A stretch of DNA of 64,000 bases from positions 859,256-923,255 of the forward strand of contig NZ_QYAB01000001.1 in NCBI RefSeq assembly GCF_016758175.1, in the 5' to 3' direction. Numbering within the stretch: the stretch's first letter is position 1; every line of letters begins with the position of its first letter. Source of the DNA: Leucobacter zeae (GTDB lineage: Bacteria > Actinomycetota > Actinomycetes > Actinomycetales > Microbacteriaceae). Positions 1-64,000 of this stretch are shown one piece after another. Position numbers and translations under genes: made by a program. Under the pieces are notes generated by a model. It saw nothing but the letters and a program-made list of their open reading frames with translations, was not told where the DNA came from and ran no database searches.

Positions 1-2
1 CC

Positions 3-455
3 CTCATGGAGCCGCTGGTCGCGAGGCGCATCCTGCTCGGCAAGGACCTCGTCGACCTCTACGCAGCGGTGCCCGAGTTCCTCGTGGCCACGGATGCCTC
101 CGACGCGGTCATCGGCTACGGCGCCGTCCACGTGATGTGGGAGCAGCTGGGCGAGGTCCGCACGCTCGGCGTGTCCGACGAATGGCTCGGACGGGGCGTC
201 GGTCACCTGCTGCTCGAGGCGCTCGAGCGGCGTGCCGTCGAGCTCGGGCTCGAGCAGCTCTTCTGCCTCACCTTCGAGACCCGGTTCTTCGAAGCCCACG
301 GGTTCGCAGAGGTCGGGGAGAACGCCGAGCTCGTCGCGGCCGACGTCTACGCGGAGCTGCTGCGCTCGAACGACGAGGGCGTCGCGGAGTTCCTCGACCT
401 GGCGCGGGTCAAACCGAACACCCTCGGCAACACGCGCATGCTGAAGCACCTCTGA
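3..455 (+). CDS. argA: Amino-acid N-acetyltransferase (ArgA-type N-acetylglutamate synthase), 5' truncated
   Basis: GNAT-fold acetyltransferase that would acetylate glutamate with acetyl-CoA, the first step of arginine synthesis, in the cytoplasm. The frame is open to the window edge; the ATG at 6 aligns inside the family, about 25 residues after the usual start, so the true start is probably upstream. The short single-domain actinobacterial form (about 170 residues, as in M. tuberculosis Rv2747) has the same landmarks: RILLGKDLVDLY near the N-terminus, GALHV-like GAVHVMW, the acetyl-CoA loop region VSDEWLGRGVGHLLL, LTFETRFF, and the C-terminal VKPNTLGNTRML. There is no amino-acid kinase domain, as expected for this form. 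Family assignment is confident; the missing N-terminus cannot be judged. Confidence 0.85.
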   Translation, partial: LMEPLVARRILLGKDLVDLYAAVPEFLVATDASDAVIGYGAVHVMWEQLGEVRTLGVSDEWLGRGVGHLLLEALERRAVELGLEQLFCLTFETRFFEAHGFAEVGENAELVAADVYAELLRSNDEGVAEFLDLARVKPNTLGNTRMLKHL

Positions 456-469
456 CCGGGTTTCCGGGA

Positions 470-475
470 TACGCT
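470..475 (+). promoter_or_regulatory. -10 hexamer TACGCT, leaderless start
   Basis: TACGCT ends 6 nt before the ATG at 482, so transcription should begin at or next to the start codon. No ribosome binding site precedes that ATG. Confidence 0.5.
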
Positions 476-481
476 GGCGCC

Positions 482-1111
482 ATGTCCACGCTGCGCGACC
501 CGGTGGGGCGGAAGGACCGCAAGGTCTACGTCAGGCGACGCCTCGTCGTACTGCTCGTGCTGATCGCCGTGGTCGGCGCCGTCGCGCTGATCATCCTGAA
601 GCCCGGCGGGCAGAGCGCCCCGAAGGATGCGGGGCAGGTCGAGGTTCCGAGCGACCTCGCGACCACTGACGGCGACGAGGACGAGGCGGAGGCCGCCGAC
701 GGGAAGCCCAAGGCGTGCGGCGCGGGCCAGCTCGAGGTGGTCCCCCTCACCGACCAGGACGACTACGCCGAGGGCGAGCTGCCGAAGGTCTCGCTCAGCG
801 TCGAGAACACGGGCGAGCAGCCGTGCTCTGCCGACCTGGGCACCGCCTCCCTGATCTTCGAGATCTCGAGCGGATCCGACCAGGTCTGGAGCTCGCAGCA
901 CTGCCAGGAGGACGCCGATCACCGGGCGGTCTTGCTCGACCCGGGCAAGCCGGTCGAGACCGAGGGGCTCGAGTGGGATCGCACGCGGTCGAGTCCCGAG
1001 ACCTGCGATATCTCCCGCGATCCGGTGTCCGCGGGCGGCGCCTCGTACCATCTGCGCGCGAAGGCCGCCGGGGTGCAGGGGTCGGGGACCGCGCAGTTCC
1101 TGCTGTTCTGA
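482..1111 (+). CDS. Single-pass membrane-anchored extracytoplasmic protein of unknown function
   Basis: A 209-residue protein not recognised as a named family. A basic N-terminus (residues 1-20, several Arg/Lys) is followed by one hydrophobic segment at about 21-37, an acidic low-complexity stretch at about 55-70, then a beta-rich domain with cysteines spaced as two pairs (CGAG, QPCSAD, SQHC, ETCD), which fits a disulfide-stabilised external domain. The start is the ATG at 482, supported by a -10 hexamer 6 nt upstream and by the membrane segment lying where a type II anchor should be. It follows argA by 26 bp but has its own promoter. Similar anchored proteins that bind nothing known are common in Actinobacteria; no function is claimed. 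Confidence 0.7.
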   Translation: MSTLRDPVGRKDRKVYVRRRLVVLLVLIAVVGAVALIILKPGGQSAPKDAGQVEVPSDLATTDGDEDEAEAADGKPKACGAGQLEVVPLTDQDDYAEGELPKVSLSVENTGEQPCSADLGTASLIFEISSGSDQVWSSQHCQEDADHRAVLLDPGKPVETEGLEWDRTRSSPETCDISRDPVSAGGASYHLRAKAAGVQGSGTAQFLLF

Positions 1112-1198
1112 CCGCGGGGAGCGCCCCGCGGCGGGATCCGAGCCCGCCCCCTCCGGCATCCTGCGCCGTTTCGCTACCCGATTCCCGGGTTGCGGGGT

Positions 1199-1204
1199 TA
1201 TCGT
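1199..1204 (+). promoter_or_regulatory. -10 hexamer TATCGT, leaderless start
   Basis: TATCGT ends 5 nt before the ATG at 1210. It is the main support for calling the small gene that follows. Confidence 0.4.
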
Positions 1205-1209
1205 GAGAC

Positions 1210-1392
1210 ATGGACAGGAAACGAGTTGAAGGTTCCGGTCTCAGGATGGAGATCATCCAGGGAACCGGAGAGGCTGTCGCGGTCGACGAGCTCGTCGACG
1301 ATCTGCTCCACGGCAACATGCGAGGCGTGCTGCACGCCCTCCACGAACCGCACAAGGACGCCGACGGGGAAGAGGCCGTTCAGGCGACCTGA
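1210..1392 (+). CDS. Small hypothetical protein (60 aa)
   Basis: Sixty residues with no recognised domain. Codons from about residue 14 onward show the GC-rich third positions typical of real genes here, and a -10 hexamer sits 5 nt before the ATG, consistent with a leaderless message. The protein is mildly acidic, without a membrane segment (VDELVDDLLHGNMRGVLHAL is the best-formed helix). It is convergent with the PucR regulator downstream. It may be a real small gene or a chance frame; no role is proposed. Confidence 0.45.
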   Translation: MDRKRVEGSGLRMEIIQGTGEAVAVDELVDDLLHGNMRGVLHALHEPHKDADGEEAVQAT

Positions 1393-1448
1393 CGCGCACG
1401 CGCGTGTGCGGAGCGGCCGGATCCGGTGGCCGGATCGGGCGCGCTCGG

Positions 1449-2936
1449 TCAGTCGCGGTCGAGGTTCTCGAGCCGCAGCGCGAGCCACAGCTCCGCGCGG
1501 TCGTCCGCGTCCGCCAGCGTTCTCCCGGTGACGCGCTCGATCCGGGCGATGCGGTCGCGCAGCGTGTTGCGGTGGATCCCCAGCGCGGCGGCGGCCGGCC
1601 CGCGTTGGCCGTCGGCGAGGAACACCGCGCGCAGCGTGCTGCGCAGGAGATCGCGATCCTGCGCGTCCACCTCGGGAGCCGAGCCGGCATGGCGCGACAG
1701 CGGCCCGAGGACGTCGGCGGTGAGCGCGCTGCGCCCGTCGCCGAAGCCGTAGAGCGCTTCGAGGAGCGGGGCGCTGCGATCCGCCCACACGACCTCGGGT
1801 ACGCGCGGCGCCGTGTACAGCGGAGCGGTCGGCGAGAGCGCGTCCAACCGCGCGGCGGCCGAACGCCGACTGAGCGACGCCCGCGTCGCATCGGCGGGTC
1901 GCCCGACGACGGCGTCGAGCCCGTGGGCCGCGGCGATCTCGAGCGCGCGGTCGAGCGCGGGCGCGGAGTCGGCGCAGAGCTGCCACGCGGAGCTCAGTCC
2001 CTGCGCGCGCTCCGCCTCGGAGCCGGGGGCGATGAGCCGGTCCAGGCCGCTGCGCGGGCGTCGTCGCCAGGCCGCCACGTCCTCCGCGGCGCCCTGCACG
2101 GCGATGGCGCGCACGCGCTCGGGGAGCCGCAGCGTCGGGGCGAGGATCGCGAGCCCGCCGATGCCGCCCGTGCCGTCGAGCAGGCCGGTCGTGAGCCGCT
2201 CCCAGCGCTCGCGCTCGCGCGTCTCCTCGGCGCGGTCGCCCCGCAGTCCGAGCCCGAGCACCATGGACCCGGCGGTGATGATCGAGCGGCCCTCGGGGGA
2301 GAGGGGGGCGCTCCCGGCGACGGCGAGGCTGAGCGCGCCCTCCGCGTCGAGCGCGATGAGCTCAGCCCCCTCGGATTCCCGTGAGGCCGGGAATCCGGCC
2401 GTGCTCGCGAGAACGGTGGCGTCGGATCCGATGAGCGCGAGCTGGCGACCCGTCGCCTGGGCGATGCTCGCGAGCACCTCGGCCGGATCCTGGGACCCCC
2501 GGGCGCCCGCGAGCAGGCGTTGCTGGGCCTGCAGCGCTTCTCGGGCCGCGCGCAGCTCGTCGAAGCGCAGGAGCTCGGCCGCCGCCTTGCCAATCGCGAT
2601 GAATGGGGTGGGGAGCGGAACCTCGAAGAGCGCGACCCGGTACATGCTCGCCGCACCGATGAGCGGAGCCGGGATCCGGTCGTGGTTGACGCCCACCCCG
2701 AAGCCGATCGCTGCGACGCGCGCCCGGCTGAGGCTCGCCACGAAGTCCCGCCAGCGCGGATCCTCGTCGCCGAGCGCGAGGCCCGTCGTCAGGATGATCT
2801 CGCCGCCTTCGAGGTACTCGCCGAGGTCGAGCAGCTCCGTCGTCGAGACCCAGCTGATCTCGGGATCGCCCGGCCCGGACTGGATGAGCGACAGCTGCAG
2901 ATCGGGCAGCGACAGCAGCTGCGAGAGGGTGGCCAT
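1449..2936 (-). CDS. PucR-family transcriptional regulator
   Basis: A 495-residue cytoplasmic regulator. The N-terminal half carries the PucR ligand-binding domain (MATLSQLLSLPDLQLSLI at the start, then LDLGEYLEGGEIILTTGLAL, GFGVGVNHDRIP). The C-terminal 70 residues hold the PucR helix-turn-helix, with the family pattern of AAAALGIHRNTLRDRIARIE around residues 445-470. Family members activate or repress purine, amino-acid or other catabolic operons in response to a metabolite. The ATG at 2936 is the only sensible start for the full N-terminal domain. It is divergent from a CoA-transferase and glutaryl-CoA dehydrogenase across a 172-bp gap, so control of that pair by an intermediate such as glutarate is an attractive inference, not shown. 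Confidence 0.88.
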   Translation of the reverse strand: MATLSQLLSLPDLQLSLIQSGPGDPEISWVSTTELLDLGEYLEGGEIILTTGLALGDEDPRWRDFVASLSRARVAAIGFGVGVNHDRIPAPLIGAASMYRVALFEVPLPTPFIAIGKAAAELLRFDELRAAREALQAQQRLLAGARGSQDPAEVLASIAQATGRQLALIGSDATVLASTAGFPASRESEGAELIALDAEGALSLAVAGSAPLSPEGRSIITAGSMVLGLGLRGDRAEETRERERWERLTTGLLDGTGGIGGLAILAPTLRLPERVRAIAVQGAAEDVAAWRRRPRSGLDRLIAPGSEAERAQGLSSAWQLCADSAPALDRALEIAAAHGLDAVVGRPADATRASLSRRSAAARLDALSPTAPLYTAPRVPEVVWADRSAPLLEALYGFGDGRSALTADVLGPLSRHAGSAPEVDAQDRDLLRSTLRAVFLADGQRGPAAAALGIHRNTLRDRIARIERVTGRTLADADDRAELWLALRLENLDRD

Positions 2937-3007
2937 GCATGAATTCTTGCACAGGCGGGACTCCTGGCTCTATGCAACGCGGCGGTCACGGGTGCGACCC
3001 CGCTCCG

Positions 3008-3013
3008 TAGACT
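3008..3013 (+). promoter_or_regulatory. Candidate -10 hexamer TAGACT for the CoA-transferase unit
   Basis: TAGACT lies in the 172-bp gap between the PucR gene and the GTG at 3109. It would give a leader of about 90 nt. No -35 element is obvious, which would suit an activated promoter. Confidence 0.35.
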
Positions 3014-3108
3014 GGGGGCGGAGCGAGGCCGGTCGAGCGGCCGATCTCTCCGAGAACCAACGACAGGATCCGCGGCGGGAACCGACGCGGCGCACGACGA
3101 GGAGCAGC

Positions 3109-4323
3109 GTGGAGCGAGAGAACGTTCAGAATCAGCATCCGGGATCGGAGCGGGCAGGCGCCCTTGCCGGGATCCGGGTCGCGGACTTCTCCCGCGTGCT
3201 CGCCGGGCCGCACGCGACGATGATCCTCGCCGACCTCGGCGCCGACGTGATCAAGATCGAGAGTCCCGAGGGCGACGGGACGCGCCAGTGGTCGCCGCCG
3301 ACCAACGCGATCGGGCAGAGCACGTACTTCGCCGGCGTCAATCGGGGGAAGCGGTCCGTGGTCTGCGACCTGCGGGACGCAGAGGGGCTCGCGCGCGCCC
3401 GTGAACTCGCCGCCTCCGCCGATGTCGTGATCGAGAACTTCAAGCCGGGCACGATGGAGAAGTTCGGCCTCGGCTACGCGGCCGTCGCCGCCGAGAACCC
3501 CGGCGTCGTGTACTGCTCGATCTCGGGCTTCGGCGACGACGCCGGCCGGGACCTGCCTGGCTACGACCTGCTCGTCCAGGCGGTCGGAGGGCTCATGAGC
3601 ATCACGGGCCAGAGCGACGAGGCCGGCGGAGAGCCCACCAAGGTCGGTGTCGCGCTCGTCGACATCCTCACCGGACTCAACTCCGTCATCGGGATTCAGG
3701 CGGCGCTGCGCGCGCGCGACTCCGCCGACTCGCCGACCGCTGGGCGGGGCCAGCACGTCAAGGTGACGCTGCTCGGATCGCTGCTCTCCGCGCTCGCGAA
3801 CCAGGCCTCGTCCACCCTCGAGACCGGCCGGTCGCCCGGGCGCATGGGCAACGCCCACCCCTCGATCGCGCCCTACGAGACCTACGAGGCCGCTGATCAG
3901 GCGATCGCCCTGGCCGTCGGCACCGACGGGCAGTTCGGCCGCTTGTGCGAGGTGCTCGGCGTCCCCGAGCTCGCGACCGACGAGCGCTACGCGACCAACC
4001 CGCAGCGCGTCGCGAACCGGGTGACGCTCAAGGCCGCGCTCGAGGGGCCGCTGCGCACTCGGAACGCCGAGGAGTGGATCGAGCGGTTCACCGCGGCCAA
4101 CATCCCGGCCGGACGGGTCAACACGATCGGTCAGGCCTTCGAGCTGGCCGAGACCCTCGGACTCGGCATGATCGCCGAGACCTCGGCGATCGCTCCGGAC
4201 GGCAGCGCGCAGACGCTGCGATCCGCGGCCACCCCGATCTCGTTCTCCGAGACCCCCGCCCGCTACGAGGTGCCGCCGCCCGGCATCGGCGAGCACCAGT
4301 CCGCCGAGTGGCTGCCCCGCTAG
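3109..4323 (+). CDS. CaiB/BaiF-family CoA-transferase (family III), probable glutarate CoA-transferase
   Basis: A 404-residue class III CoA-transferase that moves CoA between acyl-CoA and a free acid through an aspartyl thioester. Family landmarks are in order: FSRVLAGPHATMILADLGA with ADVIKIESPEGDGTR, VNRGKRSVVCDL, ENFKPGTMEKFGLGY, CSISGFG, and PGYDLLVQAVGG with the catalytic aspartate at about residue 153. The GTG start at 3109 follows a GAGGAG ribosome binding site by 6-8 nt. A glutaryl-CoA dehydrogenase begins 49 bp downstream on the same strand; in mitochondria and many bacteria this pairing corresponds to succinyl-CoA:glutarate CoA-transferase supplying glutaryl-CoA. Family is certain; the glutarate substrate is inferred from the neighbour. 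Confidence 0.88.
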   Translation: MERENVQNQHPGSERAGALAGIRVADFSRVLAGPHATMILADLGADVIKIESPEGDGTRQWSPPTNAIGQSTYFAGVNRGKRSVVCDLRDAEGLARARELAASADVVIENFKPGTMEKFGLGYAAVAAENPGVVYCSISGFGDDAGRDLPGYDLLVQAVGGLMSITGQSDEAGGEPTKVGVALVDILTGLNSVIGIQAALRARDSADSPTAGRGQHVKVTLLGSLLSALANQASSTLETGRSPGRMGNAHPSIAPYETYEAADQAIALAVGTDGQFGRLCEVLGVPELATDERYATNPQRVANRVTLKAALEGPLRTRNAEEWIERFTAANIPAGRVNTIGQAFELAETLGLGMIAETSAIAPDGSAQTLRSAATPISFSETPARYEVPPPGIGEHQSAEWLPR

Positions 4324-4372
4324 CGGAACCCGCACGACCTCTTCCCCACCTTCCACCACCCGAGGAGCACCC

Positions 4373-5536
4373 ATGACCACCACGATCGATCAGCTGTTCG
4401 ACGTCGCCGACTACGTCACCGAGGAGGAGCGCGAGTGGCAGCTGAAGGCCCGTGAGTTCGCGCAGACCCGCATCCGCCCCATCATCGACCAGGCGTTCGA
4501 GGATCGCCGCCTGCCGGCGGAGCTGCTGCCCGAGGTGGGCGAGTTCGGCGCGTTCGGCATGTACATGAACGGCTACGGACTGAAAGGCGCCTCCTCGGTC
4601 GCCTACGGCCTCGTGGCCATGGAGTTCGAGGCGGTCGACTCCGGTTTCCGCACGGCGCTGTCGGTGCAGGGCTCGCTCGCCATGGGTGCGATCTACAAGT
4701 TCGGCTCCGAGGAGCAGAAGCAGCGCTGGCTGCCCCCGATGGGCCGCGGCGAGGCCATCGGCTTCTTCGGGCTCACCGAGCCCCAGGGCGGTTCGGATCC
4801 CAACACCATGCTGACCCGTGCCCGCCGCGAGGGAGACGAGTGGGTGCTCACCGGCAAGAAGCGCTGGATCGGGCTCGCGACCATCGCGCAGGTCGGCGTG
4901 ATCTGGGCGAAGGACGAGGAGGGCATCGTGCGCGGCTTCGTCGTGCCGACTGACACCCCGGGCTTCACCGCGACCGCGATCGAGAACAAGCTCTCGATGC
5001 GCGCCTCGCTGCAGACCGAGATCGTGCTCGACGACGTGCGCCTGCCCGCCGATGCGATCCTGCCGGGGTCGAAGGGGCTGTCGTCGCCGTTCAAATGCCT
5101 CAACGAGGCGCGATACGGCATCGCCTGGGGTGTCATGGGTGCGGCGCGCTCGTGCCTCGAGGTCGCGGTCGAGCGCTCCCAGACGCGCGAGGTGTTCGGC
5201 ACTCCGATCGGCGGCAAGCAGATCATCCAGGCCAAGCTCGCCGACATGTTCCTCGAGTACCAGAAGGGTCTGCTGCTCGCGCTGCACCTCGGCCGACTCA
5301 AGGACGCCGGCACTCTGTCGTACGGCCAGATCTCGGTCGGCAAGCTCAACAACGTGCGCGAGGCCATCAAGATCGCGGGGACCGCGCGCGCGATCCTGGG
5401 CGGCGACGGTATCACCTCCGACTTCCCGGTGATGCGCCACATGGCGAACCTCGAGTCGGTGCGCACCTACGAGGGCACCGACGAGGTCCACCAGCTCGTC
5501 ATCGGCCGCGAGCTCACCGGCATCGCCGCCTTCTAG
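4373..5536 (+). CDS. gcdH: Glutaryl-CoA dehydrogenase
   Basis: A 387-residue FAD-dependent acyl-CoA dehydrogenase that oxidises and decarboxylates glutaryl-CoA to crotonyl-CoA in lysine, tryptophan and glutarate breakdown. The GCDH branch is recognised by FRTALSVQGSLAM (substrate-carboxylate arginine), FGLTEPQGGSDPNTM, LNEARYGIAWGVMGA and TYEGTDEVHQLVIGRELTG, where the glutamate at about residue 367 is the catalytic base. Length and the C-terminal GRELTGIAAF match the family. The ATG at 4373 follows a CGAGGAG site. It is co-directional with the CoA-transferase 49 bp upstream and probably co-transcribed. Electrons would pass to ETF. Other acyl-CoA dehydrogenases lack this combination of motifs. 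Confidence 0.93.
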   Translation: MTTTIDQLFDVADYVTEEEREWQLKAREFAQTRIRPIIDQAFEDRRLPAELLPEVGEFGAFGMYMNGYGLKGASSVAYGLVAMEFEAVDSGFRTALSVQGSLAMGAIYKFGSEEQKQRWLPPMGRGEAIGFFGLTEPQGGSDPNTMLTRARREGDEWVLTGKKRWIGLATIAQVGVIWAKDEEGIVRGFVVPTDTPGFTATAIENKLSMRASLQTEIVLDDVRLPADAILPGSKGLSSPFKCLNEARYGIAWGVMGAARSCLEVAVERSQTREVFGTPIGGKQIIQAKLADMFLEYQKGLLLALHLGRLKDAGTLSYGQISVGKLNNVREAIKIAGTARAILGGDGITSDFPVMRHMANLESVRTYEGTDEVHQLVIGRELTGIAAF

Positions 5537-5561
5537 GCGCACGCCGCGTCGGCGAGTCGGC

Positions 5562-5623
5562 GTTCGCCGAAGCGGCACCAAGCTGAATCTGGGTTCGCCG
5601 AAGCGGCGCCAAGCTGAATCGGG
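5562..5623. repeat. Two tandem 31-bp repeats after gcdH
   Basis: Copies at 5562-5592 and 5593-5623 differ at two positions; each begins GTTCGCCGAAGCGGC. The second copy runs into the long inverted repeat that follows. Neither encodes a protein. Confidence 0.8.
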
Positions 5624-5676
5624 GTCACTTCGGGGGTGTGTTCTCGCCGAACACGCCCCCGAAGTGACCCCGATTC
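5616..5676. terminator. Long inverted repeat, probable bidirectional terminator or REP-like hairpin
   Basis: Arms of 27 nt at 5616-5642 and 5650-5676 pair with one mismatch around the 7-nt loop CTCGCCG. It lies 80 bp after the gcdH stop and just before the GntR promoter, so it can end gcdH transcription. It lacks a clear U-tract, and its coupling to tandem repeats is unusual for a plain terminator. Confidence 0.7.
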
Positions 5677-5695
5677 GTTCTTGCGTGCGTGAAAG

Positions 5696-5713
5696 TTCTA
5701 GTTCAGCTAGAAT
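5696..5713 (+). promoter_or_regulatory. GntR operator palindrome overlapping a leaderless -10
   Basis: TTCTAG-N5-CTAGAA (5696-5712) is a perfect 17-bp dyad. Its right half forms the -10 hexamer TAGAAT (5708-5713), 6 nt before the ATG at 5720. Binding of the encoded YtrA-type GntR protein here would block its own promoter. Confidence 0.65.
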
Positions 5714-5719
5714 TACGGC

Positions 5720-6193
5720 ATGCTGATCAGGCTGGACGAGGCGAGCGATCGGCCGATCTACGCGCAGGTCGCAGACTCCGTGCGTGCGGGCATCGCCGAC
5801 GGAAGCGTCGCCGCCGGCGCGTCGCTGCCCTCGGCCAAGCAGGTCGCCGCCGCTCTCGGCGTGAACCAGCACACGGTGCTCCACGCCTACCAGCAGCTGC
5901 GCGACGAGGGGATCGTCGACCTGCGGCGGGGCCGAGGCGCGGTCGTCACCCGGGCGGCTGCCGGGATCGCCGAGCTCTACGCTCGGGCGGCCGCCCTTGC
6001 GGCTCGCGCCGCCGAGATCGGCGTCTCTCCGGCGGCGCTGGCCGCGATCGTGGTGCACGCCGGACAGCGCAGCGCGCACTCCGGACAGCGCAGCGCGGGC
6101 GCCTCCCGTCCAGATCCGGGATCGGACCCGCGCACCGCCGCCGCAGCACTCGCTGCCCCCGGATCCTCGAGCGGGCAGGAGGCCGCCGGATGA
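5720..6193 (+). CDS. GntR-family regulator, YtrA type
   Basis: A 157-residue one-domain repressor. Residues 1-75 form the GntR winged helix (RPIYAQVADSVRAGIADG, LPSAKQVAAALGVNQHTVLHAYQ, LRRGRGAVVT), and the tail is a short helical segment as in the YtrA subfamily rather than a large ligand domain. The last 40 residues are low-complexity (repeat GQRSA). The ATG is set by the leaderless -10 and the operator just upstream. Its stop overlaps the ATG of the DUF1648 gene by 4 bp, the first of three translationally coupled genes. YtrA-type regulators usually control adjacent membrane-protein or ABC operons under cell-wall stress; autoregulation is strongly suggested here. Confidence 0.88.
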   Translation: MLIRLDEASDRPIYAQVADSVRAGIADGSVAAGASLPSAKQVAAALGVNQHTVLHAYQQLRDEGIVDLRRGRGAVVTRAAAGIAELYARAAALAARAAEIGVSPAALAAIVVHAGQRSAHSGQRSAGASRPDPGSDPRTAAAALAAPGSSSGQEAAG

Positions 6194-7314
6194 CGCCGCC
6201 GAGGACACCGGAGCTGACCGAGACCCAGCGCGTCGACCTCGCGCGGGCCAGACGGGCCGCGTTCGGCATCGGGCTGCTCATCCCGCTCGCGCTCCTCGGG
6301 GCGGCGGCCGCGCTGCTCGTCGCGTGGATGCCGCGCTTGCCCGATCCTGCGGCGACGCACTGGAGCGGAAGCGGCGGGCCCGACGGGTTCGGGTCTCCGT
6401 GGACGTACGTCTGGATCCTGATCGGAATCGGCGGTGGGCTGGTGCTGCTGATCTGGGCGCTCGCCGTCCTCGGCGGCCGGCTGCCGGGTGCCCGCGGCCT
6501 GGACGGAGAGCCCGCGCCCGCCTGGTCGGGGATCCAGCGCCTGCTCGTGGCGTTCGGCGCGGGCTTCTCGCTCCTGATGATCACGACCGCCGTCGGCTCG
6601 GCGGCCGTGCAGCTCGACCTCGCCGATGCCGCCGACGCCGGGAGCATCGGGTGGCTCGTCGCGCTCGGATTCGGGTGCTGGATCGCCGGCACCGCGCTCG
6701 CGTGGTTCGCGCAACCGAGCATCGTCGTGCGCCTCGGGCCCGCGGCTCCCGCCGCCCCGCTGCCGGTGCGGCCGACCGAGCGCGTCGTGTGGTTCGGCGA
6801 TGTGCGGCCATCGCGTGTGTATCTCGGTGCCATGGGCATCGCGCTCCTGACGCTGGGCTGGAGCACGGTGTTCGTGTTCGCGAAGCCCGTCGATCCCTGG
6901 GCCCGCAGCGTCACCGTGTCGGCCCTGGTGCTCGTCGTCCTGCTCGGCACGATCAGCCTGTGGTTCCGAGTGCGGATCGACCGCGGCGGCCTGGAAGCGC
7001 GATCGATCGTGGGCTGGCCGGTGCTCCGCGTGCCCGCGGACGACGTGCGGAGCGTCGAAGCGGCCTCGATCAACCCCCTGGGCGACTTCGGCGGGTGGGG
7101 CCTGCGCTGGGCGCCGGGGCGGACCGGCCTCGTAATGCGCGAGGGCGAGGGACTCGTCGTGACGCGCAAGGACGGACGGATCTTCGCAGTCACGCTCGAT
7201 GACGCCGAGACCGCGGCGTCGGTGCTCGCGGCCGTCGCGCTGCCGGGGAACGGACACGGACGGCCGGAGGGATCCGAGGATCCGGAATCGGGCGGAAGAG
7301 GAGAGGACCGATGA
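6190..7314 (+). CDS. DUF1648-domain multi-pass membrane protein
   Basis: A 374-residue integral membrane protein with about six hydrophobic segments. The DUF1648 signature THWSGSGGPDGFGSPW is near residues 55-70, just after the first membrane segment. The C-terminal 90 residues are soluble, with a PH-like beta pattern (VRIDRGGLEARSIVGWPVL). The start overlaps the GntR stop and the end overlaps the CPBP gene start, each by 4 bp. DUF1648 proteins often accompany GntR regulators and are implicated in sensing or immunity at the membrane in Firmicutes (SdpI-like); that role here is inference only. Confidence 0.8.
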   Translation: MTPPRTPELTETQRVDLARARRAAFGIGLLIPLALLGAAAALLVAWMPRLPDPAATHWSGSGGPDGFGSPWTYVWILIGIGGGLVLLIWALAVLGGRLPGARGLDGEPAPAWSGIQRLLVAFGAGFSLLMITTAVGSAAVQLDLADAADAGSIGWLVALGFGCWIAGTALAWFAQPSIVVRLGPAAPAAPLPVRPTERVVWFGDVRPSRVYLGAMGIALLTLGWSTVFVFAKPVDPWARSVTVSALVLVVLLGTISLWFRVRIDRGGLEARSIVGWPVLRVPADDVRSVEAASINPLGDFGGWGLRWAPGRTGLVMREGEGLVVTRKDGRIFAVTLDDAETAASVLAAVALPGNGHGRPEGSEDPESGGRGEDR

Positions 7315-8444
7315 CCGAGGAGACGACCGAAGGCGCAGCAGCGGCAGCGTCTGCGCGAGCGGCGCAGGCTGCCCCGACAGTGATGCCTGCCCCGACAGTG
7401 ATGCCTGCCCCGGCGGTGATGCCTGCCCCGGCGGCCGGACCGGCCCAGCCGGCGCGCCCCGACCGATTCGCCCGGGTGCCGTGGGGCGCGGTGGCGACCT
7501 ACGTCGCGACCGCTTTCGCGCTCGCGTGGGCGGTCGCGCTGCCGCTCTGGCTCATGGAACGCGGCTCCGCGACGTTCACGGCATGGTACGGGGTGATCGG
7601 AGCTGCGGTGATGTTCACCCCGGCGATCGCGACGCTCGTCGTCGTGCTGCTCATGCGGACCCCGCGCGCGGAGCGCATGCGCCTGCTCGGCATGTGGCCG
7701 CTGCGTCCGGCGAAGCGCGTGGTCTGGGCCGTCGTCGCGGCCTGGCTCGGCGCGCCCGCAGTCGTCGCGCTCTCCATCGCGGTGGCGGTCCTGTGCGGCT
7801 GGGTGCAGCTCGACCTCACGGGCTTCTCCGCGTTCCAGGCGACGATCGATGCCCAGCTGAGCGGCCTCGATCCCGAGACGCGCGAGCTCGCGGCGGCATC
7901 GATGCCGCCGGTCGGCGTCCTGGTCGCGCTCCAGCTCGTCGCGATCCCGTTCGGCGCGCTCTTCAACAGCATCTTCGCGTTCGGCGAGGAGGTGGGCTGG
8001 CGCGGGTGGCTGCTGCCCGCGCTCCGCCCCCTCGGCGTCTGGCCGGCGCTCGTGCTCAGCGGCGCGATCTGGGGCCTCTGGCACACCCCGCTGATCCTGC
8101 TCGGACACAACTTCGGCCTCTTCGACTGGCGCGGCGTCGCGCTCATGACGGGCGGCTGCATCGCCTGGGGCGTCCTGCTCGGGTGGGCGCGCCTGCGCAG
8201 CGGGTCCGTGTGGCCGGCCGTGGTCGGCCACGGGGCGCTCAACGCGTCGGCCGGGGTGGTCGGCGTGTTCGCGGCGGCAGACGGACCGTTCGACCCGGCG
8301 CTCGTGCTGCCGCTCGGCGTCGCCGGGTGGATCGCCGCGGCGCTGGTCGTCGCCGCGCTCGTGCTCGGGCGCCAGTTCGGCGAAGCGCACGAGCCCCGGC
8401 TCGCACCGAAACGCGCGCCGGTCGCGCCGCCGGTCAGCGCGTGA
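7311..8444 (+). CDS. CPBP-family intramembrane glutamic endopeptidase (CAAX/Abi)
   Basis: A 377-residue membrane protease of the CPBP group. Conserved motifs in order: FGEEVGWRGWLLPAL (catalytic glutamates, motif 1), the HTPLILLGHNF stretch (motif 2 histidine) and VVGHGALNASAG (motif 3 histidine), set in about eight hydrophobic helices. Residues 1-50 are a proline/alanine-rich cytoplasmic tail containing the repeated unit PTVMPA. The ATG overlaps the DUF1648 stop by 4 bp. Bacterial members process prenylated or anti-sigma-like proteins or act in bacteriocin self-immunity; the substrate here is unknown. The 3' end overlaps the convergent cupin gene by 11 bp. Confidence 0.85.
   Translation: MTEETTEGAAAAASARAAQAAPTVMPAPTVMPAPAVMPAPAAGPAQPARPDRFARVPWGAVATYVATAFALAWAVALPLWLMERGSATFTAWYGVIGAAVMFTPAIATLVVVLLMRTPRAERMRLLGMWPLRPAKRVVWAVVAAWLGAPAVVALSIAVAVLCGWVQLDLTGFSAFQATIDAQLSGLDPETRELAAASMPPVGVLVALQLVAIPFGALFNSIFAFGEEVGWRGWLLPALRPLGVWPALVLSGAIWGLWHTPLILLGHNFGLFDWRGVALMTGGCIAWGVLLGWARLRSGSVWPAVVGHGALNASAGVVGVFAAADGPFDPALVLPLGVAGWIAAALVVAALVLGRQFGEAHEPRLAPKRAPVAPPVSA
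7371..7424 (+). repeat. Three in-frame 18-bp repeats in the CPBP gene
   Basis: Units begin GCCCCGACAGTGATGCCT at 7371 and 7389, with a diverged third at 7407 and part of a fourth. They encode the 6-residue unit P-T/A-V-M-P-A in the N-terminal tail, so copy number can vary without shifting the frame. Confidence 0.8.
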
Positions 8445-8916
8445 GCTCGGCGATCCGGTCGGAGGCCCCCGGGTAGCGCGCCTGGAGCGCCGCGCGCTCG
8501 CCGAGCGCGAAGCCCTGCCACTGGAACGGCGGTGCCATCGTCGTGCCGATGAGCGTCCACGCGCCCGCGGACGACGAGCCCTGCATCACGCCGGGGGCGA
8601 CGACGGCCTGCGGCAGCTGGCCGGCCGCGTGGTCCGGACCGAGCAGCAGCTCCTCGTCCCGCCCGTCGGGGTGCAGCAGGAGCATGCGCAGGGGCGCTCC
8701 GGCGTACCAGTGGTACACCTCGACGGAGTCGAGCGCGTGCAGTGCCGAGAAGTCGGGTGCGGCGAGCAGGTAGTAGATCGCGCTCGAGTGCTCGTCGAGG
8801 TGCATGCGGCGGAACAGGCCGCCCTCGTGCTCGAGCGGTTCCAGGCCGAGACGCTCGACCCAGGCGGCGGCCTCGGCCGGGAGGGCGGTTCCGGCCGTCT
8901 CGGGGAGCCGACTCAC
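8434..8916 (-). CDS. Cupin protein of the DUF985 (Cupin_5) family
   Basis: A 160-residue single-cupin protein. Family landmarks: LEPLEHEGGLFRRMH, SAIYYLL, SVEVYHWYAGAPL, LGPDHAAGQLPQAVVAPGVMQGS and GTTMAPPFQWQGFALGER. Members resemble yeast YML079w and are thought to bind nucleotide-sugar-like ligands; no activity is established. The GTG start (8916) overlaps the stop of the upstream permease by 4 bp, so it is the last gene of the mtnA transporter operon. Its 3' end overlaps the convergent CPBP gene by 11 bp, leaving no room for a terminator between them. The operon context suggests a part in nucleoside or sugar-phosphate handling. Confidence 0.85.
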   Translation of the reverse strand: MSRLPETAGTALPAEAAAWVERLGLEPLEHEGGLFRRMHLDEHSSAIYYLLAAPDFSALHALDSVEVYHWYAGAPLRMLLLHPDGRDEELLLGPDHAAGQLPQAVVAPGVMQGSSSAGAWTLIGTTMAPPFQWQGFALGERAALQARYPGASDRIAELTR

Positions 8917-9827
8917 GCCAGGGCCGCCTCACGCGTGCGACGGAATCGCTTGCTCATGAGGATCAGCACGATCAGCGTGACGACGTAGGGGCCGGCATCG
9001 GTGAGCTGCTGCGGCAGGCCGAGCGACTGCAGGCGGAACCCGAGCGCGTCGGCGAAGCCGAAGAGCAGCGCAGCGCCGAGCACGCCGATCGGGTGCGCAC
9101 GCGCGAGCATCACGGCGACCACCGCGATCCAGCCGCGGCCAGCCGACATGTTCTCGGTGAACTGCACGACGTTGCCGAGCGCGAGCTGCGCGCCGCCGAG
9201 GCCCGCGAGCGCGCCGGAGGCCAGCACGGCGCCGAGCTGGTAGCGCTGGGGATCCACGCCCATGGTCGCCGCGGCGAGCGGGCGCTCTCCGACGCCGCGC
9301 AGGCGCAGGCCGAGGGGCGTGCGGAAGAGCACGACCCACAGCGTCGGCACGAGGAGCAGCGCGAGGTAGCCGAGCGGAGTGAGCGAGAAGAAGGCGCCGA
9401 GCCACGGGATATCCGCCAGCACCGGGATGCGCCAGACGGGGATGCCGACGATCCCCGGATCCTGGAACACGCCCTGCACGTCGAAGATGGCCACGAGCAG
9501 GAAGCTCGTCATGCCCACGGCGAGGATGTTCATGGCGATCGCGAGGACGATCGGGTCGCCCTTGCGGTACACCGCCCCGTATCCGAGGATGAGCGAGAAC
9601 AGCGTGCCCGCGACCATCGCGACGATCACGCCGAGCACCCAGCTGCTCGTGAAGAACGAGGCGGCGACGCCGGAGAACGCGCCGACGAGGATCATGCCCT
9701 CGAGGCCGATGTTGAAGATGCCGACGCGTTCGGCGAGCATGCCGCCGAGCGCCGCGAGCAGGATCGGGATCAGGGCGCGCAGCACCGAGGAGAGCAGGTC
9801 CTCGTTGAGGAGGTCGAGGAAGTTCAT
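8913..9827 (-). CDS. BMP-type ABC transporter permease, second subunit
   Basis: A 304-residue inner-membrane permease of the BPD_transp_2/LivH class used by nucleoside and simple-sugar importers. Landmarks: LAERVGIFNIGLEGMILVGAF, GDPIVLAIAMNILAVGMTSF, GLRLRGVGERPLAAATMGVD, LGGAQLALGNVVQFTENMSAGRGWIAVVAVMLA. About eight to ten membrane helices. The ATG at 9827 overlaps the stop of the first permease by 4 bp; the stop overlaps the cupin GTG. Together with the neighbouring lipoprotein and ATPase it forms a complete importer. Confidence 0.92.
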   Translation of the reverse strand: MNFLDLLNEDLLSSVLRALIPILLAALGGMLAERVGIFNIGLEGMILVGAFSGVAASFFTSSWVLGVIVAMVAGTLFSLILGYGAVYRKGDPIVLAIAMNILAVGMTSFLLVAIFDVQGVFQDPGIVGIPVWRIPVLADIPWLGAFFSLTPLGYLALLLVPTLWVVLFRTPLGLRLRGVGERPLAAATMGVDPQRYQLGAVLASGALAGLGGAQLALGNVVQFTENMSAGRGWIAVVAVMLARAHPIGVLGAALLFGFADALGFRLQSLGLPQQLTDAGPYVVTLIVLILMSKRFRRTREAALA

Positions 9828-11052
9828 CGTGCCGACTCCTTCGGCTCGGTCGGTGCAGCCGGGGCGGCCGCGGGCACGGCGGGCGCACCCGCGGGCACGG
9901 GGGCCGGGCCGGCGGCCGGCGTCGGATCGGGTTCGGGGGCGGCCGCATTCCCGCGCTTCCTGCGGAAGCGGGGGAGCGCGACGCGGAAGGCGAGGAGGAT
10001 GATGACGAGGGCCTGGATCACCGAGGCGATCTGCGGGGAGAGCCCGAGCTCGCGGCCCATCGCGTCGCTGCCGACCATGATCGCGGCGAAGAAGACGCCC
10101 GCGACGACGATTCCGCTCGGCCGGTAGAGTGCGAGCAGCGTCACGAGGAGCGCAGTCCACGCGAAGTTGGTCTGCACGAAGTAGCCCTCGATGAGGCGAG
10201 TGTTCGGTGCGCCGATGATGAGCATCATGCCGAAGAGCCCGGCGAGGCCGCCCGAGAGCGCCATCGTCGTGGTGACGAGCCGGCCGGGCTTCACGCCGCC
10301 GTAGCGGACGAACTCGGCGTTCTGGCCGCTGAGGCCCGACTCGAAGCCGTAGCGCGTACGCCGGTTCATGAAGACGGCGCCGAGCACGACGAGGATCAGG
10401 ATCACGATCGACCAGTTGACGCCCGTGAGCACCGCGGTGACGGGGTGGGTCGGCCCGAGGCCGCTCCGCAGGGACTCGGCGAACGCCGAATCGCGGGGCA
10501 CGAGCATCGAGAGCTGCACCTCGGGGCGCATCTGGGGGCTCGCCACCTGGTCCGAGGTCGTGTCGTCGAGACGGTAGCGGATCAACCACGAGGAGAAGAA
10601 GCGGGCGGGGTAGTTGAGCAGCAGCGACGACAGCAGGATCGGCACGCCGAGGGTGTTCTCGAGCAGCGCGGTGATGAGGCCCCATGCGGCGCCCGCGGCG
10701 ATCGCCGCGACGAACGCGAGCGGCACGACCAGGATCGCGGGGCCGGGCACGTAGACGGCGACGATACCGCCGGCGAGCGCACCGAGGCCGGCCTGACCCT
10801 CGGTGCCGAGGTTCAGCACGCCCGCGCGGAAGGCGATCGCGATCGCGATGCCGATACCGATGATCGGCACCGCGCGCTGCAGGGTGTTCGTGAGACCGAT
10901 GCCGGTGCCGAACGATCCGTTCAGCATCGCGGTGTAGCCGCTCGCCGGGTCGACGCCCGCGACGAGCATGAGGCACGCGCCGATGACGAGCGCGAGGACG
11001 ATGGAGACGGGCACGGGGCCCGCGAGCCAGCGGCCGAGACGGCGTACGGCGT

Positions 11053-11056
<4 letters not shown>
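9824..11056 (-). CDS. BMP-type ABC transporter permease, first subunit
   Basis: A 410-residue permease, homologous in fold to its downstream partner. Landmarks: QRAVPIIGIGIAIAIAFRAG, VLNLGTEGQAGLGALAGG, PILLSSLLLNYPA, GGLAGLFGMMLIIG and VAGVFFAAIMVGSDAMGRELG. The C-terminal 60 residues are a proline/alanine-rich cytoplasmic tail not needed for the fold. The GTG start overlaps the ATPase stop by 4 bp, so translation is coupled through the operon. Substrate by family: nucleosides or related purine compounds. Confidence 0.92.
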
Positions 11057-12654
<1,598 letters not shown>

Positions 12655-12775
12655 GCTCGCTCCTTCTGCTGGTGCGGTGGGGTGGGGCTCGCCGGTGGAG
12701 CGAGCGCGGCGAGTCGGTACCGGGGACTCCCGATGCCGACTCGCCGCGCGCTGCCGACGGTGCGGATCGACCGGC

Positions 12776-13834
12776 TTACGCCAGCGGGTCGGTGACCGTG
12801 ATCTTGCCCGAGACGATGTCGTCGCGGGTCTGGGTGACCTGCTCGAGCACCTCGGGGTTCTCCATCACGGTGCACTGCGAGTCGGCGGCGCCGTCGGCGA
12901 GGCTGACGATGTTCATGCCGCCCTCCTTGAGGCCGAACGAGGCGGTCGCGTCGGCGCTGGACTTGCCGTCCATGATCTCGCCGACGACGGTCTCGACGAC
13001 CTTGTCGACCGCCTTGATCGTGCCGTCGACGACCGCGCCCGGAGCGATGGGGCACTGGTTCGCGTCGACACCGTAGGTCGAGAAGCCCTTCTCGGAGGCC
13101 GCCTCGATGATGCCGCCGTTCGAGGCCGCGCCCACGGCGAATACCTGGTCGACGCCGGTGCCGGCGAACGCGATCGCCTGCTCCTTGCCACGAGCCGGAT
13201 CGGCGAACGGGTTCTCGCCGCCGATGACCTGCGACTTCACGGCGTCCACCTTGTCGTTGACGCTCTTCGCACCCTCGGCGAAGCCCTCGGAGTACTTCGA
13301 GAGCAGCTCGTTGTCGACCGACACGACCGAACCGACCTTGTTCGACTGGGTGAGCAGGCCCGCCTCGACGCCGAGGAGGTAGGACGGCTCCTGCTCGCGG
13401 AACGTCGCCTGGTACAGGTTGTCGGGCGCACCGTCGACGAAGGTGTCGATGAGGAGGAACTTCTGCTGCGGGTTCTGCTCGGCGAGCTCCTTCGCCACGT
13501 CGCCGAACTGGAAGCCGAGCATCACGACGACCTCGGGGGCGGCGGCGACGGCCGACTCGAGGTTCGAACGACGGGTCGCGTCGTCCTTCGACTCGTAGGT
13601 CTTCGAGGTGCCCTCGAACTCGTCGGCGACCGACTCGATGCCGACCTTGCCCGACTTCAGGAACTCGTTCTGACCGATCGGGTCGCTCGTGATGTAGATG
13701 AAGTTCGGTCCCTCGGCCGAGTCCGAGCCGTTGTCGCCGCCCGTTCCGCCGCCGGAGCACGAGGTGAGGAGCAGTGCGGCAGCGGCCGCACCGGCGATCA
13801 TCGCCGCACTGGCGCGACGCTTGGTGAAGAACAT
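12776..13834 (-). CDS. BMP-family substrate-binding lipoprotein
   Basis: A 352-residue extracytoplasmic lipoprotein that captures the ligand for the ABC importer. A basic N-terminus and hydrophobic stretch end in the lipobox LLTSC with the modified cysteine at residue 26, then a Gly/Ser linker. The BMP (PnrA/Med) domain fills the rest: FIYITSDPIGQNEFLKSG, LGFQFGDVAKELAEQNPQQKFLLID, ATFREQEPSYLLGVEAGLLT, GAASNGGIIEAASEKG. PnrA relatives bind purine nucleosides. An AAAGGA site precedes the ATG. The gene starts 39 bp after the mtnA stop, pointing to one operon. Confidence 0.93.
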   Translation of the reverse strand: MFFTKRRASAAMIAGAAAAALLLTSCSGGGTGGDNGSDSAEGPNFIYITSDPIGQNEFLKSGKVGIESVADEFEGTSKTYESKDDATRRSNLESAVAAAPEVVVMLGFQFGDVAKELAEQNPQQKFLLIDTFVDGAPDNLYQATFREQEPSYLLGVEAGLLTQSNKVGSVVSVDNELLSKYSEGFAEGAKSVNDKVDAVKSQVIGGENPFADPARGKEQAIAFAGTGVDQVFAVGAASNGGIIEAASEKGFSTYGVDANQCPIAPGAVVDGTIKAVDKVVETVVGEIMDGKSSADATASFGLKEGGMNIVSLADGAADSQCTVMENPEVLEQVTQTRDDIVSGKITVTDPLA

Positions 13835-13873
13835 GGTGTTCCTTTCGAGATGGACAGAGTGTTGAGTGCGAGC

Positions 13874-14917
<1,044 letters not shown>

Positions 14918-14979
14918 GCGGTGCTCCTTCGGGAATCCACGTCGTGCCGCGCATCCCCGCGCGCGGTACACCGCCCACC

Positions 14980-14985
14980 AGGATA
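14980..14985 (-). promoter_or_regulatory. Candidate -10 hexamer TATCCT for the mtnA-importer operon
   Basis: TATCCT on the minus strand lies 62 nt before the mtnA TTG. No -35 is clear. The leader would be about 55 nt and contains the AAGGAG site. Confidence 0.3.
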
Positions 14986-15208
14986 CCGGAAGACGGCGCG
15001 CCCGAGTGCGCCCGGACCCCGCCGGCCCGCGCCGCCGAATGTTCCCGCCGTGTTCACCGGCCGGTTGCGTGTCGATGCGTCCGTCCGGTGCGACCGGGCG
15101 TAGCGTGTGGATCACCGGGCAGAGCGCCCGGGCGAGGTGAGAACGGTACGGTTTCACCCCCGCCACCTCGTCGATCCGGGGCGCGTGCCCCGGGGCAGAG
15201 GAGTCACC

Positions 15209-16573
15209 GTGGTCGAGATGCATCACCCCGCAACGCCCGCGCCGTCGATCGGCGAGACGCCCGCCCAGGAGCGCCTCGATGGGGCCGGGCAGCGATTGCG
15301 CAGCTTCGTGCTCGACACCTCGGTGCTGCTGAGCGATCCGACCGCGCTCTTCCGCTTCGCCGAGCACTCGGTCGTGCTGCCCGTCGTCGTCGTGATGGAG
15401 CTCGAGAAGAAGCGGCAGGATCCCGACCTCGGGTACTTCGCGCGCCGGGCGCTCAGGTTCCTCGACGAGCTGCGCGAGAAGCACCTGCGCCTCGATTTCC
15501 CCGTGCCCGTGGGCGACGCCGGCGGCACGCTGCGCGTGGAGCTCAACCACTCCAGCCCGGATGCGCTGCCGAGCGGAATGCGGCTCGGCGACAACGACAC
15601 GCGGATTCTCGCGGTCGCGCAGAACCTGGCCTCTGAGGGGCTCGACGTGACGGTCGTCTCGAAGGACCTGCCGATGCGGCTCAAGGCCGCGGCGCTCGGA
15701 CTCGGCTCGCAGGAGTACCGCGCCGAGCTCGCCCGCGACGACGCCTACACCGGGACCGCCCACCTCGAGCTCGGCGAGGAGGCGATGCAGGCGCTCTGGG
15801 AGGACGAGGCGCTCGAGGACTGCCCCGCCGTCGAAGGGATGCCGTACGGGACCGGGTTGATCATCACGTCGCCCCGCGGCTCGGCCCTCGGCCGAGTCGA
15901 CGGGAAGCGATCGCTGCGGCTCGTGCGCGGCGATCGGGAGGTCTTCGGTGTGAACGGCCGCAGCGCCGAGCAGCGGCTCGCGATCGACCTGCTGCTCGAT
16001 CCCCAGGTCGGGATCGTCTCGCTTGGCGGCAGCGCGGGCACCGGCAAGTCGGCGCTCGCGCTCGCCGCGGGGCTCGAGGCGGTGCTCGAACGCCGCCAGC
16101 ATCGCAAGGTCATGGTCTTCCGCCCGCTCTACGCGGTCGGCGGGCAGGATCTGGGGTATCTGCCCGGAGACTCGCAGGAGAAGATGAACCCGTGGGCGCA
16201 GGCGGTGTTCGACACGCTCGGCTCGATCGTCTCCGAGAACGTCCTCGATGAGGTCGTGGCCCGGAATCTGGTCGAGGTGCTTCCGCTCACGCACATCCGC
16301 GGTCGGTCGCTGCACGACGCGTTCGTGATCGTCGACGAGGCGCAGTCGCTCGAGCGCGGGGTGCTGCTCACGATGCTCTCGCGGATCGGGCAGAACTCGC
16401 GAGTCGTGCTCACCCACGACGTCGCGCAGCGCGACAACCTGCGCGTCGGCCGCTACGACGGGATCGCCGCGGTGATCGAGCGCCTCAAGGGCCACCCGCT
16501 GTTCGGACATGTGACGCTCGCCCGCTCGGAGCGCAGCGAGATCGCCGCGCTCGTCACCGAACTGCTCGACTGA
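15209..16573 (+). CDS. phoH: PIN-domain/PhoH-like ATPase (PhoH2)
   Basis: A 454-residue fusion of an N-terminal PIN nuclease domain and a C-terminal PhoH ATPase, an RNA-unwinding and cutting protein in the mycobacterial homologue. PIN acidic residues: [12 protein letters not shown] (Asp36), [30 protein letters not shown]. PhoH: Walker [14 protein letters not shown] at about 271-283, [40 protein letters not shown] (Walker B), TLSRIGQ-type [16 protein letters not shown]. Start: GTG at 15209, 6 nt after CAGAGGAG; the frame remains open further upstream without a better site. Mycobacterial phoH2 is preceded by a small antitoxin gene; none is evident here. Confidence 0.9.
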
Positions 16574-16595
16574 GTCGCGGCTCGCCCGCCCTCCC

Positions 16596-16638
16596 GCGCG
16601 CCCGCCCTCCTTCCGGATCGGGAGGCGGGCGGGCGCGC
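16596..16638 (+). terminator. GC-rich hairpin after phoH
   Basis: GCGCGCCCGCC... at 16596-16610 can pair with GGAGGCGGGCGGGCGCGC at 16621-16638 with a small bulge, 23 bp after the stop. No U-tract follows, so its termination strength is uncertain. Confidence 0.45.
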
Positions 16639-16771
16639 CGGTCGTCGTCGCGCTCGATCCTGGGGCGGCCGTGATGGGGGGCTGGTGGGCTGGCGTCTGG
16701 CGGTTGGGGTCTACTGGGCTGGGGCCTGCCGAGTTGCCGACCGGCACCGTCCTGCGACCCGCTCGTGTTCC

Positions 16772-16922
16772 GTTGACCTGCTCCTGTCCGTCGAGCTGCG
16801 CCCGGCCGTCGAGCTGCTCCTGTCCGTCGACCTGCTCCTGGCCGTCGACCTGCTCCTGGCCGTCGACCCAGTCGTGTCTCGTCGACCCACTCATGTCTCG
16901 TCGACCCACTCCTGGCATCGAC
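16772..16922. repeat. 18-bp tandem repeat array (minisatellite)
   Basis: About eight units. Five 18-bp units begin GTCGACCTGCTCCTGGCC or close variants (16772, 16790, 16808, 16826, 16844). They pass into three 19-20 bp units beginning GTCGACCCA (16862, 16881, 16900). The last unit abuts the 60-bp inverted repeat, sharing its CCACT. Confidence 0.85.
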
Positions 16923-16982
16923 CCACTACCGGCCCGCCGAGCTGGCATCGGGCCTGATGCCGACTCGACGGATCTGTAGTGG
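16923..16982. repeat. 60-bp inverted repeat, copy 1
   Basis: Arms of 27 nt (16923-16949 and 16956-16982) flank the 6-nt centre GGGCCT. The outer ends read CCACTAC / GTAGTGG and the inner ends GGCATC / GATGCC; arms differ at six or seven positions. Copies 2 and 3 have exactly the same arm and centre lengths. Confidence 0.85.
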
Positions 16983-17125
16983 CCGGGTGCGTACTCGATG
17001 GGCCGGTAGTGGCCGGGTGCGCGATCTGCGGGACCGTAGCCGTCGGACGTCGAGGCGTCGAGTCGGTAGTGCTCGGCTCGGGGGGCCGCTGGGCGGAGCA
17101 CGCGACGCAACGGGGCGGGTGACGG

Positions 17126-18136
17126 TCATCGTCGCGATCGATCCGGAACGAGGGGTGGAACCGGTACCCCGAAGGAGCGCAGCATCCGGGCGAACGCCTC
17201 CAACGTGCGGACGTCCTCGTACCCCCAGTGGATCAAACGCTTCCCCGTGATTCCCGAGATCCGATTGTCTCGCTTCTTCTCCCGAAGCACGGTCTCCGCC
17301 GCCGTGCGGCTGCCCATGAGACGCTGATCCGTGTACTTGGCGTCGCCGTCGGACTCCCCGAGGATCCCGAGCCCGCGCAGCTCGAAGTCCACGTACCAGC
17401 ACCCTCCATCCGGGTTCGGCACTCGAACCTGCAGGTCGACGTCGATCCCGAGCCTCCGGAACTGCAACCGGCTCACGCTCTCCAACACGGAATCGGCGCG
17501 CGCGTCGGCGAACTCGATCGCACGACGCAGCGCTCGAACGCCCCGTCTCCCTCGGGCACCCGCGATGCGATCTCGCATCCGGTGCCGCCAGGAATCGCTT
17601 CGAACCTCGTCGAACGAGTGCGAGCCGCGGCCATCCTGCTCGACCGCCGAGCGCAGCACCGCATCTGCGACGCCTACGAGCGTCTCTTCGCAGGCCAGGC
17701 TCGCCAGGTCGATGAGCGTGCGGTCGGCCGAAGTGCAGCGGATCCCCGCGACGGACACGACGTCATCCACCGCGACCCGCTGCTGATGCCGGCTCATGCT
17801 CGGCCGGCTCGCACCGCTGGTCTCGGCGGACAGATGCACCCGCGAGTCCGGGAACTCCCAGACCGGGAGGCCGAGCAGTACCGCGGCGGAGGTGTGCGTG
17901 AAGAGCGGAGGCCTTGTCGCATCCCGGTGCGCGATGAGGACCCGAGCGAGTTGCCGGTCGCTCGGGTGCCACGCGTTCCAATCCGCCGCAGGCGCATACC
18001 AGCCCCGGGCGATTCTGACGAGTCGCTTCTCCCGGACCCGCCGTGCGATGCGGCGTTCGGTCCAGCCGGAGGCGAGCAGCTCGCCGGTGCGACGCAGGGC
18101 GTTGTCTACACGCTGGATGTGATCCGGAACTCTCAT
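17126..18136 (-). CDS. AbiEi-antitoxin-like N-terminal domain protein with endonuclease-fold C-terminus
   Basis: A 336-residue protein of a type common in Microbacteriaceae. The N-terminal 90 residues fit the AbiEi antitoxin winged helix (LLASGWTERRIARRV, RLVRIARGWYAP), followed by a middle region with FTHTSAAVLLGLPVWEF and TSADRTLIDLAS as in AbiEi proteins. The C-terminal 120 residues look like a DUF559/Vsr-like nuclease fold: VESVSRLQF-type helix, WYVDFELRGLGILGESDGDAKY and REKKRDNRISGITGKRLI, where Asp and Glu/Lys could form the metal site. No AbiEii toxin partner lies beside it. It sits alone between repeat islands A and B, bracketed by two 60-bp inverted repeats. ATG start at 18136; no clear ribosome binding site. 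Nuclease activity is inference. Confidence 0.75.
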   Translation of the reverse strand: MRVPDHIQRVDNALRRTGELLASGWTERRIARRVREKRLVRIARGWYAPAADWNAWHPSDRQLARVLIAHRDATRPPLFTHTSAAVLLGLPVWEFPDSRVHLSAETSGASRPSMSRHQQRVAVDDVVSVAGIRCTSADRTLIDLASLACEETLVGVADAVLRSAVEQDGRGSHSFDEVRSDSWRHRMRDRIAGARGRRGVRALRRAIEFADARADSVLESVSRLQFRRLGIDVDLQVRVPNPDGGCWYVDFELRGLGILGESDGDAKYTDQRLMGSRTAAETVLREKKRDNRISGITGKRLIHWGYEDVRTLEAFARMLRSFGVPVPPLVPDRSRR

Positions 18137-18312
18137 GGGTCCATGGTGAGCGGCTCTCGACTTCCGGATCAGCGAGTGGCGTCATGTTGTGGACAAGTGG
18201 GGCGTTGAGTTCGGTGTTCATTGAGGTGAGCGGAGTTTCGGCGGGCGACAGGGCCGTCGGCCTCGCAAGAAACGCACCGAGCCACTATCGGCCTGTCAGG
18301 AAGGTCGCCGAT

Positions 18313-18372
18313 CCACTACTGAACCGTCGAGTTGGCATCGGAGCAGATGTCATCTCGGCGGCTCGGTAGTGG
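18313..18372. repeat. 60-bp inverted repeat, copy 2
   Basis: Arms 18313-18339 and 18346-18372 flank the centre GGAGCA. Same outer CCACTAC/GTAGTGG ends, same inner GGCATC/GATGTC ends, same 27-6-27 geometry as copies 1 and 3. A decayed single arm precedes it at 18282. Confidence 0.85.
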
Positions 18373-18379
18373 GCGATGG

Positions 18380-18720
18380 GGGTGCGGGAAGCGGGGTGCG
18401 GGGTGCGGGGTGCGGGAAGAGGGAGGCGGGAAGCGGGGTGCGGGGCCGGGAAGCGGGAGGCGGGGTCCGGGATTGCGGGGCGTCGCCGGGGTGCAGGTGC
18501 GGGCGCAGAGGTGGTGACTAGGCGGGGAATCCGGGAGCGAGCCGACTCGGCAAGAGCCGACTCGGGAAAAGAAGGCCAGGAAAGGACGACCAGGCGGTCA
18601 GAGAAGAGCCGACCTGAAGCGCACCGACCGAGCCGGAGGCGTCGAGTCAGGGGCGCCGAGCCGGAGGTACCGAGCCGGAGGTACCGAGCAGGAGGCGCCG
18701 AGCAGGGGTGCACCGACCGG
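18380..18720. repeat. Purine-rich simple and short tandem repeats
   Basis: First a G-rich tract of short imperfect units (GCGGGGTGCG, GGGAAGCGGG) to about 18490. Later come 13-14 bp units around GGAGGTACCGAGC and GGAGGCGCCGAGC (18628-18705), then CACCGACCGGA twice. The tract is non-coding and likely slippage-prone. Confidence 0.6.
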
Positions 18721-18776
18721 ACTCGCACCGACCGGAACCCATCCGACTCATGACGAGCCCTCGACCCGGCCGTCCG

Positions 18777-19472
18777 TCAGCCCGCGGCGCCCCCGCGCGA
18801 GGTCTCGGCCTCGGCCGCGTCCCAGCGCGCGGTCGCGACGAGGTTCTCCTGGGCGCTCGCCGCGGCGGCGACGGGATCCCGGCGGCGGATCGCCTCGAGC
18901 ACCTCCTCGTGCCCGCGAGGCTCGTCGCGGCAGAAGCCCTCCCGCGTGATCGCGGACGCCATGGCCTCGTGGATCCGCGGCAGCAGCGCGGAGTACACCT
19001 CGAACAGGATGTGGTTGTGGGTCGCGCGGGCGATCGCCTCGTGCACGGCCACGTCGGTCGCCGCCCAGACCTCGTCGTCGGCGGCCGCGCGCAGGTCGAG
19101 GGCCGCCTGGATCCGCTCGATGTCGTCGGCGTCGGCCCGCTCCGCGGCGAGCCGCGCGAGCTGCGGTTCGAGCGCCGCGCGCGCCTCGAACACCTCGGCG
19201 AGACTCGCTCCCGAACGCGCGAGCGCGCCGGGCACTTCGCTGCGAGCGGTCACGAACGTGCCGTCGCCCCGCCTGATATCGAGCATCCCGGTGTACTGCA
19301 GGGCGCGCAACGCTTCGCGCAGCGTGCCGCGGGCGACCCCGAGCTCGGCCATCAGCTCGGTCTCGGGCGGGATCCGCTGCCCGACGGGCCAGCGGCCCTC
19401 GACGATCTCGGCGCGCAGGCGCTCGACGACGCGGTCGCTCAGGGAGGTCTGGTGCAGCGGCGCGAGGGGCAT
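18777..19472 (-). CDS. FadR/FCD-type GntR transcriptional regulator
   Basis: A 231-residue regulator. Residues 1-75 form the GntR winged helix (LSDRVVERLRAEIVEGRWP, IPPETELMAELGVARGTLREALRAL, IRRGDGTFVT); residues 85-225 form the all-helical FCD ligand domain with EARAALEPQLARLAAERA, DVAVHEAIARATHNHILFEVY and EEVLEAIRRRDPVAA. The start at 19472 is chosen because TATCAT (19480-19485) sits 7 nt upstream as a leaderless -10; two in-frame starts further up, at 19481 and 19532, would run over this promoter and the neighbouring gene. It diverges from an MFS exporter over a 16-bp palindrome and probably represses both. Confidence 0.87.
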   Translation of the reverse strand: MPLAPLHQTSLSDRVVERLRAEIVEGRWPVGQRIPPETELMAELGVARGTLREALRALQYTGMLDIRRGDGTFVTARSEVPGALARSGASLAEVFEARAALEPQLARLAAERADADDIERIQAALDLRAAADDEVWAATDVAVHEAIARATHNHILFEVYSALLPRIHEAMASAITREGFCRDEPRGHEEVLEAIRRRDPVAAAASAQENLVATARWDAAEAETSRGGAAG

Positions 19473-19479
19473 GTGTGCC

Positions 19480-19514
19480 ATGATAGTCGGGAAGTAATGG
19501 TTAGACGTTTGACC
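19480..19514. promoter_or_regulatory. Divergent control region: -10 TATCAT and 16-bp operator palindrome
   Basis: TATCAT on the minus strand (19480-19485) serves the regulator gene. GGTTAGACGTTTGACC (19499-19514) is an imperfect dyad of the GGT-N-ACC kind that FadR-type proteins bind. It lies over the expected -35 of the regulator and immediately before the exporter start. Confidence 0.6.
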
Positions 19515-19519
19515 TTTGG

Positions 19520-20884
19520 ATGTATATGACACGCACCCTCCGACCCTCGACCGCGTTGCGCGGCCCCGTGCTCATGCTGACCGCGTTGATCCTCGTGGCG
19601 GTCAACCTGCGACTGGGCGTCACGAGCGCGAGCGCCCTGCTGACGGCGCTGACCCGGGCCGGAGCGCTCACTCCGCTCACGGTGGTCATCGTCCCCGCGC
19701 TCCCGACGGCGGTGTTCGCGCTCGCGGGCGTCGGCACGGCGCGCGCGGCCGCCCGCCTGGGGACCGAGCGGACCGTGCTGATCGGCATGATCGCGCTCAC
19801 TGCGGGGCTCATGATCCGCGCCGTCGCCGATCCCTGGGTGGTCGTCACGGGCACGGTGATCGCGACGGGCGGCCTGGCCGTCGTGAACATCCTGCTGCCC
19901 GCGGTGGTGCGGGAGCACTTCGGCCGCAGCATCGGCCCCGTGACGACGGCGTACACGACCACCATGTCGCTCGGCGCCGCGATCGCGGCTGCGGTCGCCG
20001 TTCCGGTCGCGGGAGCCCTCGGATCGCCGACGCTCGGCCTCGCGGCCTGGGGGCTGCCGGCCCTCGTCGGGCTGGTCGCGTGGGCCGTCGTGATGCCTCG
20101 CCGTTCCGCGCGGTCCTCGGCCGGAGTCGCCGCCCGCGACGCCCGCACCGCCCGCGACGCTCGCGAAGCGGCTGCGGCTCCGGTCGGCCGCGCCCGGATC
20201 CCCGCGGGGACGGGCCTGCTGTCCGCCTACTTCGCCCTGCAGGCGCTGCTGAGCTACGTCGCGATGGGCTGGCTTCCCACGATCGCGCACGATGCCGGGA
20301 TCCCGACTGCGCGATCGGGCATGCTGCTCGGCATCACCATGGCCGTGGGCGTGCCGGTGACCGCGATCATCGTGTCGCTCGCACGCGGCACGCGGCGCAT
20401 GCGGGCCGGATTCCTCATCGTCGCCTGCTCCAGCGCGGTCGCACTCGGCGGTCTGCTCCTCGCCCCGGCGGCGCTGCCCGAGCTCTGGGCCGCGCTGCTC
20501 GGGGTCGGCATGTGCGCCTTCCCGCTGGTGCTCGCGCTGATCGCCGGCTTCGGAGACGATGCGGCCGAGTCCGCGCTCGTCTCGACGATCGTGCAGTCGA
20601 CGGGATATTCGATCGCCACGGTCGGACCCCTCGGCGCGGGCGCGCTGCGGCAGCTCAGCGGGTCGTGGTCGGCGGTGCTCGTGCTCCTCATCGTCTGCGC
20701 TCTCGTGCAGGGCGCGATCGGGCTCGCGCTCACCCGGGTCGTCGCGGCCAAGCGGCGTCGGGCGATTCCCGCCGGCTACCCGGAGGCGGAATCCCCGGCG
20801 GTGGAATCTGCGGAGACGGTATCTCAGGCGGCGGAGTCCCCGGAGGCGGACGCCCCGGAGGGATCGCGCAGCTCGGCCGCGTAG
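19520..20884 (+). CDS. MFS transporter, CynX/NimT (cyanate/nitroimidazole) type
   Basis: A 454-residue 12-helix major facilitator. The CynX-like features are LILVAVNLRLGVTSASALL in helix 1, AARLGTERTVLIGM after helix 2, and VVNILLPAVVREHFGRSIG in helix 4-5, with a central loop rich in Arg/Ala and a C-terminal tail of ESPEAD-like repeats. CynX relatives move cyanate or 2-nitroimidazole; substrate is not predictable here. The ATG at 20 nt into the intergenic region (19520) or the next at 19526 are both possible. It is divergent from the FCD regulator and shares its operator. The 3' end overlaps the convergent TPR gene by 61 bp. Confidence 0.82.
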   Translation: MYMTRTLRPSTALRGPVLMLTALILVAVNLRLGVTSASALLTALTRAGALTPLTVVIVPALPTAVFALAGVGTARAAARLGTERTVLIGMIALTAGLMIRAVADPWVVVTGTVIATGGLAVVNILLPAVVREHFGRSIGPVTTAYTTTMSLGAAIAAAVAVPVAGALGSPTLGLAAWGLPALVGLVAWAVVMPRRSARSSAGVAARDARTARDAREAAAAPVGRARIPAGTGLLSAYFALQALLSYVAMGWLPTIAHDAGIPTARSGMLLGITMAVGVPVTAIIVSLARGTRRMRAGFLIVACSSAVALGGLLLAPAALPELWAALLGVGMCAFPLVLALIAGFGDDAAESALVSTIVQSTGYSIATVGPLGAGALRQLSGSWSAVLVLLIVCALVQGAIGLALTRVVAAKRRRAIPAGYPEAESPAVESAETVSQAAESPEADAPEGSRSSAA

Positions 20885-21342
20885 CCGAGCAGCGAACGCT
20901 GATACCGGGGGAGTCCGGGGACGAGGGCCTCCAGCGCCACCGCGAGTGCCTCGTCCCGGCGCCCCGCCGAGTGCAGTGCGAGTGCGAGGAACGCCTCGGG
21001 TGCTGCGCCGAGCGCGGGATCGCGTCGGGATCCGCGCAGCATCGCGACCGCCTCCTCATGCCTGCCGAGATTCCTGAGCGTCGACGCGTACTGGATGTCG
21101 AGCTCGGCCCGCGCCTGGCCGGAGAGCCCGAGCGCGACTGCGCGCGCGTACTGCTCGGCCGCCTCGGCCTCGAAACCGGCGGAGTCATAGGCGCCTCCGA
21201 GCTCGAAGGGCCCGCGCGGATCGTCCGCGGGGAGTTCGGCCGCGAGCGCGGCCACCCGCTCGACGACCTCCGCCCCGTCCAGGGCGTCGTCGGCCCAGAC
21301 CGCATCGATCCGGGACTGCCAATCCGAGGGAGACGTGCGCAT
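20824..21342 (-). CDS. Tetratricopeptide-repeat protein
   Basis: A 172-residue soluble helical protein of the TPR_5 group: ERVAALAAELPADDPRGPFELGGAYDSAG, then EAEAAEQYARAVALG, then DIQYASTLRNLGRHEEAVAMLR, and DEALAVALEALVPGLPRYQR. It is probably a protein-interaction scaffold; no partner is known. The ATG at 21342 is preferred over the GTG two codons upstream because TAGGCT (21349-21354, minus strand) then falls 6 nt before the start. The stop lies 61 bp inside the convergent MFS gene, a real 3' overlap. Confidence 0.82.
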   Translation of the reverse strand: MRTSPSDWQSRIDAVWADDALDGAEVVERVAALAAELPADDPRGPFELGGAYDSAGFEAEAAEQYARAVALGLSGQARAELDIQYASTLRNLGRHEEAVAMLRGSRRDPALGAAPEAFLALALHSAGRRDEALAVALEALVPGLPRYQRSLLGYAAELRDPSGASASGDSAA

Positions 21343-21348
21343 GGGCAC

Positions 21349-21384
21349 AGCCTAGCGATCCCGCCCGGCCTCGGCTGTTAGCGT
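21349..21384. promoter_or_regulatory. Back-to-back leaderless -10 hexamers TAGGCT (-) and TAGCGT (+)
   Basis: TAGGCT (21349-21354, minus) and TAGCGT (21379-21384, plus) each end 6 nt before a start codon (21342 and 21391). Only 24 bp separate them, so the two promoters must overlap and may exclude each other. Confidence 0.5.
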
Positions 21385-21390
21385 GGTGGC

Positions 21391-22020
21391 ATGGCCCCCG
21401 GTCCGGAGGATTCACGGCGATCGCCCTACGCACGCGCCCTCGGTGCGCGCGCGTCCGAGCTCGACCCGCTGCTCCGGGACTACTTCGCGTCGATCCCGCC
21501 GGGCCGCGTCGGCGTCGGCACGGGCGTGTTCGACCGGGTCGGGACGCCCAGGCGCTGGCTCTGGCCGCTGCTCGCGGTGCTGCAGCCGACCGGAGCCGTG
21601 CGCGCAGGGTGGGCGACGGACGTGCCGTTCCGGATCGAGAACCGCACCGTCGACGGGCGCGCCGAGAGCCTCCGTCGCTTCCGGTTCGCGAGCGGAGATT
21701 GGGTGATGCGCGACGCCGTCGCGCTGAGCCGATCGGGCCGACTCGTCGACACGATCGGCCCGCGGGGGCGCGTCATCGCGAGCTTCGACCTCGACGTGCG
21801 CGACGGCGGACTGCAGCTGATCAGCCGCACCGTGGGGTTCCGGATCGGGCGCCGCATCGCGCGGCTGCCGCGCGCACTCGCACCGGTCGTCCGCCTGAGC
21901 GAGCGGCAGGACGCCGAGTCGGGCCGCCAGCGGGTCGACGTGACGATCGACGTGCCGGTCATCGGGCGGGTCTACGCGTACGGCGGGTCGTTCCGCTATC
22001 GGATCGAGGAGGACGCGTGA
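21391..22020 (+). CDS. DUF4166-domain protein
   Basis: A 209-residue protein whose core matches the DUF4166 pattern: LDPLLRDYFASIP near the start, VGVGTGVFDRVG, then PFRIENRTVDG, RRFRF and a C-terminal beta region VDVTIDVPVIGRVYAYGGSFRYRI. Function is unknown. In Actinobacteria it is usually next to a TIGR01777-type epimerase or similar reductase. That is the case here: its stop overlaps the epimerase GTG by 4 bp. A leaderless -10 (TAGCGT) sets the ATG. Confidence 0.82.
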   Translation: MAPGPEDSRRSPYARALGARASELDPLLRDYFASIPPGRVGVGTGVFDRVGTPRRWLWPLLAVLQPTGAVRAGWATDVPFRIENRTVDGRAESLRRFRFASGDWVMRDAVALSRSGRLVDTIGPRGRVIASFDLDVRDGGLQLISRTVGFRIGRRIARLPRALAPVVRLSERQDAESGRQRVDVTIDVPVIGRVYAYGGSFRYRIEEDA

Positions 22021-23018
22021 GCGCAGGCAGTGTCGTCATCGGCGGGGCGTCGGGGTTCATGGGGCGGCACCTGATCCGGCGCTGGCGCGCCGCGGGGCGC
22101 GAGGTCGTCACGATCTCGCGATCCGGATCCGACCTCGACTGGTCGGATCACGGCGGGATCGCCGCGGCCGTGGACGGCGCCGGTCTCGTGGTCGGTCTCG
22201 CGGGCAAGAGCGTCAACTGCCGGTACACGCGGGCCAACCGCGACGAGATCTTCCGCTCGCGGCTCGAGACCACCGCGGCGCTCGGCCGGGCGATCGCCGA
22301 AGCGACCGCCCCGCCCCCGCTCTGGGTGAACTCGTCGACGGCGACGATCTACCGCCACGCCGAGGACCGCCCGATGACCGAGGCCGACGGCGAGCTCGGG
22401 TCCGGGTTCTCGGTCGCGGTCGCGCGGGCGTGGGAGCGCGAGCTGTTCGCGCGCGAGCTTCCCGGCACTCGGCGCGTCGCGCTCCGCAGCGCGATCGTGC
22501 TCGGCGGCGATCCCGATGGGGCGGGCCGGGGCGGCGGTGTGCTCGGACCGTTGGCGGGCCTCGCCCGGCTCGGGCTCGGCGGCGCGCAGCACGACGGCGC
22601 GTGGCCAGCGACCCCCGGGAGGCGCGCGGCGGGCACGGCCCATCTGCCCGGGGCGATGCGGGGACGGCAGCGCTTCAGCTGGGTCCACGTCGAGGACGTC
22701 GCGCGCATCATCGACTTCCTCGAACGCACGCCCGGGCTCGAGGGTGCGGTCAACGCCGCGTCCCCGAACCCCTCGGACAATGCGACGTTCATGCGCACCG
22801 TGCGCGACGTGCTCGGAGTGCGGTTCGGGCCGCCGATCCCGCGCTGGATGCTCGAGCTCGGGGCGATCGGGATCGGGACGGAGACGGAGCTGATTCTCAA
22901 GAGCCGTTGGGTGCTCCCCGGGCGCCTCCGGGACGCCGGCTTCGTGTTCGCCCACCCCGAGCTGCGGGGCGCGATCGAGGAGTCCTTCGGCCGGTCGGGC
23001 GTCCGGCTGCCGGGATAA
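22017..23018 (+). CDS. TIGR01777-family NAD-dependent epimerase/dehydratase
   Basis: A 333-residue extended SDR protein related to E. coli YfcH and plant SulA. The Rossmann start GGASGFMGRHLIRRW binds NAD(P); VVGLAGKSVNCRYTRANRDEI and FRSRLETTAALGRAI are family-specific; NSSTATIYRHAEDRPMTE holds the Ser/Tyr region; FSWVHVEDVARIIDFL and the C-terminal DUF1731 (PRWMLELGAIGIGTETELILKSRWVLP) complete it. An insertion of about 25 residues (around AQHDGAWPATPGRRAAG) precedes the FSWVH motif. GTG start coupled to DUF4166. Substrate unknown. Confidence 0.87.
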   Translation: MSAGSVVIGGASGFMGRHLIRRWRAAGREVVTISRSGSDLDWSDHGGIAAAVDGAGLVVGLAGKSVNCRYTRANRDEIFRSRLETTAALGRAIAEATAPPPLWVNSSTATIYRHAEDRPMTEADGELGSGFSVAVARAWERELFARELPGTRRVALRSAIVLGGDPDGAGRGGGVLGPLAGLARLGLGGAQHDGAWPATPGRRAAGTAHLPGAMRGRQRFSWVHVEDVARIIDFLERTPGLEGAVNAASPNPSDNATFMRTVRDVLGVRFGPPIPRWMLELGAIGIGTETELILKSRWVLPGRLRDAGFVFAHPELRGAIEESFGRSGVRLPG

Positions 23019-23019
23019 T
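23014..23019 (+). promoter_or_regulatory. -10 hexamer GATAAT, leaderless start
   Basis: GATAAT ends 6 nt before the ATG at 23026 and overlaps the TIGR01777 stop codon. Confidence 0.45.
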
Positions 23020-23025
23020 GGATCC

Positions 23026-23724
23026 ATGAGGATACTGATCGTCGGGGCGAGCACCGGCCTCGGCCGGGCGCTGGTGCGGGCCCTGAGCGCAGACGGGCAC
23101 GAAGTGACGGGCGTCTCGCGCACGCGGCCCCCATCGTTCGGCGATCACTGGATCGAGGCGGACTTCACGCGGCCGGCGACCGCGGCGCAGCGGGTGGCCG
23201 ATGCGAGCGCCGTTCCCTACGACGTCATCGTGTGGAACCTCGGCGTCTGGGAACCGACGGCTTTCAGCCCGGACTACCGCTTCGACGCGCAGCCGGACGA
23301 CCTGACCGAGGACCTCATCGCGGCGAACCTGACGGGCCTCGTGCTCGCACTGCGCCGGCTCGTCCCCGACCTCGTCCGCACCGCCGCGCCTCGGATCATC
23401 CTCACGGGGTCGACCTCTGGGCTGCCGCGCAGCGGCCGGCCGGAGGTCGCGTTCGGAGCGACCAAGGCCGCGCTGAACGGCGTCGCCGACGCGCTCAGGG
23501 AGCACTACCGAGCCGAGCGGCTCTCGGTGACGACGCTGCAGCTCGGCGACCTCAACACCGAGGACGACCTCGACGTCCCGCGGGCCGCAGCGGCCGCCCG
23601 CGGCGACGGCGCGCTGATCCCGCTGCACGACGTCGTCGACATCGTGCGTACGATCCTCGGGCTGTCCGGGGCGTCCTTCGTGCGCGAGATCGTCATGCCG
23701 GCGATCCTCGACGAGCGCTTCTAG
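23026..23724 (+). CDS. Short-chain dehydrogenase-like protein lacking the catalytic tyrosine
   Basis: A 232-residue classical SDR fold: LIVGASTGLGRALVRAL (TGxxxGxG-type cofactor site), WNLGVWEPT in place of NNAG, IILTGSTSG with the active-site serine, and FGATKAALNG where YxxxK is expected. The tyrosine position is Phe (FxxxK), so normal proton relay is not possible and the protein may bind cofactor without reducing substrate, or use another residue. It starts 8 bp after the epimerase gene and has its own leaderless -10. Closest in type to bacterial SDRs of unknown substrate. Confidence 0.82.
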   Translation: MRILIVGASTGLGRALVRALSADGHEVTGVSRTRPPSFGDHWIEADFTRPATAAQRVADASAVPYDVIVWNLGVWEPTAFSPDYRFDAQPDDLTEDLIAANLTGLVLALRRLVPDLVRTAAPRIILTGSTSGLPRSGRPEVAFGATKAALNGVADALREHYRAERLSVTTLQLGDLNTEDDLDVPRAAAAARGDGALIPLHDVVDIVRTILGLSGASFVREIVMPAILDERF

Positions 23725-23897
23725 CCCGCACGGCCGACCGGCGCGGCCGCCCGGCACGGCCCGCCCGGCAACCCCGGGGACACGGCGGCTTCACCCGGGG
23801 GACACCCGGGGGAGACGTTGCCGCCATCGCGGGCTGGTGGAGTGGTCGAGGCTCCGCCCGACAGGCGCGAGCGCACCGGCTACGCGAAGGAAGACCA

Positions 23898-26684
23898 TTG
23901 ACCCCCCCTCCTCTTGACCGCCGCATGAGACGGGGCGCCGTGGCGCTCGCCGTCGCCGCGCTGCTCGGCTCGGCGATCGCGCCGACCGCTGCGCTCGCCG
24001 CCCCGGAGGCGGCCGCGAACGCCGTCGACGTGCCGAAGTCCTCGCTCGTCACCGCGGGCACGACCTGGCACTACCTCGACGACAACACCGACCCGGCGGG
24101 CGGAGCCGAAGAGCTGCGCGCGTGGACCGCGCCCGCGTTCGACGACGACGCCTGGAAGTCGGCGCCCGGCGGGTTCGGCGTGAAGAACAACAAGCTCGCG
24201 CCGGTGGGGTCGTTCACCCCCGCCACGAAGCTCGAGCACTACATCGACGGGCAGGCGGCTCCGACGATCCCCACCTACTTCTTCCGCACGAGCTTCGACC
24301 TCGAGGCCGGAGTCGCCGAGCGCGTCGCATCGCTCTCGAGCACGGTCTCGTACGACGACGCCCTGGTCGTGTGGATCAACGGCGAGCACGTCGCGAGCTA
24401 CGAGGACGCGCGGATCACCGGCACCAAGAACCTCGAGTACGCGGGTTCGGGCAACGGCAGCCCGGTCACGAGCACGTTCTCCGCCGACGGCGACCTGCTC
24501 CGCGACGGTGAGAACACGATCGCGGTCGCGCTCTACCAGGACCGCGAGACCTCCTCCGACGCCTACTTCGAGATGTCCTCGCTGACGCTGACCGAGGCCG
24601 CGGCGCCCGGCGAGGTCGTCGTCGCGGCTCCGACCCGCGTGATCCTCACCCCGACCGAGGAGCCCGAGACCTCGCAGTCCTTCTCGTGGCTCGCGGGCGA
24701 TGCATCGCACGACCGCGGACAGGTCGAGATCCGGCCGGCGGCCGGCGGCGAGACCGTCGCGGTCGACGCCGCCTCGACCGGCACCGTCAACGGCAATCCG
24801 AAGCAGCACTACTCGGCGACGGTGCGCGATCTGGCCCCCGCGACCGCATACCGGTACCGCGTGGGGCTGCCGGGCAGCTGGAGCGAGTGGTTCGAGTTCC
24901 GCACGGCCGACCCCGACGCGAAGGACTTCCAGTTCGTCTACTACGGCGATGCGCAGATCGGCCTCGACACCACCTGGCCGAAGGTCGTCGAGCAGGCCGA
25001 AGCGCGAGCGACCGAGTCGATCGGATCCGTGCACGCCGGCGACCTCATCAACACCGGCAGCAACGACACCGAGTGGACCAACTGGTTCACGGGCATGGAG
25101 CGTTCGGCGACGCGCACGAACGTCATGGCGGCCCCCGGCAACCACGAGTACTCCGGCGACAAGCTGCTGGCATCGTGGAAGGCGCACTTCGAGTACCCGC
25201 TCAACCAGCCGAGCACCGAGTCGATCGGCGATCTCGCCGGGCGGGCGCAGGGCGACAGCCCCGAGGCGAAGCAATACGCCGCGTACTTCGCCCACTGGGC
25301 GGACTTCGCGGCCGAGACCGTGTACTACGCCGACTATCAGGGCGTGCGCTTCATCACGCTGAACGCGACGCGCGACACGACCTTCCTCACTCCGGCGGGG
25401 CTGCCCGCGTGCTCGGGCGCCGAGTGCCCGAGCACGAAGGTGCAGGAACTGTGGACCGAGTACCAGGCGGCGTGGCTCGACTACGTGCTCGCGCAGAGCG
25501 CGTCGAAGTGGAACGTCGTCACGTTCCACCAGCCCGTCTACTCGACCTCGTCGGGGCGCGATGAGCCGGTGCTGCGCAAGTACTGGGTGCCGGTGTTCGA
25601 GAAGCACAACATCGACCTCGTGCTCATGGGGCACGACCACACCTATGCCCGCGGCACGAACAACGACGACACGACCGCGACCCCCGGTCTGACGACCGGT
25701 CCGGTCTACGCCGTCTCGAACTCCGGGGCGAAGCACTACGACCTCGCGAGCGAGGCCGACAACGTGTGGACCAACAACGGGGCGACGCAGATGCTCCGCG
25801 GCGAGAACGTCACGACCTACCAGGTGATCGACGTGAGCGAGGATCGGCTCGTCTATCGCTCGTATCTCGCGGAGAAGCCCTCGGGAGCGGTCAGCTACGA
25901 GCTCGTACCCGGCGCAGCGGGGGAGCGCCCCGCCTACCGCGAGCGCGCGGTGCCGAACGTCGGCGACCTCTTCGACGAGGTCACCGTGACGAAGTACGCC
26001 TCGGGCGAGAAGTGGGTCACCGAGCAGGGCGTCGAGGCGCCCGCGGCTCCGAAGCTCTCGCTCGACGCCGCTTCCGTCTCGCAGGGCGGCTCGGTGACGC
26101 TCACGGGGGCCGGGTTCGCGGCAGGGGCCGAGATCTCGCTCGAGCTGCGCTCGGAGCCGGTGCCGCTCGGCGAGGTCGTGGCCGACGAGCACGGCGCGTT
26201 CTCCCGCGACATCGGCATCCCGCGGGAGACCGAGCCGGGCGAGCATCGCGTCGTCGCCGTGCTGCCGAACGGCGGCGAGGTCTCGGCGGCGCTGACGGTG
26301 ACCGCGGCGGCCGGGGCCGAGGCGGAGGCTGATGGCAACGCGGATGGCGCCGAGGGCGGCACCGATAGCGGTGCCGCCGCGGACGGCGGTGCGGACGCGG
26401 GGGCCTCGGGCGGTGCGGACGTCTCAGGCGGTGCCGACGCGGGTGGGCGCGCCGACGGAGCGACCGCGAACGGCGCGACGGACGGAGCGAATGCCACCGC
26501 CGCGACGGGTGGATCGGGATCGTCGGGATCGGGATCCGCGAAGGGCTCGCCCGCCGAAGGGCTCGCGACGACCGGCGGATCGGCCGTGCTGCCGATCGCG
26601 CTCGGCGGTGCGGCGCTGCTCGGGGCGGGTGCGCTGCTGTTGCTCGCGCGTCGCCGTCGCGCCGCCGCGCACCGCGCGGAGTAG
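23898..26684 (+). CDS. Secreted purple-acid-phosphatase-like metallophosphoesterase with LAxTG wall-sorting signal
   Basis: A 928-residue exported phosphatase. Signal peptide about residues 10-35 (RRGAVALAVAALLGSAIAPTAALAAPEA). Residues 50-235 form a lectin-like beta domain, 240-340 a fibronectin-type purple acid phosphatase N-domain, 345-680 the metallophosphatase. Metal ligands are visible in VYYGDAQIG, VHAGDLINTG, APGNHEYSG, VTFHQPVYS and LMGHDHTYARG. An Ig-like domain follows, then a 75-residue Gly/Ala/Asp linker and the sorting signal: LATTG at about 889-893, a hydrophobic helix and ARRRRAAAH. LAxTG is the class E sortase motif. TTG at 23898 is chosen since AGGAAG lies 5-6 nt upstream; ATG at 23925 is the alternative. 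No sortase gene is in the window. Confidence 0.87.
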   Translation: MTPPPLDRRMRRGAVALAVAALLGSAIAPTAALAAPEAAANAVDVPKSSLVTAGTTWHYLDDNTDPAGGAEELRAWTAPAFDDDAWKSAPGGFGVKNNKLAPVGSFTPATKLEHYIDGQAAPTIPTYFFRTSFDLEAGVAERVASLSSTVSYDDALVVWINGEHVASYEDARITGTKNLEYAGSGNGSPVTSTFSADGDLLRDGENTIAVALYQDRETSSDAYFEMSSLTLTEAAAPGEVVVAAPTRVILTPTEEPETSQSFSWLAGDASHDRGQVEIRPAAGGETVAVDAASTGTVNGNPKQHYSATVRDLAPATAYRYRVGLPGSWSEWFEFRTADPDAKDFQFVYYGDAQIGLDTTWPKVVEQAEARATESIGSVHAGDLINTGSNDTEWTNWFTGMERSATRTNVMAAPGNHEYSGDKLLASWKAHFEYPLNQPSTESIGDLAGRAQGDSPEAKQYAAYFAHWADFAAETVYYADYQGVRFITLNATRDTTFLTPAGLPACSGAECPSTKVQELWTEYQAAWLDYVLAQSASKWNVVTFHQPVYSTSSGRDEPVLRKYWVPVFEKHNIDLVLMGHDHTYARGTNNDDTTATPGLTTGPVYAVSNSGAKHYDLASEADNVWTNNGATQMLRGENVTTYQVIDVSEDRLVYRSYLAEKPSGAVSYELVPGAAGERPAYRERAVPNVGDLFDEVTVTKYASGEKWVTEQGVEAPAAPKLSLDAASVSQGGSVTLTGAGFAAGAEISLELRSEPVPLGEVVADEHGAFSRDIGIPRETEPGEHRVVAVLPNGGEVSAALTVTAAAGAEAEADGNADGAEGGTDSGAAADGGADAGASGGADVSGGADAGGRADGATANGATDGANATAATGGSGSSGSGSAKGSPAEGLATTGGSAVLPIALGGAALLGAGALLLLARRRRAAAHRAE

Positions 26685-26694
26685 CCGGAAGCAC

Positions 26695-26737
26695 GCAGCA
26701 GGCCCGGGATCGGTGAATCCGATCCCGGGCCTGCTGC
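26695..26737 (+). terminator. Strong intrinsic-type hairpin after the phosphatase gene
   Basis: Perfect 19-bp arms at 26695-26713 and 26719-26737 (inner part CCCGGGATCGG / CCGATCCCGGG) around the loop TGAAT, 10 bp after the stop. It faces the 3' end of fumC and can serve both genes. Confidence 0.85.
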
Positions 26738-26747
26738 TGTGCCGGCT

Positions 26748-26794
26748 ATCCTGCGCGAGCGGAGCGCTTCCGTCATCCTGCGCGAGCGCAGGAG
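26748..26794. repeat. Two partial copies of the ATCCTGCG hairpin repeat
   Basis: ATCCTGCGCGAGCGG at 26748 and CATCCTGCGCGAGCGCAGG at 26774-26792, the latter holding the small palindrome CTGCGC-GA-GCGCAG. They match the fuller copies at 28291 and 62511. Confidence 0.6.
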
Positions 26795-26819
26795 AGCCCT
26801 GACGGCTCCGCGGTCGGGG

Positions 26820-28229
26820 CTACTTCGCGACGCCGGGGTGCGTCATCGAGAGCAGGTCGAGCGCCTGATCCAGGTCGGCCTCGCTCACCTCGCCGCGCTC
26901 CACATAGCCGAGGTCGACGACGGCCTCGCGCACGGTGATGCCCTTCTTGACCGAGTGCTTCGCGATCTTCGCGGCGGCCTCGTAGCCGATGAGGCGGTTG
27001 AGCGGGGTGACCGTCGACGGGCTCATGCCGGCGAGGGCAGCGGCGCGCTCGAGGTTGGCCTCGAGGCCCGCGACGGTCTTGTCGGCGAGCACGGTCGAGG
27101 CGTTCGCGAGCAGGCGGATCGACTCGAGCAGCGCGGTGCCCATGACGGGGATCTGCACGTTCAGCTCGAAGGAGCCTGAGGCGCCCGCCCACGCGATGGT
27201 CGCGTCGTTGCCGATGACCCGGGCGCACACCATGAGCACGGCCTCGGGCACGACCGGGTTGACCTTGCCCGGCATGATCGAGGAGCCCGGCTGCAGGTCG
27301 GGGATGTGGAGCTCGGCGAGACCCGTGTTGGGGCCGGAGCCCATCCAGCGGATGTCGTTGTTGATCTTGGTCAGCGAGACCGCGATCGTGCGCAGTGCGC
27401 CCGACGCCTCGACGAGGCCGTCGCGGTTCGCCTGGGCCTCGAAGTGGTTGCGTGCCTCGGTGATGGGCAGGCCGCTCGACTGGGCGATCTCGGCGATGAC
27501 CTTCTCGGGGAAGCCGAGCGGGGTGTTGATGCCGGTGCCGACTGCGGTGCCGCCCTGGGGGACCTCGGCGACGCGCGGGAGGGCCGCGTCGATGCGCTCG
27601 ATGCCGTAGCGGATCTGGGCGGCGAAGCCGCCGAACTCCTGGCCGAGGGTCACGGGCGTCGCGTCCATGAGGTGGGTGCGGCCCGACTTGACGGCGGTCT
27701 TCCACAGCTCGGCCTTGGCCTCGAACGCCTCGGCGAGGTGCGCGAGCGCGGGCTTCAGCTGCTCGATGAGCGCGCCGGTCACCGCGATATGCACCGAGGT
27801 GGGGAACACGTCGTTGGACGACTGCGAGGCGTTGACGTGGTCGTTCGGGTGCACGGGGGCGCCGAGGTGCTTTGTCGCGAGGGTCGAGAGGACCTCGTTC
27901 ATGTTCATGTTCGACGAGGTGCCCGAGCCGGTCTGGTAGGTATCGACCGGGAACATGTCGTGGTGATCGCCCGCGATGATCTCGTCGGCGGCGGCCACGA
28001 TCGCGTCGGCGATCGCGGCGTCCAGGATCCCGAGATCCTTGTTCGCGATCGCCGCGGCGCGCTTGATGCGCGCGAGCGCGACGATCTGAGCCGGTTCGAG
28101 GCCCTTGCCCGAGATCGGGAAGTTCTCGACGGCGCGCTGCGTCTGGGCGGCGTAGAGGGCGTTCTTCGGAACGCGGACCTCGCCCATGGTGTCGTGCTCG
28201 ATGCGGTACTCGGTGTCAGTCACTGTCAT
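26820..28229 (-). CDS. fumC: Fumarate hydratase class II
   Basis: A 469-residue oxygen-stable fumarase, interconverting fumarate and malate in the TCA cycle. Signatures: [31 protein letters not shown], the [17 protein letters not shown] catalytic region, GTGINTP and the superfamily motif [13 protein letters not shown] near residue 317. Length is typical for a homotetrameric class II enzyme. ATG start with a short AAGG site. It is followed on the same strand, going upstream, by a carbonic anhydrase, DUF4245 and xseB genes, a neighbourhood seen in relatives. Confidence 0.97.
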
Positions 28230-28290
28230 CCTTACTGCTACTCGGCGCCCCGCCCGGTGTTGCGGGATCTGGGGCTGGTGGGGGATCGGG

Positions 28291-28320
28291 ATCCTGCGAC
28301 TCGCTTCGCTCGCGCAGGAT
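28291..28320. repeat. ATCCTGCG...CGCAGGAT hairpin repeat
   Basis: Eight-base arms ATCCTGCG and CGCAGGAT enclose ACTCGCTTCGCTCG. The element lies in the 169-bp gap before fumC and recurs almost identically at 62511-62540. Confidence 0.75.
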
Positions 28321-28398
28321 GACGGTCGGGTGGCTCGGGCCTCGCAGCGCCTCGTCGGGAAGCGCCCCGGGGTCTGTTCTGGTCGGTCGGAGTCGGGT

Positions 28399-29073
28399 TC
28401 AGGCCGGGTCGGTCAGCTCGATGTCGAGGTGCCCGACGGCGATGTAGGGCACCGCGCGGCCCTCGGTCAGCCGGTACTGGCAGCCGACGATGCCGAGTTC
28501 GCCGCGGTCCACGGCCGCGCTGATCGCGGGGGAGTTGCGGATCAGCTCGTTGACCGTCGAGGCGAGGTGGATCCGGCCGACGAGGTTCGGATCGAGCTGT
28601 CCCGGCTCGACGTAGGGGGAATCCCGCTGCTCGCGGTGCCAGAGCTGCTGGACCGACGGGCGGATCGGCGCGAGCGTGTTGCCGACGGCCTCCGTGACCG
28701 TCGCGGGCTCGCGGCCCGACTGATCGATCGCGGCGGCGACGGCGCCGCAGGAGTCGTGGGCCAGCACGACGATCAGGGCCGAACCGAGCGCCGTGACCGC
28801 GTACTCCATCGAGGCCGTGATGGACTCGGCGACGACGTGCCCCATGTTGCGGGCGATGAAGAGGTCGCCGAGGCCGCAGTCGAAGATGATCTCGGCGGCG
28901 AGCCGCGAGTCGGCGCAGCCGAAGAGGGCGACGTCGGGCGTCTGCGAGTTGACCAGCTCGGAGCGGCGCTCGACGTCCTGGTTCGGATGCCGCGACGCGC
29001 CGTTCACGAAGCGTTCGTTGCCGGCGATGAAGGTCTCCCAGGCCTGCTGGGGAGAGACGCGGGGTGCGGTCAT
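28399..29073 (-). CDS. Beta-class carbonic anhydrase
   Basis: A 224-residue zinc enzyme interconverting CO2 and bicarbonate. Zinc ligands: Cys53 in GCADSRL (with the Asp55-Arg57 dyad), His106 and Cys109 in [19 protein letters not shown] and [13 protein letters not shown] complete the beta-CA fold. The ATG abuts the stop of the DUF4245 gene with no gap, so both are probably translated from one message. Bicarbonate supply for carboxylases is the usual role. Confidence 0.93.
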
Positions 29074-29805
29074 CTAGGACTCCTTCGAGGGTTCGGGTGA
29101 GGACTCGGCGGGCTCCTCCGCGGTCGGGAGGGGCTGCGCCGTTTCGAGGGACTTCGCGACGGACGCCGCGAGCACGCGCAGGTTCGCCGGGGTATCGGTG
29201 CCGTAGACGAGGATCGTGTCTCCCTGCCACTCGCCCTGCAGGGCGAACAGCACGTTCGACTGCTCGCGATCCCGGTCGCCGTGCTCGTAGACGATCCAGT
29301 GGATCCCCTCGATCTGCTCGTCGCCGGTGGGCACCTGCCCCTCGAGCTGCTGCGCGATCCAGGTCTCGTCCACCGGAGCGCCGTCGGCAGTGAACGCCTG
29401 GACGACGGCGGCGTAGGCCTCGGTCCCGGTCGCGGCGTCGACGGTCGTGTAGTTCACGTGCCACGACGAGACGCCGCCGCTGCCGCGGAGTTCCGCCTGC
29501 TTCGCCTTCCATTCCGCGGGGACCTGCGGCGCGGCGAGCGGTCGGGCCGCGCTCGGGGCCGCGCTCTCGGCGAGCTCGGCGACGTCGACCGAACGGTCCT
29601 TGAAGACGTCCTCGCCCGGCTGGGTCAGCAGGAAGATCACGAGGACCATGCCCATGCTCACGAGCAGTGAGAAGACCAGGTTGTTGACGGTCTTGCGCTG
29701 CTTGTAGAGGCGGCTGTTCTCTGCCTTGCGGAAGGCGGTCTCCCGGGGCGTCTCGGGGCGGCCGAGCTCGGCGACGATCGCCGGCGGCTTCTGCTGCTTC
29801 GCCAT
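29074..29805 (-). CDS. DUF4245-domain membrane-anchored protein
   Basis: A 243-residue actinobacterial protein with one membrane segment (NNLVFSLLVSMGMVLVIFLL, about residues 41-60) and an external domain with SSWHVNYTTVD and IHWIVYEHGDRD, a DUF4245 hallmark. The C-terminal tail is acidic and proline-rich. Function is unknown; members usually sit between xseB or glpX and neighbouring housekeeping genes, as here. It is separated from xseB by 3 bp and from the carbonic anhydrase by none. Confidence 0.88.
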   Translation of the reverse strand: MAKQQKPPAIVAELGRPETPRETAFRKAENSRLYKQRKTVNNLVFSLLVSMGMVLVIFLLTQPGEDVFKDRSVDVAELAESAAPSAARPLAAPQVPAEWKAKQAELRGSGGVSSWHVNYTTVDAATGTEAYAAVVQAFTADGAPVDETWIAQQLEGQVPTGDEQIEGIHWIVYEHGDRDREQSNVLFALQGEWQGDTILVYGTDTPANLRVLAASVAKSLETAQPLPTAEEPAESSPEPSKES

Positions 29806-29808
29806 GGC

Positions 29809-30051
29809 CTACGCGTCGTCCCCGTTCTTCGCGGCGGCGGCCGCGTCCGTGCGCGCGGCCTCGAGTCGCTGTTTCGCGCCGATCAGCCACTCCTCGCAGC
29901 GCGCGGCGAGCGCCTCGCCCCGCTCCCAGAGCCGCAGCGACTCCTCGAGGGTGATGCCGCCCTGTTCGAGCTTGCCGACCACCTGCACGAGCTCGTCGCG
30001 CGCCTCCTCGTAGCTGAGGGCGGCGGGATCCGGGGTCTCGGGCGCAGACAT
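29809..30051 (-). CDS. xseB: Exodeoxyribonuclease VII small subunit
   Basis: An 80-residue helical subunit that joins XseA to form exonuclease VII, which trims single-stranded DNA in repair. [38 protein letters not shown] is the family core in residues 13-50, with the SYEEA and LEESL signatures. Start ATG at 30051; a -10 hexamer TAGACT (30059-30064) lies 7 nt upstream. The partner xseA, usually adjacent, lies 1.9 kb away on the same strand, separated by an opposite-strand gene and a repeat island. Confidence 0.95.
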
Positions 30052-30058
30052 GGCTCCC

Positions 30059-30064
30059 AGTCTA
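30059..30064 (-). promoter_or_regulatory. -10 hexamer TAGACT for the xseB operon
   Basis: Ends 7 nt before the xseB ATG. It gives xseB, DUF4245 and carbonic anhydrase a promoter independent of xseA. Confidence 0.5.
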
Positions 30065-30202
30065 CCGCCGCTCGCATGCGCGTCGGTCGGGCGTCGCGCG
30101 GCCGGCGTGCGCGCACGTATGCGCCGCAGGCGCGTGCGCCCGGACGCGCGGCATAGGAAAATGCGGGCGGCGGCCTCGGAGCGCCACAGTGCCGAGCGTC
30201 GT

Positions 30203-30208
30203 TAGAGT
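30203..30208 (+). promoter_or_regulatory. -10 hexamer TAGAGT, leaderless start
   Basis: Ends 6 nt before the ATG at 30215. Confidence 0.45.
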
Positions 30209-30214
30209 GGCCGT

Positions 30215-31360
30215 ATGCTGCGACTCGTCTTCTTCTTGAGCGTCGGAATCGTCCTGGGCAGCATCGTGGCGCAGGTCGTCGGGCCGCCCGGCGCCGGCGT
30301 GTGGGGGATGCCGGTCGGCATCACGCTCGCGGCGCTGTCCGGCACGTTCATCATGATCGCGAAGTCGATGCGCGGCGTGCAGCTGCCGTCGTCGCGGCAG
30401 GTCGCCGCGGCCCGCGACGCCGGCCGGCTCGCGGTCTGCAGGATCGACGTGCTGCGGCAGACCGGCACGCGGATCAACGACCAGCCGCTCTGCGAGCTCG
30501 AGCTCACGGTGCAGCCTCGGGCCGGCGAGGCCTTCCGCACCATGACCCGGATCGTGGTTCCGGTCACCGCCGTGCCCGGAGTCCAGCCGGGTGCGCGCCG
30601 CGTCGTCGCACGGCTCACCGCGGACGGTCCCGAGGTCGCGCTGCTCGACGACGACGCATCGGCTTGGAGCGACGTCGAGATCCCGCCCGTCGCCGCGGCC
30701 GGTCAGCTGAAGACCCCCGAGCCGGGCGTGATCCGGGCCGACGGCACCCGCCGCGGGCCGATCGTTGGCGTGGGCGCCCGGGGACGCGTGCTGCGCTACA
30801 TCGTCTTCGCGGTCGTGCTCGTCGCTGGCGCCGGGGTCGTCGTGATGCCCTACCGCGCCGGGCTGATGCAGACTGTCGCGGCGCTGCAGGACGGCCGGCT
30901 GCACGCGGACCTGCGCCAGCCGGGGCCGCTCGCGGAGGCGGTCTCGGCGCTCGAGCGCGAGATCGGCCACGGCACGGTGTCGAACGTCGTGGTCTTCGAC
31001 GACATGATCACGGTCGAGGCCCCGCTCGTCCCGGGCGAGCGGGCGAGCGATGACTGGATCTACCGCGGCGGCGTCGTCGAGCACCGGGGTCCGTCGACGA
31101 TCCAGCCAGACGACGTCGGCGAGCAGTTCGAGCTCTCGGACGTCGACTGGTCGGCGCTCATGCCCGCGGTGCGCGAGGCGAGCGGACTCACGGATGTCGC
31201 GAGCAACGACGAGACGGCGTTCTCGATCAGCCGGGGGTTCGATGGGCCGGAGGGGCCGACAGGAGTCGAGGTGCGCTTCTCGTTCGACGACCCGTACCAC
31301 TCGGCGTGGTTCCGGATGCACGCCGACGGCAGCGGCCTGGAACTCACGAGCGAGGACTGA
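30215..31360 (+). CDS. Two-segment membrane protein of unknown function
   Basis: A 381-residue protein not recognised as a named family. Residues 1-45 form two closely spaced hydrophobic helices (LVFFLSVGIVLGSIVAQVVG and a second at 29-47); residues 50-180 a soluble beta domain that includes RLAVCRIDVLRQTGTRINDQPLCELEL, a form seen in actinobacterial proteins with short SHOCT-like or PH-like modules; a third helix at about 195-215 (YIVFAVVLVAGAGVVVMPY) precedes a 165-residue external domain. The start is set by a leaderless -10. It lies on the plus strand between xseB and xseA, which are otherwise neighbours in bacteria. Confidence 0.72.
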   Translation: MLRLVFFLSVGIVLGSIVAQVVGPPGAGVWGMPVGITLAALSGTFIMIAKSMRGVQLPSSRQVAAARDAGRLAVCRIDVLRQTGTRINDQPLCELELTVQPRAGEAFRTMTRIVVPVTAVPGVQPGARRVVARLTADGPEVALLDDDASAWSDVEIPPVAAAGQLKTPEPGVIRADGTRRGPIVGVGARGRVLRYIVFAVVLVAGAGVVVMPYRAGLMQTVAALQDGRLHADLRQPGPLAEAVSALEREIGHGTVSNVVVFDDMITVEAPLVPGERASDDWIYRGGVVEHRGPSTIQPDDVGEQFELSDVDWSALMPAVREASGLTDVASNDETAFSISRGFDGPEGPTGVEVRFSFDDPYHSAWFRMHADGSGLELTSED

Positions 31361-31591
31361 GCAGCGGTCGGGGCACCGCACCTTCCGGCGGTGCCAGCGG
31401 GTGCAGGGATCCGCGGGCGGGTGCGTGAGTGCGCGAGCTCCGCGGGTTTCGGGGTGTGCGGGTCTTCGGGGTGCGCGATGCTCGGGGTGTGCGGACTCTC
31501 GGTGTTCGCAGATGCGCGGGGTGCGCGGGTGCTCGGAGGTTCGCAGATGCTCGGGGGTTCGTCGGTTCGTGGGATCCCGGATCGCCCACCT

Positions 31592-31697
31592 CCCGCGACT
31601 GGAGTGCGCCGGCCCACCGCCCGCAACCGGAGTTCGCCGGCTCGCCTCCCGCAACCGGAGTTCGCCGGCTCGCCTCCCGCAACCGCAGTTCGCCGAC
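31592..31697. repeat. 28-bp tandem repeats
   Basis: Two identical units start at 31620 and 31648 (core CCCGCAACCGGAGTTCGCCG). A diverged unit before them starts near 31592 and a partial unit after them at 31676. The last unit abuts the 60-bp inverted repeat, as the 18-bp array does at copy 1. Confidence 0.85.
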
Positions 31698-31757
31698 CCA
31701 CTACGTATCCGTCGAGATGGCATCGGCGCCGATGCCATCTCGACGGGCCGGTAGTGG
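31698..31757. repeat. 60-bp inverted repeat, copy 3, with a perfect 38-bp core palindrome
   Basis: Arms 31698-31724 and 31731-31757 flank the centre GGCGCC. The inner 38 bp (31709-31746) are a perfect palindrome centred on GGC|GCC; only the bases next to the outer CCACTAC differ. Same 27-6-27 geometry as copies 1 and 2. Confidence 0.9.
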
Positions 31758-31881
31758 CTCGTCGGGTCGAGAGGTCGGGTCGGTAGTGGGTCGTCGGCAA
31801 AGGACGGGCCGGTAGTGGGTCGGCGGGGTCGGGTGGCGGGCCGGTAGTGGGTCGTCGGGTCCAAGGGACGGGCCAGTGGGG
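31758..31881. repeat. Array of single right arms of the 60-bp repeat
   Basis: GGTAGTGG-type ends recur at 31783, 31812 and 31844 after the full copy's own at 31751, 29-32 bp apart, and end in a decayed GGCCAGTGGG. Each follows a GTCGGG or GACGGGCC run, matching one arm only. Confidence 0.65.
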
Positions 31882-31983
31882 CCGCAGACCGGAGGCCTGA
31901 GATATGGGGTCTGAGATCGGTGGCTGGGGCCGGGTTTGGCGCAGGGTGGCGGGCCGGCGTCGGTGCTGCGATCCGTCTCCGGT

Positions 31984-33225
31984 CTACGCGGCGGGGCCGC
32001 CCGAGGTCGCCGAGATGCGCCCGCCGGCGAGGGCGATGCTGATCCCCGCCCCGGCGGGGGCGTCGGAGGGATCGCGCAGCACCGCGCCAGCCGATCCGCC
32101 GCCGTCGACCAGTTGCGCGATCGCGTACCCGCGCTCGAGCGTCGCCTGGGGCGAGAGCGCCGACAGGCGGGCACGCACCTCCGCGAGGGACCGGGCCCGA
32201 TCCTCGACCGCCCGGTCCGCCAGCTCCGCGCCGCGCGCCGCCCAGCGCACGAGCTCGTCGGCGCGCTCGTCGACGATACGCATCGGCTGTGCGAGCACAG
32301 GGCGTCCGCGCAGCTGCGCGATGCGGTCGGATTCGTGCGCGAGCAGGTGGCCGAGCCTGCCGCTCAGGCGGGCGCGGGCCTGATCCAGCCCCGCGAGCTC
32401 CTCGCCGACGTCGGGCACGACCCGCTTCGCGGCGTCGGTCGGGGTCGAGGCGCGCAGATCCGCCACCTCGTCGAGCAGCGGGCGATCCGCCTCGTGCCCG
32501 ATCGCGCTCACGAGCGGCGTCGTCGCCGCGGCCGCGGCGCGCACCACGCGCTCGTCGCTGAAGGGCAGCAGGTTCTGGAAGTCGCCGCCGCCGCGGGCGA
32601 CGATGATCACGTCGACATCGGGGTTCCGATCCAGAGCCTCGATCCCCGCGACGACCTCGGCCGCCGCCCGGTCGCCCTGCACGGCGGCGTAGTGGATCTC
32701 GAAGCGCACGCCCGGCCAGCGCAGCGTCGCGTTGCGCACGACGTCCTTCTCGGCGTCGGAGTCACGGCCGGTCACGAGTCCGATGCGGTGCGGCAGGAAC
32801 GGCAGCCGGCGCTTGCGCTCGACCGCGAAGAGCCCCTCGGACTGCAGCTGGCGGCGCAGTCGTTCGAGCCGCTCGAGCAGTTCTCCGATGCCCACGTGCG
32901 AGAGCTCGAAGACCTGCACGGTCAGCGATCCGCCCTTGACCCAGAAGTTCGGCTTGACGAGGGCCACGACGCGGTCGCCCTGCGCGAACTCGCTCGTCAG
33001 CCTGCCCGCGACCGAGCGCCAGACGGTGAAGCTGACGGTGGCGTCCTGCGCCAGATCGCGGAGCTTGCCGTAGACGTGGCCGCCGCGCACCTGCCACTGC
33101 GTGATCTCGCCCTCGATCCAGACCTGTCCGAGCCGGTCGATCCACGCGGCGATCTTCTCGCTCATCAGGGCGACGGGCCACGGGGCCTCGCGGGTCGCCG
33201 GGGATCCGGATCCTGCCTCTGCCAT
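31984..33225 (-). CDS. xseA: Exodeoxyribonuclease VII large subunit
   Basis: A 413-residue catalytic subunit of exonuclease VII. N-terminal OB-fold about residues 20-115 ([22 protein letters not shown]), then the XseA catalytic domain with [56 protein letters not shown] and [27 protein letters not shown], followed by a long helical region and [13 protein letters not shown] at 33225 is chosen: the family begins within 25 residues of the OB-fold, although the frame stays open upstream. The usual neighbour xseB is 1.9 kb downstream. Confidence 0.96.
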
Positions 33226-33384
33226 GCGCACCACCCTACCCGCGGGGTCGCCGTGTGCGGGTCGCCTTCCGCGGGTCCGGGGCAGGGCGCCCCGCGGATC
33301 CGTAGCGGGCTCGCTGCCCAGCCTCGACGGTCCGCCGCCTCGTCGCGCGGCCGTACCTCCGCCTCGCCCATTCCCTGTCACACC

Positions 33385-33451
33385 GTAGGGGATCTGCCGG
33401 TCATGTGCCTTTCGGCGTCCGATGGCGGCATACGGATCGCCGATCCCAGAC
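33385..33451. repeat. 67-bp inverted repeat, second family, copy A
   Basis: 23-nt arms at 33385-33407 (contains GGGATCTGCCGGTC) and 33429-33451 (contains CATACGGATCGCCGATCCCA) are imperfect inverses around a 21-nt centre. Copy B is 182 bp downstream. Confidence 0.7.
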
Positions 33452-33566
33452 GGATTGAGCGCGGCCGCGTGCTCTGGACGCGGTCTGGCGCCCTCCGGCG
33501 CGCCCTGGCACCCTCTGGTGCCCTCTGGCGCCCTCCCGCGGGTGACGGCCCGCTGCGCCGCGAATC

Positions 33567-33632
33567 GTATGGGATCTGCCGGTCGTATGGTGCGAGGGGG
33601 CGCAGACGACATACGGATTGCCGATCCCAGAC
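33567..33632. repeat. 66-bp inverted repeat, second family, copy B
   Basis: Arms 33567-33589 (GTATGGGATCTGCCGGTC...) and 33610-33632 (CATACGGATTGCCGATCCCA...) flank a 20-nt centre. The arms are nearly identical to those of copy A while the centres are unrelated. Confidence 0.7.
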
Positions 33633-33746
33633 GAATTGCCGCGGCCTTCGGCCCTCCGCCCCAGGACCCGGCCCTCCGCCCGCCGCCCCCCTGCCCGCGC
33701 CCGACCGTGCCGGGTCGCCGGTCCGGATCCGCGCAGGAACGAACGG

Positions 33747-33752
33747 TAGAAT
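33747..33752 (+). promoter_or_regulatory. -10 hexamer TAGAAT for ispH
   Basis: Ends 7 nt before the ispH ATG, giving a leaderless or near-leaderless message. Confidence 0.5.
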
Positions 33753-33759
33753 CGGGCGC

Positions 33760-34854
33760 ATGAGTGACACCGCCAGCCTGCCCGATCAGCGCACTATCGG
33801 GGCCCCCGTCGTGAGCCTCGCCATGCCGCGGCTGCGTCGCCAGGCGGGCCGACTGAAGGATCTGCCGGTCGACGGCGAGAAGCAGGTGCTGCTCGCCGCT
33901 CCGCGCGGCTACTGCGCCGGCGTGGATCGCGCGGTCGTCGCGGTGGAGAAGGCGCTCGACCGGTTCGGCGCCCCCGTCTACGTGCGCAAGCAGATCGTGC
34001 ACAACGTGCATGTCGTGAACACGCTCGAGAAGATGGGCGCCATCTTCGTGGACGAGGTGGACGAGGTGCCCGAGGGGGCGAACGTGGTCTTCTCGGCGCA
34101 CGGCGTTTCGCCCGCGGTCGTGCAGGGCGCCGCCGATCGCGGGTTGCACGCGATCGACGCCACGTGCCCGCTGGTCACGAAGGTGCACCGCGAGGCCGTG
34201 CGCTTCGCGAAGCAGGACCTCGAGATCCTGCTCATCGGCCACACCGGGCACGAGGAGGTCGAGGGGACGGCGGGGGAGGCTCCCGACCACATCACGATCG
34301 TGAACTCCCCTGAGGACGTCGACACCCTCGAGGTGAAGAACCCCGACAAGCTCGTCTGGCTCTCGCAGACCACGCTGTCGGTCGACGAGACCATGGAGAC
34401 GGTGCGCCGGCTGCGCGAGAAGTTCCCGAACCTGCAGGATCCTCCGAGCGACGACATCTGCTACGCGACGCAGAACCGCCAGGTGGCCATCAAGCAGATC
34501 GCCCCGCAGGCCGATGTCGTGATCGTCGTCGGGTCCTCGAACTCGTCGAACTCCGTGCGCCTCAAGGAGGTCGCGCTCGAGTACGGGGCGAAGTCGGCCT
34601 ACCGCGTCGACTTCGCGAGCGAGGTACGGCAGGAGTGGCTGGACGGTGCACGCACGATCGGCGTCACGAGCGGCGCCTCGGTGCCCGAGGTGCTCGTGCA
34701 GGAGCTGCTCGACGACCTCGCCGATGCCGGCTACTCCGATGTGCGGGCGACCGTCACCGCGGAGGAGGACCTCGTCTTCTCGCTGCCCAAGGAGCTGCGC
34801 CAGGACGCCGAGGGCAAGCGCGACGCCCGCGCGCTGGGCGGCCGCGTCCGGTGA
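33760..34854 (+). CDS. ispH: 4-Hydroxy-3-methylbut-2-enyl diphosphate reductase
   Basis: A 364-residue iron-sulfur enzyme of the MEP pathway, forming IPP and DMAPP. The three cluster-binding cysteines are visible: Cys52 in [12 protein letters not shown], Cys136 in [11 protein letters not shown] and Cys234 in [32 protein letters not shown] and [17 protein letters not shown] match the family. About 40 extra residues precede the conserved core, as in other actinobacteria. ATG at 33760 fits the -10 hexamer just upstream. Confidence 0.96.
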
Positions 34855-34946
34855 CGACGGATCGGTCCTGATCCCGCCTTCGCGTATCGCGAGCGTATGA
34901 TCCGGCGCGTACGCCCCGGCAACACGGGCGCTGGTGGACTGGGATC

Positions 34947-35594
34947 ATGTTCGCAACGCATCCCACCTGGAAGACCCCGCTCGTCATCGCCATCGCCGGA
35001 ACCGCGCTCGCCGGAGGGCTCGTCCTCCTGGCATGCTCCGGTCTCTCCGCCGCGGCGTCGACCGACCCGAGCGGGCCGACCGGCGGCGTCGATGGGCTCG
35101 CGGGGGTCCTCGCCGGCGCGGCGGGGACCGACGCGCCCCTCGAGGCGCCGGGCCCGGGCGGCGACGGATCCATCGACGACGAGAACGGGATCGCGGTCGA
35201 CGCCGACCACGCGGCGATCGCCGGCCTCGCCCCCGAGCTCCGCGCGGCCGTGCAGGCGGCCGCGGCCCGGGCCGCGGAAGAGGGGATCGAGCTCAGGGTC
35301 ACCTCGGGCTGGCGCTCAGCCGAACTCCAGGAGACGCTGCTGAGCGACGCGATCGGCCAGTACGGCAGCGAGTCCGAGGCGCGCCGGTGGGTCGACACCC
35401 CCGAGCGCTCCCAGCACGTCGTCGGCGACGCGGTCGATATCGGCGGACTGGAGGCCGCCCTGTGGGTCGGCCAGCACGGATCCGAGTTCGGGCTCTGCCA
35501 GACGTACGCGAACGAGAACTGGCACTTCGAGCTGGCCGCAGACGCCGACGGCGTGTGCCCGATGCCCTACGCCGATGCCACGGACCGGCCGTAG
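34947..35594 (+). CDS. M15-family D-alanyl-D-alanine carboxypeptidase-like protein
   Basis: A 215-residue exported peptidase of the VanY/DacB M15B group, trimming peptidoglycan stem peptides. N-terminal hydrophobic helix at about 12-29 ends in LLACSG, a possible lipobox with the cysteine at 30. The catalytic domain has TSGWRSAELQETLL, the zinc motif SQHVVGDAVDIGG (HxxxxxxD) and NWHFEL (third ligand histidine). The region between, Gly/Pro/Asp-rich, is a linker. It stands alone between ispH and a convergent DUF gene. Lipoprotein or signal-anchor form is undecided. Confidence 0.88.
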   Translation: MFATHPTWKTPLVIAIAGTALAGGLVLLACSGLSAAASTDPSGPTGGVDGLAGVLAGAAGTDAPLEAPGPGGDGSIDDENGIAVDADHAAIAGLAPELRAAVQAAAARAAEEGIELRVTSGWRSAELQETLLSDAIGQYGSESEARRWVDTPERSQHVVGDAVDIGGLEAALWVGQHGSEFGLCQTYANENWHFELAADADGVCPMPYADATDRP

Positions 35595-35630
35595 GCCCGC
35601 CCGTGGCATCGGAATGGGCGGAGGCGCGGA

Positions 35631-36484
35631 CTACTGCGGCGTCTGCGCGAACTCGAGCATCTTCTGCAGCGAGCCGTTGGGGTCGGACTGCAGCTGCTGC
35701 ATGATCTCTGGCGCTCCGCTGAGCGCGACCGACTGCACGACGATGACCAGGAGCAGCGCGATCGCCCCGGCGGCGAGCGGGGCCCAGAACGCGAGTTTGC
35801 CCGCGCGCATGCGACGGATCGAGAAGATCAGCGTGAGCGCGAAGAGCAGCAGCACCGCGAGGCCCGACACGACACCGAGCACGCCCACCCAATCGGGAAG
35901 CGTGAGGGAATCGATCCCGAGCATCGTCGCGGTGAGCCGGAGCTGGCTGTCGATCGCGAACATCGAGCTCGCGAAGTTGAGCGCCCCGAACGCGCCGAAC
36001 GCGAGCAGCGCGATGGTGATGATGCGGTCGGCGAGCCGCGGGCGGGGCTGCGCCTGCGGGGACTGCGGCTGGGCGACGGGCGCCTGCGCGGGCTGCGGAG
36101 CGGTCGCGCGATAGGGCGCCGGGCCGTCGCCGGTGCCGGATCCGGGCTGCTGCTGGGCCGGTGCGCCGGTGCTCGGGGGAGCGGAAGGCGCGGCAGGGGC
36201 TGCGGGTGGGGCGGCCGGGCGTCCGGCACCTCCGACGCCGAGATTGTGCGGGACGCCGGGGATGCGCCCCGACCCCGAGGAGGGGGCGGAACCGGCGGAC
36301 GTCGCCGACCCGCCGTTCCCCGCCCCTGGAGCCGAGGAGGTCGGTGCGGCGTCGGCGGGCTTCCACTCCCAGCCCTCGGGCGCGTACTCGCCGTAGGCGG
36401 GCCGGGCGGGCCGTGATGGGCGATCCTGCCCGTCGTCCGGCCGCCCCGACCCCTCGCCCGGCTGCTCGCTGCGCGGATCCGTCA

Positions 36485-36485
<1 letters not shown>
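35631..36485 (-). CDS. Proline-rich-tailed four-helix membrane protein (DUF6264-like)
   Basis: A 284-residue membrane protein seen beside fba in Microbacteriaceae. Residues 1-150 are a Pro/Ala/Gln-rich cytoplasmic tail that includes the motif PAYGEYAPEGWEWKP; residues 155-260 contain three or four hydrophobic helices (IITIALLAFGAFGALNFAS, VGVLGVVSGLAVLLLFALTL, LAAGAIALLLVIVVQSVAL). The GTG start overlaps the fba stop codon by 1 bp (TAGTG), so it is translationally coupled to aldolase. Function unknown; the DUF number is from memory. Confidence 0.75.
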
Positions 36486-37513
<1,028 letters not shown>

Positions 37514-37632
37514 GTGTGCTCCTTGGCGTCATCGGAATCCGCCGCGCGCCTGATGCGCATCGCCGCGGACTCGCTCGGTACTGGTGCGGAGGGGCGATCG
37601 GACCGCACCGCATGGTCCTCCAGTCTACGCGG

Positions 37633-37638
37633 TAGGCT
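37633..37638 (+). promoter_or_regulatory. -10 hexamer TAGGCT for glpX
   Basis: Ends 6 nt before the glpX ATG; GGAGG follows at once, too near to the start to act as an ordinary binding site. Confidence 0.5.
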
Positions 37639-37644
37639 GGAGGC

Positions 37645-38628
37645 ATGACTGAACCTGTTTCGCTCGGCGAATGGCAGCCCGACCGCAACCTCGCGATGGA
37701 GCTCGTCCGCGCGACCGAGGCGGCGGCGATGCGCGCCACCCCCTGGATCGGACGCGGCGACAAGAACGGAGCCGACGGCGCGGCGGTCGACGCCATGCGC
37801 AGGTTCCTCGCGACCGTGAACATGAACGGCACCGTCGTGATCGGCGAGGGCGAGAAGGACGACGCGCCCTGGCTGTACAACGGCGAGGTCGTGGGCAACG
37901 GCCAGGGCGCCGATTGCGATGTCGCGGTCGACCCGATCGACGGCACCCGCCTCACCGCGGAGGGCCGCCCCGGCGCGCTCTCGGTGATCGCCGTCGCCGA
38001 CCGCGGCAGCATGTACGACCCCTCGGCCGTCTTCTACATGGACAAGCTGGTCTGCGGTCCCGACGGCGTCGGCGTCGTCGACATCCGCAAGCCCATCGGC
38101 GCGAACATCCGCGACCTCGCCAAGGCGAAGAAGTGCGACGTCTCGGACATCCGCGTCGCCGTGCTCGACCGCCCGCGGCACGAGCAGCTCATCGCCGAGA
38201 TCCGCGAGGCGGGCGCCGGCACGCGCCTCCTCATGGACGGCGACGTGGCGGGCGGCGTCAACGCGGCACGCTGGGACTCGCGGATCGACATGTGCGTCGG
38301 CATCGGCGGCACCCCCGAGGGCATCATCACCGCCTGCGCGGTGAAGGCGCTGGGCGGCGTCATCCAGGGCCGCCTGTGGCCGAAGGACGACGACGAGCGC
38401 CAGAAGGCGATCGACGCTGGTCACGACCTGAGCCGGGTGCTCGAGGCGAACGACCTCGTCGCGAGCGACAACGCCTACTTCGTCGCCACCGGCATCACGT
38501 CGGCCGACTTCGTCGAGGGCGTGCAGCGCCGCGGCCCGTTCGTGCGCGCCGAGAGCATCGTGATGCGCTCGCACTCGGGCACGATCCGCCACGTCATCAG
38601 CGACATGGATCCCAAGCGCTGGAGCTGA
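37645..38628 (+). CDS. glpX: Class II fructose-1,6-bisphosphatase
   Basis: A 327-residue metal-dependent FBPase, the gluconeogenic partner of aldolase. Core motifs: WIGRGDKNGADGAAVDAMR, VVIGEGEKDDAPWLYNGE (metal site), VAVDPIDGTRLTAEGRPGALSV, LMDGDVAGGVNAA and GIGGTPEGIITACAVKALGG. It is the main FBPase type in Actinobacteria. Promoter and start codon nearly coincide. It diverges from fba, allowing opposite control. Confidence 0.97.
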   Translation: MTEPVSLGEWQPDRNLAMELVRATEAAAMRATPWIGRGDKNGADGAAVDAMRRFLATVNMNGTVVIGEGEKDDAPWLYNGEVVGNGQGADCDVAVDPIDGTRLTAEGRPGALSVIAVADRGSMYDPSAVFYMDKLVCGPDGVGVVDIRKPIGANIRDLAKAKKCDVSDIRVAVLDRPRHEQLIAEIREAGAGTRLLMDGDVAGGVNAARWDSRIDMCVGIGGTPEGIITACAVKALGGVIQGRLWPKDDDERQKAIDAGHDLSRVLEANDLVASDNAYFVATGITSADFVEGVQRRGPFVRAESIVMRSHSGTIRHVISDMDPKRWS

Positions 38629-38650
38629 CCGCGCACCAGCGGCGGATGCG

Positions 38651-38678
38651 CGGCACCCGGGCCTCGGCCCGGGTGCCG
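38651..38678 (+). terminator. Intrinsic-type hairpin after glpX
   Basis: CGGCACCCGGGC (38651-38662) pairs perfectly with GCCCGGGTGCCG (38667-38678) around CTCG; CTTCCCGTTT follows. It is 22 bp after the stop. Confidence 0.8.
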
Positions 38679-38738
38679 CTTCCCGTTTCGGCGCGCGGAG
38701 GCGGATCGCGCCTGCGCCGGTGATCGCGACGGGCAGGT

Positions 38739-38744
38739 TACGCT
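38739..38744 (+). promoter_or_regulatory. -10 hexamer TACGCT, leaderless start
   Basis: Ends 6 nt before the ATG at 38751. Confidence 0.5.
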
Positions 38745-38750
38745 CGGCAC

Positions 38751-39557
38751 ATGGATCTCGCACAGTTCTTCGCCGGTCGCACGGGGGCCGCCCGACTTCC
38801 CGACGGCCAGGCAGCGGTGCTCGAGTCGGTCGACCTGGGGATGCTGCGCGTCCGCTCGGGGCGGCTCGCGCTCTGCGACGCGATCTGGCTCGAGGCACCG
38901 CTCGTCGTGCCGGTGCCGCCGGGGGAGTATCGCGTCGGGCTGACACGCGCGGCGGTGCCGGAGACGTACGCGATCACCGGGCATCGCGACGCCTATCTGA
39001 GCATCGTGCTCTCGGACTCGCCGACGGTCCGGATCGAGCCCGCGCGGGTCGAGCCCGACTCCACGGATTGGCGCGACACTCCTGCCGGCGGGCTCGCGGG
39101 GGTGCCGGGGCTCGTCGGCGTGCCGACGACGATGTACAACATCGCGGTGGTGGATGCCGACGCGATCGCCCCGGGTATGCCCGAGGACCCGGACACCTGG
39201 TACGAGTCGGTCGTCTCGGGCTGGTTCGCGACGATGGACACCGACGCCCTGGGGCCGCACGGCACCGTGAACGCCGTGCTGCCGAGGTCGGCGACGGGGG
39301 ACAACATCGTCGTGGCGCTCACGGGGGGCGGAGCCCTGCCCTTCCCGGTGATCGCGAGCTGCGACGCATCCGGCCGGATGACGGGCGTGCACGTCGACCT
39401 GCTCGCGATGGGCGACCTCGCGACGGCGCTGGGGGCGGAGATCGGGCCGGACCGCTTCCTCGTGGAGGAGCAGGAGGCCGAGCGCCAGGCCGAACAGCGT
39501 GCGGAACGCCGGGGCGGGATCCGCGGGTTCTGGGACCGCCTCACCGGCCGCGACTGA
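38751..39557 (+). CDS. DUF4241-domain protein
   Basis: A 268-residue soluble protein. DUF4241 features: an N-terminal segment ending in LRVRSGRLALCDAIWLEAPLVVPVPPGEYRV, ETYAITGHRDAYLSIVLSD, then WYESVVSGWFATMD and the C-terminal NIVVALTGGGALPFPVIASCDASGRMTGVHVD. Function is unknown; members occur near toxin-immunity loci in some bacteria but no toxin is adjacent here. The last 30 residues are charged and end in GFWDRLTGRD. Its 3' end faces rmuC with a 21-bp gap. Confidence 0.82.
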   Translation: MDLAQFFAGRTGAARLPDGQAAVLESVDLGMLRVRSGRLALCDAIWLEAPLVVPVPPGEYRVGLTRAAVPETYAITGHRDAYLSIVLSDSPTVRIEPARVEPDSTDWRDTPAGGLAGVPGLVGVPTTMYNIAVVDADAIAPGMPEDPDTWYESVVSGWFATMDTDALGPHGTVNAVLPRSATGDNIVVALTGGGALPFPVIASCDASGRMTGVHVDLLAMGDLATALGAEIGPDRFLVEEQEAERQAEQRAERRGGIRGFWDRLTGRD

Positions 39558-39578
39558 GGCGCGGTCGCTGGCCGGAGC

Positions 39579-40946
39579 TCAGTCGGTCTCCGATTCCCGG
39601 TCGGTCTCCGCTTCCCGGTCGTCCCAGAGCGCGGCGAGCCGTGCCGGCTCCGGTTCGGGCGTCGGGCGCAGCTCGGGCGCGACGAGCGGGCGCACGGCGG
39701 CCTCGAGCTGCTCGGGTTCGAAGCCGATCTTCTCGCCGTTCAGCGCCCCGATCTTGCGGGTGGTGGGGAGCACCTGGCGTTCGAGCGAGCCGACGAAGGC
39801 GTTGTAGTCCTGCACTCCGCGGGAGAGCGTGCGACCGAGCTTGTCGAGATGCGTGGCCGTACGGCCGATCCGCGTGTGGAACTCGCGGCTCAGGTCGAAC
39901 AGGGTGCGGGCCTCGGCCGTGAGGGATTCCTGGCGCCAGCTGTGCGCGATCGACTTGAGGATGGCCCACAGGCTGACGGGCGACGCGAGCGCGACCTTCC
40001 GCTCGAACGCGTACTCGAGCAGCAGTGGGTCGGTGTCGAGCGCGCTCGACAGCAGCGACTCGCTCGGCACGAATGCGACGACGAGCTCGGGGGAGTCCGG
40101 CAGCGCGGACCAGTAGTCGCGATTGCCGAGGGCGACGATGTGCTCGCGCAGAGCCTTGGCGTGCTGCGCGAGCAGCGCGCTGCGTCGCGCTTCGACGGCC
40201 GCGTGCCGTGATCCCGCGTCGCCGTGCGTCTCCGCGCCGGGTTCGCCGAGGTGCTGCGCCTGCAGATAGGCGTCGAACGGGACCTTGGCGTCGATCGCGA
40301 TGGACTTGCCGCCGGGGAGGCGCACGACGAGGTCGGGCCTGAGCGTGCCGCGCTCCGTCGTCAGGTTCGCCTGCACCTCGAAGTCGACGTGCTCGATCAT
40401 TCCCGCGGCCTCGATGATGCGCCGCAGCTGCGTCTCGCCCCAGATGCCCCTGGTGTTGTTCGAGCGCAGCGCCGACGCGAGCGTCTCAGCGGTGCCCCTC
40501 AGCCGTTCCTCGGCCCGGGTGGCCTGCCGCAGCTGCTCGGCCAGCTCGCCGTGCTGCTCGGCGCGCTGCTGCTCCAGCGTCGTCACGGTGCTCTCGAGCT
40601 TCCCGAGGCTCTCCCGCAGCGGGGCGAGCTGCTGCAGCACCCGCTGCTCCTCGCGATCGAGGTCGGCGCGCTGCTGCGCTGCGCGGTGCGCGTCGCGCAG
40701 CCGGTCCTCGAGTCCCTGGGCGCGCGTCTCCGCCGCCGCGAGCTCCTCGCGCAAGAGGCGCGATCCGGCCTCCGCGTCGAGCCTGACGCGCTGCGCGAGC
40801 ACGGCGCGCTCCTGCTCCGCGCGCGACTCGGACTCCGCGGCGCGCCGAGCGGCGCCGGTCGCGGCGAGGCGATGCCCGGCGAAGGCGCCGGCAGCCCCGA
40901 ACACGAGGGCCGTGGCGAGGAGGAGCAATGCGGTGAGTGCGGTCAT
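39579..40946 (-). CDS. rmuC: DNA recombination protein RmuC
   Basis: A 455-residue membrane-anchored protein thought to limit DNA inversions and replication-fork rearrangement. N-terminal helix at about 3-22 (LTALLLLATALVFGAAGAFAG), a long coiled coil to about 160 (EQERAVLAQRVRLDAEAGS, TTLEQQRAEQHGELAEQLR), then the RmuC nuclease-like domain with NNTRGIWGETQLRRIIEAAGM, RPDLVVRLPGGKSIAIDAKVPFDAYLQA and EYAFERKVALASPVSLWAILKS. ATG at 40946 puts the membrane helix first. Confidence 0.93.
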   Translation of the reverse strand: MTALTALLLLATALVFGAAGAFAGHRLAATGAARRAAESESRAEQERAVLAQRVRLDAEAGSRLLREELAAAETRAQGLEDRLRDAHRAAQQRADLDREEQRVLQQLAPLRESLGKLESTVTTLEQQRAEQHGELAEQLRQATRAEERLRGTAETLASALRSNNTRGIWGETQLRRIIEAAGMIEHVDFEVQANLTTERGTLRPDLVVRLPGGKSIAIDAKVPFDAYLQAQHLGEPGAETHGDAGSRHAAVEARRSALLAQHAKALREHIVALGNRDYWSALPDSPELVVAFVPSESLLSSALDTDPLLLEYAFERKVALASPVSLWAILKSIAHSWRQESLTAEARTLFDLSREFHTRIGRTATHLDKLGRTLSRGVQDYNAFVGSLERQVLPTTRKIGALNGEKIGFEPEQLEAAVRPLVAPELRPTPEPEPARLAALWDDREAETDRESETD

Positions 40947-41014
40947 GCGTCCATGGTGCCAGCGACCACCGACATCGCGGCGGTGCCCGGCACCGGGGGC
41001 GTCACCGGTATCGC

Positions 41015-42412
41015 CTACTCGACGACTTCCTGGTCGAAGTCGGTCCACGGCGTGCGCAGCCGCACCTCGTCGAAGTCCCCGCTGCGCGCCACCTCCCGGA
41101 GCAGGCGCCCGGCATCGGCCGCGGCGTCGCGACTCACGGTGTCCTCCAGCACGACCGTCAGGTCCGTCGTGCCGCGCGTGACGTCCAGGATCACCCGATC
41201 CACCTCGGCGAGTTCGCGTTCGGCGGTCATCGCCGTCGTCAGCGCGTCCGAGAACGACTCCGGCGGTTCGGCCATCGGCCGCACGGCGACCCAGAACCGC
41301 TTCGGGTCGGGCCCGAGCACGCGGAAGGAGGCGCGGATCTCGCCGGCGCCGACGAGCACGTTCGCAGCGGCGGCGGTTCCCGCGAGGTCGCGCGTGCGGA
41401 CCTCGAGCTCGCCGCCCGGCCGGTCTCCCGGGAAGACGAGCTCGGCCCCGCCGGGAACCGAGACCAGGTCCGAGATGAGCCCGGATTCGCGATCCGGGTC
41501 CGCGTTCGCATCGATCCGGGGGAGCGGAGTGTCGAGATCGATCTCCGCATCGGCTGCGGCCTCCCGCAGCGCAGCGACGGCATCGCTCCTATCCGCCGAG
41601 GTCGAGAGCAGCTCGACGGTGACCCCGTCCCGCGAGGCTCGAACCGCGCCGTGCGGCAGGTCGAGCGCGGCCCGCAGCACCGGGAGCATCGGTTCGAGCT
41701 CGTCGCCGGGCGACAGATGCGCCGTGACCCCCGGGCTCGTGGAGAGCGTGGAGCCCACGCTCGAGTCGAACGCCAGGGCGCGGTCTCCCAGATGCGCGTG
41801 CAGTTCGCGGAGCGCATCGAGCAGCATCGAGCTCTCGGGCGCTGTCGCCCGGATCCGGACCGAGCCGGCGGGCGGCTGCGGAACGGGCGGCGTCGCTCCC
41901 GAGGACGCGTCGCCGCCCGGGTCGTCACGGCCGGCCTCACCCTCGTCGGTGCTCGGGACGATCCCGAACAGAGTGAAGTCACCCGTGAACCCGGTGCCGA
42001 GCGCCCGTGCCGCGGCGGTGGTGCGGGCGAAGGCGTTCAACAGGTCAGGATCGATGCACGACTCGTCCTCGATCGTCATCTCGACGCGCACGGGCTCTGC
42101 GCCGTACGCGCCCGTGGCGACCCGCACGCTGTTCATCGTCGTCTCGGCGGAGCAGCTCGCCTCCGAGATGCTCGCGGCCTGGGCCTCGGTGAGCTCATCG
42201 GAGAGGAGGATCTCGCCGGTGTAGCGCGGCCCCGTCGTGAGGAAGCCGCTGTCGTAGCTCCAGTCCACGGCGTCGACCCCGTCGTTCCGCTCGATGGCGC
42301 CGGCCCAGCCGCGCTGGCTGAGGCCCCAGCTCGCGCAGCCCGTGAGCGCGACGGCGCTCGCCGCGACGAGGGCGACGGCTCCGACGGCGGTGCGGCTGCG
42401 GGTGCTGCGCAT
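41015..42412 (-). CDS. Large lipoprotein of unknown function
   Basis: A 465-residue lipoprotein. The signal ends in VALTGC with the acylated cysteine at residue 26. The rest is a mixed alpha/beta chain with repeated stretches of similar type (AELDLTVEL-like strands and helix pairs), acidic Asp/Glu-rich loops at 160-180, and cysteines in ASCSAET and DESCIDP. No family is recognised. A -10 hexamer TACGAT (42419-42424) lies 6 nt before the ATG. It is likely single-gene and envelope-located. Confidence 0.75.
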   Translation of the reverse strand: MRSTRSRTAVGAVALVAASAVALTGCASWGLSQRGWAGAIERNDGVDAVDWSYDSGFLTTGPRYTGEILLSDELTEAQAASISEASCSAETTMNSVRVATGAYGAEPVRVEMTIEDESCIDPDLLNAFARTTAAARALGTGFTGDFTLFGIVPSTDEGEAGRDDPGGDASSGATPPVPQPPAGSVRIRATAPESSMLLDALRELHAHLGDRALAFDSSVGSTLSTSPGVTAHLSPGDELEPMLPVLRAALDLPHGAVRASRDGVTVELLSTSADRSDAVAALREAAADAEIDLDTPLPRIDANADPDRESGLISDLVSVPGGAELVFPGDRPGGELEVRTRDLAGTAAAANVLVGAGEIRASFRVLGPDPKRFWVAVRPMAEPPESFSDALTTAMTAERELAEVDRVILDVTRGTTDLTVVLEDTVSRDAAADAGRLLREVARSGDFDEVRLRTPWTDFDQEVVE

Positions 42413-42437
42413 ACCCCCATCGTAGGGGCGGCCGCGG

Positions 42438-43022
42438 TCAGAGCTTCAGGGGGATGGCCTTGAGCGGGTGGAGCCTGAGCCCAGTGGCCTTCGCGAGCGC
42501 CGTGACGTCCGCGGCGCCGTGGCGGGCCGCGGCGTCCACGATGATCGCCGCGCAGGCCTCGGCATCGGCGAGGGCGTCGTGGTGCGCGAACTCGCCGTAG
42601 CCCGCGGCGGCGGCGGCCAGCGGCAGCCGGTGCGACGGGATCTCGTAGGTCTTGCGCGAGACCTGCACGCTGCAGAGGTAGCGCAGCCGCGGGGTCGGGG
42701 TGATCGTCTCGGCGCAGGCCGCGCGGATGACGCCCATATCGAAGCTCGCGTTGTGCGCGACGACCACGTCGTCGCCGATGAAGTCGCGGAGGTCGGTGAG
42801 CTGGTCCGCCCAGTCGGAGGCATCGGCCACCATCGCGGCGGTGATCCCGTGGATCCTGATGTTGAACGGGAGGAACTCCGCGTGGCCCGCGGGCGGGCGG
42901 ATCAACCAGGAGACCCGCTCGGCCACACGGCCATCGCGCACGCGCACCATGCCGACGGCGCAGGCCGATGACGGATGGCTGTTCGCGGTCTCGAAGTCGA
43001 TGGCGGTGAAGTCGATGGGCAC
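42438..43022 (-). CDS. DEDDh 3'-5' exonuclease (DnaQ/PolC-epsilon-like)
   Basis: A 194-residue exonuclease of the DnaQ type. Exo I FTAIDFETANS (Asp and Glu), Exo II VVAHNASFDMGVI, Exo III AHHDALADAEACA (His and Asp). The last 30 residues include LAKATGLRLHPLKAIPL. The GTG at 43022 puts PIDFTAIDFE at the N-terminus as in relatives; an alternative GTG six codons upstream is open. It lacks polymerase domains and is a stand-alone proofreader or RNA/DNA trimming enzyme. Confidence 0.9.
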   Translation of the reverse strand: MPIDFTAIDFETANSHPSSACAVGMVRVRDGRVAERVSWLIRPPAGHAEFLPFNIRIHGITAAMVADASDWADQLTDLRDFIGDDVVVAHNASFDMGVIRAACAETITPTPRLRYLCSVQVSRKTYEIPSHRLPLAAAAAGYGEFAHHDALADAEACAAIIVDAAARHGAADVTALAKATGLRLHPLKAIPLKL

Positions 43023-43158
43023 GCATCTAGGGTGGCACACGCCACTGACAGCGGTGCTGGGCGGACACCGGTCCCGCGCTCACGCGGCCGGCTTCGCTGG
43101 TGCGACAATGGGCGTATCGGTGCCGCGTTCATCGCGGCGAACGAGAAGGAGCGTCGGA

Positions 43159-43626
43159 ATGATCCCCGCCATCAACTACTGGGCCGTGCTCGCGGCCACC
43201 GTCTCGACCATGGTCGTCGGCGCGATCTGGTACTCGAAGGGCGTGATGGGCGCTCGCTGGATGCGGTTGACCGGCGTGCAACCCGAGGGCAAGCCCGCCA
43301 TCGCGATCGTCGTGCCGCTGCTGCTGACGCTGGTCGTCAGCTTCGTCACCTCCTGGGCGCTGGCCTGGGTCGTCGGGAAGATCGTGCTCGTGCCCGTCGG
43401 GCCCCTCGAGGATCGCGCCGAGCTCATCGACCGCTTCGCGTTCTTCGGTGTCTCGATCATCGCCGCGCTCATCCTGTGGGCCGGTTTCACCGCGGCGCGA
43501 TTCGCGACCCACGACGCGTTCGAGGGGAGGCCCGCCGCGCTCACGCTGCTGAACATCGCGCACGAGCTCGTCACGATCCTCCTCGTCGCCGTCGTGATCG
43601 GGGTCTGGCCGCCCGCCATCGCCTGA
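43159..43626 (+). CDS. DUF1761-domain membrane protein
   Basis: A 155-residue four-helix integral membrane protein. DUF1761 features: INYWAVLAATVSTMVVGAIWYS with WY just before the first loop, RWMRLTG, and the C-terminal helix ending in VVIGVWP. AGAAGGAG lies 6-8 nt before the ATG, a real ribosome binding site. Function is unknown; members often stand alone in actinobacterial genomes. It is upstream of and co-directional with ychF but ychF has its own promoter. Confidence 0.85.
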   Translation: MIPAINYWAVLAATVSTMVVGAIWYSKGVMGARWMRLTGVQPEGKPAIAIVVPLLLTLVVSFVTSWALAWVVGKIVLVPVGPLEDRAELIDRFAFFGVSIIAALILWAGFTAARFATHDAFEGRPAALTLLNIAHELVTILLVAVVIGVWPPAIA

Positions 43627-43667
43627 GCATCGGTGGTCCCGCGCGCCGGATCGGCGGATCCCTCGCG

Positions 43668-43673
43668 TAGACT
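43668..43673 (+). promoter_or_regulatory. -10 hexamer TAGACT for ychF
   Basis: Ends 8 nt before the GTG at 43682; no ribosome binding site lies between, so the message is likely leaderless. Confidence 0.55.
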
Positions 43674-43681
43674 AGACCCTC

Positions 43682-44755
43682 GTGGCTTTGACTATCGGAA
43701 TCGTGGGGCTGCCGAATGTCGGCAAGTCGACCCTCTTCAACGCGCTCACCCAGAACGACGCGCTCGCCGCGAACTACCCGTTCGCGACCATCGAGCCGAA
43801 CATCGGAGTCGTGAACCTGCCCGACCCGCGTCTCGACAAGCTCGCGGAGATATTCGGCAGCGAGAAGATCCTGCCGGCCCCCGTCAGCTTCGTCGACATC
43901 GCGGGCATCGTGCGCGGCGCGAGCGAGGGCGAGGGCCTCGGCAACCAGTTCCTCGCGAACATCCGCGAGGCCGACGCGATCGCGCAGGTCGTGCGCGGCT
44001 TCTCCGACCCCGACGTGGTGCACGTCGACGGCGCGGTCAACCCGGCGGGCGACATGGAGACGATCAACACCGAGCTGATCATCGCCGACATGCAGACCAT
44101 CGAGAAGGCGCTCGTGCGCTTCGAGAAGGAGCTGAAGAACAAGAAGATCGACCCCGCGGTCGTCGAGACGGCGAAGGCCGCGCAGGCGGCGCTGAACGAC
44201 GGAACGGTGCTCTCGCAGTCCGGGATCGACCTCGAGCCGATCAGGGAACTCGGCCTGCTCACCGCGAAGCCGTTCCTCTACGTCTTCAACGTCGACGAGA
44301 CGGTGCTGCAGGATCGCGCGAAGCTCGACGAGCTCTCGGCGCTCGTGGCGCCCGCGAAGGCCATCTTCCTCGACGCGAAGATCGAGAGCGAGCTCATCGA
44401 GCTCGACGCCGAGGACGCCGCCGAGCTGCTCGCCTCGATCGGCCAGGAGGAGAGCGGCCTCGACCAGCTCGCCCGCGTCGGCTTCGACACCCTCGGCCTG
44501 CAGACCTACCTCACCGCCGGCCCCAAGGAGGCGCGCGCCTGGACCATTCGCAAGGGATCGACGGCCCCTCAGGCGGCCGGCGCGATCCACACCGACTTCG
44601 AGAAGGGCTTCATCAAGGGCGAGATCATCTCGTTCGAGGACCTCGTCGAGGCCGGATCGGTCGCCGAGGCACGTGCCAAGGGCAAGGCCCGCATGGAGGG
44701 CAAGGACTACGTGATGCAGGACGGCGACGTCTGCGAGTGGCGGTTCAACGTCTGA
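43682..44755 (+). CDS. ychF: Redox-regulated ATPase YchF (Obg family)
   Basis: A 357-residue universally conserved ATP-binding member of the TRAFAC GTPases, associated with ribosomes and oxidative stress. G1 GLPNVGKST (residues 9-17), G3 VDIAGIVRGASEGEGLGNQFL, NVDE in place of NKxD (explains ATP preference), a coiled-coil insert, and a C-terminal TGS domain with ARAWTIRKGSTAPQAAGAIHTDFEKGFI. GTG start from the leaderless promoter. Confidence 0.97.
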   Translation: MALTIGIVGLPNVGKSTLFNALTQNDALAANYPFATIEPNIGVVNLPDPRLDKLAEIFGSEKILPAPVSFVDIAGIVRGASEGEGLGNQFLANIREADAIAQVVRGFSDPDVVHVDGAVNPAGDMETINTELIIADMQTIEKALVRFEKELKNKKIDPAVVETAKAAQAALNDGTVLSQSGIDLEPIRELGLLTAKPFLYVFNVDETVLQDRAKLDELSALVAPAKAIFLDAKIESELIELDAEDAAELLASIGQEESGLDQLARVGFDTLGLQTYLTAGPKEARAWTIRKGSTAPQAAGAIHTDFEKGFIKGEIISFEDLVEAGSVAEARAKGKARMEGKDYVMQDGDVCEWRFNV

Positions 44756-44797
44756 CCCCTGACGCCGCCGCGTTCGGCCGGAAGCCGAGCGGCGCGA

Positions 44798-44843
44798 GAA
44801 CGCACTGCAGCCGGCGGGATCTCCCGCCGGCTGCAGTGCGTTC
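44798..44843. terminator. Bidirectional terminator between ychF and the CNNM/CBS genes
   Basis: A perfect 21-bp stem, 44798-44818 with 44823-44843 (inner CAGCCGGCGGG / CCCGCCGGCTG), around ATCT. It lies between two convergent stop codons. Confidence 0.9.
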
Positions 44844-44847
44844 CGCG

Positions 44848-45861
44848 TCAGGCCTCCGGCGGTGTCGACGCGGGGAGGATCTCCCGGAGCAGGTCGGCCA
44901 GCGTCACGACCCCCAGCAGCCGACCATCGCTCACGACCGTCGCGAGCTGGACGCGACTCCTCCGCATGCGCGCGAGCGCGTCATGGGCCGGGGTGCTCGG
45001 GGAGACCGACAGCGCCTCACGGGAGAGCCCGAGCGCAGGGGTGCCCGGTGCGACCAGCAGGGTGTCGCGTACATGCGCGACGCGCGCCGAGGCGCCGGTT
45101 CCGACCAGAATGCGCAGATGGCCGGATGCCGATGCGGCAGCCTGGAGATCGGCAGCGGTCGCCTCGACGGCGACCGAGGTGGGGGCCCGATCCGCGCGGA
45201 CGATGTCGCCGACGGTGATGCTGCTGAGCGCGATCGCCTGCGCGATCGGCTCCGAGTACTGCTCCTCGAGCGTTCCGGCCGAGCGCGAATGCGCGACGAG
45301 CTCTCGGATGGTGTCGGCGTCCTGCCCGCCTGCGGCGGCCTTCTCGACGGGCTCGACGCCCGATGCGCGCACGAGCCGGTTCGCGATGCGGTTGATCCAC
45401 AGCAGGAAGGGCCGCAGGGGCCAGGTCATGGCGCGGGCGAGCACGCCGGTCGCCTTCGCAGCGGTCTCGGGGTGGGCGATCGCCCACGACTTCGGCGCCA
45501 TCTCGCCGATGACCAGGTGCAGGAAGGTGACCACGACGAGCGCCAGCACGAACGCGACGACGTCGGCCGCGACCGCCGGCAGACCCCACTGCTCGAGCAC
45601 GGGTGCGAGGGCGTAGTCGATCGCCGGTTTCGTCACGGCGCCGAGGAGGAACGTGCACGCCGTGATGCCCAGCTGGGCGAACGCGAGCATGACGGTGAGT
45701 TCGTTCATGCCGCGCAGCGCCGCTCGGGCCGAGGCGCTGCGGGAGGCCTCCTCCTCCAAGCGGTGCCGTCGTGCGGCGAGCAGCGCGAACTCGACGATCA
45801 CGAAGAACGCGCTCGCGACGATCAGCGCGATCGTGATGACGGTGACCATCCACCAGCTCAT
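44848..45861 (-). CDS. CNNM/DUF21-CBS membrane protein, short form
   Basis: A 337-residue protein with an N-terminal CNNM (DUF21) membrane domain (three or four helices: VTVITIALIVASAFFVIVEFAL, MLAFAQLGITACTFLLGAV, VVAFVLALVVVTFLHLVIGEMAPKSWAI) and a C-terminal CBS pair (SSITVGDIVRADRAPTSV and VVSDGRLLGVVTLADLLREIL). Relatives such as CorB/MpfA transport or sense Mg2+. This copy lacks the CorC_HlyC C-terminal domain present in its partner. It overlaps the upstream long paralogue by 4 bp, forming one transcript, possibly a heterodimer. Confidence 0.87.
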   Translation of the reverse strand: MSWWMVTVITIALIVASAFFVIVEFALLAARRHRLEEEASRSASARAALRGMNELTVMLAFAQLGITACTFLLGAVTKPAIDYALAPVLEQWGLPAVAADVVAFVLALVVVTFLHLVIGEMAPKSWAIAHPETAAKATGVLARAMTWPLRPFLLWINRIANRLVRASGVEPVEKAAAGGQDADTIRELVAHSRSAGTLEEQYSEPIAQAIALSSITVGDIVRADRAPTSVAVEATAADLQAAASASGHLRILVGTGASARVAHVRDTLLVAPGTPALGLSREALSVSPSTPAHDALARMRRSRVQLATVVSDGRLLGVVTLADLLREILPASTPPEA

Positions 45862-47285
45862 CGGTGCGTCCCCTCGTCATCGGGATCCGCTCCGGTCGGC
45901 GGCTCGCCGCCGTCCGGCGGGCCGGGCTCGGAATCGGGATCGATCTCGTGCAGCCGGATCGAGACCCGCGACGGCACGAGGCGCGCCACCTCGTCGACCT
46001 CGACGTCCAGCGCACGCTGGATGCGCACCCCCAGCACAGCCTCCGATGCGCGCTCGGGAAGCGCGATGCGCACGCGCGCGCCAACGGGCATCAGGTCACC
46101 GTACTCGCTCACGACGAGCCCGGCGATCGTCTCGGAGTCGTCGTGGCCCAGCTCGTGCCCGATGAGGCGCTCGAGCTCGTCGAGATGCACGTCGCCCGGG
46201 AGCGACCAGTGCGCGGGCCCCCGGGTCACGACCTCGTGCACGACGAGGTCGTGCTCGTCCGAGATCTCGCCGACGACCTCCTCGGTGAGGTCCTCGATGG
46301 TGAGCACGCCGTCGAAGTTCCCGTACTCGTCCACGACGCACGCGAGCTCGTTGCGGGTCCGGCGCATCCGGTCCAGGGCGACGGGGAGCCGCATGGAGGT
46401 CGGGAGCACCACCGCCGCGCGCATCACGGTCGACACCGGAGCGTCGTCGCGCGGCCGCAGGCGGAGCAGGTCGATGAGCTCCACCACGCCGACGGGCGTG
46501 TCCTCGTCCCCGACCACCGGGTACCGCGTGTGCCCGGACGCCATCAGCGCGCGCGCCTCGCCGACCGTGGTCCCGGGGGAGACCGAGTCGGCGCGGGATC
46601 GCGGCACCATGGCGTGCTCGACGTCGCGCTGCGGGAAGTCGAGGATCCGGTCGATGACGCGCGACAGATCCTCGGGCAGGTCCCCGCTCGCCCGGGACTC
46701 CTCGACGATGGCCTCCAGGTCGCGGGCGGTGGCGCTCGCGTCGACGTCCTCGAGAGGTTCGATCCGCAGCAGTCGCAGCAGCGCGTTCGCGGCCACGTCG
46801 AAGACGGTGATCAGCCAGCCGAAGAGCAGCAGGTAGATGCGCGTCGGCACCGCCAGCGCCCGCGCCAGCGGCTCGGGGCTCGCGATGGCGAGGTTCTTCG
46901 GATACAGCTCGCCGATGATCATGGTGACGACGGTGGCGAGCAGCAGGGCGCCGACGGTGCCGATCAGCACGGAGACCGCGGGATCGAGCCCCGCCCCGCC
47001 CAGCAGGGTGCCGATCGATGCACCGATCAGCGGTTCGGCCACGTATCCGATCATCAGTCCGGTGACGGTGATGCCGAGCTGGGCGCCCGACAGCATGAAC
47101 GAGGTGCGCTTCGTGATCGCGAGCACGCGCTTCGCCTGCGGGTCCCCCTGCTCGGCCTTCGCCGCCAACCGCGATCGGTCGACCGACATGTACGCGAACT
47201 CCTGGGCGACGAAGAATCCGCAGGCGACGATGATGGCGAGGGTCAGCTGCACCCCGAGGAGGAGGGTCAGGATCGCTTCCGCCAC
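45858..47285 (-). CDS. CNNM/CBS/CorC_HlyC membrane protein, long form
   Basis: A 475-residue protein: CNNM membrane domain (residues 1-200, with ACGFFVAQEFAYMSVDRSRL, SGAQLGITVTGLMIGYVAEPL, MIIGELYPKNLAIASPEPLA), CBS pair (220-345, DVEHAMVPRSRADSV, RYPVVGDEDTPVGVVELIDLL, CVVDEYGNFDGVLTIEDLTEEVVGEI) and the CorC_HlyC domain (360-440). Likely Mg2+/Co2+ homeostasis. GTG start at 47285 after a GGGGG-rich site. Its stop overlaps the short paralogue's start by 4 bp. Confidence 0.9.
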   Translation of the reverse strand: MAEAILTLLLGVQLTLAIIVACGFFVAQEFAYMSVDRSRLAAKAEQGDPQAKRVLAITKRTSFMLSGAQLGITVTGLMIGYVAEPLIGASIGTLLGGAGLDPAVSVLIGTVGALLLATVVTMIIGELYPKNLAIASPEPLARALAVPTRIYLLLFGWLITVFDVAANALLRLLRIEPLEDVDASATARDLEAIVEESRASGDLPEDLSRVIDRILDFPQRDVEHAMVPRSRADSVSPGTTVGEARALMASGHTRYPVVGDEDTPVGVVELIDLLRLRPRDDAPVSTVMRAAVVLPTSMRLPVALDRMRRTRNELACVVDEYGNFDGVLTIEDLTEEVVGEISDEHDLVVHEVVTRGPAHWSLPGDVHLDELERLIGHELGHDDSETIAGLVVSEYGDLMPVGARVRIALPERASEAVLGVRIQRALDVEVDEVARLVPSRVSIRLHEIDPDSEPGPPDGGEPPTGADPDDEGTHR

Positions 47286-47465
47286 GCGATGTCACCCCCG
47301 CTCAATGTGCAGGGGCCGGGATATCGGCCCTCCTGGTCGTCGGAGGAACGGGGCTGGCTCACGGGTGGTCTTTCTCTCAGGGCACGGGTGGGCGGTTCCA
47401 GTCTAGGGATCCGGCCGAGCTTCAGGCTCGGAGTGCGCCGAGTGTTCGCCTCGCGTGCGAAAGCA

Positions 47466-47471
47466 TATGAT
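47466..47471 (+). promoter_or_regulatory. -10 hexamer TATGAT with a leadered message
   Basis: TATGAT lies 47 nt before the ATG at 47519. Unlike most promoters here it leaves a leader of about 40 nt that contains GGAGGG at 47505-47510. Confidence 0.5.
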
Positions 47472-47518
47472 CGGTGCGGACGCGGTCCGCACGGGGCCGC
47501 AGACGGAGGGACGTCGTC

Positions 47519-48226
47519 ATGAGCGAGCGGCAGCTGGTGTTTCGGGATGCGCAGGGGCATCAGCGCTCGTTCGCGATGGGGGATCGCGACCACCTCAAGT
47601 TCTCGAAGGCGTTCGGCGACTTCATCAAGAAGCACGTGAGCGAGGACAACACCACCTTCCGCCTCGAACGCACGCTGACCGACGAGACGCTGATCATCGA
47701 GACCGCGGTCGGCATCGTCGGGAGGGTGCGGGGCGGTGCGGAGCCCGAGGCCGACTACCGTCGCTACGAGCGCCGTACCGACGGCGCGGATCTGCAGCTG
47801 CGCTTCGCCTACCGCGGTTGCGAGGCGCTCGACGCGCACGGGCCGTGGACACGGGATCGCGAGAGCCTCCTGCCCGATGACACCTTCGAGAACGCGGAGC
47901 TCGCCTGGGTGGAGGACCTGCGGAGGCAGGAGGCGCGACGTCGGGAGAGCGCCGCGATGCCGAAGCTCGACCGGAAAGCGCTGCAGCGGTTCTGCAGGGC
48001 ATGGGCCGATACCGGGTACACGGAGTACGTGAGCGAGCAGGAGGCATACTACGTGCTCTGCGACAGCCGCACGCTCGAGGAGGCCGGTGCGGCGCGCGAC
48101 GAGCTGCTGCACGAGATCCGGACGCTGGGCCTGCAGGTGGTGGATACCCCGGCGGGCGCCGCCGGGGGAGAGGTCTGGGTGCGCACCGATCCGCGCGTCG
48201 ACGTCGAGCTCGAGAAGTGGGGATAG
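47519..48226 (+). CDS. Hypothetical protein with a possible C-terminal degradation/modulator domain
   Basis: A 235-residue soluble, strongly charged protein not recognised. Residues 1-90 are a beta-like module (RQLVFRDAQGHQRSFAMGDRD, TTFRLERTLTDETLIIETAVG), then a hinge RRQEARRRESAA, and a C-terminal helical domain of 80 residues (LDRKALQRFCRAWADTGYTEYVSEQEAYYVLC). Two domains are likely. The ATG has a strong Shine-Dalgarno site and a clear promoter, so it is a real gene. No neighbour points to a role. Confidence 0.75.
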   Translation: MSERQLVFRDAQGHQRSFAMGDRDHLKFSKAFGDFIKKHVSEDNTTFRLERTLTDETLIIETAVGIVGRVRGGAEPEADYRRYERRTDGADLQLRFAYRGCEALDAHGPWTRDRESLLPDDTFENAELAWVEDLRRQEARRRESAAMPKLDRKALQRFCRAWADTGYTEYVSEQEAYYVLCDSRTLEEAGAARDELLHEIRTLGLQVVDTPAGAAGGEVWVRTDPRVDVELEKWG

Positions 48227-48337
48227 GGAGGCGTTCGACGTGCGGCCGCCTGCGCCGGGATCCGACAGTATCGGACCGGGATGATCGGGCGCGCCCCGCA
48301 GGGGAGGCACGAGAGTAGTGCGTGAAGGGAGGCCGCC

Positions 48338-49204
48338 GTGATCGAGATCCTCAACCGCATCGTCGACGAGATCGAACGCCGCCTCGGCGATGAGATCGAT
48401 ATCGATGCGCTCGCCGCATCGATGGGGACGACCGGCTATCACGCCCGCCGGATGTTCTCCTCGCTCGCGGGCATGCCGGTGTCCGAGTACGTGCGCCGGC
48501 GCCGGATGACCCTTGCGGCGTCCGCGCTCGTCGGCGGAGAGGAGCTGCTGACGATCGCAGTGCGCTTCGGGTACGGCTCGATCGAGGCGTTCGGGCGCGC
48601 GTTCCGATCGGTGCACGGTGCGAGCCACGGCGACGTCCGACGCGACGGAGGTCCCCTTCGCACGCAACCAGCCATCAGGTTCCGCCTGACCGTCGAAGGG
48701 AGCTCCGCCATGGACGCCCGAATCATCGAACGACCCGCCTTCCGCCTCGTCGGCCGCGCCGCACGCGTGCCGCTGATCCATGCGGGCGTCAACCCGCACA
48801 TCCAGCGGCACATCGCGTCGCTGCCGGTGGAGGAGCACGCGCGGTTGAAAGCGCTCAGCCAGGCCGAGCCGCGAGGCCTGCTGCAGGTCAGCGCGGATGT
48901 CGCACCCGATGCCCCTGAAGGGAGCGAGCTCACCTACTTGCACGGCGTCGCACGCGAGGCCGACGCGGACGTTCCCGGAGATCTCGACGCGATCGACGTC
49001 GATGCCGGCACCTGGGTCGTCTTCCGCACCTCAGGCGCGCACCCGGCCGCGCTCCAATCGGCGTACGCGGCATCCGCGGCGGAGTGGTTCCCGTCGAACC
49101 CGTGGCGCCTGCGCCCCGGCCCGTCCATCGTCGCCATCATCGAGCGCTCGGCCGACTTCAGCACGGCGAGCTGCGAGCTCTGGTTCCCGGTCGAGCGCGG
49201 ATGA
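48338..49204 (+). CDS. AraC-family regulator with GyrI-like effector domain
   Basis: A 288-residue Rob/SoxS-like regulator. N-terminal AraC helix-turn-helix pair, about residues 8-105 (VDEIERRLGDEIDIDALAASMGTTGYHARRMFSS and VRFGYGSIEAFGRAFRSVHG), then a GyrI/BmrR-like ligand domain (ARIIERPAFRLVGRAARVP, YLHGVAREADADV, GTWVVFRTSGAHPAALQSAY, CELWFPV). Such proteins sense cationic drugs and control multidrug pumps or detoxifiers. GTG start at 48338 after AAGGGAGG. No pump is adjacent. Confidence 0.9.
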   Translation: MIEILNRIVDEIERRLGDEIDIDALAASMGTTGYHARRMFSSLAGMPVSEYVRRRRMTLAASALVGGEELLTIAVRFGYGSIEAFGRAFRSVHGASHGDVRRDGGPLRTQPAIRFRLTVEGSSAMDARIIERPAFRLVGRAARVPLIHAGVNPHIQRHIASLPVEEHARLKALSQAEPRGLLQVSADVAPDAPEGSELTYLHGVAREADADVPGDLDAIDVDAGTWVVFRTSGAHPAALQSAYAASAAEWFPSNPWRLRPGPSIVAIIERSADFSTASCELWFPVERG

Positions 49205-49273
49205 CCGGGGATCGCCGACCGGGCGGATCACTGAGCTCCCCGCGATGGATAGAGTGAGGTCGGAGGGCAGGAC

Positions 49274-49630
49274 ATGGGCAGACGGAAGACTCCGGAGGAA
49301 CGGGCCGACGAGGATCGCCGGTACACGCTTGCCTGCGCGGCGGCGTCCGACGCGGAGTTCGAGCGGTTCTTCACCGATCCGAACCAGTCGATCCGGAACG
49401 CCGCCGCGCTGAATCCCGACGCGAGCGCCGCCGTGCTCGATCGCTTCGCGGACGACCGCTTCTGGAGCGTGCGCGTCGCCGTCGCGGAGCACCCGAGCGC
49501 CTCGCGGGAGACGCTGCTCCGCATGGTCGCGGGAGAACCGCGCAAGCGCGGCGTCGTCTACCACGCTGCGCGGAATCGCCTCGAGACGGACGGCGTGCGA
49601 TTCGACGAGGACGGACACCCGGTCGTATGA
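49274..49630 (+). CDS. Small leucine-rich-variant/HEAT-like repeat protein
   Basis: A 118-residue helical protein containing two LRV-type repeats: DPNQSIRNAAALNPDASAAVLDRFADD, then RFWSVRVAVAEHPSASRETLLRMVA. These 24-27 residue units are the LRV/HEAT-like repeat class, protein-binding. TAGAGT (49248-49253) and GGAGGG upstream give a plausible promoter and binding site. It is the first of three genes joined by 4-bp ATGA overlaps. Confidence 0.75.
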   Translation: MGRRKTPEERADEDRRYTLACAAASDAEFERFFTDPNQSIRNAAALNPDASAAVLDRFADDRFWSVRVAVAEHPSASRETLLRMVAGEPRKRGVVYHAARNRLETDGVRFDEDGHPVV

Positions 49631-50355
49631 GCGCGGCGCGCGGCGGGGAGCCCCGGGGCGCATCCGGCGCCGCTGCGCCGCCGCGGCGTTCGGGCGGGTT
49701 CGACCTCGACCTGCACCGGGACGCGGCGCTCGCCTTCGGGCCAGCATCGCTCCGGGAGGGCGCGATCCTGCCGTACGAAGGGCGTTCGCTGATGACGCGG
49801 GCAGACGGGCTGCAAGCCGCCGTGTTCACGGCGGAGGCGGACGGGTGGTGGGCACCCTGCAATCCCGTTCTCGTGCGGGGGCGGGCGCGGATCCTCCCGC
49901 TCGCCTGGGGCGGCGATCCTCGGAGCGGGTACCACCCGTCGACGGGCCAGGGCGAGATGGCCGTGTTCGCGTCGCGAATGCAGTCCGCCGGAATGTACTG
50001 GGCGGGGAACTGGCGCGTGGTCGACGACTTCGGCGCGGCCGATGCCGGTGTCGGCGCCGACAGCGTCGCCTCCTACCGCGCCGCGCTCCGGGCGGCGGGG
50101 GCGACGCAGGCGGACGTCTGGCGATACTCCGGCACGATCGGGATCGCGCTGGTCTGGGCGGGCGAGGAAGCGGCCGGCACCCGATCGCTGGCGCTGCACG
50201 TCGTGCCGGCGAGCTGGGTGTCGGAGCCTCCGGAGTGGGCGTCCGATCGCCGCAAGCGGGACTGGCGTCCCGTGCGCGGGATCGATGTGCGCTGGTCATG
50301 GGCCGACGTGATCGAGCTGTACGCGGCGCGTGCGGACGGCGACCTCGCGCCATGA
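49627..50355 (+). CDS. Hypothetical protein, first of a diverged tandem pair
   Basis: A 242-residue soluble protein of no recognised family. The N-terminal 30 residues are low-complexity; the core contains FDLDLHRDAALAFGPASL, CNPVLVRGRARILPLAWGGDPRSGYHPSTGQGEMAV, GMYWAGNWRVVDDFG, DVWRYSGTIGIALVWAGEE and SLALHVVPASWVSEPP. The segment ALHVVPxxWV recurs in the next gene. Coupled to both neighbours by 4-bp overlaps. Many tryptophans and the repeated pattern suggest a compact beta-rich fold. Confidence 0.65.
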   Translation: MSAARGGEPRGASGAAAPPRRSGGFDLDLHRDAALAFGPASLREGAILPYEGRSLMTRADGLQAAVFTAEADGWWAPCNPVLVRGRARILPLAWGGDPRSGYHPSTGQGEMAVFASRMQSAGMYWAGNWRVVDDFGAADAGVGADSVASYRAALRAAGATQADVWRYSGTIGIALVWAGEEAAGTRSLALHVVPASWVSEPPEWASDRRKRDWRPVRGIDVRWSWADVIELYAARADGDLAP

Positions 50356-50927
50356 TGCCCGGCCCGCTTCCCGATGACCTGCGGATCGCCGACGGCACGG
50401 CGATCCTCTCGGCACTCGAGAGCCTGCCGGAGTGGCGCGAGCCGAGCTGGGCGGACCTGGGGTTCCCGGTGATCGACCGGGGCAGGCATGCGATCTTCCC
50501 GCTTGCGGTGGCGGCTCTGACGGAGGGCGCCACTCCGGACGCGGCGCGGCGATTGCTCGGCGAGTGCGAGCGGCTGACCCTGCATGCCGTCCACTGCTAC
50601 GGCGGCGACTTCTTCCATGCCGAATCGGCCCTCGACGTCGAGGCGGGGTACGGGCGGCGAGTGGTCGAGACGTGCACCGTGCTCCCGGACCCGGGCCGAC
50701 TGATCTGGTGGGGGATCGGGAGGCTCGCGGCCATCCTCGTGCGCTCGGCCGACCCGTCGCGCTCGGTCGAGGCGCTCGCTCTGCACGTGGTGCCGAAGGA
50801 GTGGGTCTGGCGCTGGCCCCCGCACCCGACCACGAAGCGCGATGCGTCGCGCGCTCGGCGCATGGCTCGGGAGCAGGCCGCCGCCGACGCATCATGGTCC
50901 TGGCCGATTCCGGACACCGGAGCGTGA
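50352..50927 (+). CDS. Hypothetical protein, second of a diverged tandem pair
   Basis: A 191-residue soluble protein, not recognised. It shares the ALALHVVPKEWVWRWPP segment with the upstream protein and begins with a similar IFPLAVAALTEGA helix, CYGGDFFHAESALDVEAG core and RLIWWGIGRLAAILVRSADPS. The C-terminus is basic (TTKRDASRARRMAREQ). The ATG at 50352 overlaps the previous stop. Ancient tandem duplication is likely; function unknown. Confidence 0.65.
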   Translation: MMPGPLPDDLRIADGTAILSALESLPEWREPSWADLGFPVIDRGRHAIFPLAVAALTEGATPDAARRLLGECERLTLHAVHCYGGDFFHAESALDVEAGYGRRVVETCTVLPDPGRLIWWGIGRLAAILVRSADPSRSVEALALHVVPKEWVWRWPPHPTTKRDASRARRMAREQAAADASWSWPIPDTGA

Positions 50928-50978
50928 GCCCTTCCCGGTGGAGCCGGGATCCCCGCCGCCGTGCAGCGCTGCGGGCGC

Positions 50979-52139
50979 TCACCGGGGTCGGCGCTGCTCC
51001 GCGATCCAGGTGTGATTGCGGATCGCGGCGGAGACGGCGTCGCGGTACGCCTTCCCGTCGGCGCCGCGATACAGGTCCCGGGCACGGTACGGCGACTCGT
51101 CGGTCCAGGGAGAGGCGCCCGCGATGCGCTCGGCGAGCGCTGTCAGGGCGTCGTGCCCGTCGCGGCGGTACGCGGAGAGCTCCGCCTCGTCGAGACGCAC
51201 GAGGACGGAGTCGTCGACGTACGGACCCGCGGAGTACCGCGCATCGAGATGCGGCTCGCCTCGCCGTTCGACCAGGAACCAGCGCCCCGGCTCGTGATCG
51301 ACGTAGCGCATCCCGTCGCGCTCGGCAGCGATCCGCTCCGCGTCTCCCCAGAGTGCGACGGGCGGGATCGGCTCGAGCGGGCGCCGCATGGCGGCGTCGT
51401 AAGGGAGGTACTCGAGCGACGGCTGCGCATCGCGCGGCAGATGCAGGCAGAGCGCTCTGCCGCACGATCGGCAGACGGCCTGGCTCTCCGTCCACGCCAT
51501 CAGGCCGGAGTCGTGCAGCCGGCGCAGGTCCGCGAGCGGCACCCAGGAGGTCTCCTCGCGCAGCAGCCCCGCAGAGACGGCCGATCTGAGCGCTTCGATC
51601 GAGGCGTCGACGTCGGGGCCGCCGTCGGGCGCGCGGACCGGAATCCCGCTGCATGCCTCGCAGTCCTCGTCCTCGGGAGCGCAGCCGAGCTTCGGGTCTT
51701 CGGCGGAGACGACCACGCTGACGAGACGCGACCGCCGCACCGTGAGGCGCACGTAGCCGCCGGGGACCGGGAAGCAGCGCATCCCGCCTCCGGCGAAATG
51801 CCATCGGGGGCCGAGCGCACGCTTGAACGCATCGAGGTCGGACTCGTCGTCGACTCCGGGGATCCACTCCGACAGGTCGATCGCGCCCGTGCAGAACGGC
51901 GTCGGCACGAGGTTGAGGATCACAGCGGAGACCCGTCCGTCGTGCACGAAGACCTCACCTCCTGAGGCGAAGCGCAACCGCTTCGACCGCACCGGCGGGG
52001 CGCCGATCAGGCGCTCCGAGACCGAGACCGGAGGCCCGCCGAGAACATCGATCAGCTCGCGGACGGCGCGGTCCTGCTCGGAACCGGCGAGCGCGTCGAG
52101 CACCGTCCGCAAGCGCGGGTGCCGGTGGGAGGAAGCCAT
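50979..52139 (-). CDS. Hypothetical protein with a Cys-rich motif
   Basis: A 386-residue protein not recognised. The central region has paired cysteines, CAPEDEDCEACSG and CRSCGRALCLH, spaced as a possible zinc ribbon. Flanking regions are mixed: N-terminal helix pair (LRTVLDALAGSEQDRAVRELIDVLG), a beta domain with GGEVFVHDGRVSAVILNLVP, and a C-terminal helical tail ending in RNHTWIAEQ. The ATG at 52139 is set by GATAAT (52146-52151) 6 nt upstream; the frame is open further but runs past this promoter. It stands alone between convergent and divergent genes. Confidence 0.7.
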   Translation of the reverse strand: MASSHRHPRLRTVLDALAGSEQDRAVRELIDVLGGPPVSVSERLIGAPPVRSKRLRFASGGEVFVHDGRVSAVILNLVPTPFCTGAIDLSEWIPGVDDESDLDAFKRALGPRWHFAGGGMRCFPVPGGYVRLTVRRSRLVSVVVSAEDPKLGCAPEDEDCEACSGIPVRAPDGGPDVDASIEALRSAVSAGLLREETSWVPLADLRRLHDSGLMAWTESQAVCRSCGRALCLHLPRDAQPSLEYLPYDAAMRRPLEPIPPVALWGDAERIAAERDGMRYVDHEPGRWFLVERRGEPHLDARYSAGPYVDDSVLVRLDEAELSAYRRDGHDALTALAERIAGASPWTDESPYRARDLYRGADGKAYRDAVSAAIRNHTWIAEQRRPR

Positions 52140-52145
52140 CCTCTC

Positions 52146-52151
52146 ATTATC
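52146..52151 (-). promoter_or_regulatory. -10 hexamer GATAAT, leaderless start
   Basis: Ends 6 nt before the ATG at 52139 on the minus strand. Confidence 0.45.
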
Positions 52152-52207
52152 GTCGCGCAGGCAGACCGGCAGCATTCGGAACCGGTCGACGCGTGCTACC
52201 GTGACGT

Positions 52208-52951
52208 ATGGCAACGCCACCGGCTGAACGCGGCGGATCCGGGAAGCCGCGGTCGCGGCGGTTCGGGACGGCGCGGCCGTCCGGGGTCCGGCTGGACGTC
52301 TCCGCCGCCGACTACGCCTGGGCGCTCGCGCGGATCCGGGAGGGCGTCCTCCGCCCGGCGGTTCCGGCCGCCTACGAGACGGGGCCGCTCGCGCCGGTGC
52401 TGCTCGTGCCAGGAGTGCTCGAGCACTGGACGATGATGCGCGAGATCGCCGACCGCCTGAACCGCGTCGGCCATCCGATCCGCACGCTCCCCGAACTGCG
52501 GCGGAACACGATCCCGATCCCCGCTGCGGCCGGGCTCATCGCCCGATTCCTCCGCGAACGGGATCTACGGGGGGTCGTCGTCGTCGCGCACAGCAAGGGC
52601 GGCCTCATCGCGAAATCGTTGCTGCTCGGCGAGGAGTCAGACTGCATCGCGCGAGTCATCGCGATCGCGACCCCCTTCGCCGGATCCTCGCTCGCGACCT
52701 GGATGCCGTCCCGCACGCTGCGCGCCCTGCGTCCCGCCGACCCGACGATCGCCGCCCTCGTCGCGGAGCTCGCGGTGAACGCGCGGATCGTGTCGGTGTA
52801 CCCGGCCTTCGACCCGCACATCCCCGGCGGATCGCGGCTCGAGGGCGCACGCAACGTGCCGGTCTCGGCTACCGGGCACTTCCGGGTGCTCGGATCGCCC
52901 GAGGTGATCGATGCGGTCGAGCGCCACGCCTCGCCTACAGTTGAGGGGTGA
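52208..52951 (+). CDS. Alpha/beta-fold esterase or lipase
   Basis: A 247-residue cytoplasmic hydrolase. LLVPGVLEHWTMMREIADRL forms the oxyanion region; VVAHSKGGLIAKSLL is the nucleophile elbow (AHSKGG, variant of GxSxG); a candidate Asp and the His in SATGHFRVL complete the triad. The N-terminal 30 residues are basic and disordered. TACCGT lies 5 nt before the ATG (leaderless). It is coupled by a 4-bp overlap to an ABC-F protein. Confidence 0.8.
   Translation: MATPPAERGGSGKPRSRRFGTARPSGVRLDVSAADYAWALARIREGVLRPAVPAAYETGPLAPVLLVPGVLEHWTMMREIADRLNRVGHPIRTLPELRRNTIPIPAAAGLIARFLRERDLRGVVVVAHSKGGLIAKSLLLGEESDCIARVIAIATPFAGSSLATWMPSRTLRALRPADPTIAALVAELAVNARIVSVYPAFDPHIPGGSRLEGARNVPVSATGHFRVLGSPEVIDAVERHASPTVEG
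52936..52941 (+). promoter_or_regulatory. -10 hexamer TACAGT for the ABC-F gene
   Basis: Ends 6 nt before the GTG at 52948, inside the end of the esterase gene; a second, internal promoter for the downstream gene. Confidence 0.45.
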
Positions 52952-54645
52952 CTGCAACGCTCGTGACCCACGACCTCGCCGGAGGGCACGCCCACCGCAC
53001 GCTCTTCGACGGGCTCGACCTCACGGTCGCCCCCGGCGACGTGATCGGCGTCGTCGGCGTGAACGGAGCGGGCAAGTCGACCCTGCTGCGGATCCTGGCG
53101 GGGCGTCTCGACCCGCAACGGGGGACCGTTGCCCTCGCGCCGGCCGACGCCTTCGTCGGCTGGCTGCCCCAGGAGCACACGCCGGTCGAGGGGGAGACCA
53201 TCGGCGGGTACGTCGCACGGCGCACCGGCGTCGCCGCGGTCTCCGAGCGGCTCGACGCTGCGACCGCGGCTTTCGCCGAGGCCGCGGAGGGGGCCGGCCG
53301 CGCCCCGGGCGCCCCCGATCCCGCGGACGAGTACTCCGCGGCCCTCGACCGCTGGCTCGCCGCGGGGGCCGCGGACCTCGACGAGCGGCTGCCCGGCGTG
53401 CTCGCCGACCTCGGCCTCGCGATCGAGGACGCTGGCAGCGGCCTCGCGCTGTCGGCTGAGACCCCGATGGCGGCGCTCTCGGGCGGCCAGCGGGCCCGTG
53501 TCGCCCTTGCCGCACTGCTCTGCTCCCGCTTCGACATCGTGCTGCTGGACGAGCCGACGAACGACCTCGACCTCGACGGCCTCGCGCGGCTCGAGGAGTT
53601 CGTGCGCGGGCTCCGCGGCGGTGTCGTGCTGGTGAGCCACGACCGGGAATTCCTGGCGAGGTCGGTGACGCGCGTGCTCGAACTCGACCTCGCCCAGCGC
53701 ACGAACCGCGTCTACGGCGGCGGCTACGAGGCGTACCTCGAGGAACGCGCCACACTGCGTCGCCAGGCGCGCGAGGACTACGAGGAGTTCGCCGCGAAGA
53801 AGGCCGATCTCGTCGGCCGCGCCCGCACGCAGCGCGAGTGGTCGAGCAAGGGCGTGCGCAACGCCATGCGCAAGTCGCCCGATAACGACAAGATCAAGCG
53901 CAAGGCCTCTGCGGAGTCGAGCGAGAAGCAGGCCCAGAAGGTGCGCCAGATGGAGAGCCGCATCGCGCGGCTCGAGGAGGTCGAGGAGCCGCGCAAGGAG
54001 TGGCGGCTCGAGTTCACGATCGGCAGCGCACCCCGCTCGAGCTCCGTCGTGGCGACGCTCAACGCAGCCGAGGTGCGTCAGGGCGAGTTCGCGCTCGGAC
54101 CGGTCTCGCTCCAGGTCGACGCGGGCGAGCGGATCGGGATCACGGGCCCCAACGGGGCGGGGAAGTCGACGCTGCTCCGGCTGCTGCTCGGCGAGCTCGC
54201 ACCGGATTGCGGATCCGCGAGCCTCGGCAGCAGCGTGGCGATCGGCCGCATCGATCAGGCGCGCAGGGTCATCGCCGGTTCCGCCCCGCTCGCGGACGCC
54301 TTCGAAGCGCTCGCGCCCGAGTACTCCTCCGCCGAGGTGCGCACGCTGCTCGCGAAGTTCGGGCTCAGGGCGGATCACGTCGTCCGGCCCGTCGACGAGT
54401 TGTCGCCGGGGGAGCGCACGCGCGCGGGGCTCGCGCTGCTGCAGGCGCGGGGCGTCAATGTGCTCGTGCTCGACGAACCCACGAACCACCTCGACCTCGA
54501 GGCGATCGAGCAGTTGGAGCAGGCGCTCGAATCCTACGACGGCACCCTGCTGCTCGTCACGCACGATCGCAGGATGCTCGAGAACGTGCGCCTCGACCGG
54601 CGCTGGGCGGTCGCGGACGGACAGGTGTCGGACCTGCTCGTGTGA
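52948..54645 (+). CDS. ABC-F family ribosome-associated ATPase
   Basis: A 565-residue soluble ABC-F protein with two nucleotide-binding domains and no membrane segment, acting on the ribosome. NBD1: GVNGAGKSTLL, signature LSGGQRARVALA, IVLLDEPTNDLDL, VSHDREFL. Linker (270-345) is charged (EERATLRRQAREDYEEFAAKKADL). NBD2: GPNGAGKSTLL, LSPGERTRAGLAL, VLVLDEPTNHLDLEAIEQLE, VTHDRRML. Members either rescue stalled ribosomes or confer drug resistance; the short linker and sequence type do not decide which. Coupled to the esterase. Confidence 0.92.
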   Translation: MTATLVTHDLAGGHAHRTLFDGLDLTVAPGDVIGVVGVNGAGKSTLLRILAGRLDPQRGTVALAPADAFVGWLPQEHTPVEGETIGGYVARRTGVAAVSERLDAATAAFAEAAEGAGRAPGAPDPADEYSAALDRWLAAGAADLDERLPGVLADLGLAIEDAGSGLALSAETPMAALSGGQRARVALAALLCSRFDIVLLDEPTNDLDLDGLARLEEFVRGLRGGVVLVSHDREFLARSVTRVLELDLAQRTNRVYGGGYEAYLEERATLRRQAREDYEEFAAKKADLVGRARTQREWSSKGVRNAMRKSPDNDKIKRKASAESSEKQAQKVRQMESRIARLEEVEEPRKEWRLEFTIGSAPRSSSVVATLNAAEVRQGEFALGPVSLQVDAGERIGITGPNGAGKSTLLRLLLGELAPDCGSASLGSSVAIGRIDQARRVIAGSAPLADAFEALAPEYSSAEVRTLLAKFGLRADHVVRPVDELSPGERTRAGLALLQARGVNVLVLDEPTNHLDLEAIEQLEQALESYDGTLLLVTHDRRMLENVRLDRRWAVADGQVSDLLV

Positions 54646-54664
54646 GCGGGGCCCTGGCGGACGC

Positions 54665-55414
54665 ATGACCCTTCACACCTTCCATCTGGCAAGGCTGCCG
54701 CGGTTCGCCGCCGTCCGCTGGCTCCTGCGCGCGCCTCGGGCCCGCGGTCTGCGCCGTGTCGAGGTGCTCGCCGGGATGCGCCTCGGAGCGCCGGCGCTGT
54801 CGCTGCAGCGCATGCAGGTGCATCGGCTCGCCGTCTTCGCGGAGTGGGAGGACGAGGCTGCGCTCGAAAGGTTCCTGCGCGAGCACCCGTTCGGCAGGCG
54901 CCTCGCGGCCGGGTGGCACGTGCGACTGGAGTTTCTGCGCCGCTGGGGGTCGGTCGCAGAGTACTCCCACCTGCCCGAGCACGCCGGGCGTGCGGATCCC
55001 GACGCTCCGGTCGTCGCGGTCACACTCGCGCGGATGCGCCTGCCCGAACTCCCGCGGTTCATCCGCTGGGGGCGCCCGGTCGAACGCCAGGTGCGCGACC
55101 ATCCGCAGACGACGCTCGCGCTCGCGGGCATGCGGCCGCCGCGCTCGGTTTCGACGTTCTCGGTCTGGACGAGCGCCCGTGCCATGACCGGCATGGTCTT
55201 CGGACACGGGGCCGGGAGCGGTGATGGGGCTGGGAGCGGAGACGCCCCCGAGCCGCGCGATGCCGCTGACCCGGAGGCGCGCCGCCACGTCGCGGCGATG
55301 GGCGAGCGGGACCGCCGGGACTTCCATCACGAGTTCACGACCCTGCGCTTCCGTCCGCTCTCGGAGCACGGGAGCTGGGACGGGCGGTCCGACTACGTGC
55401 GCGGCGGTGCGTGA
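54665..55414 (+). CDS. CrtA-like (spheroidene monooxygenase-related) protein
   Basis: A 249-residue soluble protein of the family that includes bacterial spheroidene monooxygenase and many actinobacterial orphans: FHLARLPRFAAVRWLL at the start, LGAPALSLQRMQVHRLAVFAEWEDEAALERFL, AAGWHVRLEFLRRWGSV, VAVTLARMRLPELPRFIRW, QTTLALAGMRPPRSVSTFSVWTS and a C-terminal FHHEFTTLRFRPL. No carotenoid genes are near, so a carotenoid role is doubtful. ATG at 54665 follows the ABC-F stop by 19 bp. Family call is from recalled sequence patterns. Confidence 0.6.
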   Translation: MTLHTFHLARLPRFAAVRWLLRAPRARGLRRVEVLAGMRLGAPALSLQRMQVHRLAVFAEWEDEAALERFLREHPFGRRLAAGWHVRLEFLRRWGSVAEYSHLPEHAGRADPDAPVVAVTLARMRLPELPRFIRWGRPVERQVRDHPQTTLALAGMRPPRSVSTFSVWTSARAMTGMVFGHGAGSGDGAGSGDAPEPRDAADPEARRHVAAMGERDRRDFHHEFTTLRFRPLSEHGSWDGRSDYVRGGA

Positions 55415-55453
55415 CGCCGGTGCGGGGCACCGTGCGGCGTCGGCGGTGGCCGC

Positions 55454-55459
55454 TACGCT
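55454..55459 (+). promoter_or_regulatory. -10 hexamer TACGCT, leaderless start
   Basis: Ends 6 nt before the ATG at 55466. Confidence 0.45.
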
Positions 55460-55465
55460 GGCCGC

Positions 55466-56098
55466 ATGCATCCCGAAGACGAGATCGAACTCCTGCTGAC
55501 GTACCTGCAGCACGCGCGCGACGCGCTGCTCTGGAAGCTCGACGGACTGGGCGAGTACGACATCCGGCGCCCGCTCACTCCCACGGGAACGAACCTGCTG
55601 GGGCTGCTGAAGCACACGGCGAGCGTCGAGTACGGCTACCTGACCGAGTGCTTCGGTCGGAACGCGGGCATCGACACGCCCTGGCTCGACGAAGACGCAC
55701 CCGAGAACGCCGACCTCTGGGCTGAGGCGCACGAGACGCGCGAGAGCATCGTGGAGCTCGCGCGCGCCGCCTGGGCCGCCGACGATGCGTCGGCCAGAGC
55801 GCTCGGCCCCGACGCGATCGGCGCGGTGCCCTGGTGGGGCGAACGCGGGAAGGCGGTGACGATGCGGCGGCTCCTCGTGCACGCGATCGCCGAGACGCAT
55901 CGTCACGCCGGCCACGCCGACATCCTGCGCGAGACGATCGACGGAGCGGCAGGCATGCGCGCGACCGCTGCGAACCTCCCCGACCACGACGCGGAATGGT
56001 GGGCGCGGTACGTCGAGACGCTCGAGGACGCGGCGCGGGAGGCCGCGCGATCCGAAGACGCCCTGCAGGACGGCGCGGGCGGGGCCTCGCGTGCGTGA
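55466..56098 (+). CDS. DinB-family (DUF664) protein
   Basis: A 210-residue four-helix-bundle metalloprotein of the DinB/YfiT-like superfamily, of the kind that includes mycothiol- or bacillithiol-transferase relatives. LLGLLKHTASVEYGYLTE holds the first metal histidine and ETHRHAGHADILRETIDG supplies the other two (HxxxH-like). NLPDHDAEWWARYVETLED is the last helix. Function unassigned. Its end overlaps the GNAT start by 8 bp. Confidence 0.87.
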   Translation: MHPEDEIELLLTYLQHARDALLWKLDGLGEYDIRRPLTPTGTNLLGLLKHTASVEYGYLTECFGRNAGIDTPWLDEDAPENADLWAEAHETRESIVELARAAWAADDASARALGPDAIGAVPWWGERGKAVTMRRLLVHAIAETHRHAGHADILRETIDGAAGMRATAANLPDHDAEWWARYVETLEDAAREAARSEDALQDGAGGASRA

Positions 56099-56918
56099 GG
56101 GGGTCGAGCTGATCCGCGGCGGCCTCGAGCTGGCTCCGCGGATCGAACCGCTGTGGACGGCGCTGTTCGACCATCACCTCGCGGTCGGCGCCGCTGGCCT
56201 GGCCACGATCCAGCGTTCAGAGACGTGGCCGCGCCGCCTCGCGCACTACCGCGGGCTGTTCGCAGCGCACCCGGAGGCCGAGTTCCTGCTGGCCGTGCGG
56301 GACGGGCGCGACGTCGGGTATGCGATGCGCTACGTCGAGCGCGAAGCCGGTGGCGAGCACGGCGACGGGACGATGCTGCTCGAGACGCTCAGCGTCCTCC
56401 CCGAGGCGCGCGGCAACGGGATCGGCTCTGGCCTCATGGACGCCGTCGATCGCGCTGCGCGGCGCTCGGGAATCACGCGATCGGCGGTCGAGGTGCTCGG
56501 GGGCAACTCGCGGGCGCGCGACGTGTACCTGGAGCGGGGCTACGCACCGAGCACCGAGCACTGGCTGCGCTCCGAGCCGCCGGGCACGGGGGCTCCTCCC
56601 GGGTCGGGGCCGCGCGCGCCTGAGGCGGTGCGCGCCGGGCTGCGGCGGGCGGCCGAGGAGCGCGGCATGGCATGGACGGTGCTCGAGGGCCCGGACGACA
56701 CGTGGGTCACCGCGTCCGAGATGGTGGATCTCGGATGCGCGGTGCCCGGGAGCATCGAGGCCGCGGATCTCGAGCGGTCGGTCTCCGACATCATCGCGGC
56801 AGGGTTCTGGACGCTCTTCGTCGAGATCCCGGCGGCGCCCGCGGCGCCCGAACTGCGGGACGCGCTCCGTGGGCTCCGGTTCCGCATGTGCACCGAGCGT
56901 CTGGAGCGCGACGACTGA
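56091..56918 (+). CDS. GNAT acetyltransferase with C-terminal GNAT-like half
   Basis: A 275-residue protein. Residues 1-165 hold a typical GNAT domain (LRHHLAVGAAGL-like entry, FLLAVRDGRDVGYAMRYVE, LETLSVLPEARGNGIGSGLMDAV acetyl-CoA loop, GNSRARDVYLERGYAPS). The remaining 110 residues are a separate domain (GLRRAAEERGMAWTVLEGPDDTWVTASEMVDLG) without an obvious acetyl-CoA loop. The GTG start lies within the DinB gene's last codons. Substrate unknown. Confidence 0.82.
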   Translation: MREGVELIRGGLELAPRIEPLWTALFDHHLAVGAAGLATIQRSETWPRRLAHYRGLFAAHPEAEFLLAVRDGRDVGYAMRYVEREAGGEHGDGTMLLETLSVLPEARGNGIGSGLMDAVDRAARRSGITRSAVEVLGGNSRARDVYLERGYAPSTEHWLRSEPPGTGAPPGSGPRAPEAVRAGLRRAAEERGMAWTVLEGPDDTWVTASEMVDLGCAVPGSIEAADLERSVSDIIAAGFWTLFVEIPAAPAAPELRDALRGLRFRMCTERLERDD

Positions 56919-56943
56919 TGCGGACCCCGCAGCTCGAGGCCGC

Positions 56944-57471
56944 TCAGCGCGCGGGCCGGGGGTCGCGATCCACCGCGAAGGCGAGGTGGGGCATGTCGAC
57001 GCCGCGGTAGTGCTTCACGAACCGCGACCGCACCGTCATCCCCAGCCGGATCGCCACGTTCATCGAGGCGAGGTTCGTGTCGCGCACCTGCGCGTAGACC
57101 CGCTCGGCGCCGAACTCGGCGAACGCGAGGTCGCGGCACGCCGCCGCGGCCTCGGTCGCGTACCCGCGGTGCCAGTGCTCGCGGTCGAACAGGTAGCCGA
57201 CCTCGAGCACACGCTCGCCGTCGATCTCCTGGGTCGTGATGCCGCACTGCCCGACGAATTCCCCGGTCCCGCGGAGCTCGACCGCCCAGAGCCCGAAACC
57301 GTCCGTCCGATATCGGTCCTGCATGCGTCGCAACCAGGCGACGACCCCGGCGTCGTCGAACGGTCCCTCGTACGCGGTCATGGTCTCCGGATCCTGCAGG
57401 ATCGCGCGCAGCGCGGGGAGGTCGTCGTCGGTGAGCGGTCTGATCGCGAGGCGTTCGGTGGTGAGGAGCAC
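56944..57471 (-). CDS. RimJ/RimL-type GNAT acetyltransferase
   Basis: A 175-residue acetyltransferase. Features of the RimJ/RimL group: LTTERLAIRPLTDDDLPALRAIL at the start, FGLWAVELRGTGEFVGQCGI, LEVGYLFDREHWHRGYATEAAAACRDLAF with the acetyl-CoA loop, and NLASMNVAIRLGMTVRSRFV. GTG start with weak CAGAAT upstream. Converges on the previous gene with a 25-bp gap. Confidence 0.9.
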   Translation of the reverse strand: MLLTTERLAIRPLTDDDLPALRAILQDPETMTAYEGPFDDAGVVAWLRRMQDRYRTDGFGLWAVELRGTGEFVGQCGITTQEIDGERVLEVGYLFDREHWHRGYATEAAAACRDLAFAEFGAERVYAQVRDTNLASMNVAIRLGMTVRSRFVKHYRGVDMPHLAFAVDRDPRPAR

Positions 57472-57541
57472 GCGCCCTATTCTGGCCCAGCGGCCGCCGA
57501 GCCGCACGCCCGGGCGGCTCCGGCGGCGTCGAGCGGCCCGC

Positions 57542-57925
57542 TCACTCGGCGCAGAGGCAGAAGAGGTGCCCGGCCGGGTCGGCGTAGACGACGAACGACC
57601 CGGTCTCGCTCGGCTGCACCGGATGACGCTTCGCACCGGACGCCTCGGCGAGCCTCCCGGCCTCCTCGAGCGAGGGGACGTCGAAGTCGAGGTGCGCCTG
57701 CTGCGGGACGTCCCCCTCGGGCCACGTCGGCGCGACGTAGCCGTCGATCCGCTGGAAGGAGAGCGTGAACGCCGAGCCCTCAGGCGGCACGAGGTCGACC
57801 CAGCGATCGTCGGACTCGGGATCGATGCTCCAGCCGAGGAGCCCGGCGTAGAACCCCGCCAGCGCGGCGGGATCGGCGCAGTCGTAGACAAAGGTGTGTT
57901 TGCTGACGCGGATGTGCGAACTCAT
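57542..57925 (-). CDS. VOC-family (glyoxalase/bleomycin-resistance fold) protein
   Basis: A 127-residue two-repeat VOC protein: FVYDCADPAALAGFYAGLLGW, WVDLVPPEGSAFTLSFQ, QQAHLDFDVPSLEEAGRLAEASGA and FVVYADPAGHLFCLCAE. His and Glu ligands sit in the paired repeats. Members detoxify or bind small molecules; substrate unknown. A -10 hexamer TACACT (57932-57937) lies 6 nt before the ATG. Confidence 0.88.
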   Translation of the reverse strand: MSSHIRVSKHTFVYDCADPAALAGFYAGLLGWSIDPESDDRWVDLVPPEGSAFTLSFQRIDGYVAPTWPEGDVPQQAHLDFDVPSLEEAGRLAEASGAKRHPVQPSETGSFVVYADPAGHLFCLCAE

Positions 57926-58100
57926 GCCCGCAGTGTATGCCGATGCGCCCCGCGAATCCATGCCCGTGACAGGGTCGTGCGGCGGCGCCTGGGAATGGAA
58001 CGGGAACGGTGGTGCGTGTCGGTGGTCGCGTGCATACTGAGGGCGTGCGCACCCGCGGCCGACCCGGCCCGGGGCGAAACCGACGAAGGAGTCCGACATT

Positions 58101-58520
58101 ATGGCACACAATCTGGCAACGTACATCTCGCTTCCCGGCACCACCGGCGAGGCGATGGAGCACTGGCACGAGGTCTTCGGCGGCGAGCTGCAGATCATGC
58201 GCTACGGCGATATGCCGGCGATGGAGGGCATGCCGTTCACGCCCGATCCGCAGGCGGTCGCGCACGCGACCCTCGATCTTCCGGGCGGCAGCATCGCCGG
58301 GGGAGATGCGATGGAGGACGGCAACGATTACAACGTCCGCGGCAGCGCCTACTCGTTGCTGTACACGACCGACACCCCCGACGAGGCCCGCGAGCTCATC
58401 GCGAAGCTGCTGGAGGGCGGCGGCGAGAGCGGCATGCCGTTCGAGCAGGCGCCGTGGGGCGGCTGGTACGGCCAGGCGTTCGATCGCTACGGCGTGATGT
58501 GGTCCTTCTCGTGCGAGTGA
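58101..58520 (+). CDS. PhnB-like VOC-family protein
   Basis: A 139-residue VOC protein of the PhnB/3-dmu-9_3-mt type: ATYISLPGTTGEAMEHWHEVFGGELQIMRYGDMPA, HATLDLPGGSIAGGDAME, LYTTDTPDEARELIAKLLEGG and FEQAPWGGWYGQAFDRYGVMWSFSCE. This type lacks several metal ligands and often binds no metal. GAAGGAG lies 10 nt upstream of the ATG. Divergent from the other VOC gene. Confidence 0.9.
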   Translation: MAHNLATYISLPGTTGEAMEHWHEVFGGELQIMRYGDMPAMEGMPFTPDPQAVAHATLDLPGGSIAGGDAMEDGNDYNVRGSAYSLLYTTDTPDEARELIAKLLEGGGESGMPFEQAPWGGWYGQAFDRYGVMWSFSCE

Positions 58521-58531
58521 ACCGCTGGGGG

Positions 58532-58537
58532 TAGCGT
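58532..58537 (+). promoter_or_regulatory. -10 hexamer TAGCGT, leaderless start
   Basis: Ends 6 nt before the GTG at 58544. Confidence 0.45.
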
Positions 58538-58543
58538 GGAGGG

Positions 58544-59359
58544 GTGACTGCAGCACACGACTCCTTCCCGATCCACTCCCAGGTCGTCGGCGACGCGGCC
58601 TCCGCCGAGCGGCGGGTGGTGTTCCTCCACGGTCTGTTCGGGCGCGGGAAGAACCTGCTGCGGATCGCCTCCGGGCTGCAACCCGAGGCGGCGAGCCTGC
58701 TTGTGGACCTGCCGAATCACGGCGCCTCCGGGTGGACCGAGAGCTTCGACTACGCGCAGCTCGCCGACCTCGTCGCCGCGCACGTGCGCGACGGCTTTGC
58801 CGCGCACGGCGCGGTCGACGTGGTCGGGCACTCGATGGGCGGCAAGGTCGCAATGCTGCTCGCGCTGCGGCACCCCGAGCTGGTGCGCCGGCTCGTGGTG
58901 ATCGACATCTCGCCGGTCGGATCGTCGCGCGGCACGTTCCCCCACCTGCTCGACGCGCTCGCGAGCCTCGATCTCCGAGCGCTCGAGCGCCGGGCCGACG
59001 CCGGGGCGCTGCTGCGGGAGCGGATTCCCGACGACGCCGTACGGGGGTTCCTGCTGCAGAACCTGCGCCGCGAGGGAGACGGCTTCGCCTGGGAGCCGAA
59101 TCTGGGCCTGCTGCATGCGGAACTCGATGCGGTCATGGGGTTCCCCGAGGTGCGGGGCGCGACCTTCGACGGGCCGGTGCTCTGGATGCGCGGCGAGCTC
59201 TCGGACTACATCACCGACGACGATGCGCCGGCCATGCGCGCGCTGTTCCCGCGCACGGTGCGCATGACGGTGCGCGGTGCCGGGCACTGGGTGCACGCCG
59301 AGAAGCCCGACGAGGTGGTCACCGCGCTGCGCCGGTTCCTCGTCGAGTCCGGCGACTGA
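58544..59359 (+). CDS. Alpha/beta-fold hydrolase (YbfF-like esterase)
   Basis: A 271-residue esterase of the YbfF type. RVVFLHGLFGRGKNLLRIASGL forms the oxyanion hole, VDVVGHSMGGKVAMLLAL the nucleophile elbow (Ser), FDGPVLWMRGELSDYITDDDAPAMRALFP carries the acid and GAGHWVHAEKPDEVV the catalytic His. The GTG start follows the leaderless hexamer. Substrate unknown. Confidence 0.9.
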   Translation: MTAAHDSFPIHSQVVGDAASAERRVVFLHGLFGRGKNLLRIASGLQPEAASLLVDLPNHGASGWTESFDYAQLADLVAAHVRDGFAAHGAVDVVGHSMGGKVAMLLALRHPELVRRLVVIDISPVGSSRGTFPHLLDALASLDLRALERRADAGALLRERIPDDAVRGFLLQNLRREGDGFAWEPNLGLLHAELDAVMGFPEVRGATFDGPVLWMRGELSDYITDDDAPAMRALFPRTVRMTVRGAGHWVHAEKPDEVVTALRRFLVESGD

Positions 59360-59386
59360 GCGCCGCGCCGGTCCCGCAGAGGCGGA

Positions 59387-60091
59387 TCAGCCGCGCCGGT
59401 CGAGCGTGTTCCCCGATCCGGCATCGACGGCAGCAGACTCCGCTCCGCCGACCCACGAGACCGAGTTCCCGTTGCCGTGGATCTCGAGCGAGCCGAGCGA
59501 TCCGCTCAGCAGCACGGTCGCGCCGTCGCCGTTCAGCACCGCGCTCGTGGCCTCGACGCCGTTCAGCACGGCTCCCTGCCCGTCGATCCGCACGGATCCG
59601 ACGCGCTGGTTGGTGAGCGTCGTGCCCGGGGCCGAGGTCGTGAACTCCTCGACCTCTGTGACGTTGAGCGAGACGCCCGGAGCCGTGACGGTCGCGGTTC
59701 CCCACGCGTCGCCGAGGATCGTCGCTCCCTCGCCGCCGACCTCGACGGTCTCGGCCGACTCGATGTTCGCCTGCACGCGCGCGCCGTCGACCCGCACCGT
59801 GCCGCACGGGCCGGTCAGCACGGCCGACGCCTCGTCCGCCGCGATCGAAACGGACTCCTCGTCCGCGCAGAGGTGGTCGCCCGCGACCTCGAGCCACCCG
59901 CTGCCGGCATCCGATCCGGCCCCCTCGGCGGCCGCGTTCGCGGCATCCGCCCCGCCGCCCGCCTGCGGCTCCGCGCCTGGCTCCGCCGCGCACCCCGCGA
60001 GGCCGGACAGGAGGAGTGCCGCGGACAGCGCCAGCGGGCCGAGAACTCGGGCGGGGCGACGAACGAACACGGAATCCGACGGGCGCTGCAT
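59387..60091 (-). CDS. DUF3060-domain lipoprotein
   Basis: A 234-residue lipoprotein. The signal ends in LSGLAGC (acylated Cys34). The mature part has a short Gly/Ala linker, then a DUF3060 domain: CGTVRVDGARVQANIESAETVEVGGEGATILG..., VTAPGVSLNVTEVEEF, QRVGSVRIDGQGAVLNGVE, GDGATVLLSGSLGSLEIHGNGNSVSW. These are short beta-helix-like turns with G-N repeats. Function unknown. A -10 hexamer TAGACT (60099-60104) lies 7 nt before the ATG. Confidence 0.87.
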   Translation of the reverse strand: MQRPSDSVFVRRPARVLGPLALSAALLLSGLAGCAAEPGAEPQAGGGADAANAAAEGAGSDAGSGWLEVAGDHLCADEESVSIAADEASAVLTGPCGTVRVDGARVQANIESAETVEVGGEGATILGDAWGTATVTAPGVSLNVTEVEEFTTSAPGTTLTNQRVGSVRIDGQGAVLNGVEATSAVLNGDGATVLLSGSLGSLEIHGNGNSVSWVGGAESAAVDAGSGNTLDRRG

Positions 60092-60098
60092 ACGCGGC

Positions 60099-60104
60099 AG
60101 TCTA
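60099..60104 (-). promoter_or_regulatory. -10 hexamer TAGACT for the DUF3060 gene
   Basis: Ends 7 nt before the ATG at 60091. Confidence 0.5.
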
Positions 60105-60184
60105 GAGCGGTCGTCGGCATGTCGACAATACGAACGGCGGGTGTCGGGCGGGTACGGCGCGGCGCGGGCCGCGGCGGGCGGGGT

Positions 60185-60190
60185 GATAAT
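60185..60190 (+). promoter_or_regulatory. -10 hexamer GATAAT, leaderless start
   Basis: TGATAAT ends 5 nt before the ATG at 60196. Confidence 0.45.
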
Positions 60191-60195
60191 GAGTC

Positions 60196-60708
60196 ATGGA
60201 CGCCAATCCGGCCGTGACCTATCGTCCGCTCAGGGGCGGCGAGAACTGGTTGCTGCTCGAGGCCTCGCTCGGCAATTTCAACTGGAAGGTGCCCTGGTTC
60301 TCGCGGGAGCAGGTGCTCGCCCGACCCGACCTCGCCCGGTACACGCTCCTCGAGCCCGACCGCGGCGACTTCGGGATCGTGGTGGAGCAGGACACCGAGC
60401 CGATCGGGGTCGCCTGGGCCCTCTACCTCCCGGCGTCGGCGCCGGGCTACGGCTGGGTCGATGAGTCCACTCCCGAGTTCTGCATCTGGGTGGACGAGCC
60501 GTACCGCGGGCTCGGGATCGGCCGGGCGCTGACGCAGCGGCTGCTCGCGGAGGCCAGGGACCGCGCGGTGCGACGGGTGAGCCTCTCGGTCGATCGCGCC
60601 AATCTGCGCGCCAAGTTGCTCTACATGGACCTCGGCTTCGCGCCGATCCCCGGAGGCGAGCTGTACGGGGTGCTGCTCTGGCAGGATCCCGCGGTCCGCG
60701 GTGCCTGA
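60196..60708 (+). CDS. GNAT acetyltransferase
   Basis: A 170-residue GNAT. The acetyl-CoA loop is VDEPYRGLGIGRALTQRLLAEA, with FGIVVEQDTEPIGVAWALYLP before it and LSVDRANLRAKLLYMDLGF after it. N-terminal NWLLLEASLGNFNWKVPWFSREQVL fits a substrate-recognition helix pair. Substrate unknown. Confidence 0.88.
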   Translation: MDANPAVTYRPLRGGENWLLLEASLGNFNWKVPWFSREQVLARPDLARYTLLEPDRGDFGIVVEQDTEPIGVAWALYLPASAPGYGWVDESTPEFCIWVDEPYRGLGIGRALTQRLLAEARDRAVRRVSLSVDRANLRAKLLYMDLGFAPIPGGELYGVLLWQDPAVRGA

Positions 60709-60811
60709 GGGGGCGCGACCTCGGCCGCTTCCGGCGGGGCGCGCGGCGCACGGCACCGGGACGCGCGACGATGAAGATCCACGACGAAGATTCACGACGA
60801 AGGAGACGAGC

Positions 60812-61021
60812 ATGTCGGATCAGGTGCAGGGGCCGAAGTCGTACTTCCCCTCGATCGAGGCGAAGTACGGCAAGAGCATCGACGAGTGGATCGCGGAGCT
60901 GCGCCCCCACGCCGGCGAGAAGCACATGGAGCAGGTCGCCTTCCTCAAGGGGCAGGGGATGGGACACGGACACGCCAACGCGCTCGTGCACGTCTTCCGC
61001 GCCGAGCACGACGGGGCGTAG
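60812..61021 (+). CDS. DUF4287-domain small protein
   Basis: A 69-residue protein whose body is the DUF4287 unit: KSYFPSIEAKYGKSIDEWIAELRP, then GEKHMEQVAFLKGQGMGHGHANALVHVFRAE. In larger relatives this unit is the N-terminal half of a DUF5655-linked protein. AAGGAGACGAGC precedes the ATG, a clear ribosome binding site. Function unknown. Confidence 0.88.
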   Translation: MSDQVQGPKSYFPSIEAKYGKSIDEWIAELRPHAGEKHMEQVAFLKGQGMGHGHANALVHVFRAEHDGA

Positions 61022-61048
61022 CGTGGCTCGCCGACGCGGAGCCGGGCC

Positions 61049-61543
61049 GTGGTGACGTTCCGCCTCGAGACCGTGATCGCGGCGCCGCCTGAGGAGTGCT
61101 TCGCCTTGAGTCTGTCGGTGGACGCGCACACCGCGTCCATGAGCGGCTCCGCCGAGCGCATCGTCGGCGGAGTGACCGCCGGAGAGATGCGCGCGGGGGA
61201 GACGGTCACCTGGCGCGCCACGCACTTCGGCATCCCCTGGCGGTTGACATCGCGCATCTCGGAGTACGCGGCGCCGCACCGGTTCGTGGACGAGCAGGTG
61301 TCCGGACCCTTCGCCGCATGGCGGCACGAGCACCGATTCGAAGCGATCGAGGGGACCGCCGCCGCTCGCCGACCCGAGGCAGGCCCGGCTCGCCTCGCCA
61401 CCCGGATGATCGACCTCGTCGAGTTCGCCGCGCCCCTCGGACTGCTCGGCCGGCTCGCCGAGCGCCTCGTGCTCCGGCGCTATCTGGAGCGGTTGCTCGA
61501 GCGCCGCAACCGCTGGCTCGCCGAGCAGCTGGAGCGCGCGTGA
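61049..61543 (+). CDS. SRPBCC-family protein
   Basis: A 164-residue START/Bet v1-like ligand-binding protein, of the kind with a hydrophobic cavity: FRLETVIAAPPEECFALSLSVD at the start, WRATHFGIPWRLTSRISEYAAPHRFVDEQVSGPFAAWRHEHRFEAI, and a C-terminal helix LRRYLERLLERRNRWLAEQLE. The start is GTG at 61049 or 61052. Its stop overlaps the next GTG by 4 bp. Confidence 0.87.
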   Translation: MVTFRLETVIAAPPEECFALSLSVDAHTASMSGSAERIVGGVTAGEMRAGETVTWRATHFGIPWRLTSRISEYAAPHRFVDEQVSGPFAAWRHEHRFEAIEGTAAARRPEAGPARLATRMIDLVEFAAPLGLLGRLAERLVLRRYLERLLERRNRWLAEQLERA

Positions 61544-61761
61544 GCGGGCTGCCGGGGGGCCTGGCCGACGACCCGTTCACGTTCCGGATCGCGAAGTCCG
61601 GGGAGATCCGAATCGACCGAGGGGGCCGGACGGTGACGGTGGTCCGGGGTCGGGCGGCCGATCGGCTCGCCGCCCGGCTCGGGCACGATCCGGTGCAGGA
61701 TCAGCATCTGCTCGCGCGGGCGACGGGCAACTACCGGCGGGGCACCGAGCGGCGGGCGTAG
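61540..61761 (+). CDS. Small conserved-type hypothetical protein
   Basis: A 73-residue soluble protein, basic at the end. FTFRIAKSGEIRIDRGGRTVTVVRGRAADRLAARLG is a beta-rich core seen in several small actinobacterial proteins of unknown role. The GTG start overlaps the SRPBCC stop by 4 bp (GTGA), so it is translated from the same message. Confidence 0.72.
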   Translation: MSGLPGGLADDPFTFRIAKSGEIRIDRGGRTVTVVRGRAADRLAARLGHDPVQDQHLLARATGNYRRGTERRA

Positions 61762-61764
61762 CAT
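61759..61764 (+). promoter_or_regulatory. -10 hexamer TAGCAT, leaderless start
   Basis: Ends 6 nt before the ATG at 61771 and overlaps the end of the previous gene. Confidence 0.45.
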
Positions 61765-61770
61765 CTCGGT

Positions 61771-62427
61771 ATGAGCGGACTTCCGGTACGGGCGCAGGTG
61801 CGAGTGCGATGGGCCGTCGCGGCGGTATGCGGCACCGGCGTCGGAGCGCTCGCGGCTCCATGGCTCGGGGTCGCCGCCGGGCTGCTCGCGGGCTGGGCCG
61901 CGCTGGCGCTCGTCAGCCTCGCGTGGATGCTGCTGCAGGTCTGGCCGATGGACGCCGCCGCGACGCGCGCCCACGCGACGGCCGAGGATCCCGGCCGTCG
62001 GACGGCGCGCATCATCGCCATCGCGGGCAGCGTGGTGAGCCTCGCCGCGGTGGGGGTTGTCGTGGTGCAGGCGAAGCACGCTCCGCCGCTCGAGAGCGCC
62101 CTGCTCGCCGGCGTCGCGGTGCTCAGCGTCGTGGCGTCGTGGGCGCTCATCCAGGCCAACTACCTGCTGCACTACGCTCGGGTCTACTACGAGGACGACG
62201 GCACGGGCGGTGCCGTCGGAGGCATCGACTTCAACCAGAGCGAGGCGCCCTGCTACACCGACTTCGCGTACTTCTCAGTGGGGCTCGGCATGACCTATCA
62301 GGTCTCGGACACCGACATCACGAGCAACGCGGTCCGCCGCATCGTCATCGCTCAGACCCTGCTCGCGTACCTGTTCGGCGCGGGAATCATCGCGACGGTG
62401 ATCAACCTGATCGCCGGACTGGGCTGA
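61771..62427 (+). CDS. DUF1345-family membrane protein
   Basis: A 218-residue protein with five or six hydrophobic helices. DUF1345 features: LAGWAALALVSLAWMLLQVW, VVASWALIQANYLLHYARVYYEDDG, CYTDFAYFSVGLGMTYQVSDTDITSNAVRR and a last helix LLAYLFGAGIIATVINLIAGL. The DFxYFSxxxGMTYQVSDT string is the family signature. Function unknown. Confidence 0.88.
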   Translation: MSGLPVRAQVRVRWAVAAVCGTGVGALAAPWLGVAAGLLAGWAALALVSLAWMLLQVWPMDAAATRAHATAEDPGRRTARIIAIAGSVVSLAAVGVVVVQAKHAPPLESALLAGVAVLSVVASWALIQANYLLHYARVYYEDDGTGGAVGGIDFNQSEAPCYTDFAYFSVGLGMTYQVSDTDITSNAVRRIVIAQTLLAYLFGAGIIATVINLIAGLG

Positions 62428-62510
62428 ACCGGAGTCCGTCCGGCTCTCCGTCGGTCCGAGCGGTGCGCTTCCTCAGCGGTCGTCCCGCGCGACGAGGGAG
62501 TCGCGGGTGG

Positions 62511-62540
62511 ATCCTGCGACTCGCTTCGCTCCCGCAGGAT
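62511..62540. repeat. ATCCTGCG hairpin repeat, second full copy
   Basis: Arms ATCCTGCG and CGCAGGAT around ACTCGCTTCGCTCC, differing from the copy at 28291 at one position. It lies in the gap between DUF1345 and the POT transporter. Confidence 0.75.
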
Positions 62541-62618
62541 GACGGGACGGGTGAGGGGCTACTCCCGCAGGATGACGGGACGGGTGAGGGGGTGCTCACG
62601 CAGGATGACCGGACGAGA
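62529..62618. repeat. 33-bp tandem repeats after the ATCCTGCG hairpin
   Basis: Units begin CTCCCGCAGGATGACGGGAC at 62529 and 62562, with a diverged third at 62595. Each repeats the right arm of the hairpin plus a G-rich spacer, so the array looks grown from one arm. Confidence 0.8.
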
Positions 62619-62650
62619 ACGAGGCCGCTCCCGCGGAGGTCCGGGAACGG

Positions 62651-64000
62651 CTAGCGCACGCCCGTCATGAGGCGCAGGATCGGCTTCCGCGCGAGGAAGA
62701 GCGCGGCTCCCACCGCGATCGACGCGAGCCCGATCGTGAGGAAGTACGGCACCTCGGTCCGTGCGGAGTAGAAGCCCGACAGCGCACCCGCGGCCGACGA
62801 GCCGAGCGCGATCGAGAGGAAGAAGAGCGCCACCATCTGCGAGTGGAATGCGCGCGGAGCGAGCTTGGTCGCGAGGGACTGCCCGACCGGTGAGAGGCAG
62901 AGCTCCGCGATCGTGAAGAGGAAGAGGATCAGCACGATCGCGAGGAACGGCACCGATCCGGTCGCGCCTCCCGAGAACGGCAGGAAGCAGAGGAATGCGA
63001 CGCCCATGATCGCCGTCCCGAGCGCGAACTTCACGGGAGCCGGGGGCTGGCGCTCGCCGAGCTTCGTCCACAGCGCCGCGAAGACGCCGGCGAAGACGAT
63101 GATGAAGACCGGGTTGATCGCCGTGACGACGCTCGGCGGCATCTCCCACCCGAAGACGGTGCGGTTCAGCCGTTCGTCCGCGTAGATCGCGAGCACGGTG
63201 AACTGCTGCTGGAACAGGGTCCAGAACACGGCGGAGGCGATGAACAGCGGGATGAACGAGAAGACCCGCTTCCGCTCGTCGGTCGAGACGCTCCGGCTCG
63301 TGAGGATCACGGTGAAGAGCGACACGACCGCGATCACGGTGAGCACGACGACGACCGTGGCGAGGTTCTCGGCGGTGACCCATCCCATCGTCACCGCGAG
63401 CGCCACCAGCGCGAGCGCGCCGATGCCGATGCCGATCCACCGCGCGCGCTCGGCGCTCGCGAGCGGGTGGAGTGGTGCGGAACTGGCCTCCGAGACGGTG
63501 TGGCGACGCAGTGCGAGGTACTGGATCAGGCCGAGCGCCATGCCCACCGCGGCGAGCCCGAAGCCCCAGTGGAAGCCCTTCCAGCCCCAGAGCGCGCTCG
63601 TGGCGAGCGGGCCGACCAGCCCGCCGATGTTGACCCCCATGTAGTAGATGGAGAAGGCGGCGTCGCGCCGCGTGTCACCCGCCTCGTAGAGGTCGCCGAG
63701 CACCGTCGACGTGGTGGTCTTCAGCGAGCCGGATCCGGTCGCGACGCAGACGAGGCCGATCGCGAGGCCGATCCCGCCGGGAAGCACGGCGAGCGCGATG
63801 TGCCCCACCATGATGACCACCGCGGCGGAGAGCAGCGTCTTCTCGGCGCCGAGCACGCGGTCCGCGACCCAGCCGCCGAGCACGGCCGACAAGTAGACGA
63901 GCCCGCCGTAGGCGCCCACGATCGAGGTCGCGGCGGCCTGGGACATGCCGAGCCCGCCGTCCGTCGCCGAGTAGTAGATGTAGAAGGCGAGCAGACCCTG
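62651..64000 (-). CDS. POT-family (MFS) oligopeptide transporter, 5' truncated at window edge
   Basis: At least 450 residues of a 14-helix proton-dependent peptide transporter. POT features: GLLAFYIYYSATDGG at the edge, YGGLVYLSAVLGGWVADRVLG, ASTVLGDLYEAG-like STVLGDLYEAGDTRRDAAFSIYYMGVNIGGLVGP, FTLFQQQFTVLAIYADERLNR-like WTLFQQQFTVLAIYADE and IAELCLSPVGQSLATKLAP. The frame is open to the window end and continues upstream, so the first 30-40 residues are missing; an internal ATG at 63946 is not the start. Imports di- and tripeptides. Confidence 0.93.
   Translation of the reverse strand, partial: QGLLAFYIYYSATDGGLGMSQAAATSIVGAYGGLVYLSAVLGGWVADRVLGAEKTLLSAAVVIMVGHIALAVLPGGIGLAIGLVCVATGSGSLKTTTSTVLGDLYEAGDTRRDAAFSIYYMGVNIGGLVGPLATSALWGWKGFHWGFGLAAVGMALGLIQYLALRRHTVSEASSAPLHPLASAERARWIGIGIGALALVALAVTMGWVTAENLATVVVVLTVIAVVSLFTVILTSRSVSTDERKRVFSFIPLFIASAVFWTLFQQQFTVLAIYADERLNRTVFGWEMPPSVVTAINPVFIIVFAGVFAALWTKLGERQPPAPVKFALGTAIMGVAFLCFLPFSGGATGSVPFLAIVLILFLFTIAELCLSPVGQSLATKLAPRAFHSQMVALFFLSIALGSSAAGALSGFYSARTEVPYFLTIGLASIAVGAALFLARKPILRLMTGVR

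Follow-up and report, generated by a model that had tools for sequence, protein, structure and literature searches.

A predicted winged-helix nuclease gene of Leucobacter between two palindrome copies, and relatives with palindromes of their own, suggest an undescribed partnership

Introduction

Why does a single gene lie between two copies of a 60-bp palindrome that is also found elsewhere in the same genome? The established example of an enzyme living with dispersed palindromes is RAYT with its REP palindromes, and the locus described here raises the question of whether gene and palindrome belong together in a comparable way. A preliminary description of this DNA had considered the gene and its two repeats as a mobile or exchangeable cassette. 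The evidence on the protein, on the palindrome and on their relatives in other genomes is presented below.

The locus

The window is the whole stretch of DNA analysed, 64,000 nucleotides, corresponding to contig C1 859256-923255 of the studied Leucobacter genome (G000, 3.47 Mb); coordinates without a prefix are window positions. Together with 53 congeners, this genome forms a set of 54. The gene between palindrome copies 1 and 2 is the only one there, has 336 codons and is read from the reverse strand (Table 1). The bracketing of a lone gene, as first described, is therefore exact to the base, and the repeat-rich flanks were likewise recovered, as mirror-oriented half-sites beside the palindromes and an 18-bp tandem array. 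The neighbouring genes encode PhoH (15188-16573) and an FCD/GntR regulator (18777-19532). Gene calls for the controls and for the convergent and divergent counts came from our own codon-usage gene finder and were checked by eye.

Other repeats occur in the window. Short tandem arrays with units of 18 bp and 33 bp are located at 7351-7440 and 62529-62627, and a 61-bp near-perfect palindrome of unrelated sequence (5616-5676) lies between the genes at 4373-5536 and 5720-6193.

Table 1. Positions of the features of the locus and of palindrome copy 3 in the window
Feature	Position	Strand	Evidence
Gene for the 336-aa protein P0001 (predicted AbiEi-type winged helix and nuclease)	17126..18136	-	One match in G000
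AbiEi-like part, residues 9-211	17504..18112	-	6y8q structural match; PADLOC AbiEi E 1.3e-11
Predicted nuclease-fold part, residues 212-326	17159..17503	-	Invariant residues; I-Bth0305I and Vsr structural matches
Palindrome copy 1, 3' side of the P0001 gene	16923..16982	.	60 bp
Palindrome copy 2, 5' side of the P0001 gene	18313..18372	.	60 bp
Palindrome copy 3, between convergent genes 30215-31360 and 31984-33234	31698..31757	.	
Half-site units (CGACCCACT...) leading into copy 1	16868..16922	+	Sequence
Degenerate mirror half-sites (GGTAGTGG, GGTAGTGC) following copy 1	16983..17090	-	Sequence
Extra half-site (CGAGCCACTATC) before copy 2	18279..18312	+	Sequence
Array of mirror half-sites (GGTAGTGG) after copy 3	31758..31860	-	Repeat family D2
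18-bp tandem repeat array beside the repeat-gene-repeat unit	16770..16877	.	Repeat family D3

The predicted protein

P0001 is encoded by one gene copy, its sole match in G000 being itself. The codon-usage score of the gene is 11, and most window genes of similar length score above 100. An AlphaFold2 model built from a 21-sequence alignment has a mean pLDDT of 93.0 and a pTM of 0.89. In this model, residues 9-211 resemble the AbiEi antitoxin 6y8q (Z 7.9, rmsd 7.3, 171 aligned) and residues 216-325 the catalytic domain of I-Bth0305I (Z 8.0, rmsd 3.1, 94 aligned), Z-scores of 7-8 being middling by the structure-comparison tool's own note. Further structural matches of the nuclease part are Vsr (Z 6.9) and TnsA (Z 5.7), and the C-terminal part, for which a structure prediction had been proposed, thus adopts a predicted Vsr/EDxHD-like nuclease fold. 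Seven residues (E219, D250, E261, D263, K267, E286 and R289) are invariant across the 21 homologues; to judge from the fold, E219, D250, E261, D263 and K267 form the putative active site.

P0001 is accordingly predicted to join a winged-helix part of the AbiEi type to a Vsr/EDxHD-like nuclease domain. The first description had already combined a defence-antitoxin domain with a putative endonuclease fold, and structure and the PADLOC AbiEi models bear this out, whereas in Pfam the AbiEi_4 domain stays under the cut-off (23.8 vs 25 bits). P0001 gave no match to PF04480 (DUF559) or PF18741 at E <= 1 and none in NCBIfam, and a sequence search of solved structures returned no relative.

The 60-bp palindrome in its own genome

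The palindrome has the arm consensus CCACTAC NNNN CCG[TC]CGA NNN GGCATC, followed by a 6-bp spacer and the mirror arm. Genome-wide, 85 arm matches with at most 3 mismatches were found in G000 (backwards controls 1 and 3), among them the arms of at least 40 palindromes, a lower bound that may leave out more degenerate copies. Every one of the 40 lies between genes, at 23 convergent, 14 tandem and 3 divergent junctions, and 37 adjoin one gene end or two. Measured against the intergenic bases of the window (33% convergent, 30% divergent), a small sample, the excess at convergent junctions has a p of 0.001 and the deficit at divergent ones a p of 0.0008.

Paired changes preserve the symmetry of the arms, with 65 cells changed on both sides; 0 of 500 shuffles reached this number, and sliding the partner by 1-3 columns gave 8-17 cells. 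Extra half-sites within 120 bp of the 40 copies are oriented, CCACT occurring 15 times on the left and once on the right, AGTGG once on the left and 15 times on the right. In 59 of the 80 arms an outer CGA precedes the inner CGA by 19 bp. Copies 1 and 2, which flank the P0001 gene, are among the less symmetric palindromes of the genome (21 and 22 of 27 arm positions). Three variants (L144 2962, L156 3027, L167 2965) carry the outer motif in place of the inner half-site.

Outside G000 this repeat was not recovered. Arm matches in the 53 congeners stay at background (at most 9 per genome, controls up to 5), and among the matches listed none has fewer than two mismatches. The exact 60-bp pattern has no copy in genome_contigs, a collection of 84,980 species that may lack records close to G000 itself. 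Nor did 109 homologue loci yield any arm match at up to 3 mismatches. Searches for the exact repeat alone would thus speak against any link between gene and repeat; the pattern emerged only when palindromes of any sequence were considered.

Palindromes of any sequence beside homologues

Palindromes of at least 54 bp were sought within 250 bp of homologues, first with +1/-2 and then with laxer +1/-1 scoring; all counts and controls come from the second scan. The 89 Leucobacter loci leave out about twelve matches that were weak, partial or at contig ends and retain one weak fragment (G007). An adjoining palindrome was found at 50 of them, on one side in 36 and on both in 14; the other 39 have none at this length and distance. 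Out of 67 palindromes in 524 kb of Leucobacter loci, 65 adjoin a homologue. A palindrome adjoins 1 of 58 control genes other than the homologue in these loci and 20 of 296 control genes taken from PhoH loci, giving Fisher p values of about 2e-13 and 2e-22, respectively; the larger control includes genes beside a homologue, one palindrome being counted for two neighbours, and all these counts take related sequences as independent.

The association extends to other genera, including Microbacterium, Leifsonia, Rothia, Flexivirga, Propionicicella, Williamsia and Tessaracoccus. Within the best 80 of 169 named loci, 23 of 54 homologues from other genera have a palindrome and 31 have none at the threshold, compared with 17 of 341 control genes having one, and 28 of 46 palindromes are located in the 4% of sequence adjoining the gene. 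The named Leucobacter loci within the same 80 gave 17 of 26 homologues against 3 of 144 control genes; they overlap the species of the genome set and are not independent of it, whereas the 54 loci of other genera are. Clear two-sided cases are G041, G052, G031, G034, G023, Microbacterium helvum and Propionicicella superfundia. Neither scan detects the degenerate copies that flank the G000 gene, so that its locus (L140) is blank, and the second misses one of two M. helvum copies that the first showed; the counts are therefore low rather than high.

The expectation that homologues would be flanked by the repeat thus failed for the exact 60-bp sequence and held for palindromes of the same design. 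That relatives often have their own, different palindromes suggests an undescribed partnership of a predicted nuclease with scattered repeats.

An operator function offers another explanation of the adjacency: an AbiEi-type repressor would act on the inverted repeat of its own promoter, the scattered copies would be its regulon and the nuclease domain would be incidental. In Streptococcus agalactiae, AbiEi acts through two inverted repeats to repress the promoter of its own operon-independent synthesis, according to the available text of PMC3985639, and one palindrome does lie 5' of the G000 gene. Palindromes are, however, found downstream of the nuclease gene as often as upstream (35 and 30). 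As the G000 copies also favour convergent junctions (23 of 40) and avoid divergent promoter regions (3), this explanation is quite unlikely.

A shared design with a 19-bp period

The palindromes differ in sequence from one protein family to another and follow one design, in which two half-sites 19 bp apart are mirrored. The mean self-match of Leucobacter arms is 0.64 for a lag of 19 and 0.22-0.31 for the other lags, and 19 bp is the best internal lag in 44 of 65 Leucobacter palindromes. In other genera, within the best 80 of 169 named loci, the best lag is 19 in 18 of 28 palindromes and 20 in 4. This repetition indicates that the typical palindrome comprises two direct half-sites and two mirrored ones. 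One site in G023 carries an extra 19 bp relative to its orthologue in G006.

Other palindromes were noticed during inspection of these loci. In G052, two near-identical palindromes (L111 6608-6667 and 7195-7276) bracket a gene related to the window gene at 20824-21348; they do not show the 19-bp lag and may represent a second class of palindrome. In G021, two copies of one palindrome (L103 3085-3140 and 3614-3669) lie beside a DUF559 gene (3793-4779), and DUF559 proteins may thus have palindromes too.

Correspondence between palindromes and protein families

Palindromes were compared pairwise among 51 loci. In each of the ten closest pairs, one of the two proteins ranks first or second among 50 as a match to its counterpart, the rank being taken in one direction. 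For the pairs placed 11th-25th by palindrome similarity, the protein partner ranks first or second in 6 of 15 and 12th to 34th in 7 of 15. Compared all against all, protein and palindrome similarity are weakly correlated (Spearman 0.09; 38 of 2000 permutations reach this value), perhaps because most palindromes have diverged beyond comparison, which is offered as an explanation and not as a result. Four genomes (G006, G050, G012 and G052) each contain two protein families and two different palindromes. For the most similar palindromes, these sequence comparisons support the view that palindrome type follows protein family. The idea that gene and repeat belong together and that the nuclease may act on the palindrome, for which the exact repeat gave a negative result, is thus strongly supported in a generalized form by adjacency and by this pairing.

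Dispersal of cognate palindromes

Cognate palindromes are dispersed in six genomes: G000, G006, G023, G050, G052 and Microbacterium helvum. The arm common to G006, G023 and G050 was found in only those 3 of the 54 genomes, with 18, 20 and 7 matches, respectively, and 0 in the control. The G052-type pattern has 13 matches in G052, 2 in G012 and 1 in G017; the G012 protein is the sister of the G052 protein, and with only 2 matches dispersal is unsupported in G012. The M. helvum arm has 29 matches in its own genome.

Leaving out gene-flanking copies and second arms, 36 dispersed loci from five genomes, among the matches listed, comprise 17 convergent, 13 tandem and 4 divergent positions and 2 inside a predicted gene. 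Again among the matches listed, convergent positions make up 17 of the 25 Leucobacter loci and none of the 11 M. helvum loci, to which both inside-gene loci belong. With M. helvum included, the bias towards convergent junctions does not hold generally.

Placement at gene ends would also suit structural host elements, e.g., terminators or chromosome organizers at gene ends that spread by other means and among which the nuclease gene merely lands. All 40 G000 palindromes are intergenic, 37 of them alongside a gene end, and two family palindromes in G006 (L312 1451-1530 and 2535-2614) bracket what is, by inspection, an unrelated membrane-protease-like gene and not a nuclease gene. The most similar palindromes nevertheless track the protein family rather than the genome, and the one arm searched for in 54 genomes occurs only in the three that have that protein family. 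We regard host elements as unlikely.

Distribution of homologues and the question of mobility

Family matches are present in 45 of the 54 Leucobacter genomes, G000 included, with a patchy distribution of 0 to 7 per genome. This patchiness, together with the AbiEi models of the defence database that match P0001, would fit a solitary defence nuclease attacking foreign DNA, with the palindromes as decoys, self-marks or regulatory sites. A defence gene would not be expected to have two-sided and dispersed palindromes, the neighbours include no AbiEii partner, and 50,697 phage and 72,556 plasmid records contain no homologue at E <= 1e-5; a defence role of this kind is very improbable.

The PhoH locus could be read in 40 of 52 PhoH-matching congeners. 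The FCD gene directly follows PhoH in 8 of these 40, with a gap of 27-435 bp, and a gene of the P0001 type is thus missing there. A family member near PhoH occurs in four congeners: G001 (51% identity, behind two genes), G027 (48%, next to PhoH), G021 (29%, of the DUF559 type) and G053 (32%, upstream). The G001 orthologue abuts a gene homologous to the window gene at 26820-28229 (94% identity), and a homologue of that gene stands immediately next to PhoH in G034, so that the stretch between PhoH and this homologue is an interval of variable genes. The proteins of G000, G001, G027, G034, G009 and G024 form a supported clade (99/94). The G001 and G027 orthologues show that the interval is occupied without the 60-bp repeat; the former has no palindrome of at least 54 bp beside the gene and the latter has a palindrome of its own.

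These arrangements bear on the exchangeable or mobile cassette of the preliminary description, in which repeat, gene and repeat would move as a unit. The 14 of 89 loci with two-sided bracketing agree with it, as do the G000 locus and the adjacency of PhoH and FCD in 8 of 40 loci. Of the clean presence and absence predicted for relatives, the absence of the gene was found, and no junction cut at the repeat ends. Nor was clean excision seen, and one gene copy in G000 stands against 40 palindromes. Orthologues occupy the same interval in G001 and G027 without this repeat, and in G006, G023 and G050, three species that share one palindrome type, the nuclease gene lies at one orthologous place. Movement as a unit is improbable.

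Any movement of the palindromes themselves appears slow. G006 and G023 have about 89% DNA identity around PhoH, and both palindrome sites traced by whole-genome search are common to them. At one of these the palindrome is missing in G050, where the intergenic sequence is too diverged for a junction; the second was found from G023 and is also in G006. Three more common sites come from palindrome-bearing loci only, a biased count. Common positions point to slow rather than rapid movement, and the site comparisons of G006, G023 and G050 revealed no clean insertion, excision or target duplication at palindromes. Elsewhere, G033 and G016 have orthologous nuclease genes whose upstream regions differ by an indel of 176 bp, which contains half-site units (L049 2573-2748 vs L050) and shows no clear target duplication.

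A proposed mechanism

We consider it probable that P0001-type genes form a single REP-like system together with the scattered palindromes. In it, the N-terminal part of the AbiEi type would bind a half-site specific to its family, (C)GA(G) and some six further bases. With two half-sites per arm, 19 bp apart and mirrored, a dimer or tetramer would assemble on 60-80 bp. The C-terminal Vsr/EDxHD-type nuclease would then nick or cut at or beside the palindrome, and repair would spread or maintain palindrome copies between genes. The nuclease gene is itself edged by palindromes, as RAYT transposase genes are by REPs.

The steps differ in strength. AbiEi antitoxin binds inverted repeats extending to 23-bp arms (available text of PMC3985639) and the EDxHD enzyme I-Bth0305I dimerizes on a target of nearly 60 bp (accessible portion of PMC3943268); target sizes of this order fit a protein on a 60-80-bp palindrome, so that, by analogy with these characterized relatives, binding of P0001 to its palindromes is likely. 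Cutting is plausible, and mobilization of the palindromes by P0001 would be the boldest step. A wider proposal is possible, if not quite probable, namely that Actinomycetota harbour a class of REP-like selfish system in which a winged-helix/Vsr-type nuclease recognizes, cuts and multiplies long four-half-site palindromes, with fast mutual re-specification leaving most families a code of their own.

Comparison with known systems

The N-terminal two thirds of P0001 resemble AbiEi (6y8q) of the AbiE type IV toxin-antitoxin systems, and AbiEi is described in the available part of PMC3985639 as binding long inverted repeats. P0001 differs in its extra, predicted C-terminal nuclease domain, in having PhoH and FCD/GntR genes as neighbours and no adjacent gene for an AbiEii nucleotidyltransferase toxin, and in that the palindromes of its family also occur downstream and genome-wide. 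Its modelled catalytic fold is that of I-Bth0305I and Vsr (Z 8.0 and 6.9), and I-Bth0305I likewise has a target near 60 bp that is bound by a dimer (PMC3943268, in its accessible portion). In contrast to EDxHD homing endonucleases, the candidate target of P0001 is a dispersed palindrome family and its gene stands alone. DUF559/REase_MTES_1575 proteins probably belong to the same nuclease superfamily, and a DUF559 protein occupies the same place in the congener G021; P0001 differs from them in matching neither of the two Pfam families. The open-licence papers searched nowhere connect AbiEi, DUF559 or Vsr-like nucleases with dispersed palindromes, and as far as this search reaches the system is undescribed.

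The closest likeness is to RAYT-REP, in which, in the available text of PMC2817692 and PMC3733652, a fast-evolving enzyme gene has co-evolving palindromes at its edges and cognate palindromes are dispersed between genes, at gene ends. The P0001 family shares the edge palindromes, the dispersed cognate copies, the gene-end location and the pairing of enzyme and palindrome. Flanking is less strict than the 'always' of RAYT, with 14 of 89 loci flanked on both sides, 36 on one and 39 on none. The predicted enzyme is an AbiEi winged helix with a Vsr/EDxHD-type nuclease, whereas RAYT is a Y1 transposase, and the palindromes are at least 54 bp long with four half-sites 19 bp apart, compared with 20-40 bp and an unpaired GTAG/CGTC tag in REP; by inspection, GTAG in the G000 palindromes lies inside the paired arm. 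The Y1 transposase domain (PF01797) was found neither in P0001 nor in G000, the same search being positive in 5 of 14 control genomes, and a RAYT as the enzyme behind the G000 palindromes was rejected on this ground. Without the transposase domain and the short tagged palindrome, the proposed system would work like RAYT-REP and not be a member of it.

If this is true, a second, unrelated class of enzymes lives with dispersed palindromes and such a lifestyle arose more than once; it would also give an origin to unexplained intergenic palindromes in actinobacteria. A series of proteins with different half-sites at a constant 19-bp spacing would, in addition, offer a recognition code that is readable from sequence and directly testable.
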